Shown here piece by piece: positions 1-64,000 of a DNA stretch of 64,000 nucleotides. Position 1 is the stretch's first letter. Every line of letters begins with the position of its first letter. Location: NCBI GenBank assembly GCA_033220425.1, contig CM065653.1, positions 1,240,001 to 1,304,000 on the forward strand, in the 5' to 3' direction. The DNA comes from Lepraria neglecta (taxonomy: Eukaryota; Ascomycota; Lecanoromycetes; Lecanorales; Stereocaulaceae). Under the pieces are notes generated by a model. That model ran no database searches, was not told the DNA's origin, and worked only from the letters and a program-made list of their open reading frames with translations. A program made the translations under genes and the position numbers.

Positions 1-2
1 AC

Positions 3-573
3 CATGACCCAGAGGATGGCTTCGCGAATCTGGAAGAGGGATCTGAATGGATCGAAGATGATCGGGCCTCCCTATCTTCAGTAGTACACCGCAAGGTGGT
101 CCCGGATGCTCTGTTCGCCAATCAGCCTGCGTTCTTCTTACAGGAGGTATGTAATCCTGCTGTCCTGAACTGCCATGGGGGCTAACTGTCTTTGATAGGA
201 GGTCCGGAGTCTGACAGATTTGAGTCAAACAGTCACAGTCAGCGCCGAAGTCAAAGCCTATCTGCAAAATCTAATCACCTTCCTTCGCATGCATCGAGCA
301 GTCGGCGGTGGCATATCTCCTCGTGCAACTCAGCATTTCGACCTCCTTGTTAGGTGTCTTGCTCCTCTTCACGGTCTCGAATTTGTTACCCCCTCTCTGG
401 TCTCTCTCGCCACTCGGAAGATATATGCTCACCGAATAACCATGACCAGCGCCGAGAACGAGAGGAGCATGCAGTATGGCAGTGATTTGGCGGCTGTATC
501 TTCAATCCTGGATGGGCTTAGGCCGGAAGATGTGATCGACGATGTGCTCCAACAGGTAGAGGCTCCTTTATGA
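3..573 (+). CDS. Magnesium-chelatase-like AAA ATPase, 3' end (partial)
   Basis: The gene enters from the left edge. An open frame runs from base 3 to a GTATGT..GATAG intron at 147-198 and continues without a stop to TGA at 571-573. The last exon reads as the C-terminal part of the fungal proteins annotated as magnesium chelatase (MoxR/ChlI-type AAA+ ATPases). Conserved-looking pieces are VGGGISPRATQHFDLLVRCL, LHGLEFVTPSLVSLATRKIY and the terminal DVIDDVLQQVEAPL. Ascomycetes make no chlorophyll, so the family's fungal role is not established; a general remodelling ATPase is the usual assumption. The P-loop part lies outside the window. The assignment rests on recalled family resemblance. Confidence 0.7.
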
Positions 574-644
574 CAGCTCCATAGAAAAACATTCACTCAA
601 CGGGTTGGATCCTGATGAAAATGCACAAGTACGTCGCCGTAAGA

Positions 645-1000
645 CGCTTGTTGCTACCATTTGGGGCTCCTGGCTTGCGTTATCTGCCAAGCCATCAGCT
701 GTTGACCGGTTTATTGCAACTTTCCGGGGCTCTGCAAGCTCCCTCATGTATTCACCTCGCTGGCTTGTTGATTTCTGTTACACAGAGCTCTTTGCCCAGA
801 TTGTCTGGAAAATCCTTTGCTTGCTGATCAACTGATTGCTAACCCATGGGGCTCTACGTACACCTAGTTCGCCAACTCTTGCGCTCACTGACATGCCGAT
901 TACTTCTCTTTGCCTCTCGTTGGATACCAAGTCCGATAACTCGTCAGCTCATGGTCAGTCGATTGCTACACGTTGGGGCTCCTTGATCACTAAGGCAGCC
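645..1000. repeat. Degenerate direct repeat, about four copies
   Basis: A degenerate core of the type ATTGCTAC..TTGGGGCTC recurs at about 651, 713, 835 and 962. The last two copies are about 126 bp apart and also share downstream text (GCCAACTCTTGCGCTC versus GCCAACTCTTCTGCTG). Short open frames cross it but none looks like a gene. It is probably an old tandem duplication under decay. The stretch from about 1000 to 1480 shows nothing else I can support. Confidence 0.4.
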
Positions 1001-1484
1001 AACTCTTCTGCTGCTGGCTCGTCGGGTCCTGGATGTTTCAGCCACCACGGGCGCCTCAATTCAGTCATACGCAAAGGAGCATGCCACCCAGCAAGAGATC
1101 GTTGCTAACGACTTGAATCTCATGATGCGTTATCGCGCTTTCCAAAGAGGTGACCTTTGAGACTTGTTCCTGGTAAAATCTGCCGGGCATTTGTGTTAGA
1201 TCTTAGACAGGTGAATAATCATCGATGTTTCGGTCTCAGACTGCCAACTAGGAGTCAGAATGCCGATATTCCAATAATTATATATACGTATAGCAGGGTG
1301 CTCCCACGGTGAAGGCACGGGTAGCGTTTACGGCTAGGCTGGCCGTGTCACTCCCAAGATTGCTAGACGATGCTGCTCTTGGCATGATGCTCAAGTGACT
1401 ATCAAGGCACCCTGTCAACTTCAACGCGCCTCGTACACAAATCAACTACACACCGTCAATCTCGCAATTACGATCGTCTACAAA

Positions 1485-1900
1485 ATGGCTCAGGTACTCG
1501 CCAATGTTCCGCAGGTAGCTGCACAGCCTGTCCAATATGCAGCTGTGCCCCCGCACGTTCTAAACGTTGTTGGGCTCCAATTTTTTCAACAACCTTGATT
1601 TTAAAGAACAGGCTCAGATCTTAAACGATGTAAGTCGTTTTAAGTTTTTGAAACCTACTTTCTGTTTGATAGAACGTTCAATGGCGCTGTCAATACTTTG
1701 GAAGTTGGGCCACAAGAAAGCTCACAATAGACACAAATCTAGGCCAACGAGTTCCCAATGTTACCAAGACAGGGGCCTACTGTCAGACAACGCGACCTTT
1801 GGCACGTATTATGGCGAAGTAAGGTACCCCTACCAGCTTCAGTAGTACCCCCGTTATATGTTCGTCTACTGACACTACCAATCCTTTCAGAGTTGTTTGA
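1485..1900 (+). pseudogene. Unknown gene remnant
   Basis: An ATG in good context (CAAAATGGCT) opens a frame that ends after 37 codons. The neighbouring frame stays open over the same region and runs into a plausible intron (GTAAGT from about 1630 to a GATAG acceptor near 1673). It continues for about 50 codons to a second GTAAGG donor near 1821, with a CTTTCAG acceptor at about 1890 and an early stop. One frameshift near 1570 is needed to join the ATG to the rest. I do not recognise the product. It could also be a real gene with a misread start. Confidence 0.25.
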
Positions 1901-3210
1901 CTATGTTGGCATCAGGTTCAATTCCAACAACCAACTACTACCACGAGCACAAGCAAAGCGACGGTATATGGCCTTTGATACTATGATTCGGTGCGGCATG
2001 CTAACTCAACGTCTGAAGTCGCGATGACGCCCGAGCAGAAGTTCGAGCAATTTAGATAAGGGCCGCCGAGGGCATGATGGTATCTAAAGGCAAGTGGGTC
2101 AATGGCATGCTACTATAGGGGCTGCGTCTTCAGCAGATTGGCAAGGTTAGAGTATGGAAGGATAGGCAAAGGTGGTCGTTGTTGCGCACATCGAAGGTCT
2201 AGAGCCAGGACGAACTCATACATACCTGACAGCGAACCTTAGTCAGATCGCATCATTCCCACAATTACTAGACAATGATACAAGATCGCCATATGCCCTA
2301 CTGGACACTTCACACAGCACAAGCTATGCATATTGTCACGAAATTGTAATTGTTCTTGCTATACAAACACCTACAGAGGGGAATGAGGGGGCGTGAGATG
2401 GCAAAAGTATGTCATACAGGAAAAGTGGATTCCGAAGGACGATCACCTTTGGCCTTCACAAATGAAGAGGCAGCCTGATGGTGGAGGACAGAGAAAGTTT
2501 GACAATGATCTACTCTAGTCTCTGCCGCATTGCAGATCATCTGTTGACAAGGCTCCAGAGACCCATGTGAAGCTTAATTCCATGGCAGAGTTGAGCCCTA
2601 AACATCATGCCTGGCCAGAAACAAGGTTTGATCCCTAGCCGTTCGCCTTCCAGGATGCATACTCCTGACTCGATCATTACTAGCTTAGAGCGCCGAGATT
2701 GGCGGCAAAGACCTAGACAGGCGTATTGTTGTGGATTGTGGGGATTCACTCGCACTAAAAGAATTAAGCGGATATGTCTTGAGGCAAGGCTGTGACGCCT
2801 GCCCGGCTACTAGTCTTTTGCACCAATTTCCCCTCAAACTCTAAATGCAAATTCTGCAAGTGAATCTGACACAGGGCTCTAGGATACCCTGATATACAGG
2901 GGTATGATGCATTTCTTGTGGCATGGTGGGGCTGCCCCTGGATTTTAAGGTTTTCTCACAAATTGATACTTTGTCACGATACATTCATTTGATTCTTGGC
3001 TTTGGGTGTTGTGCTAATGGTCTGGTACTTAAGATCACTCTGCCCCTCAACTCCTTTATCTACATTCATCAGCTTCTTCAAAGGAGATCCTGCCTTCTTC
3101 GAGAATCTGCTGGTTCATCTCCTCCATCAACCATCAACGCGGTCATAGACCCTCCTCAAAGGCATCTCACACTTCACACAGCAACAGTCTCGAACTCATT
3201 CTCTCACCAA
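1901..3210. other. Mostly featureless stretch with a conserved upstream block
   Basis: There is no coding region I can support here. Short open frames at 2172-2396 and 2537-2795 lack splice context and family resemblance. The only recognisable structure is a 35-bp block at 2773-2807 that recurs near 5567 (see that entry). It lies about 400 bp upstream of the next gene's ATG. The frame opening at 2923 runs into the gene at 3211, but its first 96 codons look like leader or UTR sequence. Confidence 0.4.
2773..2807 (+). promoter_or_regulatory. Shared upstream block, copy 1
   Basis: The block ends with GACGCCTGCCCGGC and begins ATGTCTTGAGGCAAGGC. It matches the block at 5567-5600 almost base for base, allowing single-base indels. 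Both precede small genes of unknown function in the same orientation. This may be a promoter element duplicated with its gene, or a relic of a dispersed repeat; the sequence alone does not decide. Confidence 0.4.
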
Positions 3211-4412
3211 ATGGCACCTCTGGACTCAAAAGGAAGTGCCAAAGAGGAGTCTTCTCGCTCTGAGACTGTCAATACTGATGACGAAGCATGGGAGACTGTC
3301 GAATCGGACACTGAAGACGCAGGCACTGACGATGAGGACTCTACTACGCCGTCAGTGTCCACGCAAACAGCTGCAACCGCCACTGTAGCTCGCACCCCTC
3401 TAGTCTTGCAGCCTCTCCTTATGAACGATCCGTCGCTCGGCTTCCCACCTGGCTACGACGTTCCTCGTCTCGTCGAAGCGCAGATTGGAGCGATAGCCGA
3501 TTTCACAAACCAAAATCGACGGCCTCCATATGTGCTCGCCTCTGATCCAGTTCCCGCAGCCCTGACTGATCCGAACTTGAGGGCCAAGCACCGCGGAAAA
3601 TCTCAGTGTATGACAACCCTTCATCCAAAGAGTAGCCCCAGGATTCGTTACTAACGGATCGCATCTAGGTCGAAACACAATGAGCATGATCATACATGAT
3701 CGGACAAGGAACGCGAATAGGGAGGATGCCTTCGAAGACTACTCAAACAATTGGGCCGGTACACCCAATTTTCCAGCGTACAAGTCATTTGAACCATTCT
3801 CTGACGTGTAAGTTTCTTCGACAAATGACTTTAACAATAAGATCTAAGACTAATTTACTACGCTCTGGTAGACACACCCTGCATAAAGTCGGGATGGCGA
3901 ACTTGATATTACAGCAGTATAACCTAGGGCGATCGAGAAATTATTCTGTCTGCCTAGCTCTGTGGAACACTTTCCTTGCAACACACCAACTACCGCCCGT
4001 GCAAGTCGTTGGTGATGGCTACACGCCCGCTGCGCCAGCACCGGGCACTGTTCAAAATCCCGTGCCGACCCAACAAGCAACACAACTGATCCTCACCGTG
4101 CCGGTTATTGTCCAAAATCCCATCCAAATCCAGCAACCCACGAATGATCAATGGGCGGCTACCACCAACGCGGACTCCAACGAGCGAGAGGCGGAGGATG
4201 ACGTGGAGCATGACGAAGTTGAGGTGAACGAGGAGGACGATGGAAAAAAGGACGATAAGGATAATGGAAAGGGCACAAAGCGCAAGCGTGAGGACGACGA
4301 AGACCATGATTTCCTTGAAAACGGCAAGCGTGGACCACCTGGAGGTGCCGGTTCCGGGGGAGGCAATGGGACGGCTCCCACTGCTCCCATGGCTGAAACT
4401 ACTGCTTATTGA
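3211..4412 (+). CDS. Unknown acidic, probably nuclear protein
   Basis: The model is join(3211..3607, 3669..3807, 3872..4412), 358 aa. Both introns have good donors (GTATGA, GTAAGT), a CTAAC-type branch site in the first, and phases that match. The start ATG sits in CACCAAATGGCA. No known domain is recognised. The N-terminus is Ser/Thr/Asp/Glu rich. A hydrophobic and aromatic middle follows around the exon 2-3 junction. Then comes a Gln/Pro/Thr linker, a long acidic run (residues about 230-280) and a basic KGTKRKRED cluster that looks like a nuclear localisation signal. The tail is Gly/Pro/Ala rich. It shares the upstream block at 2773 with the disrupted gene at 5858, so the two may be regulated alike or be distant duplicates. 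The function is not inferable. Confidence 0.65.
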
Positions 4413-4924
4413 ACGTGGTCTGTGGAAGAGAAGGCGTGTTCCGGTCGCTCGGTGGGCCTTGTACAGCAGCAGTGATGCAGCGGAGGTTGTCCTACTGCAG
4501 GGCACGTGCGTGCGCTCGTTGGGTCGAGCTTGCTACAATCATGCGTTGCTAAGTTTTAAAAAGTGTCGGCGGTGAGCTTCTTCACCTTTCAATCATGCGT
4601 CGAAAGTCAAATTCATCCACCCTCAATTCCCCTGTGCTAGCTTTTGAACCAGTCCAGAGACCCAAATCGTTCCATTGCCACTATAATGTGCAATCTCGAG
4701 GCTTCGCTAGCCGAAGAATCGACCTACTTAACGCCCCATTATATCTAACAACGCCGCAGAAAGTATATTCAGGGAACAGAAAGCGTAACTTCACCTGCTA
4801 CAATTCAGCCTTGTGCATGACATGCGCGTGGGAGTGGCATACGTGATCTTCAAGCTGAGGAGCCGAGGACAGGAAAGCATCATCCTTGGAGATCTTTGCC
4901 TCCTTTGAAGGCCTTCATTCTGTA

Positions 4925-5455
4925 CTATCTTCGTGTGACTTCTTGTCAGTGGGAGCTAAAGGCTTACACAACAGAGGATTGCGGATCGTAGCGGAGATCT
5001 TCCCCTCTTGGTGTCTTGCATCCCGTACGATCTTTGCGTGATATCTTATCGGCACCAAATAGAATGAATTGATCCAGCCAGCGTGCGTGACTTTCGAGTC
5101 GTCCAGGCGGGGACAGGCGATCGTGGTGGTTTGTGGAGTTCGTGCTCTACCCAGACTCTTTCTCTTGGGACACTGATTCCACACGTTCTCTGTGTGACAT
5201 CTTGTCCTGGAGAGCTTACAAGTACCTGACAGTAGAGGGCGGGTTTAATTGGAGGCCTTTTTTGTACCTGAAGCCTTGCGTTCCGCAAAATCTCTGTGCA
5301 ACGTGTTTTCGGAACCAAAACAATGAATTCATCCAACTGAAGTACATGAATTTCGCACTGAGGAGGCGAGTAACAGGTGATCGCGGTCGCTGCTGTAGTT
5401 CTCCCCCTGTTTCGGGACGCTGCATCACCGCACAATCGCTGTGTCACATTTTTTC
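4925..5455. repeat. Diverged tandem repeat, about 255-bp period
   Basis: Two full units and the start of a third align with substitutions. The landmark TGTGAC(A/T)TCTTGTC occurs at about 4934 and 5193, and a decayed version TGTGTCACATTTTTTC at 5439. A second landmark, CGG(C/A)ACCAAA..AATGAATT, occurs at about 5050 and 5311. Minus-strand open frames of up to 133 codons cross it, but their frames differ between units, so I do not call a gene. The rest of 4413-5857 shows only CT-rich promoter-like sequence before 5858. Confidence 0.6.
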
Positions 5456-5566
5456 AGAGCGATCTGTGATGAGTAAACATGAGTGGTGGCCGAGGCCGAG
5501 GCCAATCGTGGCAGTCTCTTGCGAATTTCTATGTGTAAAGGTCCATTTTGGGTCAATCATGGGGAA

Positions 5567-5600
5567 ATGTCTTGGAGCAAGCTGTTGACGCCTGCCCGGC
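5567..5600 (+). promoter_or_regulatory. Shared upstream block, copy 2
   Basis: It reads ATGTCTTGGAGCAAGC then GTTGACGCCTGCCCGGC, nearly identical to 2773-2807. The following 120 bp (CATACTCCTCTTCACTT onwards) is in turn similar to 8122-8240, which begins GTTGACGACTGCTCGGCC. Downstream lie a TTTAAATA box at about 5716 and a long CT-rich tract before the ATG at 5858, a typical ascomycete promoter layout. Confidence 0.4.
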
Positions 5601-6022
5601 CATACTCCTCTTCACTTCACTTTACCAGACCCTCAATCATTTATCTTTAGCGTTGACTCTTCAGAAGCCAAAGGGCTAGGCAAGTGTTGGAGATCTTCCA
5701 GAGGCACATTTGTCTTTAAATACCCTCGTTGTCTCCCCTCTTCTCAAATACTCCAAGCACACAACATCCACATTCTCAAGTCCTCCATCAACATCTTCAA
5801 ACATAGGAAGCACAATATGCCATACATACCTTATCTATCCACCCAATCTACCCCACTATGCCTAATCCTCGTCGTCAAGAAGCTACTCAGCATGAGCAGA
5901 CAAGACAGAAGCACACCAAATCACAAAAAGTCGGCGTATCCCATTTTCAACTTCTGAAACACGTATCAACTCCCAATGTCAGCAACCTTGACTACATCAA
6001 CCTTCAAGTCCAAATGGTCAAG

Positions 6023-6027
6023 TTCCA
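6023..6027. other. Target-site duplication, left
   Basis: TTCCA abuts the first base of the left LTR. The same five bases follow the last base of the right LTR at 7017-7021. Five bases is the usual duplication length for LTR retrotransposon integrases. Confidence 0.9.
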
Positions 6028-6170
6028 TGTTGCAATCCGTTGCTTGATTGCTTTCTATGCGATTCCAGAAGCCTGTTGCTAGCCGTTCTTTGTCTGCTTT
6101 GGCCATATATGGGGCCCTGGGGGCCCCCATTAGCTAGATATCCTTCCCAGCCTATTGCCACATTGCAACA
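6028..6170 (+). repeat. Left LTR of the miniature element
   Basis: 143 bp, base-for-base identical to 6874-7016 in my reading. It holds a CATATATGG box followed by a G/C-rich near-palindrome (GGGGCCC..GGGCCCC), which may be the promoter and a hairpin. A diverged inverted copy is at 58498-58638. Confidence 0.92.
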
Positions 6171-6182
6171 GGTTATGAGCCC
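6171..6182 (+). other. Primer-binding site, half-tRNA (initiator tRNA-Met) type
   Basis: GGTTATGAGCCC starts directly after the LTR. Its complement GGGCTCATAACC is the anticodon arm of fungal initiator tRNA-Met, including the CAT anticodon. Drosophila copia and yeast Ty5 are known to prime from this internal site using a cleaved half-tRNA rather than the tRNA 3' end. Confidence 0.82.
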
Positions 6183-6252
6183 GCACAGCGCCTATTTCGC
6201 TGTACCTTTATGGGGAAGGTTCCCTCGCAGCACGGTGTCTGCGTTGTACACG

Positions 6253-6400
6253 TTCAGCCCTCGGATTTGCTTACCAATCGACTTACAGATATGGAGTCAG
6301 AACTCAGTGGAGGCATCATGGAGGAATTCAGCCCTCGGATTTGCTTGCCAATCGACTTACAGATATGGAGTCAGAACTCAGTGGAGGCATCATGGAGGAA
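6253..6400 (+). repeat. 74-bp direct repeat, two copies
   Basis: TTCAGCCCTCGG begins at 6253 and 6327, and the start of a third unit (TTCGGCCCCC) is at 6401. The two units are almost identical. Seventy-four is not a multiple of three, so this part is unlikely to code. Confidence 0.85.
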
Positions 6401-6410
6401 TTCGGCCCCC

Positions 6411-6750
6411 AATCAGTTATTTCTGGGAGCGTTTCGGTCTGAATACAAGCCCTATACGGTTTTGTAGGCACGGCTCCTCAATCAGTTATTTCTGGGAGCA
6501 TTTCGGTCTGGATACAAGCCCTATACGGCTTTGTAGGCACTGCTCCTCAATCAGTTATTTCTGGGAGCATTTCGGTCTGGATACAAGCCCTATACGGGTT
6601 TGTAGGCACGGCTCCTCAATCAGTTATTTCTGGGAGTATTTCGGTCCGTATACAGGGGAGATGAATTCTCAGGCCTACGACGACTACTCAAGCCCTACAC
6701 GGTTTTATAGGCACGGCTCCTCAGTCAGTTGCTACTGAGAGTATTTCGGT
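6411..6750 (+). repeat. 69-bp direct repeat, four to five copies
   Basis: AATCAGTTATTTCTGGGAG begins at 6411, 6480, 6549 and 6618, a strict 69-bp period. A diverged fifth unit starts near 6722 after an insertion in unit four. The period equals 23 codons, so any reading frame crossing it yields a 23-residue repeat. Confidence 0.88.
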
Positions 6751-6865
6751 CCGGATACAGGGGAGACATATGGATTCTCAGGACTATCAACGACCTCTCG
6801 GACGCCGACAAATGTTTTGGGTCCAGGATTGAGGGGAGCGCTAGCAGGGATATGTTTCTAGCATC

Positions 6866-6873
6866 GAGGGGAG
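6866..6873 (+). other. Polypurine tract
   Basis: GAGGGGAG lies immediately before the right LTR, where plus-strand priming of an LTR retrotransposon is expected. Confidence 0.75.
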
Positions 6874-7016
6874 TGTTGCAATCCGTTGCTTGATTGCTTT
6901 CTATGCGATTCCAGAAGCCTGTTGCTAGCCGTTCTTTGTCTGCTTTGGCCATATATGGGGCCCTGGGGGCCCCCATTAGCTAGATATCCTTCCCAGCCTA
7001 TTGCCACATTGCAACA
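6874..7016 (+). repeat. Right LTR of the miniature element
   Basis: 143 bp, identical to the left LTR; followed by the TTCCA duplication at 7017-7021. Identity of the two LTRs indicates insertion too recent for substitutions to accumulate in 286 bp. Confidence 0.92.
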
Positions 7017-8121
7017 TTCCAGGCCAAGATGGCACTCATGGATGCCCATGTCGATCGCAATAAGGCTGCATACCGCGCTCTACGGAAGTGCCTCATAAAC
7101 CTGCCAGAGGACCATCTCTGTTCAGATGAGCAAATACTCCTCAGCCTTTTGCGTCGATTTATCCGTGCCTGCCCAGGCTTGGACCCGTACGGAGGCCTTA
7201 TCATCTTGGCTCAAGCTGAATGGAAGCTGGACCTTGCGATGCTTGAATAGCGAAATCAGGGATCCCGTTGGAAGGACGCCCAAATCATTAAGCATGCATC
7301 TCGTTCACGAAGCCCTAGACAATACGGAAGAGGGAGCGGGGCGAGAGGGAGACACGAGCATGGGAGAAATGGGGCCGAGGACAACGAGGAGGACGATCCT
7401 GAGCGAGCGCGGGCCCTTCGGCGCAATCAATCTATGATACATGGCTAGATCAAGAAGTCCACAAGGCTTCTGGGTACCAAGATTAAAGGATGACGAACGG
7501 ATTATGGTGATATTTTTGAAGAAATGGGCTTGCACTGCTTGGGATTGATGCTTGCGTGAATTCACAGCTTGCGAAATGAAAGAAAATGCATTGTGCATAG
7601 ACACCAAAGGCAGCCAGACAGCTGTCCTCTCCCCCCAATAATGGGGCAAGAGCGTTCCGAGTGGGCTTAGGATAATCCGTTTTGGCAGTCTCCAGACAAA
7701 ACTTTGCCATTCCACACTCACTCAACGCTTTCTTCCCCTACTTTTAGATCAATGTCAAGATTTAGGCTGGGAACAAGCGTCTCATCAAGTACTGCTGGTA
7801 CCAGTTCCATCACCTTCGAAGCAGAATCCTGTCCATCCACCAACTTCTTAGAACGATGATAGCTGCTCTAAAAGAGGGTGAAGTTAACGGAAGCTCATTT
7901 AACAAATTTCTGGATGTCAAAGTACCAGCTTCGAGCCTTTAAGTGCCTTATTTACAAGATTTGTAGCTTTGATCCGCGAAGGGGTACTGCCCGGGTGACT
8001 AGAGTTCATTGGGCTCGAGTACCAGGTATCAAAGCTCAATGTCCAATGTTAATATGTTTTCGGATTTTCAACTGTAAAATCGTGGAATTAAAGGTGGGAC
8101 TGAGATATCTTAGGGTAATCC

Positions 8122-8260
8122 GTTGACGACTGCTCGGCCATGCTCTTCTTTACTTCCTTTTACTTGCACCTATTGACTGCTCAGAAATCATAGGGTTCAA
8201 AAGGGTTTGGGAAGCTGCGAACGAGAGGATTATTGAAATTTCCCCTCTTCGAAAATCACC
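8122..8260 (+). promoter_or_regulatory. Diverged third copy of the shared upstream block
   Basis: GTTGACGACTGCTCGGCC followed by CATGCTCTTCTTTACTTCC parallels 5584 onward. A weaker match continues to the CCCCTCTTC tract. No gene follows within 600 bp, so it may mark a lost gene copy. The remainder of 7449-8885 shows no coding region I can support. Confidence 0.35.
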
Positions 8261-8359
8261 TCAGCACACCGAAACTCATGTGCAGCATAGTGAGTCTATG
8301 TTCATATGTTTACAGCGTTCAAATGAGTGGGTGCGAACTGCAGGTGTAGTGCAAAATTT

Positions 8360-8422
8360 CCCCCCCCACCCCCCCCCCCCCCCCCCCCCGCCAAGACCCG
8401 GCCCGATTCTTCGGCCTACGGT

Positions 8423-8453
<31 letters not shown>
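8360..8453. repeat. Poly-C tract and (GGCT)n microsatellite
   Basis: A run of about 30 bases, all C except one A and ending at a G, lies at 8360-8389. About seven GGCT units follow at 8423-8453. Both are prone to length errors in assembly. Confidence 0.9.
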
Positions 8454-8885
8454 AGCCTCTAACCCCTCAGCCCACTGTCACTAATCTCTAACGTGCCTTC
8501 CGCCGCTGATATTCCGTTTCATCTTACTGCCAGCTGCTAGAAAATGGAAGATTATTGGCGATCTTCCCACGCTCATGACCTTAGTAGATGGAGGCTGACA
8601 TGCAGAAGCTCTAGGCTCTGGATCCCTCAATTGACCAATCAATGTATCCAGAACAACTCGGTAAGTTGGCTTCAATGGCTCCAATTCAGGATGCTGCGCG
8701 GCTGTGCGAAACAGATCAACAGACCCTACAATCCTTCATGTTCGGCTCTTCTCAGCTTCTTTCCTTCTAGCTTTGAAAGGATCAGAGCATCCTGAAGATT
8801 CGATCTTTCGCGCAAGAGCTCTGAATCCCACATCACGCTTTGTATAGTCAAGCATCGCGTTACTTCCTTGCTGCTGTCGCCGTTC

Positions 8886-10670
8886 ATGGCAGCGTCTCTG
8901 TTTACAGCATCCGCGTTTACGCGGCGTCTTCCTCTTATGATGTTATTCCAATTGTTTCTGAGCTTTCTTCTTGCGCCCATTTTCTCCAATGCTCAAGCAA
9001 GTTCTAATTCTCCAACTGCTCCATATGGCATGCCATGGAACACAACCGCGAATTTTGGGCCGGATGGACCATGGCACGCCATCACATTGAGCATTGGCAC
9101 AGATAACGACGGCGGCGGGGATCAAGTAAATCTATATCCAGGGGGATTCTTTCAGTCTCTAGTCCTCACAGATGCAATGTGCGCGGCAAGCAACAATGGC
9201 CCCGGCCCATGTCTAGCTGAACAAGCCGGCCTATACGACCCATTAGACTCACCCACAGCTCGGCAGAATTTCACAGCTCAAGAGGGCTCGCTAGGACAAT
9301 GGGGCAGCGATACAGCTCTGAATCTCACAGGAAAAGCGTATGATGTGTACGACACGGTAGTGGCCTTCAATGACGGTCAAGGACGCGTCATCATGAATAA
9401 CATCACGCTTTCTGCAGTCGCAGCATCTAACTACACCCTTCCAAACGGCTCCCACCACCCCATGCAAGTCGGGTCTCTCTCGCTCGGTGCTCCACAAACC
9501 ACACAAAACTACAACATCGCTCAGGGCTGGACAGTACCCGGCTACTTGCGAGACCACAATAAAACAGCCTCCAATTCCTTCGGCCTACACTATGGATCCG
9601 CATCCCTCAATCTCCCAGGATCCCTCGTTTTCGGCGGCTACGATCAAAGCCGCGTCCTGGGGCCCGTCGGCTCCTTCGACTTAGGATTCAATGACAGCAT
9701 GGTAGCAACTTTGGTCGACATTTCCTTCGGCGTCTCAAGCGGCAGCTCGCCCTTCCCAAACGCCACCCTCCCCGCAGGCCTACTCCAAGAAGCAAAATCC
9801 TCCAGCACCGGCATTTCCACAGTCGTCAACCCTCTAATCCCCTATCTTCTCTTCTCAAGCGCCACCTGCAACGCAATCGCATCGCACCTACCCGTCACCT
9901 TCAACGCTGGCCTCGGCCTCTATACCTGGAACACCGCCGACTCAGCCTACAACAACATCCTCGCATCCCCCACATACCTCTCCTTCACCTTCCTAAACGT
10001 AGGCAGCACGCGCCTTACCATCAACGTCCCAATGCAACTCCTCAACCTCACTCTTACTGCGCCCCTCGTACAAACGCCTACACAATATTTTCCCTGCAGG
10101 CCTTACGTCGCCACAAACACCGAAGCCGGAAATGGCGTCTACTTCCTCGGCCGAGCATTCCTACAGGCCGCCTTCGCAGGCATAAACTGGGAGCAGGGCA
10201 AATTCTTCCTAGCTCAGGCACCGGGGCCTGCCGTGGGGGCGAGTCAAATAGCACCCATCGACCCTACAGCTACAACCATCGCTTCGAACAATATTTCGCA
10301 GTTCGCGTTGAGCTGGCCAGCGCCATATTGGGAACCTATAGGTGGCAAAGTCGTACCAAACAATAACTCAGGAGGCAGTGGCGGTGGAGGACTTTCGGGC
10401 GGAGCAATCGCTGGGATAGTCGTCGGTGCTATCATTGGAATAGCGCTTCTCTTGGCGGTGGTTTTACTGTGTATGCGGAGACGAAGGAGAAGGGCGGCGG
10501 AGGCTGCTGCAGGGACTTCAGGTGCTACATATCATAAGTATGACCCAGTACCAGAGAAACTGGGGGAGCCCAGGCATGAGATTGGATATCAGGATCCGCG
10601 AGAGCTGGGGTATGGGGAGGCTCATGAGGCGGATGGGAGGGGGAGTCAAAGATATGAGATGAACGGGTAG
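8886..10670 (+). CDS. Aspartic-protease-like GPI/TM surface protein, probably inactive
   Basis: This is a single-exon frame of 594 codons from the first true ATG at 8886. An in-frame ATG at 8937 would give 577 aa and places a classical signal peptide (MMLFQLFLSFLLAPIFSNAQ) at the very start, so it is equally likely. The body resembles the fungal pepsin-like surface proteins: a GGYDQSRV flap-like segment, many N-glycosylation sites and spaced cysteines. Where the two catalytic Asp motifs should be, I read NLYPGGF and VVNPLIPYL, so the active-site aspartates look lost. A Gly/Ser-rich linker leads to one transmembrane helix (GAIAGIVVGAIIGIALLLAV), then an RRRRRR stop-transfer and a cytosolic tail of about 60 residues. 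The topology is single-pass with the protease-like domain outside. It may be a wall sensor or scaffold; that is inference. Confidence 0.75.
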   Translation: MAASLFTASAFTRRLPLMMLFQLFLSFLLAPIFSNAQASSNSPTAPYGMPWNTTANFGPDGPWHAITLSIGTDNDGGGDQVNLYPGGFFQSLVLTDAMCAASNNGPGPCLAEQAGLYDPLDSPTARQNFTAQEGSLGQWGSDTALNLTGKAYDVYDTVVAFNDGQGRVIMNNITLSAVAASNYTLPNGSHHPMQVGSLSLGAPQTTQNYNIAQGWTVPGYLRDHNKTASNSFGLHYGSASLNLPGSLVFGGYDQSRVLGPVGSFDLGFNDSMVATLVDISFGVSSGSSPFPNATLPAGLLQEAKSSSTGISTVVNPLIPYLLFSSATCNAIASHLPVTFNAGLGLYTWNTADSAYNNILASPTYLSFTFLNVGSTRLTINVPMQLLNLTLTAPLVQTPTQYFPCRPYVATNTEAGNGVYFLGRAFLQAAFAGINWEQGKFFLAQAPGPAVGASQIAPIDPTATTIASNNISQFALSWPAPYWEPIGGKVVPNNNSGGSGGGGLSGGAIAGIVVGAIIGIALLLAVVLLCMRRRRRRAAEAAAGTSGATYHKYDPVPEKLGEPRHEIGYQDPRELGYGEAHEADGRGSQRYEMNG

Positions 10671-10845
10671 TAGGTTGTGAAAGCCGTGTAAGTAACATTG
10701 ATTTTATATATTGTGCTTATTCAACGATCCTGTGATGGACGGCGCAGACGAAGATACCCTTTTGTTTTTTGCTATGGAATTGTTTGAATTAACATACATG
10801 TCCCAGCACAAATCATCTCATGCTATGCTACTCTTCATTCCTCTC

Positions 10846-12138
10846 TCAATCAGGCAAAAATTCATAATCCATCAAATTATTCGACTTCTTTCTCTCCCCC
10901 GGCTGTTTAAGCGGCGTCCACTTCGGGCCGGCATACACATTCTTCTCATGCTCTTCCTGAGCCTTCTTCTTCTCCATTTCAACCTTTGCCTTAGCTTCCT
11001 CCTCCTCCATTTTCGCTCTCGCATCTGCCACGGCTTTTGCTGACCCTTCTCCTTCTTTCGGCTCTGCTTCTCCCTGCTCTTCTTTTTTGGATCTCCCTTT
11101 TGCTTCCTCTTTAGCTTTTCCCTCGTCTCCTTCAGACTCCTTAGTAGCAACGACCTCAGCGACTTTCCTGTCTTCTGAGGATGTGGTTTCTGCATCTGTT
11201 TTCGCTTTTACTTCCGCTGCGAATTTCGCTTCCTTCTCTGTTCCCATTGTTAACTTGGCCTCGTCCACAGTCTTGTCTTTCTGTGAGGTCTGCTCAGCGG
11301 ACTTAGAATCGTCTGTCTTATTGTCCGCTGCGTTGTCTTGGACTTGTGCATTGTCATACAGCACACTCGCAGACTTCTCCCCTTCAGAACCCTTCCCATT
11401 CATCGAAGGCGCTGCATTTTCATCTTTTGAGGTCTGCCCACCACCCTCCTTGTCTCCCGCCGACTTCTTAGCTTCCTCCACAGCACCCACTCTATCCATT
11501 TCCTCAATCTCCGCTTGCGTCGACACCAGTAATCCAGCCTTCTTCGCATCTTCCGCATCCATTAATGGCCGTGCGAGTGATTCATCATTGCCCTTCACGG
11601 TATGGACGTTGGCGTCTGCAGGCGCTGCACCATTTCCTCCCCCCAACTCTTCCATTGTTGGGACCGTTTCTTCTTCCTGTGCTTCCTGCCCTTCTTCGGC
11701 GGCAGGCTTTACTACGGGTTGAATAGGCTGCGTAAAGGGTTGCTTCGCTTCCTTTCCCTTACTCAGATCAATTTCCTCTAACTCGTTGTCCTCCTCCTCC
11801 GCCCCCGCCTTTCCGCCTTCCTCCTGTTTCCCACTATCAGTTCCCCCCGACAGTCGGTCATACCCAGCTTGCTCCTCCTTCCCATTCCCTTTCCCCTTCC
11901 CCACATTTGCATCATAATGCTGCATCGCCCCCATCCCCCACCCAAGCCCCGTAGGCTTATCCACATCCACATTCGTTGAGGTAGGTGTGAAAATGTTACT
12001 GATGCCGGTGAGATGGCTCCAATACGTGTAACTAATCACCACGATGAAAATCCCTAACATCAAGAGTGCTTTGATAAAAGAGGTGAGGCGAAGGCCTCGT
12101 GGGAAGGATGAGGAGGAGGATAGGGTAGGGGAGTTCAT
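10846..12138 (-). CDS. K/E-rich type II membrane protein, unknown
   Basis: One exon, 430 aa. A Ser/Arg-rich cytosolic N-terminus precedes one hydrophobic segment at residues about 23-42 (ALLMLGIFIVVISYTYW). The rest is low complexity: Asp/Glu/Lys/Ala-rich, heptad-like over residues about 290-400, ending with a distinct conserved-looking tail (YAGPKWTPLKQP..NNLMDYEFLPD). The layout suggests a type II membrane protein with a long charged, possibly coiled-coil lumenal part. Mnn4-type Golgi proteins have similar K/E repeats, but I see no catalytic domain. The gene is convergent with the upstream protease-like gene, with 175 bp between their stops. Confidence 0.6.
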   Translation of the reverse strand: MNSPTLSSSSSFPRGLRLTSFIKALLMLGIFIVVISYTYWSHLTGISNIFTPTSTNVDVDKPTGLGWGMGAMQHYDANVGKGKGNGKEEQAGYDRLSGGTDSGKQEEGGKAGAEEEDNELEEIDLSKGKEAKQPFTQPIQPVVKPAAEEGQEAQEEETVPTMEELGGGNGAAPADANVHTVKGNDESLARPLMDAEDAKKAGLLVSTQAEIEEMDRVGAVEEAKKSAGDKEGGGQTSKDENAAPSMNGKGSEGEKSASVLYDNAQVQDNAADNKTDDSKSAEQTSQKDKTVDEAKLTMGTEKEAKFAAEVKAKTDAETTSSEDRKVAEVVATKESEGDEGKAKEEAKGRSKKEEQGEAEPKEGEGSAKAVADARAKMEEEEAKAKVEMEKKKAQEEHEKNVYAGPKWTPLKQPGERKKSNNLMDYEFLPD

Positions 12139-13059
12139 TGTGCTTGGCTCCTTGCTTACTGCTTGGATTTAGAATTGTAGAGGGAGAAGAGGGGGCAGGT
12201 CATGGAGGGAGGTTATGGAGGCAGGTAGAACCAAGAGTCAATAGAAGAGATGTAAGAATAGGAGCGGGAGAAGAAGGAAAAGAAGAAGGGGGAAGGAGAC
12301 ATCATTCGAGAGGTGGGGTGGGTTTAATATTTGTGTCAGTACCCGCAGGCAAGAGCAAGCAAGGGGTGGAGAGGCTCGGTTTCAAGAATGTCACCACCCA
12401 CCCGTGGGCTGGATAGACGTATAGGGCTGAGATGCGCAGGATGGAAGAGAGGGAGGCGGATTACATAGTGTAGTGTGGTCTACGCTCGTTAATGGAAGTC
12501 GATTATTACCTATTAGTTGTCACGTTGTCTGTTGTAGTAGATGGGGAAGGGAGTGTTGCGGAGGACACGTTCGATCTAGAAATTTAAATGTTAATGAGCT
12601 AGAAATGCCCTTTGCATTGCGACATGATGATCACGAATATTCGACGAAGAGAGCAAAAAGTGGTATGAACAGCTTTAGTCTTTATAATTCCTATAATAGA
12701 TATTTGACTTCAGTCCTTTAATCTGCTACATGCCCAGAAGCCGTTCCTCCCTCTATGCGACGGCCGACGCAGAGACCAGCTCTACGCACTGATGCAGTGA
12801 GCTTTGTTCCTCCCTCAACCTCAATGATCTGGTCATGCCAGATAGTGCGTGATTTAAATCCCGCCCGAGAAACCCTGACGAGGAAAATTGCAATTTGTGA
12901 CGACTGCAAGCTCGGATAGGCCCTAGGAGCCGACGAGGATAGACAAAGTATGCCAATGGTTGGGCGACCAAATGTTATGTGAATGCTGAAAGAGGCCGTG
13001 ATTAATGTCGCTGAAGCGTATTCGTGAAATGGAAGTAGAATCCGAAAGCGGACGAGTGA
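12139..13059. other. Intergenic, no gene seen
   Basis: The 5' flank of the gene at 10846-12138 (minus) meets the 3' flank of LCB2. A purine-rich stretch at 12180-12320 is probably leader or promoter of the minus-strand gene. I see no other structure. Confidence 0.5.
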
Positions 13060-15117
13060 TCACCTCAATGGTACTTTGACATCTTGTACACCTCTCTTCA
13101 GCACATCATCCAGCTTCCATCGCGGTGGCTGGTAGTCCATCTCGCCTTGGACAAGACTCTTTTCTGCCCGCTTCCACTCCTTTTCCATCTCTGGAGTGAC
13201 TCCTTCCGGAAGCGGCTCCGCACCACCAGCAATGCCAGAAGAGAACTTGATCTGTAGAACATTGCCGATCTCGTCACAAGCCTCGAGTAGTCTGTCCAAG
13301 TCATCCTTTGTGTGTGCAGCTGACACACAAAATCTAGCTCGGGAGGAGACAAGTGGCGTGGCTGGATAGCCTACGACCACGACAGAGATCTTTCGCTTCA
13401 GCATCTCGTGGGAGAAAGCTGGCATTTTGGCAGGGTTGTAGAGCAGGACGGGGATGATTGGCGAGTCGTCATGGCCATAGACGATGAATCCAAGGCGCTT
13501 CAATCCAAGTCGGAGATAGCGCGAGTTGAATGCAAGTCGCTGAAGACGTTCCTCGCCCTGGCCTGGGATAAATTCACCGGCGATAATCCTTAACGAAGCC
13601 GAAATCTGAGCAAGTACAGCAGGCGCTGGAGATTCGCTATAAATGGAGCCGGCATTGCTGACCCTAAGCTTGTCGATAATCGCTTTGTCGCCAGCAACGT
13701 AGCCTCCATTGGCGCCAAAAGATTTGGTCAGGGTGCCCATCAAGATGTCCACTTCTGCCGGATCAACGCCGAAGTAGTCGCAGACGCCTTTACCCTTAGG
13801 ACCGAGCGCTCCGATAGAGTGAGCTTCATCGACGAAAAGGTTGAACTTGTACTTTTTCTTGAGTGCAAGTATGCCAGGCAGATTACACATTGAGCCTTCC
13901 ATCGAATAGAGACCTTCGACGACCACGAGGATCCTCTTCCACGGCCTGTGTGTTCGTGGCTGGCCTTGAGAGATGACCTCCCTCAGTAGTCTTTCGAGAT
14001 CCTTGACATCGTTATGCTTGAACATCTCGATCATTGCTCCAGAAAGACGAGCACCGAAGCGGATCGAGGCATGATTGAGTTCGTCAGAGATGACTAAACA
14101 TCCCTTACCAATGAGAGCAGGGAACGCCGTTGCATTTGTCCCGAAACCCATTGAGAAGACCATTGCCGACTGCTTGCCAACAAATCGTGCGATCAGTTCT
14201 TCCACCTCCACATGTAGGTCTGAGGTGCCGACATCACCACGCGTGCTGCCAACCGTCAAGCCATATCTTTTGATGTTCTCCTCCACATAATCCGCGCAAG
14301 GACCTTCCGACTGAGCGAAGCCTAGATAGTTGTATGAGCTCATGTTCAATGTCTCGGTTGTTGTGCCTGTGAACTTGAAGTGTAGGTTGTGGTCGTCGGA
14401 TTTTCGGTCTATTAGTGTAATGTAACGGCCAGGTACCCCAGTCACTGGCCTCGCAAAGCAGTCATTTATTCGCAACTTCAGTCGTCTGACGTAAAAATTG
14501 TCGAAGTCGCTGTTCAAGGCCGCATAGCCATCGTGCGCTTGCAAATGCTGGTAGTCCTGCTTCCGGAATCTTTTACCAAAGTAATCGCGGACATGTCCGA
14601 AGACTATTAAGATTAGGTAGCTCAAGTATGTAGTAAGAAGGTACCAGTATGGAGGCTCATCCATGACTGGCTCTGGAAAGGGTCCTCCCTGATGGCGACT
14701 GGTGTATCTATGCGTGTGGTGGCCCAATGGTCCGAATTGAGCGTGCGCCTTCGCTATCCTGCGCGCTTCCGCCGGAGAAGGTGGCTGGAATAATGTGGTA
14801 GGTGGCTCGTCCATGTTCGTACTGTCTGCCCTTGCTGTGGACAGGGAGATGGTCGGTAATGACAAGGATGGAGAGCTGATTTGTGGCGAGGGCGAATTGA
14901 GAAGGAACTGGTGCTGAGCAGCGGCAGTGGCGAGAAGGGCAGCTGTGGCGGTCTGTGTCTCGCTCTTTGATTTGGGCGAGGTGGAGAAGAAGTTGGCAAA
15001 CTTCTTCACTCTTGGTGAGGACGCTCTGCGAGGCATCTCGTACTTCTCATTGTAATTCGTTGTAGTGGGAGTAGGTGGATAGGTGCTGGCAAAAGGATTT
15101 AGAGGTCTGCGCGACAT
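13060..15117 (-). CDS. LCB2: Serine palmitoyltransferase subunit 2
   Basis: Single exon. I start at the ATG giving MSRRPLNPF (685 aa); an in-frame ATG 12 codons upstream (15153) is possible. The product condenses L-serine with palmitoyl-CoA to 3-ketodihydrosphingosine, the first step of sphingolipid synthesis, in the ER membrane together with Lcb1. The N-terminal about 130 residues are low-complexity. A hydrophobic segment (YWYLLTTYLSYLILIVFGHV) is the membrane anchor. The alpha-oxoamine-synthase fold type I domain follows, with MSSYNYLGFA, GDVGTSDLH, VDEAHSIGALG and the PLP lysine in GTLTKSFGANGG. All family hallmarks are intact and the length is slightly above yeast Lcb2 because of the N-terminal extension. 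Confidence 0.96.
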   Translation of the reverse strand: MSRRPLNPFASTYPPTPTTTNYNEKYEMPRRASSPRVKKFANFFSTSPKSKSETQTATAALLATAAAQHQFLLNSPSPQISSPSLSLPTISLSTARADSTNMDEPPTTLFQPPSPAEARRIAKAHAQFGPLGHHTHRYTSRHQGGPFPEPVMDEPPYWYLLTTYLSYLILIVFGHVRDYFGKRFRKQDYQHLQAHDGYAALNSDFDNFYVRRLKLRINDCFARPVTGVPGRYITLIDRKSDDHNLHFKFTGTTTETLNMSSYNYLGFAQSEGPCADYVEENIKRYGLTVGSTRGDVGTSDLHVEVEELIARFVGKQSAMVFSMGFGTNATAFPALIGKGCLVISDELNHASIRFGARLSGAMIEMFKHNDVKDLERLLREVISQGQPRTHRPWKRILVVVEGLYSMEGSMCNLPGILALKKKYKFNLFVDEAHSIGALGPKGKGVCDYFGVDPAEVDILMGTLTKSFGANGGYVAGDKAIIDKLRVSNAGSIYSESPAPAVLAQISASLRIIAGEFIPGQGEERLQRLAFNSRYLRLGLKRLGFIVYGHDDSPIIPVLLYNPAKMPAFSHEMLKRKISVVVVGYPATPLVSSRARFCVSAAHTKDDLDRLLEACDEIGNVLQIKFSSGIAGGAEPLPEGVTPEMEKEWKRAEKSLVQGEMDYQPPRWKLDDVLKRGVQDVKVPLR

Positions 15118-16063
15118 TGTCGATCCGAAGCCGTGACACTGTGTAGCATGCAATTGTGATCAGACGTTAAAGGCAATTGAGGGCTGAACAGTGTCGAGAT
15201 GGTGGAGGAGTGGTCTTCAATATGAGTGCGGATGTGTAGGTTGCCAAGGCAAGTTGTCGTCTTCCCGGAGGCGGTGTAACGGGGCGGAGCCTATGGGGGT
15301 TGGATCTATTAATGTACGGGACGGTTTGCTCTGAAACGTGGAGCAGAGGCGACAGTGGGGTCCTTAAGAGATTTCTAATGCGAAAGTACACAATGCACGT
15401 CACATGAGGTTATGCCTTATTCGAAATCGAAGGGAAGTCGCGGAAAAGAATTTTCTGGCCGCCGAAATGCCGAGAGATGCGATCCTTGATCACTTTGTTG
15501 CTGTTCGAGGTATAGTATTATTCAGTTCGGAAGTGATAGGCTCCGTTACTGGATGTGAGAACGCTGCTGATGGCTTTAGGTCATGCACCACTTCCGAGGC
15601 CTTCCGCTGAGGGAGGGGGTGGAATGTGTATATCTTCGGTAGCGCTCTCTCCACGGAGTCGAACCGGAACTGTCCTTCGCAACCAACAATGCACAGCTGA
15701 AATACGCAAAAGAGGACAGAAAAGGTAAATCAGATAAAGAGCGTGCAGGCGGTCAGCTTGTTAAAGACAGTCGCGTTGTAGGGGAGATTAGTAGTGGTGA
15801 AATTAGGGAGAAAAGACAGGAGCCATCGGGTCACCAGGAAAGGTCGAGATGCTTTGGTGCCAAATTGCATGTCTTGGCGCCAAGGCGAGCCAGGATAGGG
15901 CTGGCTCGCTGGTGAAGATACCGCCCATCCGAAGCGAGATCGAGAACGTCATTCCACATGTCTTGAGAGCAGAATAAATTTCTACATGTTGAGATGCTTA
16001 ATAAGTCCGGTCACGAAATAGAGATAGTTAATTATTAAGCTTCATCTGAGTTTTGACGGCAGC
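15118..16063. other. Divergent promoter region, no gene seen
   Basis: It lies between the divergent LCB2 and acetoacetyl-CoA synthetase genes. A 67-codon frame at 15404-15610 has no splice or family support. I see no RNA gene; a B-box-like GGTTCGACTCC on the minus strand near 15660 lacks a matching cloverleaf. Confidence 0.5.
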
Positions 16064-18192
16064 ATGGACAGTGCTGCCCCTAAGCGGCTTTGGGAGCATA
16101 AGGACCCCAGCTCGACTAATATATACGCATTCAAGAGGCATCTGGAAAACAAATTTCAGTTAGCATTCAAGGACTATGAGGAGCTGCGCCAATGGTCCAT
16201 TGCAAATATAAACCAGTTCTGGGAAGAAGTATGGCATTTCAGTGGCATAAAGGCTTCCAGAGCTTTCACCAAGGTAAATTCAGCAGGTTATGTCGAATAA
16301 TCATCTTTGTTGAAAAACACAGGCCGTGGACGATGATGCCCCTATGTTTCCACGCCCTAGGTTCTTCGAAGGTGCAAGGCTCAATTTTGCGGAGAATCTC
16401 CTCTATCCAAGCTGCAACCCCGACGAGGATTCGTATGCCGTGATCGAAGCTAATGAAGAATCACGAAGTCATGTAACATGGAAAGAGTTTCGAGAAAGAG
16501 TACGGCAATGCTCTGCAGCAATGAGGAAGCTAGGCGTTCAGGAAAAGGATCGCGTTGCCGGCTACGTGGCTAACCATTGCAATGCCTTGGTGGCTATGCT
16601 TGCCACAACTGCCATAGGTGCTTTATGGACTGCCATGTCTCCGGATACAGGTGCACACGCGGTATTGGATCGAATCAAGCAGATCGAGCCCGTGATGTTA
16701 TTTGCTGACAATGCCGTGGCATACAATGGCAAAGTTCACGAGGTCCAGGAAAAATTAAAGGCCATTACCAAGGAGATCCCCCAATTGAAAGCGTGTGTGG
16801 TCTTCGAGACTATTCCAGAGCATGATATTGATCTAAAAGACATTCCTGTCGCTCAAGGAAAAGCCATCAGCCATGCTGAGTTCGTCCAATCCGTGTCGGA
16901 TGAGAAGCTTGATTTCGCCCAATTACAATCTGATCATCCGGTCTACATTCTCTATTCTTCCGGAACCACAGGCAAGCCTAAGTGTATCGTACATGGAGCA
17001 ATCGGTACCTTGATCCAGCATAAGAAGGAGCACGCTATACAGTGCGATATCAGTCCCGGAGACCGCCTCTTTTATTTTACCACATGCACTTGGATGATGT
17101 GGCACTGGCTCGTATCCGGCCTGGCTACGGGAGCTACGCTCGTTGTTTACGATGGATCGCCGTTTAGGCCGCTAGATGGCGAAGGTAAAGGCGAGCTTGC
17201 CATGCCTCGCCTCATCGACGAGCTTGGTATCACTCATTTTGGAACTAGTGCCAAGTATCTCTCGATACTCGAACAGAAGGAAGTCATGGCCAACAAGCTA
17301 GTCAACTTAAGGACTTTGAGAGCCATCTACAGCACTGGAAGTCCTCTGGCGCCCTCGACATTCGAATACGTGTACCGTGCCTTTGGTCCAGATATCAACC
17401 TTGGAAGTATCACAGGCGGCACGGACATCATCTCTCTTTTTGGGGCACCTTCTCAAATCTCTCCAGTCTATGCGGGTGAGATTCAGGTCCGTGGTCTTGG
17501 CATGGCTGTAGAGGCATGGGATTTTCAGGGCAAGAATGTCACAGACACTGGTGAACCGGGAGATCTCGTCTGTGTGAAACCGTTTCCTTGCCAGCCTACC
17601 ATGTTCTATGGTGCTGGTGGAGACAAAATATACAAGAAAAGTTATTTCGAGACATTTCCTGGCGTCTGGCACCATGGTGATTTTGTCAGACTCAATCCAA
17701 AGACGGGTGGCCTCGTCATGCTAGGACGCAGTGATGGCATCCTCAAACCATCGGGCGTAAGATTCGGTAGCTCAGAGATTTACAATGTTATATTAGAGCA
17801 CTTCTCGGAGGTTGAAGATGCGCTTTGCATTGGCAGACGGAGAGAGAACGACACTGATGAGGTTGTCGTTCTATTTGTGAAGATGGCACAAGGCGCAAAG
17901 TTCTCCGATGAGCTTGTGAAGAAGCTCAAGGAGGTCATACGGAAGGAGCTTAGTGCAAGACACGTGCCAGGTATCACTGATGAGTGTCCTGATATACCGG
18001 TCACTATCAATGGCAAGAAGTAGGTTACATCTTCCCTACAAGTCTACGTTGGCAGAAGTTGACTATACAATCAGGGTTGAAGTGGCTGTCAAGCAGATTC
18101 TGTGTGGTACTAACGTGAAAACGTCGGCTTCGGTTGCGAACGCTGACTGCCTTGAATGGTATCGGCAATGGAACAATGAGCATCAAGATTGA
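16064..18192 (+). CDS. Acetoacetyl-CoA synthetase
   Basis: The model is join(16064..16273, 16323..18019, 18075..18192), 674 aa. The first intron is GTAAAT..ACACAG (49 nt). The second is GTAGGT..ATCAG and splits the codon after TINGK; reading through it would hit an immediate TAG, so it is required. This acyl-adenylate-forming ligase makes acetoacetyl-CoA from acetoacetate, ATP and CoA in ketone and leucine breakdown. Seen: a WEEVWHFSGI N-terminal ACS cap region, the P-loop YSSGTTGKPKCIVHG, the HHGDF motif and the hinge GRSDGILKPSGVRFGSSEIY. The catalytic lysine loop TINGKKVEVAVK is formed across the exon 2-3 junction. The C-terminal ECLEWY-like tail is typical of this family and absent from acetyl-CoA synthetases. 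Confidence 0.94.
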
Positions 18193-19092
18193 CAGAATGG
18201 TCGTCCACCAGTATTTTGGGGTATCGTCTAGCCGCAGTTGCTGTTACGTTTTGCAACGCCGTCGTGTTTCAGAAGGCCAATTTCATCACCACATCGCTAA
18301 GCTAGTAGAACGTGAAATTTGGTGGCTTGAACAGAGCACGTGAATAGCATCGCCATGGAAACGGTCAGCGCAAATAGAGGAAGCTCAACATGGAAAGGTG
18401 CTTGCCGAAGTAGCCTTCACGATGGCACAGAGACTGGAAGACGATTGAAACCATATTTTTGGAATTCATTCCGTCCGCTGAAGGATTAAGCACCCTCATT
18501 GCAGTGACTAGCGAGGTCTGGAAGAAGGGGAGAGGTTCAACAATGCCAAAAGTGCAACCAAAGTACTAGTTGCGCCACAGATAGCCTTGTCCATGCGGCC
18601 GATATTGAAATCCCTTTCCAACCCAAATCCTAGTAATGTGACGTAACATCTCGAGACAGAATCGTTCAAAATATGTAATGATGTTTCATCCAAGCAATAT
18701 TGAAGATCAGATATCAATGCATAGTCAACGCTCACGTAATACCATTGATTAAGCGATTGCGTTTGGAGTCGGTTGCCATTTCCAACGTCACGTTTTCATC
18801 CTCCCTCATGAGCCGCATATCCAATCCAATCCTCTGCACTTCGATAATATCAATATGTCATTAACAGTGCTCTCACATCACGTGGGCAGATGTGCTACGA
18901 TAATGAAACGCCCCAGCATCCAATCCGCTGGCCGCAAGTATCCATCTCCCGCAACAAATCCCAATCCCGATCCCACGCCTGGCGATGCAACGTGAAACCC
19001 CAATCCCGCAACGACAATCTATCCAACCCAGCATTTGGGTACATAGAATGCGACATATACCATGAGCACACCCATACAAGCCATCAACATAC
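18193..19092. other. Intergenic, no gene seen
   Basis: This is the 3' flank of the synthetase gene and the promoter of the bestrophin-like gene. Short frames at 18508-18735 and 18873-19118 lack any support. Confidence 0.45.
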
Positions 19093-20510
19093 ATGATGGC
19101 CAATTCATACGACGGCAACGAGGAGGGCAGGCATCACCAGCGGAAACCCACGATTCCGTTTGCTCGTACGACGAGACAGAAGCCTAGAAGGTTATACTGC
19201 TGCTCAGTCTACTCAATGATTATGCTGATGAGCGATGAAGATGGCCGCTTGCTCTGAGATTTATCAAGGGCGCTATACATCGTGCCATCATCGTGCCAGT
19301 GACAGTGCATGGCTTGTTCGCTGCGTTGATTGTGTTTCTTGACCTCCATCTGGATGGCAGTCTCGGCTTACCAGCAAGCATTGTACGCCAATTTCTTCCT
19401 AAATTACTCTCCTATCCAATGGCTGACATACAAACCCCAGATCCCCAGCCTCTCCATAGTCGTCGGTCTCATGCTGGTACCTTCCCCCCCCTTTCCCCTC
19501 CACTTCCACCAAATCCCCACCTAACCGCTCTTCCACTCAGGTCTTCCGCAACCAAACATCCTACAACCGTTTCTGGGACGGCCGCAACTACCTAACAGTA
19601 ATAATAACATCCGTCCGCAACCTCACCCGCTCCTTCCTCGCCTGCTCTCCCTCCCACCCCCAAACGAACGCCCGCACCAACCCCTCTCCCCCTTCCTCCT
19701 CTGGAGTTACCACCACCACCAAAATCGAAAGAGCAGACACCGAACGCACAATCCGTATCCTAATCGCAATTCTCTACGCAACCAAAAACCACCTCCGCGC
19801 AGACTGGGGCGCCGAAATAATCCCCGGCACCTCCATCTCCCCAAACACAGGCACGTCGACGCTGATACCTGAGTATGCGGAACTCTTGCCAAAAGGGTTG
19901 ACGGGACTGGATGATAAAGGCGTGGGATTACCGCTGCAATTGACGTTTTTCGTCGAGCAGTATATCAAGCGGTGTTTTGACCGGGGTGTATTTCATGGAC
20001 CGCAGGCGAGCCAGATGCAGGTGCAGTTGAATACGCTTACGGATGCTTATGGGCGGATGGAGACGATTAGGTTGACTAGTATTCCTGTTGCGCATCTGTA
20101 CGTGCCCCTCTTCTCCTACCTCCTTTCATCTCATTTCTTGAAGCATTATGAACCACTACTAAGGCCATCATAGGATCCACCAAAAACAAGTCCTCGCCCT
20201 CTTCGGCTGCGTGCTCCCTTTCGCTTTAGTGGACGACATGTTCTGGTGGGCCGTCCCCATCGTCATACTAGTGATGTTTACACTGTATGGCATCGACGGC
20301 ATTGGGAGTCAATTAGAGGATCCGTTTGGGTTTGAAAGGAATGATATTAGGATGGATGCGATTGTGGAGGATATACGGAGTGAAATTATGGTGTTGTTGG
20401 ATGAGTGGAGGAAGGTTGGGGAGGGTGGTGGGGAGATGTTCATACGGAAGCAGCCTTTGCCTATGGGAGCGAGGCAGAGAAATGGAATGGGAGTGGGGTT
20501 TGAGGACTGA
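19093..20510 (+). CDS. Bestrophin-like (UPF0187) membrane channel
   Basis: The model is join(19093..19190, 19241..19382, 19441..19476, 19541..20097, 20174..20510), 389 aa; all phases close. The first intron (GTTATA donor) is the least certain part. The product resembles fungal bestrophin family proteins, chloride-type channels of organelle or plasma membrane. Seen: an N-terminal helix with IIVPVTVHGLFAALIVFLDL, the hallmark LMLVFRNQTSYNRFWDGR spliced from exons 3 and 4, and ADTERTIRILIAILYATKNHLR. Also seen are the amphipathic segment with PLQLTFFVEQYIKRCFD, RMETIRLTSIPVAHLIHQKQ and the membrane pair LALFGCVLPFALVDDMFWW. The C-terminal GSQLEDPFGFERNDI is the family's final motif. The coding strand is strongly C-rich to about 19850 and G-rich after. 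Confidence 0.9.
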
Positions 20511-21046
20511 GGAGGGGATTGTTGTCGCTGTTGTTGCACAGGTCTTGGATACCCTGTACTATAGATCCCCAGAAACTGTAGAAAGCAAGCTCGATGAAAA
20601 AGAAAGGATTTGTGTAGAATGTCTGATTGACGTTTGTTGTGACGTGTCAATGAAGTCGAGAACGGACGTCTTGATTTTCGAGCTACTGCCTTCCTTCATC
20701 TCAGAAGCACCTATCCTACCACCACTGCCTCACACCGTTTCCATCACCTTACTAAGGCAAAAAGCATCATCTTCCAGCTTTATAACATATCCTCTATTGC
20801 CTATATAGAGAGTCCCACATACCACCACAGACGGGCTCGACCTTCCCATCATCTCCGCCAACTTGGTAAGCAATCCCAGCTCGCCATACGCACGCTTATG
20901 CTCCGGATCGAATTCCATTTCCTTTGAAAGGCCTGAGTGAGCAATTGTCATTAAGTAGTTCTCGAACTACATACTGACATGGGCTCTTACTCTCATAGGC
21001 TATCTTCTAACGCAATTTCCGACATGGCCAGAGGACTACTGGGGGC
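20511..21046. other. Intergenic, possible 3' exon
   Basis: A minus-strand frame at 20730-20951 begins with an intron-like acceptor (TCACTCAG then GCCTTTC) and contains a coherent stretch, HKRAYGELGLLTKLAEMMGR. It may be the last exon of a gene starting in the 21.0-21.4 kb ORF pair. I cannot fix the junctions. Confidence 0.25.
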
Positions 21047-21232
21047 TCAGCGTAATAGTGCGGCTTTGGCAGCAACCGGTCGCCCTTGGAAATCCAAGTT
21101 CTCCACCCTCATAGTGTCAGCTGTCATGTCCTCGGCTTTGCCGCGTTCCAGAAAATCGGCGGCTTTGCGCTCGTCTTCTGCCAGCTGGTTCGCGTTCTGT
21201 TGTACCAACTGTACTCGCTCTTCGTAGGTCAT
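21047..21232 (-). CDS. Short ORF B, possible second cistron
   Basis: A 61-codon frame begins MTYEERVQLVQQNANQLAED and is charged and helical. Its ATG lies 6 nt after the stop of ORF A (21239-21397), in another frame. It could be a separate small protein, the continuation of ORF A after an indel, or an exon of a larger gene. No family is recognised. Confidence 0.35.
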   Translation of the reverse strand: MTYEERVQLVQQNANQLAEDERKAADFLERGKAEDMTADTMRVENLDFQGRPVAAKAALLR

Positions 21233-21238
21233 AGGCGC

Positions 21239-21397
21239 TTAAGATTCCGGGAAGTGTAAGCCGGTGCTCAGCATCCATGTGGAGTTCGGAAAGCGAAACT
21301 GCTGGCCTGTAGGTACGAAATACGGCGTGTACTCGTTCGCAGCCGTCCTGAGCTGCCATGGTTCAAGCCGGAAGGCCGCCATGGTTTTTTGCGCCAT
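21239..21397 (-). CDS. Short ORF A, unknown small protein
   Basis: A 52-codon frame has ATG at 21397 and a second in-frame ATG at 21382. The product has an aromatic, Pro-rich middle (YTPYFVPTGQQFRFPNSTWM). It looks coding by composition but I do not recognise it. A start with Arg/Ala residues could be a mitochondrial presequence. See the finding on its spacing with ORF B. Confidence 0.35.
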   Translation of the reverse strand: MAQKTMAAFRLEPWQLRTAANEYTPYFVPTGQQFRFPNSTWMLSTGLHFPES

Positions 21398-21591
21398 GTT
21401 TTTTTGTCAATGAGATTTGTTTTGCCGGGTTGTCAAGAGGGTGGAGGTGTGGTGCCTGGAAGGGTTTGTCTGTTGTGTGGCACCATCATCGCTTGCCGGT
21501 GATGACCCCAACAAAGCGATCAAAGGAATCATCCCTCCCTGGACACAGTCTCACAGCACATGTCATTTAGGTCAAGGGCGATGGACCATGA

Positions 21592-22954
21592 TCAGGTTGA
21601 ATATTGTATCTCCAATCCAAATCCTCTGACCATGTTCTCCCCATTTTTAAGGTCGAGAGTCACACCGCAGCTATACAGTAATTCCTTGACGCGACCTTCC
21701 CAGAGCAAACCCAGGCTACCACGCTGATCTAGTCGAGCCTTGAGACATCCTGCCATGTCATCTAAATCATTGCTGCTCGCTGTTGATTTGTCAAGGATGG
21801 GTAGGCCCATCTTCCTTCTTGCCCAATCCAGATCCTGTGGTACGGGCTTCGAATTCCGTCGCCATAGCTCAGTTCCAACCTGCAGTTCGCTCTCGTACGA
21901 ATAAACATTGAAATCAAAGCGGGAACTTAGCGCTAGTAATGGCGATGCTAAAACGGAATAGGTACTACTCAGATTGCCCATGAGTGGATTCAAGGTCAGA
22001 GTCATGGTATAGGGGAAGCCGGTATGAGAGGGCAGAGTGGTGAAACGCAGGCCTGTTGAGACACCGCCAGACTTGTTAAGCAAGCCATAGTAGATCTCAC
22101 CGCCAGCAGAAAAACGACCATGCGGTTGAATATGAGCGGAAGCTGCAGCGATTGATGCCGCTTCATTTGCTGTAGAAATAGTAGGATCAGGTGAAGGCTC
22201 GAAAGGAGGGTGAGCGGGAGGAGGATCTGGTCCGAAGTTGTAAAGTCCCCGGACACCGAGCAAGGCGCTGTCAGTGCTGTAGATATATTCTGTGTTATGC
22301 TTTGCGGCATCATACTGAAGGTGGGCGAGAATCGTGCCGCCATTGGGCAGTCGTGAGTCGCTGACGCAGGATACCTTGAGCTGAGTCTTTGGGGTCAGAC
22401 GGCGGAGGTAGAGTGCTTCGAGAGTGGAGCGCGGAAGGAAGAGGCGGCCGTAGAGCAAAGCTTCTGTACGAGGGACAAACTTAGCAATTGAACAGGACAG
22501 ATACACTCCAAAGCTGGAACTGACCTCTTCGATCTACTCTTTTTCCTTGATGCCATATCTCCCACCACCAAGGCTCGTCAGGCCGACGTAGATCTTGCAA
22601 TTGTCGATAACCAGGCACAAGGCGATGAAGATCAATGGCACTGCTGTTCGATGCCAGGGTATTAAGAGGCAAGGAAGAGTAGAGGTACGAGAGGGAGCCG
22701 TCTACAAGGCCGACGCTGCTCAGGGTATATGAAGTTGCGAAATTGGGAGACGAGAGGGAGGAGACGTGGAAGCGGAGGCCATTGGGTGTTTGGAAATCAA
22801 GCAGATCTGCTAAATTTTTAGCATAGCACGTGAACCTGGTATGGATCACGGCAGTACTTCTAGATGTGGCCGTCAATGTGCCGTAAGAGTTGTCCCGGTC
22901 CCAGTGGGATGCTTCGTAGAAGGCATGCTGGACATAGTCCATGAACCCATGCAT
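21592..22954 (-). CDS. MDM10: Mitochondrial distribution and morphology protein 10
   Basis: The model is complement(join(21592..22463, 22525..22809, 22858..22954)), 417 aa. The 48-nt first intron is itself in frame and stop-free, so a naive frame reads through it; family alignment (NSY..ATA then [13 protein letters not shown]) argues it is spliced. The second intron is GTCAGT..TACAG. Mdm10 is a 19-strand mitochondrial outer-membrane beta-barrel. It anchors the ERMES tether (with Mmm1, Mdm12 and Mdm34) and helps the SAM complex release Tom40. Seen: the start [40 protein letters not shown], the [16 protein letters not shown] signature, [19 protein letters not shown], the [20 protein letters not shown] strand pair and a final beta-signal-like GFGLEIQYS. 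Confidence 0.96.
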
Positions 22955-23439
22955 TTTGGGTCAAACTTCTAAGGCTTCCGTAAGATCATTGTGACCTTAC
23001 CACCGCAGGAGAGACCTATCATGACTTCTCTCTCAACTCGAGTAGTTGTGCAGTGGAGCAAGCTTCATCTGGAGAAAGGGTGATTTACTTTAGGGCTTTT
23101 ACCCTTAGCGCCCCGTACTGTTCCAGGCTTGTCTCCTTAGTGCAGATACCCCCCTGTCTAGCGGGGACTTTTAGTGGCCTGAGGCCAGCCCCGCCAGGGG
23201 GTCTGCTCCGAAAAACCCCTGTTTCCCGTATTTTTGCTTCGTGTTGCCAAGGCCACCACCAAAAATCGAGCCACTAGTGCGAAATATATGTATCATTGCT
23301 GATGCCTGTGATAGAAAAAATATATGAAGATGGTTCATATCCAACCCCTAAGCCTGGGTGATGAACTGTCACCGCTTTCACATTGTAGTATCCTGGAGCT
23401 GTATCCTCCAGCGGCTCTACTTAGTTCATGCTTCAGCCA
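22955..23439. other. Intergenic, no gene seen
   Basis: This is the promoter side of MDM10, then C/G-rich text at 23090-23270 without coding support. Confidence 0.4.
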
Positions 23440-24013
23440 TTAAGTATATATACTTGCACTCGCCGCTCCTTCGTCGTCACTACCGTTATCCTCCCCTTCC
23501 TCTTCTGCCTTTCCTTTTCCCTTCCCCTTCGTATTCTCCTCCGCCTTCTTTGCTTTCTTCGTAGCTTTATCTTTAACGTTCCTTTCTAACTCCTGTATAG
23601 TACGTGCTTTCACCTTCCGCGAACCCCGAGGTGGGCAGAAAGGTACCCTATATACAGCCATTTCCTGCTTATTCGAGACGTCTGGGCTACTAGGCACCGA
23701 CTCTAGACATTCGGAATCGATATCTGGCTCGCTTTGCGATGGAGTGATATCTATATCCTACGCCGGACCCTCTGGGGTACCGAATCGTACCGCCTGCCTT
23801 TGTGCTTCTAACTCTTCAAGACGGGTGCTATAGAAGCTTCTCGGAGGTTAAGATAAGGGTAAAGAACTGAGAGGGGTAGAGGAGATTAAGTCGTCCGTTA
23901 TTATCATAAAGTGGTATGAGGGTAGTCTGTATATCTTGGAGGAATCTGTACAGAAGCTTAGCAGGCAATAATAGATAGTTATAGAGCCGCGACAAATTAA
24001 AAAACCATACCAC
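23440..24013 (-). pseudogene. Decayed mobile-element or repeat ORF fragment
   Basis: Read on the minus strand, a frame runs from 24013 through a TATAG stop. It resumes as a Leu/Glu/Gln-rich segment (RLEELEAQRQAVRFGTPEGP), is broken by a TAG, and ends with a Lys/Glu-rich tail (KVKARTIQELERNVKDK). The basic, charged C-terminus and AT-rich surroundings fit the tail of a fungal transposon protein, but no catalytic motif is visible, so the family is unknown. In-frame TAGs are what CpA to TpA mutation (RIP) would give. The stretch from 24014 to 24625 shows nothing I can support. Confidence 0.4.
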
Positions 24014-24625
24014 TGCATAGCCTAATGCCGATTACACGTCCCCGATATATGTTTGGGGGTATATATACAAATGTTTGGATGAGATAAAATGAAAATGGTT
24101 AATGGTGACGCGAAGCTCAGAAATCAAAAATACACGGTTACTGGCACAGGCGTGCTACTCAAAGCGTGCGCGCAACGATCTAAACCGCTTTGAGCTTGGT
24201 TCCGCGCTAACTTGTTAGCCTGGAACTAGCAAAGGCTCAGAGGCAATTCCAGGCAATGGATACTCATCCTCGCGGGTGAAGTTCCAATTAGGCTTTAAAC
24301 CAGGACAACTCCCCAAGGAGGGCAGCTACAAACTTGGCTTGCGGATTATAGTTGGTAAGAAGTTCGAGATCTGAAACTTTATAGGCAAGAGTTATTTATC
24401 AAATGTTCTCATTGAGGAGATACAGCGGTGTTTAAAATCTGGGGGGGTGCCATCTTGTTTTTCACCAGCGAGTCATCGTCCTCCACGCCTTGTCCCGTTG
24501 ACTGTCCTGAGCTTTCTCTAATTCTAACAGCGTGCCGAGATATAGCATTTACATCACCAACGCTCTCACTGCTGGAATACTTCTAGCACGTAAATACAGA
24601 TCTCAGTTCCTGTACAAAAGCTGAC

Positions 24626-25940
24626 ATGAATTCAATTACTCCTAAGCTCGACAAGCTTCCTATCGAAGTTCTACTCAGGATCATTTCATTGGGGCCCTGC
24701 GAGGCTGCCTTGATCTTATTAAGAGTTAACAGGACTCTCCACCGAGCATGCAATGACAGCCTTGTTTTCAAGTCGATTATAAATAACCGCGACAGTAACG
24801 GAGTTCCAAATTGGCATTGTACCCCCTTATCGATTGAGTCTCCAACATCCACATGGGCCCGCTACGCTCTCGCAGATTCCAAAGCAGCAAAATGGTCAAC
24901 CGAGACGTATCTGTCTATGACCCGGATACCCAATTTTGTATCCGATAGGTTTGTAAGCTGGGCACCACAGCTAATGGCTTCACACCGTAAGACCTATAAG
25001 AAAAGTAAATTTCAATCCAAATGGACTGATCATCCTAGATCCCTTAATCGACTCCGCAAGCGCCTCGAGTCTTCTCTACAGTCTTGCCACGGATAAATGG
25101 AGCTCGCTTGACGACAAGCATGCTGTAGTCTTTTGTATCACGGCGACAATTCTATCAGCCAAACTTATCGACGATCAAGAGCTGATGCGACCTAGACCCA
25201 ACAAAGATTGGCAAAACACCCGGAGTAAGCTAGCGGAATCTTTGAAGACTCCGCTCTACGAGTTTGAAGACGCTCTTCAGATGTCCAACAGCAGCCCTGG
25301 AGAATGGACACGGGAGCTCATCCAAGCAATCCTGGCCATTGGGACCTTAGCTCTTCTACTCCGTGATATCCTAGACCCGGAAAGTTTCACACGCCCATGG
25401 CCGTTACCGCTAAATAGTATTGATTCCTTTGCAGCATCGCTGGAAATGCCAACACCCGCTGCTCAGAAGATGCCATTCCTTACAATGATGGACCTACCCT
25501 TACCCTTTGCTGTAGATGCCTCTGAAAAGTTCGCATCATGCCATCTCCCCCGAATGACATCCAAAGAATTCTTCGAGGATGGAGAATGGGTTGGCTATTA
25601 CTCCTATGGTACTGGGCTGTGGATGCGTTTTGATCCGCCAATGCGCGGTATTCGGTTCGTGGCGACTCCATTTAGAACTGGCAACCTCGAGACCAGGCTA
25701 AAGCTCCATACGATCGGGGCGGATAATCCTGCGACGGATAATGTGGGCCCTTTTGAAATGGACGGCCAAGTTTCGCAAGAGACTGGGAAACTGACGTTGA
25801 CGAAGCGGTACAGTGCCGGTTTTGTGTGGAATTGGCACTGCTTCGTGACTCCGTTTGGTATTGTGGGTACTTGGGGAGGGAGCGGCGTGCGTAGGGTGGG
25901 CGGTTGGGTTTGGTTGTGGAAGGCGAGCTGGTCTAGTTAA
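24626..25940 (+). CDS. F-box-type protein, unknown substrate
   Basis: The model is join(24626..24986, 25039..25940), 420 aa, with intron GTAAGA..CCTAG. The N-terminus carries an F-box-like helix set at residues about 8-45 (LDKLPIEVLLRIISL, then LLRVNRTLHRACND). F-box proteins present substrates to SCF (Skp1-cullin-F-box) ubiquitin ligases. The central part is helical. The C-terminal about 150 residues are beta-rich with Trp/Gly motifs (WVGYYSYGTGLWMRFDPPM and a GIVGTWGG end), reminiscent of a small barrel used for substrate binding. No specific orthologue is recognised. Confidence 0.7.
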
Positions 25941-26139
25941 CGCTGGGTTGAATCATCTAGGGTAGATTGTTGTTGTGTTTTGCATTGGCTATAGATGTAT
26001 CTCGAGCGTTGTCACGCGAGTGACCATCGTGTCAACGGACCTAGGCAATGAGTTTCCCACAAAGTGCAAACACACCTTTCTACACAACAACCGCGCATAC
26101 CACAACCACCAGCTCTATCCCTCCAAATGCACCTCACGT

Positions 26140-27940
26140 CTACATTCCCAACTTGAATCCCCCAGGCACAAGCCTCTGAAACACTCCCTCCGGATCATAC
26201 CTCCTACTCACCTCCCTCAATAACTCCACATTCTCCCGCCCATATCCCTCAATGACCGGCTGCGTCGGGTACGCATAGCCCATATACACCGAGCGCTGGA
26301 ACTGCCCCACAGACTTCGTATAAGCGTTTACACGATCGATATACCGCGCAGTCGCTGCATTGATAACCCCTTCGTCTTCCGGCTCCCAGAATTGGGATGC
26401 GAAATTCGTCCCTGGGACACCCATATAAGTCCTGCTTATCTTATCGAACGAAGGTTGCAGAGCTATTACTCACAGACGATGTTTTCAGACGCATTGAGGC
26501 CCAGCATATTACCACCCGTAGCTGCAGATTTACTAGTTATAGACCTCGGTATAGGTTGAAATACATTACTGAATGTATAGTTCTTCCCTTTTGTGGGCAG
26601 ATCGGTAAAGACTTCTTGCATGATAGCGTTGGCTTTGGCGAGTGTGGTGGCGTTGTTTGAGAATGATAAATGTGCCCAGACGTAATTGCCTTTGGGTACA
26701 TCTAGAACGTCTCCTTGTCAGACAGGCGACTACCTAAATCATAAGCCGAGAGATCGGGGGAACCTACTGCCAGCTTCGGTACTCAAATTAGACAAATTGG
26801 TAAAACGCAAGTCATTCGCAAGCTGAGGCTTCACATCCTGAATTCCATTGAAAATCGGCGGATAGGCGACGGGTTTGGTGTACGCTAAGATGGCAGCAAG
26901 GGCGGTCTGCCCGCTAGAGTTGAATACGTAGATACTTTCAAAGGCTGCATAGTCGTCTGTTCCCATACCGGAAGCAGAATTAAAATTCTGAACAGCCTGT
27001 AGTTGGCCGGCCGTAGCATTATTGGGAAAGACCTGTGGATCGAATCAGATGCAATTTCTAAGCAGAAGGTTAGACAGAAAACCTACCAAAAATCCTCCCC
27101 AGAACTCTCCTTGCTCGAAAGTCTTGTAATCAAAGCGTGTCACCACGCCAAAATTGTTACCGCCTCCCTTAAGCGCTTTGTAGAGATCCGAGTAATGCGT
27201 TTCGTTGGCGTTGACGATTTTTCCTGAAGCGAGCACGATTTCGAAGTTGACGACGTTATCGCACACGAAGCCATATCTCGAAGCGAACCAAGAATTGCCG
27301 CCTTCAATTAGAAATCAGTAGTATTTCGAGTGGGGAAATTGGGCAAACTTTACCTCCAACAGTAAGACCAGCAATCCCCACAGTGTCAGCGCGGCCACCA
27401 ACGACGGCAAGATTCATAGGGTCAAGCTTGTTGTAAATGTCTTTCCAAAGACACCCAGGACCTGCAGAAGTGACCTTGCGGTCCTGTGATACAGCAATTT
27501 CTATCATGGCAGTGAGGTCGATCGTCACGCCATTAGCAATGTTGGCGGATCCTGCCCAGAACATATGACCGCCGCCGCGGATTGCGAATTGGCAGTTGAG
27601 ATTCGCGAGCTCAGTGACTGCAGTGGCGACATCATGTGTATCTGTTGGAGTAATTCTACAGGCTGGGATGACGTTCTGCTCAGCGATGGCCCAATATCCG
27701 GATATGCCATTCTGTTCATTGATGAAGACTGAGGAGCCTGGGAAAGAGACTTTTGGGCCGAGCTTTGCTTCCAATTGAGCGCACTGTTATGGGATATTAG
27801 CGGTGCTAGGAGATGAATGTTTGAAACCTGCGACGCACACATTTCGGATTTGTACTGATCGACTGTGTCGATGAAACATTGTATACTTGAGTCGCGAGGA
27901 CTGATGCTATGAAACAGGATACGGCAAGGCTGAGCGACAT
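26140..27940 (-). CDS. Secreted FAD-linked oxidase (BBE/PCMH family)
   Basis: The model is complement(join(26140..26411, 26474..26713, 26768..27032, 27087..27301, 27354..27783, 27839..27940)), 507 aa; all five intron phases close. The least certain junctions are the GTGCGT donor of exon 1 and the acceptors at 26713 and 26411. A signal peptide (MSLSLAVSCFIASVLAT) leads the protein. The FAD-binding PCMH domain shows RGGGHMFWAG, whose His is the usual covalent FAD site, then GRADTVGIAG, GGGNSWFASRYGFVCDN and GGGNNFGVVTRFD. The position where bicovalent members carry Cys appears to be Ala, so single attachment is expected. The berberine-bridge C-terminal domain ends in YDPEGVFQRLVPGGFKL. Such enzymes oxidise sugars or act in secondary metabolism; the substrate cannot be told. 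Confidence 0.85.
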
Positions 27941-28757
27941 GACAAACGACATGAAAATTCACAGGCAGAGTAATCTCGAAAATAAATAAGGGACTCAACA
28001 AAATGGATTCTGAGAGAGCTGGGGAAGACGATCCTTTTTATAGGAAATAGTGTCAATGTCATAGGAGCAATTGAAAGATCACCCAGACGGTGACGAGTTG
28101 GCGTACTACAAGGGTCTCGGAACAGACTCATATTGGGATAGTGTTGCGAGGTCTCTTGATCATCTTTCTGTGTTTATGGACAGGTGTAGAAGGATTCCAG
28201 GGTGCTGTTTTATAAGCGCATAGCCGACCCAATATTGAGCTCTCCAGAACCAACCATTGGGGGTGAATATGCATGCTCGCAAGGCCACCCCATTTTTGGA
28301 AGTTGCAGTAATATCTAGCGTTGTTGATACTTGCATTTCAGATTTTCCGTCTTGTAGGTTTTGAATTGTTGTTAACGGAATTAAGCTCTCTTACTAGAAG
28401 ATAGTTCCATAACACTGCCACTGGCAACGTCCTACGGCAACCGAACGATCTCACTCATACGTAGTGTCACTGTGGTCCAACATATATTCTTTAAGCCTAT
28501 ATACTCTGGACTGATATTCCTGTTCACAAGAGATGAAATTATAAGCATAGCATATGCCAACCCATCAGCTCATGCAACCACATTACACCTTACATCCCCA
28601 CGATTTCTCATTACAAACCCGTATTTCCCACCTGAAACCCCCCCCCAACAATTACTATTAGTCACAGTATTCTGCAGGCCGCTACCAACAGGTCCTACCA
28701 CCACACCAATAACCGGGTGTCCAGGCATGCACGTCGGGTCCGTAACACCCAAGCAAC

Positions 28758-30250
28758 TAGCGCCCTTGACCACCAAAAGGAGGGAAGAAGGCCGCTGCGC
28801 CACAGGGCGGGGTTTTGGTGCTGAGCAGGCAAGCGACGCAGTAGTCGTAAGGGTTCAAACCTGGTAATTGTATCTGGGGGTTGTTGCCAGAGAATTCTAG
28901 GCCGTTGATGTATTGGCCGTTGACTGTGGAGACTAGATTGTTAGATGCGCAGGCGGCGTAGAATGATGCTATTTGATGCAGTGTTAGCTGGTGGATAGTG
29001 GTAAGGGAAGGGTGGAAGAGGCTTACCCTCTTGGAGCGTTGATGCGATGGTGGCTGTTGTCAAGGTTACGGCGATCGCGGTGCCAAATGTAGAGGTTGCT
29101 GTGGAGTCTTGGATCAGCAATGTCTATGGTATAGAAGAGGGTGAAAAGTACTTGTTGTAACGGATGTGGTATCTACAGTGACGGTCGTGCTCGCATCGAC
29201 GGCCTAGAGTGTTATGGTATTAGCAAGAGCTTGACGAAGGTTGGGGCGAGGTCTTCTAGGCATGTGCGCCCCACTGACCATCGTCGTGACTGTAACTGTT
29301 GTGTCGATTGTAGAGGTCGAGGTGGCTGTGCTCGCTGCTATGATTGAAAAAGTCAGCACATTGAGAGCTATCGAGAAAGAGGTTCTCAAGCTTACTCGCG
29401 GTCACTGTTTGTGTGGTCTTAGCATTGTAGGTAGTTGTGATGGTCTTGATGATTTCAACCTGTACAACGTAATACACATGCTGAGGATAGACTGGTGGCG
29501 AGAAAGTTGGCCTGCCATCCGGTCCTCTGGTGCAGCGGCTCGCGCCTTGGTTGGAACGCTTCTCCTCTTGTTTGGCTGGAAGTGCTGCACGGCGCGAGGC
29601 TCTGATTGTCTCTAAGTCCCGATTTCGCATAGGTATTTCGGTTCTAGCAGGAATGAACCCTACGTGGAGCGTTGTCATTAGCTGCCTCTTAACGCATGAA
29701 AATCCCTTCTTACCTGGAGAAGTTGGGACAGTTATTGTGCCTGGACGGTTGTGGTAGTATCGACCTAAAAGGTCATTTTATCTGTGGTTGTAGTACTCTC
29801 TACGTCTAAAACAGAATGAGATTAGCAAAGTGCATTGATTCTGAAAAAGCGCATAAGAATATATGTGACGTACCTGTTGATACACTCGTGACGACGGTAG
29901 TGGTAAAAACATCGGACATTTGTGGCAGGGTTGTGGTAGTCGTATCAGTTGAAGTCGTGGAGGCAAACGCCGTTGACTGAGCTGGCTGTAAAACGAGATT
30001 TAGTGGGCGATATCAATTTGAAAATAGCAACGCGACGTAGACATACTGTTATGGTCTTTTGGGGTGTAAGAATAGTCCTGACTGTGGCGTATTTGTTAAA
30101 GGTCAATCTGTAGGTATCTGAAGGTACCGATTGCTTCGAGGTCCTTCCTAGAGATATGCTACATTGTTGAACTGAGGATGTGGAGTCGCCAAGTGCCAGA
30201 GACGAGAAGGCTAGGATCCTATAAACGACGCCCAGTATTGGAGTCTGCAT
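28758..30250 (-). CDS. Thr/Ser-rich secreted protein with Cys-rich C-terminus; probable terminal frameshift
   Basis: I reconstruct eight exons on the minus strand: 30250-30047, 29985-29874, 29764-29714, 29659-29396, 29337-29279, 29203-29152, 29098-29027 and 28969-28758. All have GT..AG borders and closing phases, giving 341 codons. The N-terminus is hydrophobic and signal-like. The centre is rich in TTT/VTV repeats (TTTTTLPQ, TSTSTIDTTVTVTT), typical of O-glycosylated wall or secreted proteins. The last exon has a Cys-containing module (ASFYAACASNNLVSTVNGQ, PYDYCVAC) and then stops. A different frame over 28570-28803 stays open and carries what looks like the expected remainder (GASCLGVTDPTCMPG, GPVGSGLQNTVTNSNC). 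A single-base slip near 28790-28830, in an A/C-run, would join them. Confidence 0.5.
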
Positions 30251-31048
30251 CTTGATTAAGTGGATAGTGCCTTCTTCTAAACTGCACTGAAGGCTAACGA
30301 TGGCGAATGTTCTAAGTCAATCAAGGGTAGACGTTGCAAAGAGAATAAGAAGTAAGTAAGTGGTCAACGAATAAGGAGATAGGTATGTCGCGATTCAATT
30401 AGACAAGAAGGACACAGCTCATTTCTGGTATCTTATACAAGAGTCTGGCTCGCAAAAATAAATATTCTGCATGGCTTCCTGAACTTCGAAGCACCCATCT
30501 ATACTCAACGGCAACACGGCATTAAAAGGATACGGGCAGACATCATGAACCTCTCTAGGCTGATCACTGGCCATGTCTCTGGGAGGCCGGAGCTTTATAA
30601 ACACGAGTTTCAGAACCTTCTAGGCAGACCAGCGCAGACTGACGGTGGCAGAAACTTCCAGCTTGAACCCAGCTTCGTGGGTAGTCTATGACTAGACTAG
30701 TGCTTGCAGCGAGAATCAGTGGGAGTCTCGGGAGTTTTGGCTAGATACGATGGTGAGCAAGCCATACAGGACCAGTTGAAAGCTGAAAGAGCTCTTGATA
30801 AAGCCGGTCTGTAATAGTGCGTTCAATATATTGAGATTAGGGTTAAGGAAATGGCGCAGAAAGAGTAAGCATTGTATGTGCAACGGTGCGAGGCTATGTA
30901 GAGTTCTAAACATGTCGGGCTGCCCTTTTGCTAGACTCTTGGCACCCACTCAGCCTTTATCAAAAAAGTTTCTCCCTCGAAGCCCGCAAACCTCCACCAC
31001 ACACTCCCCTCCACCAAACCTCCCTCATACCCCAACGTCACTTCCACG
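30251..31048. other. Intergenic, no gene seen
   Basis: This is a promoter region between the divergent Thr-rich gene and MRT4. It becomes C-rich immediately before the MRT4 ATG. Frames at 30716-30949 and 30795-31115 are unsupported. Confidence 0.45.
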
Positions 31049-31834
31049 ATGCCGAAATCCAAACGCGCAAAAGTCGTCCACCTATCCAAGACCCAAAAAA
31101 AAGGCAAAGAACTAACCCTCCGCCTCTACGCCAACATCCAAGAATGCATCCCGAAATACCCCTACATCTACGTCTTCAGCGTGCACAACATGCGCAATAC
31201 CTACCTTAAAGAGGTCCGCACCCAGCTCTCAGATAGCAGGCTCTTCTTCGGCAAAACAAAAGTCATGGCCCACGCCCTCGGTCACACCTCCTCCACCGCC
31301 CCTTACGCCGGAACCCACCTCCTCACCCCCCACCTCCATGGCTCCGTCGGTCTCCTCTTCAGTGGGCGGGACCCCCAGTCCATCCTATCCTACTTCACCA
31401 CCTTCGCACCCTCCGATTACGCCCGCGCCGGCACCACCGCTTCCCGTACAGTCACCCTCCCATCAGGCACCTTGTACTCAAGAGGTGGGGAAATACCGGA
31501 GGAAGAGGACGTGCCGTTAGCGCATAGTGTGGAGCCGCAGTTAAGGAAATTGGGGGTGCCGACGAGGTTGGTGAAAGGGAGGGTGGTTTTGGAAAGCACG
31601 GAGGGAGGGGGTTTTACGGTTTGTAGGGAGGGGGAGGTGCTTGGGAGCGGGCAGAGTACGTTGTTGAAGATGTTTGGGGTTGCGATGGCAGAGTTTAGGG
31701 TTGGGATTGAGGCGTATTATGTGCGGGAGACGGGGGAGGTGAAGGTGGTGAGGGAAAGAGGGGATGCGAAGGTTATGGGGGTGGATGAGATGGACGATGG
31801 TGATGAGGCTGGTAGTGAGGAGATAGAAGGGTGA
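31049..31834 (+). CDS. MRT4: Ribosome assembly factor Mrt4 (uL10-like)
   Basis: Single exon, 261 aa. Mrt4 is a nuclear paralogue of ribosomal P0/uL10. It occupies the P-stalk base of pre-60S particles and is later exchanged for P0. Seen: the start MPKSKRAKVVHLSKTQKKGK, the L10 domain core YIYVFSVHNMRNTYLKEVR, SRLFFGKTKVMAHALG, and a second half with EPQLRKLGVPTRLVKGRVVL and LLKMFGVAMAEFRV. It lacks the long C-terminal P-domain of P0, as expected, and ends in an acidic tail. The coding strand changes sharply from C-rich to G-rich near 31480. Confidence 0.93.
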   Translation: MPKSKRAKVVHLSKTQKKGKELTLRLYANIQECIPKYPYIYVFSVHNMRNTYLKEVRTQLSDSRLFFGKTKVMAHALGHTSSTAPYAGTHLLTPHLHGSVGLLFSGRDPQSILSYFTTFAPSDYARAGTTASRTVTLPSGTLYSRGGEIPEEEDVPLAHSVEPQLRKLGVPTRLVKGRVVLESTEGGGFTVCREGEVLGSGQSTLLKMFGVAMAEFRVGIEAYYVRETGEVKVVRERGDAKVMGVDEMDDGDEAGSEEIEG

Positions 31835-32498
31835 TATGGTGGATGTTATGCTCTTTTAAAAAGCTTGAGGACACGTGCATAGCGATGGCGTTAGGACATA
31901 CTGGACTATGATGTGATGAAGCAATGATATTGCCATATCGCTACGGAAAAGCTGGAACATGAGGCCGCTTTTGTTTGTCCTTGCCCCTCAGTGGGGAAGA
32001 GTCGCTAGTAATACAGGCTGGCGAAGATCTATAACAAAGTGTCCGGGTCAGCAAGCAAGACGTCCGGATAGCCAGACGATCTTACCCGACCTTACCTAGA
32101 GCGCCGAATGCTCACTGCGCTTGCGCATTAATTACATACCTACCAAGCAACATGACGAGCCAGAAAAAAGACAAGTTGGAAAAGTATCACCTGCCCAGCA
32201 AATAGCCACCCTTGGTGAGTTTTGAGACGTCGAGGAACCTGAATCCTGCTGCAATACCTTGATGGTGTCGTTGAAATGCCGATACGAGAAGCGAGTGTGG
32301 CGTGTTGTGGGTATGCTGTGCTGGTGGAAACGGAAACCGCTGTTGTGTTACATAAAGACCAGCTTACCAGCTTACCCATGGTGTGATGTCGAGACTGTGA
32401 GATGGAGATGGCGCGCCTTACCCTGACGAAGGGAAGAAGGAAATGCTGAGATGCTGAAATCGAAGAACCCACCCAACAAACCAGATGTAGTCGTAAGA
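31835..32498. other. Intergenic 3' flanks, no gene seen
   Basis: It lies between the convergent MRT4 and U1-70K genes. A 110-codon minus frame at 32140-32472 overlaps the likely 3' UTR of U1-70K and has no family resemblance. Confidence 0.45.
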
Positions 32499-33990
32499 CT
32501 AATACCTTCGTTTGCGAGGATCATCATACCCATCACCATCATGCGGTCTCTTCCGGCTGTCATCACGGTGTCCGTATCCTCTGTCTCGGTCTCTGTCCCC
32601 ATAGCCTCTGTCGCCGAATCCGCCGTCCCTGGGTCTTACCGGCTCACGGTTGCTTCCAGTGATGCCTCCTGAGCGGCCATCGCCTCCGTGACCGCCTCCT
32701 CCGCCTCGGTATGATGATCTGTCGTCATAGTCATTGCGTCTTGGATCACCGCCATACCCACCGCGGCCACCAGGCCCATCCGTATGAGGACCACCGTTTA
32801 TGCCGCCGTTCATAGGAGGTCCTCCGAACCCACCACCGAATCCTCCTCTTCCTCCAGGACCAGAAGGTGCATTAGGGGGTGGAGCTGGGCCATTACCATA
32901 GCCGTTAGGCGGGCCACCACCATACCCACCTCTGCCACCAAATCCACCGCCACCTTGATATCCAATACCTCCTCTACTTCCCCGGAAGTCAGGTCGATCA
33001 CCTCCACGGAATCCTCCTCTGAAACCTCCGCCGCGTGGACCTCCGCCAAAGCCGCCTCGGAAACCGCCCCCAAATCCACCAGGTCCGGCCGGAGCAGCAA
33101 AGCCTCCTCCTATACCCATTGGACGAGGGGGCACAGCCTTGGTATATCCTCGACCACCCAGACCTCCACCGAGACGACGAGGTCTCCATCCTTTGACTGT
33201 GCGGCCACGCTCAACGTCGACAAGCACCCGTCGATCTTTAATACGTATACCATCGGTTTCTTTGTAGGCAGCTAAACACAATCGTAAGAGCCCCAGTGTC
33301 AGTCAAACATACGAATCTTCGTTAAATAGAATGGCCTGTGGGGGGTATGTGGGAGGCAGCAGTACCCTTCATGTCTTTCTCGCGCTCATAAACCACAAAA
33401 GCATAACCTCGATGACTCTTCTTTTTCTTCTTAGGCTTCACGTCCTCTTTTGACTCTGCGGTGTCCGTAACGATTCGTATCTAGTGATCATCATGTTAGC
33501 AAGACAGGTTCGTGAGTATTAAGAGCAAGTGCAACGTTACCCTCTCAATAGGACCAAACCGCCCAAACTCCCTCTCCAAATCCTTCTCCGTGGTATCATA
33601 GCTCAATCTCGCAACAAAAAGCGTCTTGAAAGCATCGCCCCTAATATTCGCATCCTCTTCCCTCTCTGGAACACACCTCTCGTCAGCACACATATCCATC
33701 AAGGAAGCAGGGAGGCGACATCGCATACTCTGCGATAAACCTTCAAGAACCAACTTCTCCTGCCGTTCCTTCTTCTCTAGCTTTATCCTGTCCTTCCTCT
33801 GCAACCAGCTCTCAGTCGGCTTATAAGGCACATTCTCTTTGTAGTCTTCGATCGCCTCGAGGTATTGGGCCACGCCGCCGATGTTGTTGGTTTTGCGCTC
33901 TTCGGGTGCATGGTCGCTTGGGGGCAGGTAGCGGAGAGCCGGGCGGGCGGCGAAGAGGGCTAGGAGGTTTGGGGGGAGTTTGTGTGTCAT
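32499..33990 (-). CDS. SNP1: U1 snRNP 70-kDa protein
   Basis: The model is complement(join(32499..33271, 33366..33480, 33541..33665, 33729..33990)), 424 aa. The 63-nt first intron is in frame and stop-free, but splicing it restores the family's text before the RRM. The protein binds stem-loop I of U1 snRNA and helps define 5' splice sites. Seen: an N-terminal U1-70K domain ([20 protein letters not shown], Tyr/Leu/Pro motif) and the RRM with RNP2 [12 protein letters not shown] and RNP1 RGYAFVVYE split between exons. An insertion of KKKKK lies before RNP1, followed by the [20 protein letters not shown] extension. A very long Gly/Arg-rich (RGG) tail of about 200 residues ends [17 protein letters not shown]. 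The tail is longer than in yeast. Confidence 0.93.
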
Positions 33991-34221
33991 CGTGAGCTAG
34001 GAGAGGAGGTGTGCAGAGGGTGAGTAGAAGGGAAGGTGAAGGAAATGGTGGTGGTTTAGGTAGCAAGGAGGTGGAGTTCGCGTCGAGCTTCAAAATGGTT
34101 TTGGATGCGCTAAACCGCTTTGGGATTCGCAACTCTCGAAGACCTCGAAAATGCCTCCGATAATCACAGCTCTCGTCTCAAGCTAGTGGGCATGCTCTCT
34201 CAACGGCGGTAACCCATAAAA

Positions 34222-34921
34222 ATGCCTGTGCAGGCTATAAGGACCACATCGACAGCCAGAGTAAGTCCTCGACACCGCCTTCGAGCCTGACGCATCTACA
34301 AAAGACTGACATAAACCAGAATGGCGTCGGCGCATTCATCCTCCAATGCAAACGCCTCGACTTCCACTACTGTGATCACTGGGGCAGTTCAAAAGGCATG
34401 AAGTGCGTCTTTGATTCTTCTACCGACCCACCGTCTCCCTACCCGATGGCTTCCCATCTTCTATCCTTGTAGTTCTAGTCCGCACCATCATTGTAAATGG
34501 CGAACTATTGGCTCTCGAAGCACTTCTTGCCGTTACTACACTTCAACGCTATGAAAAATAAATCAATAATTGATCTCACTGTTGACACATCCACAGCACA
34601 TTCCTCCGCTCCCCCCTCATCGCCCGCTTCGCAGCCGCCCACCCCCAAATCCAAATCCACATCTCCCCCCGCCCGAACACACACCCTATAATCCGCGGTC
34701 TCTACATCAACGGCCGAGAAAAAGTAATCTGCGTCCGCAATCTCGAGAAAGAGCAAATACTACAGAAGGCTGAGCTGCTGAGAGATGCTAATGGGGAAAA
34801 AGTGAGACGCATGAAGGGCGGGAGGTTGGTGGGAAGTTTGAATGAGAGTGTGAGGGGAGTTTGGGACCCGTTTCATGGGGGGAATAAGGAGATTATTGGG
34901 GATAGGATCGTTTCTTCATGA
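34222..34921 (+). CDS. MRPL51: Mitochondrial large-subunit ribosomal protein L51 (mL43)
   Basis: The model is join(34222..34260, 34320..34402, 34597..34921), 148 aa; the first exon has only 13 codons and the second intron is long (194 nt). The product belongs to the L51/S25/CI-B8 thioredoxin-like family of the mitochondrial 54S subunit. Seen: NGVGAFILQCKRLDFHYCDHWGSS, then FLRSPLIARFAAAHPQI, and the GLYINGREKVICVRNLE strand. The usual end WDPF in a GVWDPFHGG context is present. The gene is divergent from U1-70K, with only about 230 bp between start codons. Confidence 0.92.
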
Positions 34922-35060
34922 GATGAGTGATTTATGTACAAAATTCTGTCAAGTCGGGCATAATGTTGTTTGGATTACGGAGTTGAGGCCATATTCAAGC
35001 TTGTCTATCGAAGTCCTTTCTGAGCTCTTCCACTCTGGATAATGTTATGAGTGCAGGCGA

Positions 35061-36275
<1,215 letters not shown>

Positions 36276-36852
36276 GGTTGCGATTGGTGTATGTGCAAGT
36301 TGTGTATAAGAGAGGTAGGAGTCCAGGAGTATGGAGAAGTCGTTTAAGTAGGAGCGAGGAAGAAATAGTAGTTTGTGGTGATGGACTGGAGCAATTGCTC
36401 CGGAGAATTTTGGTGGGGCTGCCAAGAGCTCTTGAGCTTTGGTGGGCAATTCACTGCAGCCCCTCGAGCCAAAGAACTCACGATGTCTACAAGATACGGG
36501 ACTGGGTAGCTCCTTTGGCTATATCTACAGTGAGCCAGTAAGATGATCGGGAGCATTCAGGTTTTCGAATTGAATAGATTTGTCTCATTGAGAAGCGATA
36601 TAAAGTTATCATATCAAGAGCAATCATATAGTCATACAAGTCATTGCTCATAAACAGATTACCATCCCAAGTCATATTACTCTGATCAGAGACCCATAGA
36701 AAAGTACAGTATTCGTCCCTTGCGTTTGCTTTTGAGCGACATCAGAACCACCTGGTACGAAACAAATAGCCGAACCAAAGCTTAGGCAGATAACCATCCC
36801 AGAGACCGAAATTAATCAAGCAGACATGAGCACCAGAGAAGCAAATAAATCA
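36276..36852. other. Intergenic, no gene seen
   Basis: This is the promoter of triosephosphate isomerase and the 3' flank of the next minus-strand gene. Frames here lack support. Confidence 0.45.
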
Positions 36853-39087
36853 CTACCGGAAGGCTGCCGCCATTCCTCGCGGTAGAGGCAAGTCATCAAA
36901 CATCTCATACGGCTGTTCTCTAGCCAATCTCGCTCTCGCCATCTGCTCTCGAACCCTTTCTCGAATCCTCCGCTCGGATTCTTCTCTGGCAATCTGACCG
37001 CGAAGCCGATGCTCAAGTCTAATCTGTTCGTCTTCTCTGGCTAATTGCTCTCGGACCAGCTCATTAGCTCGAATATCTTCTTGCCTTTCAAGATCAAGGT
37101 CCTTCTGTCTCCGCAATTCTCGCTCATGTGCGTAGTCCGAGCTGTCATCATAGAGATCGCCGCCCCGGTAGGGTTTGTTCGCAATCTTAGGATGATAGAC
37201 CGAAGAACGGCGTCCGATGCCTCTTAGGTCGCGGTCGCGACGGTCTTCCTGATAGTTAGTGACAAGTGGTTGGCGCAGAGGTTGTTCGGGGCGATGGCAC
37301 CGCGGGGGTGCGGCACCGCGTCGAGAATTGCCTGCAGGTACAACGTAATATTCATCATCGGTATAGTGAGACCCTGAAGTAATGCTACCACCGGAGCGAG
37401 GCCTTGGTACCTTGCGCTCATGCTCTCGAGTGGCGTATTGAATGAGCTCACGCTCATCGCCATAGTGACTGCTTGTCCTCTGGCGGCGATCATCCTTGCT
37501 GTAGTTCTTTTCGTCTTTGTAGCTTCGGCTGTAGTCATCACGCTCGAGGTTGTGTGAGGGGCGTCGGTGGCCGTCCTTGGAAGCCTTCTTATCTTTCTTG
37601 TAGCTTGAGCCATATTCGTTGCGCTCGTGGCTGCGTGATGTGCGCTGATAGTTATCTTGGCTGTACTTTTTGTCCTCCTTCTGGCTGCGGCCTCGATCAT
37701 CACGATAAGAGATGTCTGAGCCGTGTGGGTAGCTGTCTTGGTGGTAGCCCTTGTCTTTCTTATCCTTCTTGATGCTGCCGCCACAATAATCACGATCTGG
37801 ACCGTCCGATCTGCGTTGAAAGTTGTCTTGGTTGTATTTCTTATCCTTCTTGTCCTTGAAGCTGCCGCCGTGACCATCACGATTGAGGCTGCCTGATCTA
37901 CGCCCATAGCCGTCCTCATTGTACTTCTTTTCTTTCTTGGAGCTGCCGCCACGATCATCGCGCTCAATGATGAATGGTTTGCGCTGTGGGCTCTCGTTAA
38001 AACTCTTCCTGTCTCCGCCGTAGGTGCTTCTGCCAGTAGAGATGGTTGTAGGACGCGTCTCGTCCGAGTTGACAGACCAGACCTCAATGTCTGAGGCAGA
38101 GGAAGAGTCAGAGGAGTTCTGGCGCTGCATTTTCTTGGGGCCCTTGGGCTTCTCGTCCTTGAAATTGAAGCTCTTCCCCTGGCCCCCTAGCTTGAAGTTG
38201 TCGGAATCCTCATCAGAGAGGCCGGGCGACATTGGATGGGATTGAGGGGGGCCACGTTGCTGCTCTTGGCCAAGTGGACGCATTGGTTGCTGTGGCAAAA
38301 TTCTGTCATCAATGATCATGGGCTGGTTATTGCTAGGATGCCATGGCTTGGGACCTTGACTATGGAACGGCAAAGGCCCGTTGCCAGGGTGGCGTGGAAT
38401 TGGGATTCCGTGCCCACCCTGGCTCGAGGATTCGGATCCATAGCGACTGGTAAGATCGACAAATTCTTTGGCTAAGACTGGTGGAGGTGCGGGAACAGGC
38501 ATGAATGGAGCAGGGTTGATGCCAGGGCGAAGCTGTCGCTTCAGGACGACCCACACTTTCGTATCAGGGCCTTTGCCCTTGACCTGGAAACGTTCAAGCT
38601 TGATGGCTGCAGGCTGATATTCATATCTAGTATCATTCCTGCTGTTGCGATCTTGAATAAGCCGCTCTACCTGGCTTCGCTTTAGGCCGACCATTTCAGA
38701 AGCCTTCAATTGCTCCCAACCATCCCCTGCCTTCTTCTGCTGTTTTTTGACAAATTCTTTGAATTCGGATTGTGTTGCTCGCCATTCAGACCTTTTGGCT
38801 AGACCCCAGGTCTGAGTCTCCCCCGAATTCCGGACTGGGTCCCTTAAGATCGTATAGCCTTCATAGCTGACATGCTCCTTGCCATTGCTGTCGGAGGAGC
38901 GGCGAGTATCAAGGACAGGGCGACCTCTCGGCGACTGGCCTTCGAAGCCGCCGTGAGGCATGTTATTGCCATTGTGGAATGGCGGTCCAATGATGTGGAC
39001 GTTCTCAAATTTCTCCTCCATCATGGGAGGAAACGGGGCCATCGGGGGTGGTGGAGGAGCACCAGGAGGAGTGAAGCGTTGACCCAT
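36853..39087 (-). CDS. Large charged low-complexity protein with degenerate repeats
   Basis: Single exon. I start at MGQRFTPPG (744 aa); an in-frame ATG 23 codons upstream is less likely. The N-terminus is Pro-rich. Residues about 75-200 form the only globular-looking part (SYEGYTILRDPVRN, WRATQSEFKEFVKKQQKK, KRSQVERLIQDRN, KVWVVLKRQL), perhaps a small RNA- or protein-binding domain conserved in filamentous fungi. From about residue 370 to 570, six to seven degenerate repeats of about 26-30 residues follow the scheme KDKKYxQDxYxRRSxxxxRDxxG. The last 150 residues are Arg/Glu-rich and helical (EREEDEQIRLEHRLRGQ type). The composition suggests a nuclear RNA-processing or phase-separating protein; that is inference only. 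Confidence 0.65.
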   Translation of the reverse strand: MGQRFTPPGAPPPPPMAPFPPMMEEKFENVHIIGPPFHNGNNMPHGGFEGQSPRGRPVLDTRRSSDSNGKEHVSYEGYTILRDPVRNSGETQTWGLAKRSEWRATQSEFKEFVKKQQKKAGDGWEQLKASEMVGLKRSQVERLIQDRNSRNDTRYEYQPAAIKLERFQVKGKGPDTKVWVVLKRQLRPGINPAPFMPVPAPPPVLAKEFVDLTSRYGSESSSQGGHGIPIPRHPGNGPLPFHSQGPKPWHPSNNQPMIIDDRILPQQPMRPLGQEQQRGPPQSHPMSPGLSDEDSDNFKLGGQGKSFNFKDEKPKGPKKMQRQNSSDSSSASDIEVWSVNSDETRPTTISTGRSTYGGDRKSFNESPQRKPFIIERDDRGGSSKKEKKYNEDGYGRRSGSLNRDGHGGSFKDKKDKKYNQDNFQRRSDGPDRDYCGGSIKKDKKDKGYHQDSYPHGSDISYRDDRGRSQKEDKKYSQDNYQRTSRSHERNEYGSSYKKDKKASKDGHRRPSHNLERDDYSRSYKDEKNYSKDDRRQRTSSHYGDERELIQYATREHERKVPRPRSGGSITSGSHYTDDEYYVVPAGNSRRGAAPPRCHRPEQPLRQPLVTNYQEDRRDRDLRGIGRRSSVYHPKIANKPYRGGDLYDDSSDYAHERELRRQKDLDLERQEDIRANELVREQLAREDEQIRLEHRLRGQIAREESERRIRERVREQMARARLAREQPYEMFDDLPLPRGMAAAFR

Positions 39088-40574
39088 GCTGATGTATATG
39101 GGGCCGCACTCAATGAGGGCGTGAAGGCTGTGTAGGAACAAGGAAGTTGAAGGCAAAGAACCTTGAGGGAGGTCAGGTGTGAGTAATAAAGGATGGAGAG
39201 GAACAGGCGACAGCCCGGTTTCTTTATGAGAAAGGTATCAGCAGTAGCGGGGGGAATGCGGCAACTATCGCTTGCAAGGATGGATAGCAAGGCCAAGGAA
39301 GCTTGCCGAAGATTGTAGAGGGTTTTGCCTGAATATATCTTGCTTTTGCTGGGGGAGGGTCGCGTGAAGGATTCCTCTAGTCTGCGCCTTGCTACAAGGG
39401 CATTTTTGCGTGTAGACTCAGAAGGATGCGTTGTACGTGGTAACAAACAAAATCATAAAAGCAGGGCGATCGAGAGACAGACGCTTGCGATAACGTGGGA
39501 TCTATGACCCAGATTCCTGCAGCTGCAGGCAATCCTGCGCCTTGTGACCGGCAGCCTAGACGCTGGGGCGTAGCGAACTATCGACCTGCATGAAGCCATC
39601 AGCCCGGCAACAGGTGCGCTGGACAATGATAGCACGCCCCTTCCTTTAGTCCACGATTTAATGCAAATAATGAATGATGAGTTGTCGAGAATGCTCAACT
39701 AATGCTTCCCAAAGCTGCATCAATTACTTGCATCTGCGTATTCTGTTTTATTGGTAAAGCACTCGATAGGTGCCCGGTCCTTGCTGTATGCACACTTGGC
39801 AGTATCTAGAATTATTTCTTACCGTAGTTCCGGGCGTCTCAGGCGACGGCGTAGAACTTGCTGGTTGGTGTTGAGGAATCCTTTGGTAAAAGAGGAAGTA
39901 GGCAAGAAACACGCCCACAGCCGGACGTCTGCCCCGCTCTTTCTCGGTACCAGTTGGCTGCAATTGACCAATGCTCAAACATTCATTCTGGCTCCTCCCA
40001 ACCAATCGTTACAGACCCATTACGATTTTGAGCCTCCTTGCTGAATAATGTCATTGTATGAAGGGTGGCGAAGTACTAATTTCGGGCGTGGAATGGCGTT
40101 CGCAGCCTGTCACGGCGGGCGTTCAAGGCAGCCGCTATGCAGCCCCGTTTTGCAAGGCAGAGACCCATCTACGATGCGCCCCACGTGTTCAAGGCAATTG
40201 CTCACATGATCATTCTGCATGCCATCGAAGATGAGAAGAGTAATAATCGTTGATGTAGAGAGATTTTGATTGCTTGCGAAGTTGCAGCTGAAACTCCTTG
40301 AGCACGCTATCCTTGGCGCTTTGGGCCGAGACGAGATCGTGTTTCACGAACATATGATTACGCTACATATATACTGTTGCCAGGAAGGATTCATTGGTTG
40401 CCACCGTACTCGTTCGAAGCAGAAACAGACAAAGGCTGTCAAACATTTAGCATAGTAATCAGGTTTCACCAGCAAGTGCTGACAACTGAGGGTTTCATGC
40501 CGTCGTTTTCCTGGCCCAAGTACAGAGCGTTGTCCAATGCAATTGTATCACAGGTGATATCGTAAACCTGTCGT
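39088..40574. other. Intergenic, no gene seen
   Basis: This is the promoter of the repeat protein, then sequence without a supportable gene. Short frames at 39325, 39751 and 40270 show no splice context or family resemblance. Confidence 0.4.
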
Positions 40575-41000
40575 CAAACATGGGCGTAGCAAGGTGTGGT
40601 ATGCATTCCTTGGAAGAGAAACTGATCGGTGGAGGCTCTAACTGTTCTCAAATGGCATGGAGGCATACGAGGAGTCCACTTCCGCGAAGGACGATGATAC
40701 CTGATCTCAATTGAGCATGCACGAATGGAGTTCTCTGTTGTCCACTAGGAAGCAGGCAAGAGCGGAGCTTGCCGAGATAGCGTTCACATAGTCTAGCATA
40801 ATGGTTAATCCCCTAAGTCGTCTTGAACATCAGATGGGCGTAACAAATGTGTCAGGCGTTTCGAGGCATTAGCTGAGGCTCGACCCTGCTGTCGTTGGAG
40901 GCATACGAGTAATCAACTTCCGAGGAGTTTCACGTTGCACTAAGGTAATCTCATGTAAAGATGCACGAATTGAGTTCTTTGTTGCCTACTGGGACTAATA
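40575..41000. repeat. Diverged tandem repeat, about 245-255-bp period
   Basis: Two units align over most of their length. ATGGGCGTA(G/A)CAA occurs at about 40580 and 40834. GGAGGCATACGAG occurs at about 40660 and 40901. GCACGAAT(G/T)GAGTTCT(C/T)TGTTG occurs at about 40718 and 40962. No frame is conserved between units. Confidence 0.6.
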
Positions 41001-41304
41001 AACAATGTGGAACCACTTCTTCTCAGTCCAGTCGAAAATCAGGCGACTGGCAAGACTATCAGATCATCGTCCTGCAAGGCAGGGGTCGGATATCAAGACT
41101 GGCAGACCACCAATAATAAGACAATTAGATAAAGAACAGCATCTGACGCAAGCAGTAACTGACAAAGGAAACCGGCCCCTTTTTTTGGTCTCGCCCCAAC
41201 AACTTCCACCATGCCATTACGTATTGTCCACAGGAAATATGGAGCGTTCGCGATAGTGGTATCATCAAACAAAAGCAGCCCACATGAAGATTGGGAATGG
41301 GTAT

Positions 41305-44300
41305 CTAAGCACGGCCGCTTAAGACGGGGTTGTTCATGCCGAGGGTGGTGTGGCCGCCAGCAACACCACCGTTGGGTGCACCTGTGGTGCTCTTCAAGGC
41401 GTAGTCGTTGGTGGGAGCGGTGTTTTCAAATGCCTGGTTGACTTGGTTGCTGAAGCCTTGGGTGCTGGTGGTGGTCTGGCCATAGCTGGACTGAGTTCCT
41501 GGCTGAACCTGGTCGAGGGTGGATGGGCCGGATTCCAGATTCTGAGGACCCCTAATGCCTCCTGAGGCGGGATTGTGTGCTTTCCGGGTAACAGCGGCAG
41601 CACGAGGAAGGCCGGAAGTCTCTGGCGCTGATCCAATACCGAAGATAGGTGATTCCCACTTGTCGCCCTTGGCAGCAAGTTGCTTGTATTCTGTAGCCTT
41701 GGTCGAGATACCACCCGGCAGCTTGATAGTAGGGAAGATCGAGTCCATCTGGGTCATGGCGACATTAGCCTTCTTGTCTGCGGCCACACCTTGAGCCTTC
41801 TGTTGCTTTTGAGTCAATGTCTTCTGTGCTGCGGTGACGTAGCGGCTGTAGATATTTGGTGCGTTTGCAGGGTCATTTTGTGCGGCACGACCAGCACGCT
41901 CAGCCTCCTGGTAAATCTCATAGGCTTTGCCGTCGGCGTTGTGAACTTGATCCTTGATCAATTTCTCGAGGACCTTGCCGACCGCGGGTCGGAGAACAGC
42001 GAACATCAGAGGTCTGAATAGGTTGAAGAGAGTCTTGTGCTTAGATTGCTTCAGCTTGATGGTAAGGCTCTTGATGTCGACGGTGACGGTGTTGATCTTG
42101 AAGAAATGTTGGCGGTCAGACTTGTCTGTAGTCTCCATGGCAATCTTGAAGCTGAAACCTGAGCCACCCATGAAGATGTCCATGACACCAGTGTCCTTAA
42201 GAGATGGGAAGCCCTGCTTCTTGTTGACATAGTAGCTGACGTCCTTCAAGTCCATCTGGACACCGGAGACCGAGACCATGACCTTGTTCTTGTTCTTGCT
42301 GGTTACGGTCTTGCGTCCCCAGCGGAAGTAGTTGTCACTTGCGAACTCGAATGAGTTGGGTGCAAGGTTGTCGCTCTCGATGACCAAGTTCTCGATGATA
42401 GCATCAATCATAGGGTCACTGTACTCGATTCGAGGGACAGGGACATAGCGCACGCTCTCGAAGATTCCAGGAACGATGACCGTGCTGACATCCTTGAGAA
42501 GGTGTTTCTTGAAGGTGGGCTTGCCGTTCTCGTCATTGCCTAGGTCGTTGAACAGCTTCTGCATAGATGCGGCGAATCGTTTGTTCATAGCATCCTCATC
42601 GAATTGCTGGCCGAGGAATTTGAATTCGTCCAGAACGCGGTTGGTGTGGTCCTTGTAGCGGTCCTTGAGGAGGAAGTTGCCCTTGTCGGAAAGTTGGTTC
42701 CATTCCTCGGTTGCAGCATCCTGCATGATGAAGCCTTGCTCCTTCAGGCATTTACGGACGTAGGCGTCAAGTTGCTTGAACCAGCCCTTGAGCTCAGGGT
42801 CACGGTCGGCGTCACGGTACACCTGGTTGATTGAATCAATGAGGTCATCGGCGGACGTCGAGTTGGCAAAGCGCTCCAAAAGTGTCTTTATTGAGGTCAG
42901 CATTCCGCTGTTCTCACTAGTGAAATCTGTAACGAACCTTCAAATCAGTTTCCGCCGAAGTCAATGACGTATCAGTGTGTGCACCTTTCACTGTACCGGC
43001 ACTCTGTTGAGCCATATTCTTGCTGTGTCCTCCATACTCCTCAGCAAGGGAAAGGAGAGTCTCAATGGCCTGCTGGTCTTGAAAACTGTTAGCTTGTGCA
43101 TCTTAAGCATCATTCGGGGAACTTACAGTCTGAGTGACTCTGAATCTCAACAATCATCTTCTTCAAGCGGAAGATGGTCTGGTCTCGGCGCTCCTTTGGT
43201 ATCTTGTTCTTCAAGTAGTTCTGGGTCCTATCCCGAGGTTCTCTGGCCTTGTCTTTGTACTCATCGGGAATGTTGGCAGAGGCAGTGTTCAGGAGATTAT
43301 CCTGGGCAGCACTTGCACCTGCTTGGGGATCCATGCCGGAATCAGTACCCTGTTGTCGAGAGTCGGCTTCAAGAGCTGCAGCGTCAGCAGGGTTGCGAGA
43401 TCCTGATGGGTGAGCGGTCTGGGTAGCATCTCCAGCTGCATTTTGCAGATCATTACGGGACAATGGCTTATTCTTGTTGTACTGGTCCTTGAATTGTGCC
43501 TTGAGGTTTGCAGGGGAGAGGTTGGGGACGTCGTGCCAGGTATTATCCTCAGCGGGCTCATCGAGTTGGTTCAGCGCATCTTCCGAAGGGTTGATCTTAG
43601 TGGCAGTCTTTTGAGCGGCGTCTCCAGCAATGTCGCGTAGCAGAACACTGGCGTCGCTTACTACGAGAAAAGTCAGTATTTTAATTGGTGAGCTTGGGAG
43701 TCACGGTACTTACGCAATTTTCGGAACTGTCCATTGGAAAGCACAAGCGTGCCCAATGTCCTCAAGCCATCGAGAGCTTGGTTGCCGTGTTGCTGGGCGG
43801 TACTCTTGTCAAAGGGTGCTCCAGGTAATTTGGCGTCGCCGCCTCCAACTTGGCCGGTCTGCCAGATAAAGTCTTGCAGCAAATTGCCTTCGTTCTTTGT
43901 CAGAAGCAGGATCTTGGCTTGCTCAATGACATCGCGGAGATCAGCGACGAGGTGTTGTCCTTCTGATGATAGCTTGCTCGATGGGTTGGCTAGAGGCTTC
44001 GACGCGATGGCCGAGTTCATCGCCACATCGATTTGCTTGTTCTGAAAATTGGCATGTTAGTACGATTGAAGGATATTGAGATGTCTTTTGATAACTTACT
44101 GATGGTACTTTGCCATTTGCAAAAGCTGTTCAATGTGACAAAGGTTAGCGGGATCATGCGCTCCAACAAATTCGCCGCAAGGCCGGACACGCGAGCTTGC
44201 GATTGCTGAGAACGCTCGCAGTAAGAGATGCAATGAGAACATACCAGAGTAGATGCCATAAAGCTGGAGCTTCTGGTTGACATCTGCCTCCTTTTGCTTG

Positions 44301-44329
44301 ACGTTGGTGGGACGGTTGACGGTAGTCAT
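41305..44329 (-). CDS. Large fungal protein of DUF5923/DUF4449 type, lipid-binding-like
   Basis: The model is complement(join(41305..42885, 42938..43077, 43127..43660, 43714..44041, 44100..44125, 44245..44329)), 897 aa; all phases close and one exon is only 26 nt. I recognise the layout of a conserved ascomycete family annotated DUF5923 plus C-terminal DUF4449; the names are recalled, not searched. Seen: an N-terminal helical region (NKQIDVAMNSAIASKP, EGQHLVADLRDVIEQAKILL, FIWQT), a helical hairpin ending KTLLERFANSTSADDL, RYVPVPRIEYSDPMIDAIIENL, then a beta-rich segment (FRWGRKT, VSGVQMDLKDVSYYVNKK, GGSGFSFKIAMET). The beta-rich segment resembles a BPI/SMP-type lipid-transfer fold. A disordered Gln/Asn/Thr tail follows. 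A role at membrane contacts is plausible but unproven. Confidence 0.85.
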
Positions 44330-45884
44330 GGTGGCGTTGTGTGACGACAACAACGGGTATCAAACGGAATTAAGTAGATGGTACTGATTGAGAAACTACC
44401 GGAACGTGTGCCAGTAGGAGTGGAATTGCAATTAAGATTGAATGGGGTATTGGGTATCTTATTTGAAGGTGATGTGTGATGGAGAAGGAAGAGGTCAGGA
44501 TGGAGAAATAATTGTGATGTAGGATAAAGTTCGCGCTGCCTTGGCACAGAAAACAGGATCGGGAAGTTTGGGGAGAAAAGGGACGGGGCCAAAAAGACAA
44601 GGCTTTTAATGAGCAGGAGCTGCACCAGTGTATTCGTGTTAAGCGGCAACGAACCGTCACTCGTCACCAGCTTGCTCATTGGCTCACTTCGCCCATAATG
44701 CAATTTCAAGGCCTCCGGTGCTGACGCCAATTTTGTCGCGTTTCAAACCCTCATTTCAGAATTCGGATCTACGTCATGAGAGTTCTGGCTCGACTCTAGA
44801 ATAGTACTAGGTTACACAACACGTTTGCCTCTCCACAGCTACATTTGGCAACATGACGTCTGTTCAATTTGTTGGTCTTCAATTGCAATAATTGCATCAC
44901 TCGCATCACTGGGCCCGATCTACCCACTCACAGATTTTGTTCTGGCAGCTCAACGCCTTCTTGGAATTAACTCCGTAGCTGGCCTATCATGCACAGCATG
45001 CGGTGGAGAAGGGTCGGGTGGACGTTGTGGATGGCTGTTGATCGGAAGATCTGGGCTTGAGCTTGAACTTTGCCATGTCGTCACGCAACGACCGGTCGAT
45101 GCTGACTTTTTGAGGGCCACCAAGAACGCCACAGACGAGGGAGGCAACTGCCGTCCAAAGCATCATGATCTGCAAGGCTTCGAATATAAAGCCCGATAAT
45201 GATATGTGTACCCACAGACAAAGCAATGGTTGTTATGCGGTGTCCTGTGTTTTGCTTCCGTTTGCGCCACACCTGCATGGAATGGGGAACGGCAAGAATA
45301 GCCTAGTCACGTGATGCTCGCGCTTCTCCCGTTTTGGCAAAGGTCGAATGTCCAAGCACGCAATAGATCTGAATCATCTCAATACTTTCAACAGAATAGA
45401 CAGCAATGACTTACAGTACGTGAACATGGTTTGATGCGTTCTTCGAGAGGCCTTTTTGCTTTCAAGTTCTACCACCTTGATGCAGAGGAGTCAAGAGAGG
45501 CAACTTAGATGGCTGGTGTAAGAGCACGTATGGTACTACTTGTGTGACGAATTGTGATGATTTGATTATTCCATGTAAATTTCATAGATCCTGTGCTGTA
45601 CTTCATTGCTCGGGTTTGAAGAGAAGACAAATTGAGAACTCGGATGATGCCCATATTGGCGTGAGCTGTGCCGAAGATTACTCCAGAAAATCTGCCTTCT
45701 TCGGCTGAAAATCTGATGTATTAGCTGTCTGTTACTGGATTGAAATCTATTGAAACAATTGGCATTCGTTGCATTTCAAGGGCCGAGACCTCGGGTTCGT
45801 GCAGGAAGCAATCAACGCCAACGCCCAAGACTGGCATCCTTTCTTGGGCAGTAGCATAAGCTGAATACGACGTCACATTTCATC
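44330..45884. other. Long intergenic region with one small candidate ORF
   Basis: Apart from the ORF at 44987-45166, I see only a CT/AT-rich promoter for the flanking genes and no RNA gene. Frames at 44326-44730 are upstream leader of the minus-strand gene. Confidence 0.4.
44987..45166 (-). CDS. Small membrane protein candidate
   Basis: A 59-codon frame starts with two ATGs just after an intron-like acceptor (GCCTTGCAG then ATCATGATG). A hydrophobic helix (MMLWTAVASLVCGVLGG) is followed by a basic tail (RSLRDDMAKFKLKPRSSDQQ), the shape of small mitochondrial inner-membrane subunits. An upstream minus-strand frame (45278-45081) could supply a first exon. No family is recognised. Confidence 0.3.
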   Translation of the reverse strand: MMLWTAVASLVCGVLGGPQKVSIDRSLRDDMAKFKLKPRSSDQQPSTTSTRPFSTACCA

Positions 45885-47217
45885 ATGTGCAGGTTTTTGG
45901 TAAAGAATAGCTGTTCCAATCTTTACGTTACCAACCCATGTGTACTAAAAGTGTACAGGTCTACAAAGGCAAAGATGAGATCCTCCTTTCCAAGCTCATC
46001 CTCGAACCCCAACATTCAATCCTCACCCAATCCTACGACTCTCGGCTACGCCTAGTAAGTTGCCTTCCCCTAGGTCACTCCCCTCCCAACTCCGTCCCCC
46101 AAACTAAAACCACCTCCTCCCCAGGACCACCGCCGTCCCCACAACGGCGACGGCTTCGGCATAGGCTACTACACCCCACCCACACTCGGCCCCCACCCGT
46201 GCATCTTCACCTCGACAATCCCAGCCTGGAACTGCATCAACCTGTCCCGCCTCGCCTCCAAAACAACCTCCTCTCTAATCTTCGCCCACGTCCGCGCCAC
46301 CACCGAGGGCTCCCTGAGTGATAGCAACTGCCACCCTTTCACCCACGGCAGTCTCATGTTCATGCACAATGGCAACATCGCTTGCTGGCGTCACGTCAAA
46401 CGCGCGTTAGCCCTAAGTATAGGCAAGAAATGGTTCATGGGCGTGCAGGGGAATACGGATAGTGAATGGGCCTTCGCGGTCTTCCTTGACTGCCTCGAAA
46501 AAGAGGGTTATGATCCCGATAACGAAGTATACGCAACCAATGGCTTTGGGCATACGCAGCTTAGGAAGGCGATGCTGCAGACTATCAAGCGTATCAATGA
46601 GTTTGTGGATGCTGCACCCTCTGAGATGCGGAACGAGATTATGGATAAGAGAAGTTTACTTAATTTTGCGGTGGCGGATGGGCATAGTGTTGTTTGCACT
46701 AAGTATGTTAATAGTGCGACGGATGAGGCGGCGAGTTTGTATTTCTCTTCCGGCACCAGCTGGAAGGAAGGTATGGAAAAGGGACAATACAAAATGGAGC
46801 GAAGAGATAAGGGTGCGGATATCGTGCTCGTGGCTTCTGAACCACTGACTTTTGAACGAGGTACGTTCTACCCCTCTTCTATCCCTAGAAACACCACTAC
46901 AACATAAAACATACTGAGGTGAACCCATCGAGCTAATCGTAGATGTTGCAGACAATTGGGTCACAGTCCCGACCAATTCCACAATCACAATCCACAAACA
47001 GACCGTCATGATTCACCCTATTATCGATCAGTATTACAACCATAGCCCGTCGGAAACGAGGTCTAGTGGATTTGCTGTTAGTAAAGGGCTTGTTAGTAAT
47101 GCTCCTGGGGCGACGCAGACGGCGGGAACGCCGGCTAAGGAGGAGAAGGAGTTGGAGTTGAGGGAGAAGTTGGGTGCGGTGCAAAAGGGGATTGACGGTG
47201 TGGAGTTGAGTGAGTGA
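45885..47217 (+). CDS. DUG3: Class II glutamine amidotransferase, Dug3-like
   Basis: The model is join(45885..45899, 45959..46054, 46125..46860, 46952..47217), 370 aa. The first exon is a 15-nt micro-exon encoding MCRFL; a frame-only reading would start at 45938 and lose the nucleophile. Ntn-type amidotransferase domain: Cys2 is the catalytic N-terminal nucleophile after Met removal, with NGDGFGIGYY, FAHVRATTEGS and the oxyanion or substrate motif MHNGN. The C-terminal part shows GADIVLVASEPLTFE and WVTVPTNSTITIHKQT. In yeast, Dug3 with Dug2 starts the alternative cytosolic degradation of glutathione. The family assignment is firm; the specific Dug3 role is by homology. Confidence 0.9.
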
Positions 47218-47478
47218 GGGGTTGTGAGGGAGTTCGGTGTCTATGTATAGCTCTTAGTCACGACATCTGGGGATGAAGATAAGAGTATCACAAAGCAAAG
47301 ACACCGGAAACAGATACTTTCTTCCGAATGAGCAACTTCTTTTTAGCTCGCTTTATATGCTTTAGAAGTAGCCCTGAACCTCCAGCGCTAAATGACATCA
47401 TGTCTCTTTCATGGCATGGCCAGCCAGGGCCAATGCCTATCGCTATATGCATCATGAAGTCCGAATATCACCAGATGT

Positions 47479-48966
47479 TCATCCCAAGAAACGATCTAAA
47501 TCAAATTGCACACTGACTTCCCATCTCGTGCCTCCAGCCCCATATCCGCCCCCTAATCTTCCCTTCACCATACTCGCCACCTTTTCCCGTAATCTGCTTA
47601 GAGATTCCTCTGTCCCTCTAACTCTCAGTGTCAAGCACGCCATACAGAGCCCATAATGCACCTGCCAGAACTTCGCACCCTCGATCGCCGTCACAGACGG
47701 ATCTGATTCAATATCCCTCATTATACCAGCAACATTGTCGCCGCTGTCGTAGGACATAAGGAGCATGAAGCCAAGAGTGCGGACGAGTCGAAAGCCGAGG
47801 AAGCACATTGAGAGGGCGATGGTGAGGGATAGGGCGCGGTCGAGCCAGAGATAGACTTTTATGCTGAGAAGAGGGAGGAGTAGCATTATTAACGAGCAGG
47901 ATATTGTGAGGAAGTGGGAAGGGTTTCCTAATATAGAGGGCAAAGACTCGATGTAGGCGAATCGCATGGCTTTGCCTATGCGCGCGTGATTGCCCAATGC
48001 AAGGGCGGATATGAGGGTAGAGACAATGGCGAGGAGGGAGGCGGTGTCGACTTCGCCGGCTGAGACACGTTCGTGCTCATGGACGTGGTGGGCTTCGTGA
48101 TCGCCGAGGCCTTCGAGGAGGTGTTGTAGATTGTGGGAAATGAGATCTAGACCCATGAAGAGGAGTAGGACGGACATGGCGAAGCCTGCTAATACCTCTG
48201 CCCGCTCCAGACCGAATGGATGCCGTATCGACGAGCGTTTCCATACTTCGAAGTTGCCTAGGACATCAACCACAACGCAGAGCATGGCGCCCAGGGAGTC
48301 GAAGAGTATAAGATGGGAAAGTGCTGTGAGAGCGAGAGAACCTTCGGCGCTCCAGAGCACGTAGCCTGCGATGAGCATATGGCAGATTGACCACCAGAAA
48401 CGGGTTTGTTGGTCCCGGGACATAGATTTCCGGCATTCTATGAGAGTTGGGACAGGGAGGGAATTGGGTAGGGCGAGGGGAGCTCGGGGTTCAGGTTCGA
48501 GAAAGAAGTTGTGGGATACACTGCTGTGTTTGTATTTGTGACCTCTTCGTTGGCCAACGCCCTAGATATGACATGTTAGTTTCAAGTAGACGATTGGTAG
48601 AAGCAGGCCTCATACGGATTTGGTCACTGATGTCTTTGCAACTGGGAGAGGCTTAAAGTCAAACACCCCCTTCGTGTCCTCCACGACCATCGTACTGCCA
48701 ACGCTTCCATTGCTTTCTACAGACATTGGACTATACAGAGAATTCGTATCTGTTGCGCTCAAGGGAAGTGTTGAGGTTTGGAAACCAGGCGCTGATCCAT
48801 AACGGTTGTTCAGGGAGAAATTCTCGTCCATGGGTGAGAGGCATGTAGAGTCGTAAACAGACTTTGTAGGAGAGTTCTGGAACCTGTCCAGCTCATCATC
48901 GTCTGGAGGAGGAGTCGGTGTGCGTGGAGGAAGGGGGATCGGCCGTGGGGGGCTTGTTGAAGCCAT
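47479..48966 (-). CDS. Cation diffusion facilitator, Zrg17-like zinc transporter
   Basis: The model is complement(join(47479..48561, 48616..48966)), 477 aa. A long Ser/Pro-rich cytosolic N-terminus of about 145 residues precedes six predicted helices (FWWSICHMLIAGYVLW, LSHLILFDSLGAMLCVVVD, VLAGFAMSVLLLFMGLDLI, ASLLAIVSTLISALALG and two more). A His-containing loop (HEAHHVHEHE) lies between helices 3 and 4, and a C-terminal cytosolic domain ends WEVSVQFDLD. The helix-2 metal motif reads SHLILFD rather than the canonical HxxxD spacing, as in the partner-type CDF proteins such as yeast Zrg17. Those work as heterodimers with a canonical CDF to load zinc into the ER and Golgi. The assignment to that subfamily is inference. 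Confidence 0.85.
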
Positions 48967-49412
48967 GGCTTGGTGGCTGCTAATAGGTAGAGGCTACCAC
49001 AAGCGCCGCATTCCCTTGGTATGATGTCGGAAAGGGGCCGGTTCTAGGAAAGATTATCAGTCATTATGTTGAGGAATGCTGAGTGCTGAAGACTCTGGAT
49101 TTCTTTGTCGGGTTTTGTCATTTGTTGATCGGAGATTCGGCGGGTCTGGATCCGGGGATAGCTTCGAAAAGTCAAAAATTATGCTACCTCTCTCCATCCA
49201 CTACTACCGCCGTTCTGAGCTCACATATCCCACTTTCAACACTGATTATTCAATTGGCTACCTCGAAACTCAACATTTACGCCTTGCACTCACGAGGGAG
49301 CTACTCGAGGATAGTTGCTAGCGGACTAGCTATTGCGGAATGGAGGGCTTGAAATATTGGCAATTGAGAGTCAAGAGATAGCACACTTGGATGGCCTACG
49401 ACTAGGGAAGGC

Positions 49413-50531
49413 ATGGAAAATGGCGATCACAACTCAAGCAACGGTGCCAGCACCGAGACAAGCAGTCATGAGGAGGACATCACCAAGCCGGCTCGAGAGA
49501 AGAATGATGGCGCCGGCTCAGCCAGTGGTCATAAGAGAAGTCTTTCAGGAAGTATCTCATCATTCCTGTTCCAACGCTCCTCGAATCAAAAGCCCGATCA
49601 ATCTGGCGAAGACTCCTCATCTACGATGACCGCCGAAGCAAATGCTCCTTCCAGTCCGCGAACCCCAACAAGTGCCATGTCAATGGCCGTCCAGCAACAG
49701 AAGGGCGTTAGGAAACGCAAAGGATCATTGCGGAAGACAGCCATCCTGGGGACTGGCAAGCTACGAGCTGAGAATAAGGAGCGGCAGCGCTCTCAATTGG
49801 AACAGGCCATATCGGTAGAAGGAAATCAGATCAACGGATCTTACACGGACTCAACCATCTCATCGATTCCTACAAGCCCTGTCTCTTCATTCGATTTCCC
49901 GACTCCTCGTCCAATCTCAAGCGTTCCCCCTCCGGTGCCCATGGTAACACATCCCATACATGGCGATCCAGCCAAAATCTTTGAGCAGGCCACTGACAGC
50001 CAACCGTATCCGACCCTACACCACACTCGAACAGTGGATTCTACCGCCTCTACTACTGATGAAGACGACTCGCCCACCTCGCCAATATCCATCTCCCTTC
50101 CTGCTCTCTCCCAAAAGCCCTTAGACAGCTACTTCCCACCGCAACCCCAACGCCCGCCTCTTCTGCTCCAAATAACACCCAGCTCACGCTCTTCCCCTCT
50201 CGCCTCGCTGCCGCCTACCGTGCCATCTCCGCCGCCATCAGAGTGGGACTACTCCGAGACTCGCTGGTGGGGATGGGTCATTCTCATCGTGACGTGGATC
50301 GTCTTCGTCGTGGGTATGGGCAGCTGTTTTGAGGTGTGGAGTTGGGCATGGGATGTAGGAGAAACACCATATGCACCGCCAGAGCTAGAAGACGATCCTA
50401 CACTACCGGTGGTGGGATACTACCCGGCATTGATCATTCTGACGACTGTGATGGCTTGGGTGTGGGTCACTATTGCTTGGGTTGGGATGAAGTACTTCAA
50501 ACATGCAAACATCCCTGGGGATGAAGAGTGA
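49413..50531 (+). CDS. Two-TM fungal membrane protein with disordered N-terminus
   Basis: Single exon, 372 aa. The first about 285 residues are Ser/Thr/Pro-rich and disordered, with a basic cluster (GVRKRKGSLRKTAILGTGKL) and many SP/TP sites that suggest phosphoregulation. Two C-terminal helices (WWGWVILIVTWIVFVVGMGS and YYPALIILTTVMAWVWVTIAW) flank a short loop. Only a few residues follow the last helix, so the N-terminus and the tail probably face the cytosol. It is a conserved-looking hypothetical protein; no function assigned. It is divergent from the CDF gene, with about 450 bp between starts. Confidence 0.7.
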   Translation: MENGDHNSSNGASTETSSHEEDITKPAREKNDGAGSASGHKRSLSGSISSFLFQRSSNQKPDQSGEDSSSTMTAEANAPSSPRTPTSAMSMAVQQQKGVRKRKGSLRKTAILGTGKLRAENKERQRSQLEQAISVEGNQINGSYTDSTISSIPTSPVSSFDFPTPRPISSVPPPVPMVTHPIHGDPAKIFEQATDSQPYPTLHHTRTVDSTASTTDEDDSPTSPISISLPALSQKPLDSYFPPQPQRPPLLLQITPSSRSSPLASLPPTVPSPPPSEWDYSETRWWGWVILIVTWIVFVVGMGSCFEVWSWAWDVGETPYAPPELEDDPTLPVVGYYPALIILTTVMAWVWVTIAWVGMKYFKHANIPGDEE

Positions 50532-50899
50532 AGGACGAAGTGATCATGGATGGGATGCAAGTGATCGAACGATATGATATCTCAAGCTGATTCGTCAGCT
50601 AGTCCTCAAAGGCCTCCAAATCAGCTGGTGCGTTGCGTTACCAAATATTCATCACATGATACACGCCCAATGGGCTCCAAATTAGTTAGGCAGGACTCAC
50701 CAAGGTCTCCTTATGACAGTTCATAATTTTCGAGTGCTCGCCCTTATTCGAGAATAATGTGCGAACTTTCATCTCGAATTTGAAATGAATTATGGTACTT
50801 TACTGCAGCCCCTCTTGCTTCCAAGTAAAAACTTTTAAGAATTCTTAGTGATATATCCTACTAACCTGAATTTTCGTGAGCATAGCCAAAATTGCCCGC

Positions 50900-51156
50900 G
50901 AAGAGCACGATACTATCCATTTCCCTGGTCTTTATCCGATTATATTGTAGAGACAGGACTCTTGAAGAGCACAATACTCTTTATTTCCCTGGTTCTAATC
51001 CGATTATATTATAAAGATATGACTCGTAAAGAGTACCATACTCTTTATTTCCCTAGTTCTTATCTGATTATATTACAGGGACAAGATTTGTGAAGAGTAC
51101 GATATTCTTAATATCCTTGATCTTCATCCCATTGTGTTGCTGAGATAGGATTTGTG
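50900..51156. repeat. 64-bp tandem repeat, four units
   Basis: Units begin GAAGAGCACGATACT at 50900, 50964, 51028 (TAAAGAGTACC variant) and 51092, an exact 64-bp period. Internal landmarks are TTTCCCTGGTTCTTATC and GATTATATT. Divergence rises towards the right. The surrounding 50532-51780 holds nothing else I can support. Confidence 0.85.
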
Positions 51157-51780
51157 AAACATGGGCATCGAGGTTCTGCATGCTCCCCGCACCTGTGAAG
51201 GCAGTGAATATTGTCTCAAGGTGGCACGCAGAGACTTCAACCACCGCTCTTCATTCCCTGGCTATGAGCCGTCTGCTGTGAAGTTTCCCTACACCATCCC
51301 TCATTTACACTGCTAGGGAAGGAGTATACCATTTCTTAGCTTTGCGTGAAGTACACACACTTTCCTATTCAGCACCTACGGGTATAAAGCGCCTTCTCCC
51401 TTTCTTGACTTGTCGTTCCATCTCTAATAGGCATATGCACCTGGTCACCTCTTCAGGTTTGTTATACATGCATACTTTTGCCAAGATTGATTTTAAATAT
51501 ATATGCTGGTTGCTCGCTATTGCGCTGAGCCTCCATCTTTGCGCTTCCAAAGCTTTCCTATTCCTCTCCCATAGCCAGCACCACCAACGCCCCAGCAAGC
51601 AAACCAGGATGAACAGCATGAGGACTATGTGGAAGAGGAGGACGAGGACATCTCAGATACAGTGATAGAATTGCTGGTGTCGGCAAGACATCAATATCGC
51701 TCACTTCACAGTAGATCTAATTCCATAACTCCACACCTCCACCTCATATCCTTCAACATTCACATCTACAAGCATTGAGG

Positions 51781-52074
51781 ATGGATCCAGTGGTGCAGAT
51801 CGACCCTGCGCACATGCAGCTCACTCAGACGCTGCGCGCCGCTCAATCGTAAGTGGCCTAGGCCCCAAATATCTCTTCAGCACTAATACTCTTCTAGTGA
51901 TAAGTTCAAGGTCTCGAGCATGTTCTTGAGGTTTCGCGGTGGGGACTACTGGCTCAAGATACTCGAAGGGGGTTTCAAGGTAAGTCAATTCCAGCCCTAA
52001 AGCATTCTAGCCATTGCTAATTAAACACACAGGAAGGAGAGAATAATCTTAAGACAATTGTGTCGGGAGACTAG
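51781..52074 (+). CDS. Small unknown protein, possibly the 5' end of a decayed gene
   Basis: The model is join(51781..51848, 51898..51979, 52033..52074), 63 aa. Both introns have canonical GTAAGT donors and CTAG/ACAG acceptors with closing phases, which makes chance unlikely. The product starts MDPVVQIDPAHMQLTQTLRA and continues FLRFRGGDYWLKILEGGF. No family is recognised. The downstream sequence to 52300 has exon-like pieces, so the stop may truncate a longer ancestor. Confidence 0.45.
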
Positions 52075-52439
52075 AACGACCGTTTTCTCTTTCAACATTA
52101 CATGCAGTACATCCACTTGCGTAAGTGTAACACCGAGTTACTCTTTGACGAGGAGGCTGAAAGGGGAGACGTGCTATGCTATTAGCTGCACCGTCTTCAT
52201 CTGCATAACTAGGTACAACATCTCAGCCGCTGATTTAAAAGCCCAAGCATCCGCGTTGGCACATTCTTGGTGGTGAATGCCTGGCCCAACTTCAATAACT
52301 CATCCCTACCTCCCAAACGCGAATGCATAGGCTATACTTTACTAGTTGCAATGCTTAAGCTTGACCATCTCATTGAAAACCAGCTCAATTCCCACAGGTA
52401 AGTGAAACTCCTTCTCACAAATGTACCGCGCAGTGAAAC

Positions 52440-52932
52440 ATGGCTGATTGGACAGAGCGGGCGGAGCAGCTTCCTGATCCATTTGTAGAGTCTAGTCCGA
52501 TGAAGACTGCGGAGGAAGCAGAGAAGTCATCGAGTGAGCAGCCTGTAAAGGCCACAGAGCTCGATTCGCAGCCTAAGAACAAGGAGATGGTCGAATGCCT
52601 CCCTCTTTACTCACACAGAAAAAGCTTCTCGAAGAGACACACGGCCGACCTTACGGTCTGGACTTCAAAAAGCAGGCCAAGCAGATTAACGACATAGCAT
52701 AGGCGCTGGAGAAGTTCGATCTCGGCCAGGAGCAGAGTTTATATGAGTTTTATAAGGCTGCTATCAAGAACACCAACAGCGTCACTGAGGAGGCGATGGA
52801 TCGAGACTTCTGGCACCGAGAGGTCGAGAATCATGTGGGGTTTGATATGAAGGAAGGAGTCAATTTTGATCTCCTCGCGAGCCAAAATGGAGCAGACATG
52901 ATGAAAGTCTTACCCATGCTCACCAAGCACTA
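52440..52932 (+). pseudogene. Broken gene fragment with in-frame TAG
   Basis: An ATG at 52440 starts an acidic, Glu/Ser-rich frame (MADWTERAEQ). Near 52600 coherence passes to another frame that is open except for TAG at 52700-52702: segment KLLEETHGRPYGLDFKKQ before it, and YEFYKAAIKNTNSVTEEAMD then WHREVENHVGFDMKEGVNFD after it, ending at TAG near 52930. The text reads as genuine protein in both halves. A frameshift plus one nonsense codon are required. No family is recognised. Confidence 0.45.
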
Positions 52933-53279
52933 GTGCTCAAGTCCTCAACCACACCATCACTTCCTGCAGCATGACACTCGGAGCAGCTACCATGAAAGCT
53001 TCCCATCAATTGGCTGGAACTGCGAATCTCTGTCTGATTGCATTCCTAACACAGTCATATCGCAATCGAGCCCCGGGATAGGTTGTTCCTGCAGGTGATG
53101 GAGCTACGCTGGAGCCAAAGAGGAGGTGCTCATTGTGTACAGCGACCTGATACCACACAAATTCGAGATCTCCTCACTTGCAGCCTCGAATCCATGAGCA
53201 GCAACCCTGTGTTCTGAATCTCTAGTTACTCAATTCACCATCCAGTCTTCACAGCACCCACTCAATCCGCCTGTCAAAA

Positions 53280-56200
53280 TTGAAAACTTTTCGTAGCGTG
53301 ACATCCAGCTCGACTCAATCTCTACTGGGTGAATGCGCTGTTATGGCTAAAGTTTTCCTCACTCAAGACTTAGGAGATTTAGCTTTACAATGCCACTCAG
53401 CATGGGAGGACGAGGCGCACATTTTCAACGGCCCGGATCTCATTCCAACACCTCCAGGCTTGACTGGTATCTTCGAGTTCATCACAGTGATAGATGAGAT
53501 CCAAGCTCGTCTGCCTCCGCATCTAAAGCGCAATGAAATAAACCCGGCCTCTTCTTACAAGCGCCACATCCTTGACATCGATGAGATCGTTGCTGGTTGC
53601 CCGCCACACCTCCGCAAGGCCCCTCCCAATGAGCAACGCTCTACCTAAGACAGAAAGAGAACGATGCTGCAGCCGCTGCAGCCGTTGTTGCCTCAACGGA
53701 GGCTCCGGCCGGCGCCCAAAAGAAGGACCACCTAAGTCGAGCCAGAATCTCACACCATTATCGATTTCTCATTTTCGCTACGCTTAGTTGCGAATGGCTT
53801 TCTCCCGGGGTATCTTGCAATGAGAACGCCAACATCCTGAGCCACAACCGCTCCTTCAGGGCACCGTGCGATGGGCAGCTCTACAAGCACGTGTGGCTGG
53901 CAGTATAGCTAGCGACATGGAACTTGAGACACATCAATCAATGGCAGAGGCCATTCAAGAGAATCAACAATGCCTGCAATTTCTACAAACGAACAACAGA
54001 AATATCTCGTTACATTTTAGTCATTGCATCCGGTTACATCGATTCTGACAACTGACGCAACTCCAAAACAGCTTGAGCTTGGAGCGACTTGCGAAAACCC
54101 CTCGAGAATTTCAGCACAGTAGCCGAAACGCTCAGACTTTCATCCAGATTACCGAAATCATGCAAGCGCGCAGATACCTATAGACGCCGCCTAAGAACAG
54201 TTGCCTCACAAGCTTTTCCACAACTACCACCATCTTCTCGCTCCAAAATCAGCAATATCGACATCTACAATTCGTCTCGTCACGGTATCACCATATCCTT
54301 TGCTCTCATCTTGGTCTCAACCTCCACAAAACCATGGCATCAAACCCAGAGCAGGCGCTTGAGAAGCTAGAGTAAACGCTCGCGCTCAGGCAAGATCGAT
54401 GTCCAGCGTCAGCAGAACCGTTACTGATCTCAGGTCGCGATCCAATTTCAAACCTTCATACCAATTTTGATGCTATTATGTGATCATCTCTAGATCAAGA
54501 CTACTATTTCAAGTATTCCTTACATTACACTAATATGCAGTATCTCTAAGTTTCTTCGGCAATACAAGTATTCCATCATAGGAGTCAAGTCAGGCAACCG
54601 AAGACTTCTTCAGATCGTGTGAAAATTCGACCAAGTTTCAGAAACCTACCATTATTTCTAGATGGCATCTAGAAGGTCGTCATAGATTTGGGCAATTCGA
54701 AAACCTGCCTCGCTCGACTGGCATACTCATGTTTTAAGCAGACGATCCATGCCCGTTTTGACGACAATAAAAACAAGGACAAATGCGCCAAAAAGGAAGC
54801 TGGGTACGACGCCACGTTGGAAGCTATCGTGGATAACAAAGCCTTCATTTGTACTACACTGACGAACTACAACTACTTGAGCCAGATGCCCTGATGCCAT
54901 CTCCACTAAAGTCATCAACATCTCCATGCACTACATCAGTAAAATTTTTCTGACTTGAAGGGCAACTAAATGAAAAAGCTACCAAAAAGCTCCATGAGAG
55001 CTACGAGCGTGGTAAGCCTTTAACTGGGCAATCTGCTGCGGATAAGGATTGAAAATCATCGATACAGGCCGCCAATCCATTGTTCTAAACGATAATGCCA
55101 CCACACGAGAAGAGACGACCGATTCCTAGAACGGGCTTTGCAATCAGGTCGCAGACGTATATTGTACAGGTATGTCGGAAGAGCAATCTGTCTCAGAGGG
55201 GCGTCTTTTCGAACCTCGTCGAGCGAGTACAGATCAATTTGAGCAAAATTGAAAAAGACACCGGTCTCCAAGCGAAGATTGGCAATGTTAGTATTGGCTT
55301 CAGAAGGACGATGTCTTCGTCAAGGACAACACTAAGGACTAGTTGATAATTGCAATTTACGCCTAACAATGGGTACAGCCAATCTGGAACCGCGACAAAG
55401 CTCCGGGTAATGGTCTTGTGAAGAACACATAGTGGCTGGAAGTGAGAGTAATCTGGAAAACCGTTATCGCGGACAATATTCAGGAACCATTGGGTATCCG
55501 GAATGAGAGGGTAGAGGTCTTGGGCACAGAACTTCCTTTGTGTCCCCCACTTTCAAGATCTATGTCTGATCATTGACCTTTCTAGACCTTCTAGTCTTTT
55601 TATCAACGCAAGAATCTTGTTGCCGAGGAGAGAGTCCTGGACTAACGGGTCCACGAATTCCGAGAGCTCGAACTATAGTATACCACTTAGTAGGCATCTG
55701 CCTATCAATTTTGGCAAGGATCCCAATCACTGGAGGAACGTTCCGATTCCCCTAGAGCCTCACAGCATGGATTGGGATCAGTGGAGATCTAGGATCTCTT
55801 CGTAAACCATCAACCTGGCCAGCTGACAGCTTGGTGTGAGTGTGATGATGGGAAAATATTTAATTTTGAGGAGCCGGATACTGTCGAAATCATCATGCAA
55901 TTAATTTGCAATGGCACTTAACTAGTCATCAAGTGTCCTTCTTAGAACGAGGACCTGGAGCTAGCTCTAAAGTCGTTTTACTAGTTTGGCAAAGCTTTCA
56001 TATCCTGTACCATGGTCGAATCACTGGGAATTACCCTGGAAACAATTAGCAAGATTCCCAACTTTATCGATCATCGGGGTAGTCTTTTATACCTCTTAAC
56101 TCATGTCTACGACCATTGCATGGCTAGCCACGCGAATGGAATTCCTACCTTGCCCACCATGGCCAGCATTACCTGGGAGCAAAGGCTAGCGGCGTACGAT

Positions 56201-58060
56201 GGCGACCTAGTATTCCCCTACAGATTTCTGAGAGTCCCTTTTGAAACCGATGGTCACCGCTAATTTATGTTCTCAATGAAAGAGAAATGCCATCAAGTCA
56301 AAGAAAGCAAAAGAAGCGATGAAAGACGCCATTGAGGGAGGGCAACATTTAACTACGCTTAATTTGGAACGTTTAAAAACGATATGGGACGGTCCAGAAA
56401 AACCAAAAATGCCACCGGCTCAGACTGGTCTTAGTGATGTGAGATTACACATCTAAGTCTTCGGACGCATATCTATGTTAAACGACGAGTTTCTTGGGTG
56501 GCGATAAATCTCAAGATGCCCTTACGCTGAAATCATCTCTTCTCCGGTCTCTCTCCTTACTAGCCTAGGCACTAAGTTCTCCGGATTCTCTTACAGCTAG
56601 AGTAAGTTTGAAAAGTTGACCGAAGTATTGAATCCATTCTTACGTGTGGTTTCTTGCGGGACCTTTGAAGCCTGTCGGACACCCATAGCCTGAGACAGTA
56701 TTAGATTTTGTATTGGTTTAAAGTTCTAAATTCGCTTGCATGTAGCCAGCTTACTCCCTTCTCCGAGTCGGATCAGCCGTGGAGAGTGTCCTCCTTGATC
56801 GAAAGGTGCCGACCCACAGTGGCTCAAGCTCTCAAACTAAACACCGATAAATCACACAACCTTCTAGGAGAGCATCAGAAGATCATCGAGACAAGATACC
56901 TTGCCAATTACAGGGACTATGTGGCAGAGAACTGTAAAAGATGCCGAGATGGGGATATGAAAAACAAGATTGAGGGCCTTCAGATTTGTACGGGCAGTAA
57001 ATAATATTGAGCGATCATGTAACAGACAATGGATCGAGAAAAGAGGAATAAAAAGAACGGCTCGATCAAGGAAAGCCAGGGGGTGCTGTTTCGGCGAACT
57101 AACTCAGGCCTTCATTAATGGCAATAGTCTTGACGACGACATGGATTCGAAAGCCAATTAGATTCTTTTTCCAAATATTGCTGTCAACGTCCTCCGCAAG
57201 ATCCGCCACTTCGCGCTCTACGTTCTAATTGAATTCATCTTGCGAGGGTTGTCTAACACTAACGTTATGCGTGATGTTGGAGTGGCATGCGGCCACCAAT
57301 ACCAGATATTTTCCTGTGCCTATGGACGTGAATGAATCTCTAAATCTAGTCTCAAAGTCAAGACAAATGTGCCAACTGGACCGATCCGGGAGAAAGGCTC
57401 CAAGAACTATGACGACTTTGAGCACCCTGCTTAGGGCTGAGTGCAGAAAACTCGGCCAGTCAAAGGAACACTGACATCAGGTGTGGCAGGAAGTACAAGA
57501 AGATATCCTCCCTAGTTACAATGCAGCCGAGCCTACTTAGGTAGACCGGTATACCGGCCCTATGAGATTAGACCGTGCCACCAAAAATGTCAGTCGGCAA
57601 TTATGGGCATCCAATTGCTAGCCAGCTTGGACGCAGTTTTCCATATAATATAACAAGAAAGGGACGAAAAAGTTGTACTATCGCGGCAACATTGGAGTAA
57701 CCGCACATTTCATCAACAAGCTTAAGTGGATATACACGCGTGGTTTGCTGCAAGTGGTAAGGAACTTCAGAGCTGCGAACAATAGGACGGGCCCAGGATA
57801 GATGGAAAACTTCGATGCTGTTTATTGGTCATTAATCGATACGCCATATACATTTGTGGACCCGCTCAAGAACCGAATCTCTCCACAGGGATACATGCAC
57901 ACTCGTAAAGGGCCAGTGGATGTCTCTTAGCACGGCCGATTGAACGCTTCCAGACGCATATATCACCACGAGAGGGTTCAAGGAACCACGTCCTTATCGC
58001 ATCGATCCCCAGATGCATGCCATAGAAGACAACCTGATTGGCTCCCGACTCGCGCGCTTG
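53280..58060 (+). pseudogene. Six-kilobase zone of decayed coding pieces
   Basis: Plus-strand frames with protein-like text but stops and frame changes are scattered through this zone. Examples are about 53280-53648, 54688-54894, 55095-55345, 55373-55570 (QPIWNRDKAPGNGLVKN, TAG, WLEVRVIWKTVIADNIQEPL), 56012-56263, 56708-57004 and 57640-57910 (LYYRGNIGVTAHFINKLK, TAG, MENFDAVYWSLIDTPYTFVD, later TAG). All lie in the same orientation, so they may be one very large gene or a tandem array of relatives. No family is recognised. Internal stops are often TAG where neighbours suggest Gln, Trp or Tyr. Confidence 0.45.
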
Positions 58061-58497
58061 GAGGATAGATGGCCGTGTTCTTTTCTGCAGTCGGATATGC
58101 CAGGCTGATGCTCAGTGGGATTGCTGGTACCTATTCACACACAGAGCCGTCCGTGTAAGGGCAACCCCTATGAAAGCTGTGGATTACAACAAGATCGATT
58201 TCATCACCCCAATCTGTCAGTGGGTGTATCTCAGGACGGGTCAGAAGTAGAAAGGTGGTACTCACACGTACGCTCAATTTTCCCGAGTTGTTGTTTGGTC
58301 CTCTTGCAACGGCGAGCACGTACAAGTCGATATGACAAAAATGAATTACCTGGAGTGCGTGTGGCAAGTCCTCGACCCAGACTATCTTAAATAGCTCGGA
58401 ATCCCTTTACTACCCCTCTCAAGACATCCGCTTAATTTCTGTGTCGGACATCTACACCACGGCTTAAAAATCCGCTTCGGTTAGATAACAGATACAC

Positions 58498-58638
58498 TGT
58501 TGCAATGTGGCAATAGGCTGGGAAGGATGACTAGCTAATGGGGGCTCCAGGGCCCCATATATGGCCAAAAAGACAAAGAACGGCTAGCAACAGGCTTCTG
58601 GAATCGCATAGAAAGCAATCAAGCAACGGATTGCAACA
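58498..58638 (-). repeat. Solo LTR of the miniature retrotransposon family, inverted
   Basis: On the minus strand this is a 141-bp copy of the 143-bp LTR at 6028-6170. It retains both TGTTGCAAT/ATTGCAACA ends and differs by a few substitutions and two single-base deletions. Flanking bases (TACAC on the left, GCTTG on the right) do not form a target duplication. There is no primer site or second LTR within reach. It sits exactly at the 3' end of the propeller-like gene. Confidence 0.9.
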
Positions 58639-59942
58639 GCTTGGCTCATGAGCGTGATCTGTCCATCTTTTCCCAGTACAAAGAGCGACCGAGACTGAGT
58701 GATCGAGTTGTAGAGGGCAGTAAAACGGACGCCACCTGTCGTGGACGACATCAGAGGCACAACATTCGCTTTCGGTTTGAGAAGTAAGACATCGCCTTGA
58801 TCATCCGGTTGGGTTTCGTAAGTGAATCGCTGATAAAGGATATCATCTTCGCTATTCTGGAGCCAAATGGTAAGAAAAGATTTATCCTGGGACGTGTAGA
58901 GCTTCTGGATGCCTTTCATGAGATCGCCCTTGATTGTTGGCTCCACCACAGCGCCATGAGTAACTTTGGAGTCACTGCAAGCTTGCGCGGACATATGGAG
59001 TATCCCATGTCCTCCCACAAGCAGATTAGTGTATCCTTCTTCGTCGAGTGAGGTAGTCAGAGAGCGGACTCCAGGAATGACCGGAAGATTCAACACAATC
59101 TTTGTGGAGAGCCCGGCAGGAGATTTGCTATAAGTAACGAATGTAATAGCTGGTTTTCCTTGTGTCATGTCGAGGCCAAATACGCCATCGCCAAGGGGCA
59201 GACTGCCAAAACACAGGTCCGTCATGGTGCCCGCATTGTACGGATATTGCAAGCCTTGTTCCCAAGACCAGCTGCCAGCTTTCAAGTCTACGGCAACGTG
59301 TCTGATATCGACCCTCATCTCACCCGGGACAGATAATGTCGCAGCAAGGAAAGGGTGTTCGTTGTCGATAGTGCCGACGCCCTGCGTCACAGTAAGCGAG
59401 CGTCAATCAGGAATATTTGACAGGCTCACCATTAGCAGTCTCTTGATGGAAAATGAAGCTTGATTGGGGTTGAGAAGCCAACTGCTAAGGTCGGCTAGGG
59501 ACCAATCAATATTACTAGGTTTGAAAGGTAGAACAATGTTCAAGGAGCTCGCTTTGCCTTTCTCCTCCGTTGCAAAAGCAATGCATGTCATGAGCTGGCT
59601 GTCTTGGGTCACGTTCAGAGCAACAGCGCGGTGATTCTTTGGAACGTTGAACTTCGAAGATAATTCCAGCAATTCGTTAACGCCCTTGGCATTCTTCTTG
59701 ATCAGATACAGTTTTCCTTCGGAGCCGATACTGAACACCATCGGAGAGCGGTTATTGTCGTATACAATGTAGAAAGCCTCCATGTCTGCAATTGGCTTGG
59801 CTGGGAGCCATTGCTCCATCAACTCTGCTTCTTGTATGACTTTGGTCATCTTGAGACTGACTTCAGCTACTCCGAGAATTTTGAATCGAAAGAGAAATAA
59901 ATTGTGAACGCTGACTGGGAGACTTGGAACGGAAGAGGACAT
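58584..59942 (-). CDS. Propeller-like protein with 3' end replaced by LTR sequence
   Basis: The model is complement(join(58584..59381, 59430..59942)), 436 aa, with intron GTGAGC..CGCAG. The last about 18 codons and the stop lie inside the solo LTR (58498-58638), so the native C-terminus is missing. The body has recurring beta-strand pairs of the type RSPMVFSIGSEGKLYLIKK and TQSRSLFVLGKDGQITLM, plus CIAFATEEKG and GYTNLLVGGHGILHM, which suggest a beta-propeller. Lectins and similar binding proteins use such repeats, but ligand residues cannot be judged. Probably cytosolic or released; no signal peptide is evident. It lies divergently to the gene at 60195. Confidence 0.6.
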
Positions 59943-60194
59943 AGGCTTTGAGTATAATTATAAAAGTCCCACCGTCGACCTTACTATGATAGGATGTATA
60001 TCAGATTCATAAGTATGAAAACCCCATGGGATCCCACATGCTCGCTTGTAGCCACCGATCGTGCCAACTGGTCTGGAACATCCACCAGAACTAGCAATAT
60101 GTAGAGTACACTATCTCAGGCAGCCACAGTGCATCTTCAACCCATCTAGACTTTCAAGTTGGCCATGGCATTGTAGATTTCTGCCGCTTCTTTA

Positions 60195-61564
60195 GTGCTG
60201 CATACGCCAATCAAAGCCGGTGATCTACTAATTCAGCTAGGCATAATACTGGTCAGAGCTGTCAAGGATTTTACTAAGCCAGTCACTGAGCTGAGAAAGT
60301 GGGTCCGAAAGACCTTGACGCAAGTTTGCGAGCAGCCATCGGCTCAGATCCAGCCGACTTGTGCTGTTCAAGCGCCTGCTACCGCAACCCAACAAACACT
60401 TGCAACTGGGACCAAAATAGCCGATTTCTTGGCCGATGTTAAGAAGAGGCTTCTATGGTGTCTCCTTGTCGAAGTCTTCCAACGTTTACTATGTGTAGCC
60501 GTTCTTTTCCACGCAGGTTTGATATCTTTTGGCCTATTCCATCTCTTGACCTTCGACCGAGTCCGAAGGACGTTGCAATCATATTTCCGGAGACATCTCA
60601 ACAAGTAACACGTCGTATCACGAAGGAAGTACACCAGAATCTTGAAGACAGATCTGGAACATCGATGAGGCCGGAGTGGCACCGGTCCTTCTGGGTACGC
60701 AACCAATTTAGAGCTTCGCGGCTGTTACTTTGCAATGCTTCGCTCCTCTCACCTATGGAGTCGCTGCACGTGTCTCAGAACAGACTGTGTGATGTGATGA
60801 ATCGACGTTATCAAAGGCCATGAACGGAAGGTATCTTATGTCAAAGCTCCAGGCTTTCAATGAAAACAGCCTAGTTGTCGCCAATGACGTCTACTACTGG
60901 GTCGAGTATTGGAAAAAGGATCAGCAAAAGCACAATAATCCGTGGGCCATCGACACCTAACTCAAAGCCCACAAGCGGAGCATGGAACGATCAAGCTAAC
61001 AATGGTGCTGACTACGAATGGAAGGAAAAGAAACGCGAAAGCGACTATGGCGCGGGCTGGAGTTGGTACAGGGAGACTAAAACCAGCGTCAACAACACTG
61101 TCAAATGGCATAAAGCTAGCAATACAATGAGGCTGGAGAGCAAGATTTTGATGAACAAGCATGAATCTAACTCCATCCTCGACCACAACAACGTCTCGGA
61201 CATCGATGCCAAAGCCACCTACGCTATGACTCTCACCCTGAACACCATAGTCACGGGCGGACTTGAGGTGGTCGTAACTCAAGACATGCCCCAATGCGGA
61301 TGCACTTTTAGCGCGACTGAGTATGCGTGGACGCCTAGCCTCAATGAGCGCTTTGGAGAGAAACTCAAGGCTGGCATGCAGACCTCGATCAGTTATGATG
61401 ATCTGCAAAAAAGTTTGACAACGGCGCTGAATGGGCAGTCGCAATTTGTGTTCGCTGGCGGCGGGGTATTCGAGATGAAAAATCCTGTTTTTAGTAAGGG
61501 TGGTGATTTGCTGGTAGAATTGGCCTATGTCTCGGAGCCTTTCGAGGTTGACTCCGGTGCTTGA
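60195..61564 (+). pseudogene. Frameshifted relative of a large beta-rich fungal protein
   Basis: Coherent text moves through several frames: 60195-60540 (helical, with hydrophobic LLVEVFQRLLCVAVLFHAGL), about 60530-60823 (FDIFWPIPSLDLRPSPKDVA), 60822-60957 (NENSLVVANDVYYWVEYWKK) and 60955-61564. The last frame reads GADYEWKEKKRESDYGAGWS, YAMTLTLNTIVTGGLEVVVT and FVFAGGGVFEMKNPVF. Some changes could be introns, but the step near 60955 has no splice signals and needs an indel. The repeat pattern resembles nothing I can name. It may form a functional pair with the divergent propeller-like gene. Confidence 0.45.
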
Positions 61565-62275
61565 AGCACAGTGGATGGAGGGTTTGTTGCTAAGCCCCAT
61601 TTCCGTAAAGTTGGATTGCGTGAATGTAAATCATGTCCTCTTTGCGCAATCAGTTGCCCATGATGCTGATGAATAGCGGTCATTCACACGTTGACGTCCA
61701 GCAGGAGGTTGCTCTGACGAAAATTCCGAATTGTGGCGATTGTACTTAATGGCTCTCTGGCGATTGCTATTCTAAGCAGGGGCCCCATCTAAGTTCCGTC
61801 GGATGCCTATCCTAGCATCGAAGTATTCCAAAGTTCAATATACCACTGGTGGTAAGGACAGATTGAGACAGAGACATCGCGGTGGTAATAATAAAGATAT
61901 GACTTTGGGAACTTTACCGTGCAATAATTGCACAACGACAGATTCTTATTGTAAAGTTCCGCATACAAAGCTGTGGAAGTCCATTCTTTCAGGCAGTTTG
62001 TAACTGCAAATTAAGTTGTAAATGTAACAATTGGGCTCTATTCTAGGATAAAATGCCATTACATTTTATTGTTACCACCCTCGTCACCGTGAGGGAGATC
62101 AATCAGGCTAGCTGACTAGCTTAAAATGATTAGTCTGGCTTAGCTTTATGGGTAGGTACTTATAAGAGTCTCGAGCACAGAAGATGGAGCCACATCAATA
62201 CATGAACACATATATTTCAATCCAATAGGTATATAGCAATGAATTTGAAATTCTACATACCTACCCTTCTCATTC
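61565..62275. other. Intergenic, no gene seen
   Basis: AT-rich in part (61840-62260). A 66-codon frame at 61803-62003 has no support. Confidence 0.4.
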
Positions 62276-63029
62276 TTATCGGTCCCAATACCGCTCCCCA
62301 TTTTTAACTTCAAAAGGCGCAACCCCTGCCTCGAATTGACTCTCCATAACACCCTCCAACCACCTCGCAAACTCAGTCTCCACACTCCCCTTTACCCTCG
62401 CTCTCTTGACTCCCCTCACTTCCGTAAACCCATCCAACGAACCATACCCCCCACACCCCCAACTCGCCCTAAAAACCTCCACCTCCAATTCCTCCGCCCC
62501 GCTGAAAACCCTCTTCACATCCTCCATTCCGAAATAAGGGTCGCAGTCAAGGCGAATCCTGAGGTGGAAGCGGCGTATCATACCCACGCAGAGCTTTGAC
62601 GTGACTGTCCGGCCGGGATCCATGGCGAATACCACATCAGTGAGGTAAGACGGATGCGCTTGGAATCTGCAAAGATTTCGGCGTCAGCATTAGTTACTGT
62701 TTTTACGGATACAAGACAGTCTTGCGTGCGAGACATGTCAGGGAGTAGAGCCTGAGTCGTTGCTGTCGTAGGACTCGGAGGAATGTTCTCAGTTGGGGAA
62801 AAAAGTTTCCAAAATGTACGTACGTGTTTTCGCCGTAGAGGATGGAGAGGCCTTCAGTGTAGGCGCGGCGGGAGGTGAGGAGGACGTGTGGTGTCAGACC
62901 CAAGTTTGTGGGGGTGGGTGGGGCGAGGTTGTTGAAGGAGCGGGTGAGGATTGGGGTGGTGTGGGTTAGGAGGAGGCGGAGGATCTGGTTGCGGATTTCG
63001 CCGGGGAGTTCGAGGAAGAGGAAGGGCAT
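62276..63029 (-). CDS. 2EXR/F-box-like fungal protein
   Basis: The model is complement(join(62276..62666, 62824..63029)), 198 aa, starting MPFLFLELPGEIRNQILRLL; an ATG 13 codons upstream is possible. The 157-nt intron (GTACGT..TTGCAG) splits YGENTF. The motifs LELPGEIRNQILRLL, LLTSRRAYTEGLSILYGENT and the LRIRLDCDP strand are the signature of the 2EXR/DUF3328-like family, very numerous in Leotiomycetes and Dothideomycetes. Their function is mostly unknown. The C-terminal half has WGCGGYGSLDGF and the FARWLEGVMES helix. The coding strand is C-rich in exon 1 and G-rich in exon 2. Confidence 0.8.
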
Positions 63030-63699
63030 TGCGGCGTCAATTGGCTGTAGTGGAAGGCCTAGATACAATGCAATGGATACTGGATCGATCTCTGGAACAG
63101 TGGGAACTCAATTGATATCTGCGCTGGTGAAGGACGCGCCGGGGAAATGGAGGTGTGTTTATATGCGCCGGATGCTCTAACAAAAGAGTAGTAGGTTCAT
63201 AGTCCTCAATCACCTGCTAGAGCAGACAGATTCCTCATTGCGTTCTCCGCATGTAGCACCGTTATTGATGGAGCTGACGTGACGGTGGCATGACTGTGAT
63301 TGATAAACTCGCACAGGATTGTCGCTGATTTAGCTCCAAAATATCTCGTCACCGATAAACCGATAAGGCTAGGGCTAGTCTAGCCGTTTTTGGCCATGAG
63401 CTAAATAAGCTGAGTGTATTGACTTTGGAAGCATTCAATAATCCGTATCTCGCCATCCGGTGGGAGCCGGACGAACAGAGACCATGGGGAAATATGCTCA
63501 GCATTGGGGTTAGACGAGTATCTCGATGTTATTGGCTATTGAGAGTATTGGCGTTTATTCTAACGAAATGCTCCCTGTGTCACAAGGCTACCATACATGC
63601 TCTGCTATCCATTGTCCTGTAAAAGGGATGCATCAAACGCAAAATAGGTTGAAGCCCCATCTGCTCTCAGCACAGCTCATTCCACACTGTTAGCGTGGA
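63030..63699. other. Intergenic, no gene seen
   Basis: Between two minus-strand genes. A 67-codon plus frame at 63419-63622 has no support. Confidence 0.4.
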
Positions 63700-64000
63700 C
63701 TATGCCACGTAGTTATAGACATTACGCCCTTCCTCATCTCGCTCCATATAGTCCTTGTCGATCAATCTGCGAAAGTCAGCACCATCCAGTAATACGCGAA
63801 GAATCACTCCACTCACTTCTCAATATTCTTCTTAATATCCGCCGGATCCAGCACACCTCTACTCTTCGTAGCAGTAATGACCTCAGAAACGAGCTCAGCA
63901 TGAGTGATCGTCTTCCTGCTCTTCATAATGCGGACGATAGCAGCTTGCGTTTCGTAGTTGCGGTCCGCTGCAACACGCTCGTGAGTCTGCTGGTTCTCTT
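63700..64000 (-). CDS. cul4: Cullin-4, C-terminal end (partial)
   Basis: The model is complement(join(63700..63766, 63817..>64000)) with intron GTGAGT..TCGCAG; the gene continues beyond the right edge. The winged-helix Nedd8 domain is complete: THERVAADRNYETQAAIVRI then the MKSRK neddylation lysine, LVSEVITATKSRGVLDPADI, and the end LIDKDYMERDEEGRNVYNYV plus Ala. The ending LIDxDYMERD..YxYVA matches cullin-4 better than cullin-1 or cullin-3 as I recall them. Cullin-4 scaffolds the Ddb1-based ubiquitin ligase used in DNA repair, replication licensing and, in several fungi, heterochromatin and DNA methylation. Confidence 0.85.

Follow-up and report, generated by a model that had tools for sequence, protein, structure and literature searches.

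A TRIM-type retrotransposon family of Lepraria neglecta and its Copia partner in a genome with RIP-type mutations

The DNA analyzed here, called the window, is a stretch of 64,000 nucleotides from Lepraria neglecta (contig CM065653.1, positions 1,240,001 to 1,304,000 of the forward strand). An element of 989 bp has been located at window positions 6028-7016. Its two long terminal repeats (LTRs), 6028-6170 and 6874-7016, are identical at 143 of 143 positions. The LTR termini are TG..CA, or more exactly the 9-bp inverted pair TGTTGCAAT / ATTGCAACA, and the pentamer TTCCA is duplicated directly outside them (6023-6027 and 7017-7021). The sequence GGTTATGAGCCCG begins at 6171, adjoining the 5' LTR, and the polypurine tract TCGAGGGGAG at 6864-6873 adjoins the 3' LTR. 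The initial annotation of this DNA had claimed all of these parts, namely identical 143-bp repeats with TG..CA ends, the TTCCA duplication, a primer site, a polypurine tract and a length of 989 bp, and all were found to be present. The features of the locus are as follows.

5858..6025, plus strand: interrupted open reading frame (ORF), codons 1-56, 49/56 identical to residues 1-56 of protein P0001
6023..6027, no strand: target site duplication, left, TTCCA (5-bp duplications are perfect in 21/24 complete copies)
6028..6170, plus strand: 5' LTR, 143 bp, TGTTGCAAT...ATTGCAACA
6171..6183, plus strand: primer-binding site, 13 nt, complement of the anticodon stem-loop of a tRNA-iMet-type gene
6171..6252, plus strand: conserved 5' internal module, 82 bp, 85-98% identity in 23 other complete copies
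6253..6408, plus strand: 74-bp tandem repeat, 2.1 units
6403..6654, plus strand: 69-bp tandem repeat, 3.7 units
6655..6873, plus strand: 3' internal module, found with 100% identity at three further places
6864..6873, plus strand: polypurine tract TCGAGGGGAG, common to the Copia partner
6874..7016, plus strand: 3' LTR, same sequence as the 5' LTR
7017..7021, no strand: target site duplication, right, TTCCA
7017..7250, plus strand: remainder of the interrupted ORF, 77 residues (7017-7247), 69/77 identical to P0001 residues 56-132

The initial annotation did not mention the tandem arrays inside the element, one with 2.1 units of 74 bp (6253-6408) and one with 3.7 units of 69 bp (6403-6654). A second purine-rich sequence, TGAGGGGAG, lies at 6830-6838, 25 bases upstream of the polypurine tract.

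The element was also said to carry no protein machinery, which agrees with the protein-domain search. Its longest ORF (232 aa) has no Pfam match above the cut-off of 27 bits, the best one scoring 12.7 bits. Across 24 complete copies in the genome, the longest ATG-started plus-strand ORF ranges from 7 to 246 aa and its length is unconserved. A coding interior was rejected on these two grounds. In RNA folding against shuffled sequences, neither the LTR (z -0.35) nor the 74-bp unit (z -0.56) nor the 69-bp unit (z 0.03) performed better than its shuffles.

The element splits a 132-codon ORF, and the reading phase is kept where the frame resumes at the duplicated TTC codon. When the right piece of 77 residues was used as a protein query, one protein came up at E <= 0.001 among three candidates, P0001 (132 aa), and the P0001 matches from both flanks join exactly at the duplicated codon. 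Because P0001 covers the left and right pieces, an uninterrupted related ORF exists in another record. At E <= 0.01, Pfam matched neither of the two ORF pieces. A paralogous empty site was sought within the same genome and was not found; the flank 7022-7500 is single copy.

Relatives of the element are dispersed through the genome searched (42.0 Mb, 11 contigs). The LTR search gave 199 candidates, and the 40 of these that were scored all have at least 98% identity. A 28-nt pattern from the LTR start, allowing up to three mismatches, matched 194 times genome-wide against 0 for the reversed-pattern control. A junction pattern matched 46 times, with junctions of a Copia partner (see below) among the matches. 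In all, 85 distinct LTRs were examined, pieces with under about two thirds of the LTR aligned being left out; this sample is fewer than half of the 194 and is biased to LTRs near the window copy and with internal sequence. At least 24 LTR pairs within it enclose both a primer site and a polypurine tract and delimit complete elements, which are found on all eight large contigs. Another 37 LTRs stand outside pairs: nine have internal sequence next to them, such as a primer site or a polypurine tract, and belong to incomplete or interrupted copies, and 28 look solo. The genome search with the 143-bp LTR that the initial annotation had proposed has therefore returned both full elements (24 complete) and solo LTRs (28). 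Target duplications, whose lack of independence among copies the initial annotation had named as a refutation, are perfect over 5 bp in 21 of the 24 complete copies and all different, with exceptions of 4/5, 4/5 and 0/5. A perfect 5-bp duplication also flanks 22 of the 28 solo LTRs (counted from the examined rows), leaving 6/28 without one.

The nearest complete copy (C1:1481465-1482665) differs from the window copy at 4 of 482 positions outside the arrays. Two copies, G000:C1:5110780-5114376 and G000:C6:2666923-2669136, have their internal pieces split by extra DNA of about 2.6 and 1.4 kb, which is probably the product of later insertions. At another locus, L074 (G000:C6:3985671-3985813), the primer site comes next after a family LTR, and the DNA beyond it does not resemble the family interior; this is either a truncated copy or a copy with a different interior. 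L074 was considered as an autonomous carrier of the family LTR and rejected, the 1.4 kb after its LTR being unmatched in other loci and lacking a polypurine tract followed by the LTR.

All 24 complete copies share one internal plan, consisting of the 82-bp 5' module, 74-bp units in variable number, an array of 69-bp or longer units, and the 3' module. Up to four 74-bp units were matched in other complete copies, and none in C8:3909578. The 69-bp array varies among copies, with longer spacings of about 97 to 109 bp. This variation in the 74-bp and 69-to-109-bp tandem repeats that make up the interior gives complete copies lengths between 708 and 1416 bp, with 10 of the 24 exceeding 1,000 bp.

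The primer site has been related to a single candidate tRNA gene. The commonest site in the family has 14 nt of complementarity with the anticodon stem-loop CCGGGCTCATAACC in a candidate gene at C2:547785, the only match to the iMet-type pattern used (up to three mismatches). This gene scores 46.5 bits against the Rfam tRNA model, with a 5' acceptor strand that aligns imperfectly, and ARAGORN called no tRNA in L103, at the C2:547785 candidate. We take it to be an iMet gene on account of its CAT anticodon and of features typical of iMet. By script, complementarity among the 24 complete copies was 14 nt in 12, 6 nt in 8, 13 nt in the window copy and 0-1 nt in three. These three low counts arose because the LTR is not 143 bp in those copies and the script started at the wrong base; read directly, two have the full 14 nt and the third has GGCCATGAGCCCGG. 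The eight 6-nt sites carry GGTTATAAGCCCGG, a G-to-A change of the type expected from RIP. Position 6184 in the window is C, where 23/23 other complete copies have G, and the window copy therefore matches the tRNA over 13 nt instead of 14. A half-tRNA (anticodon loop) tRNA-iMet primer site is thus found together with a 5-bp target duplication, as in Copia-dependent elements.

A search for the reverse-transcriptase domain RVT_2 (PF07727) gave 52 matches in the genome. In seven of 30 loci fetched (L041, L052, L057, L058, L059, L060 and L062), TCGAGGGGAG is followed by an LTR of 163 bp, which over its first 37-41 bp shares 82-88% identity with that of the TRIM. For L041, the LTR start matches at 88% (E 6.5e-11, pairwise) and the last 10 bp are identical. 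The 9-bp LTR ends equal those of the TRIM in the least mutated partner copies, while several partner LTRs begin TATTG or have an altered end, as RIP would give. After the 5' LTR, the primer site of the TRIM recurs in the partner copies as GGTTATGAGCCCGG or, in a number of them, as GGTTATAAGCCCGG, one G-to-A change away. The partner pol is of Copia type (PF07727), and its link to the TRIM lies in the LTR ends and the polypurine tract. A copia-group element sharing LTR ends, primer site and polypurine tract, which the initial annotation had suggested looking for, was thus found, with a different interior and broken reverse-transcriptase copies.

Searched as DNA, the reverse-transcriptase domain of L041 occurs 12 times in the genome (13 pieces). 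In-frame stops were found in 11 of the 12, and the match of the twelfth (C7:3202949) is confined to model positions 12-114; among these 12 copies, a partner reverse transcriptase free of such damage was not found. We therefore infer the helper from remnants. One internally deleted partner (L112, G000:C7:3200188-3203566) has a perfect TCCTT duplication and LTRs with one difference in 163, so that at least one partner copy has LTRs almost as similar to each other as those of the least diverged TRIMs. In three further partner copies that were compared, the LTRs differ at 5, 10 and 11 positions. Among the remaining Copia matches, long open frames occur in L044 (G000:C6:2465162; 1301 aa), L040 (G000:C4:1436974; 1459 aa) and G000:C1:4044069 (1469 aa), and these elements are possibly active.

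RIP is a process of fungi, and mutations of its type are seen in this family. With gaps excluded, the LTR pair shows 0 differences in seven of the 24 complete copies, 1 in two, 2 in three and 5-15 in twelve. These amount to 117 differences, 102 of them transitions, and 79/102 transitions lie in CA/TA context. The expected share is one third (CA+TG = 24/72 C+G positions), giving a binomial p of 9e-20 with changes treated as independent. Counter to pure RIP, some diverged copies have few such changes (C5:3996388, 0/4 transitions). The TA/AT ratio is 0.79 in the window copy and up to 1.40 in diverged copies; it is 1.18-1.68 in the eight partner reverse-transcriptase regions checked, against 0.65 in L043 and L044. 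The partner is thus heavily altered by RIP-type mutation, and the TRIM copies are altered to unequal degrees, which makes LTR divergence a poor clock here.

The initial annotation had held that identical LTRs imply current or very recent mobilization by a helper. A Copia partner does exist, and this part stands; the dating does not, as the partner's reverse-transcriptase copies are broken and a 143-bp pair is too short to date. With 0 differences in 143 bp, the 95% upper age is about 1 million years at an assumed rate of 1e-8. It is about 10 million years at 1.05e-9, a fungal substitution rate quoted in the available portion of PMC5689174. Recent activity of the TRIM family is plausible.

The window element is almost certainly a non-autonomous LTR retrotransposon of TRIM type, as first proposed: its relatives are dispersed and have independent target duplications, solo LTRs occur, and a Copia-group element is its partner. 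Its RNA would be made by the host from the LTR and packaged by Gag/Pol supplied in trans from a Copia element. Reverse transcription would be primed by tRNA-iMet annealed via its anticodon loop (half-tRNA priming), and plus-strand synthesis would be initiated at the polypurine tract. A Copia integrase recognizing TGTTGCAAT/ATTGCAACA would then insert the DNA with a 5-bp stagger. Solo LTRs would result from LTR-LTR recombination, and the internal arrays would change in length probably via slippage or template switching in reverse transcription. RIP-type mutations are present in many older copies and in the partner. Counted against this explanation are the helper known from remnants, the change at 6184, the 10/24 copies above 1,000 bp and the imperfect duplications (3/24 complete copies and 6/28 solo LTRs).

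Could another Copia family have moved the TRIM more recently? A family with open frames and the same tRNA-iMet primer site, such as that of L044 (1301 aa), is a candidate, though we consider this rather unlikely. Open-frame Copia matches are present, iMet-type primer-site sequence occurs near L044 and L040, and some 2.8 kb upstream of the L044 match, GGTTATGAGCCCGG follows a stretch resembling an LTR. The partner reverse transcriptase is broken in every detected copy, yet 7/24 TRIM copies have identical LTRs. However, the L044 family has an LTR start TGTTGAATTA.., an end ..GCGCTAACA and a polypurine tract TATGGGGGTG unlike those of the TRIM, whereas the broken partner matches at all of these, and identical 143-bp LTRs do not require recent movement. 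A related scenario is offered tentatively, at a similarly low likelihood: the short, variable-module TRIM would partly escape the RIP that destroyed its Copia partner, outlive that helper, and may now ride another tRNA-iMet-primed Copia family.

It is very improbable that the element is a recent internal-deletion derivative of the Copia partner and not an independent lineage. LTR ends, primer site and polypurine tract are indeed common to both, and internally deleted partner copies exist (e.g., C7:3200188-3203566). However, pieces of the TRIM interior searched against the partner loci, which covered part of the partner interior, gave no match beyond the LTR start and end; the LTRs measure 143 against 163 bp, and the complete TRIM copies have repeat modules of their own. 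The deletion-derivative reading is largely refuted. That the 143-bp repeats are ordinary duplicated DNA, through segmental duplication or a tandem-repeat artefact, has next to no probability even though the interior does contain tandem repeats, since dispersed complete copies with independent 5-bp duplications on eight large contigs and solo LTRs remove it, and the flank 7022-7500 is single copy.

Taken as a TRIM, the window family is a new family within a known class, the fungal, Copia-dependent TRIMs. Plant TRIM and SMART elements are usually shorter than those of the window family, and to our knowledge a variable tandem-repeat interior is not typical of them. They resemble it in their short LTRs, primer site, polypurine tract and absence of coding capacity, as described in the available text of PMC10886601. 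The same text gives an upper size limit of 1,000 bp for TRIMs (Kojima, 2024), which the 989-bp window copy respects and 10/24 complete copies surpass. It also describes Helenus, a fungal TRIMp3 of rusts (Pucciniales) and several Agaricomycetes, with a tRNA-iMet anticodon primer and Copia partners. Helenus LTRs are reported there to contain a Pol III promoter resembling a tRNA, in which box B has a conserved GGTTC. In the window LTR, by contrast, GGTTC is absent from both strands and the Rfam tRNA model gave no match; two B-box-like strings within three mismatches both lack GGTTC. Membership in Helenus was considered for the host kingdom, the primer and the target duplication length, and was rejected because the LTR has no tRNA-like sequence.

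In the ascomycete Cochliobolus heterostrophus, seven TRIMs have been linked to a Copia family and solo LTRs occur, as here, but the accessible part of that report (PMC4112212) classes them among degenerate copies and mentions neither a shared primer site nor tandem modules nor a census of target sites. The ta-TRIM of taeniid cestodes is similar in that a partner candidate was recognized by LTR start, primer site and duplication length and an intact Pol was not found; it differs in its animal host and tRNA-Leu primer (PMC4558846, as far as the available excerpt goes). That excerpt also cites fungal TRIM-like elements. Fungal TRIMs are in print for Venturia (PMC4646964) and Boletales (PMC5689174), and a TRIM detection step is included in work on Pseudocercospora (PMC13041039), each according to the portion of the source at hand. 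A limited literature search, by title and start of abstract, returned no paper describing variable tandem arrays inside a TRIM that is exposed to RIP, and absence from print is not claimed.

Taken alone, the window family adds one family to a known class. It is also a clean fungal case in which LTR ends, primer site and polypurine tract match a TRIM to a Copia partner, and the genome concerned bears RIP-type mutations. Such a matched pair makes the fate of short non-coding elements versus their helpers under RIP testable, and likewise helper switching via a shared primer tRNA. Elsewhere in the window, an ORF at 13063-15153 on the minus strand has an aminotransferase class I/II domain (E 1.5e-56).
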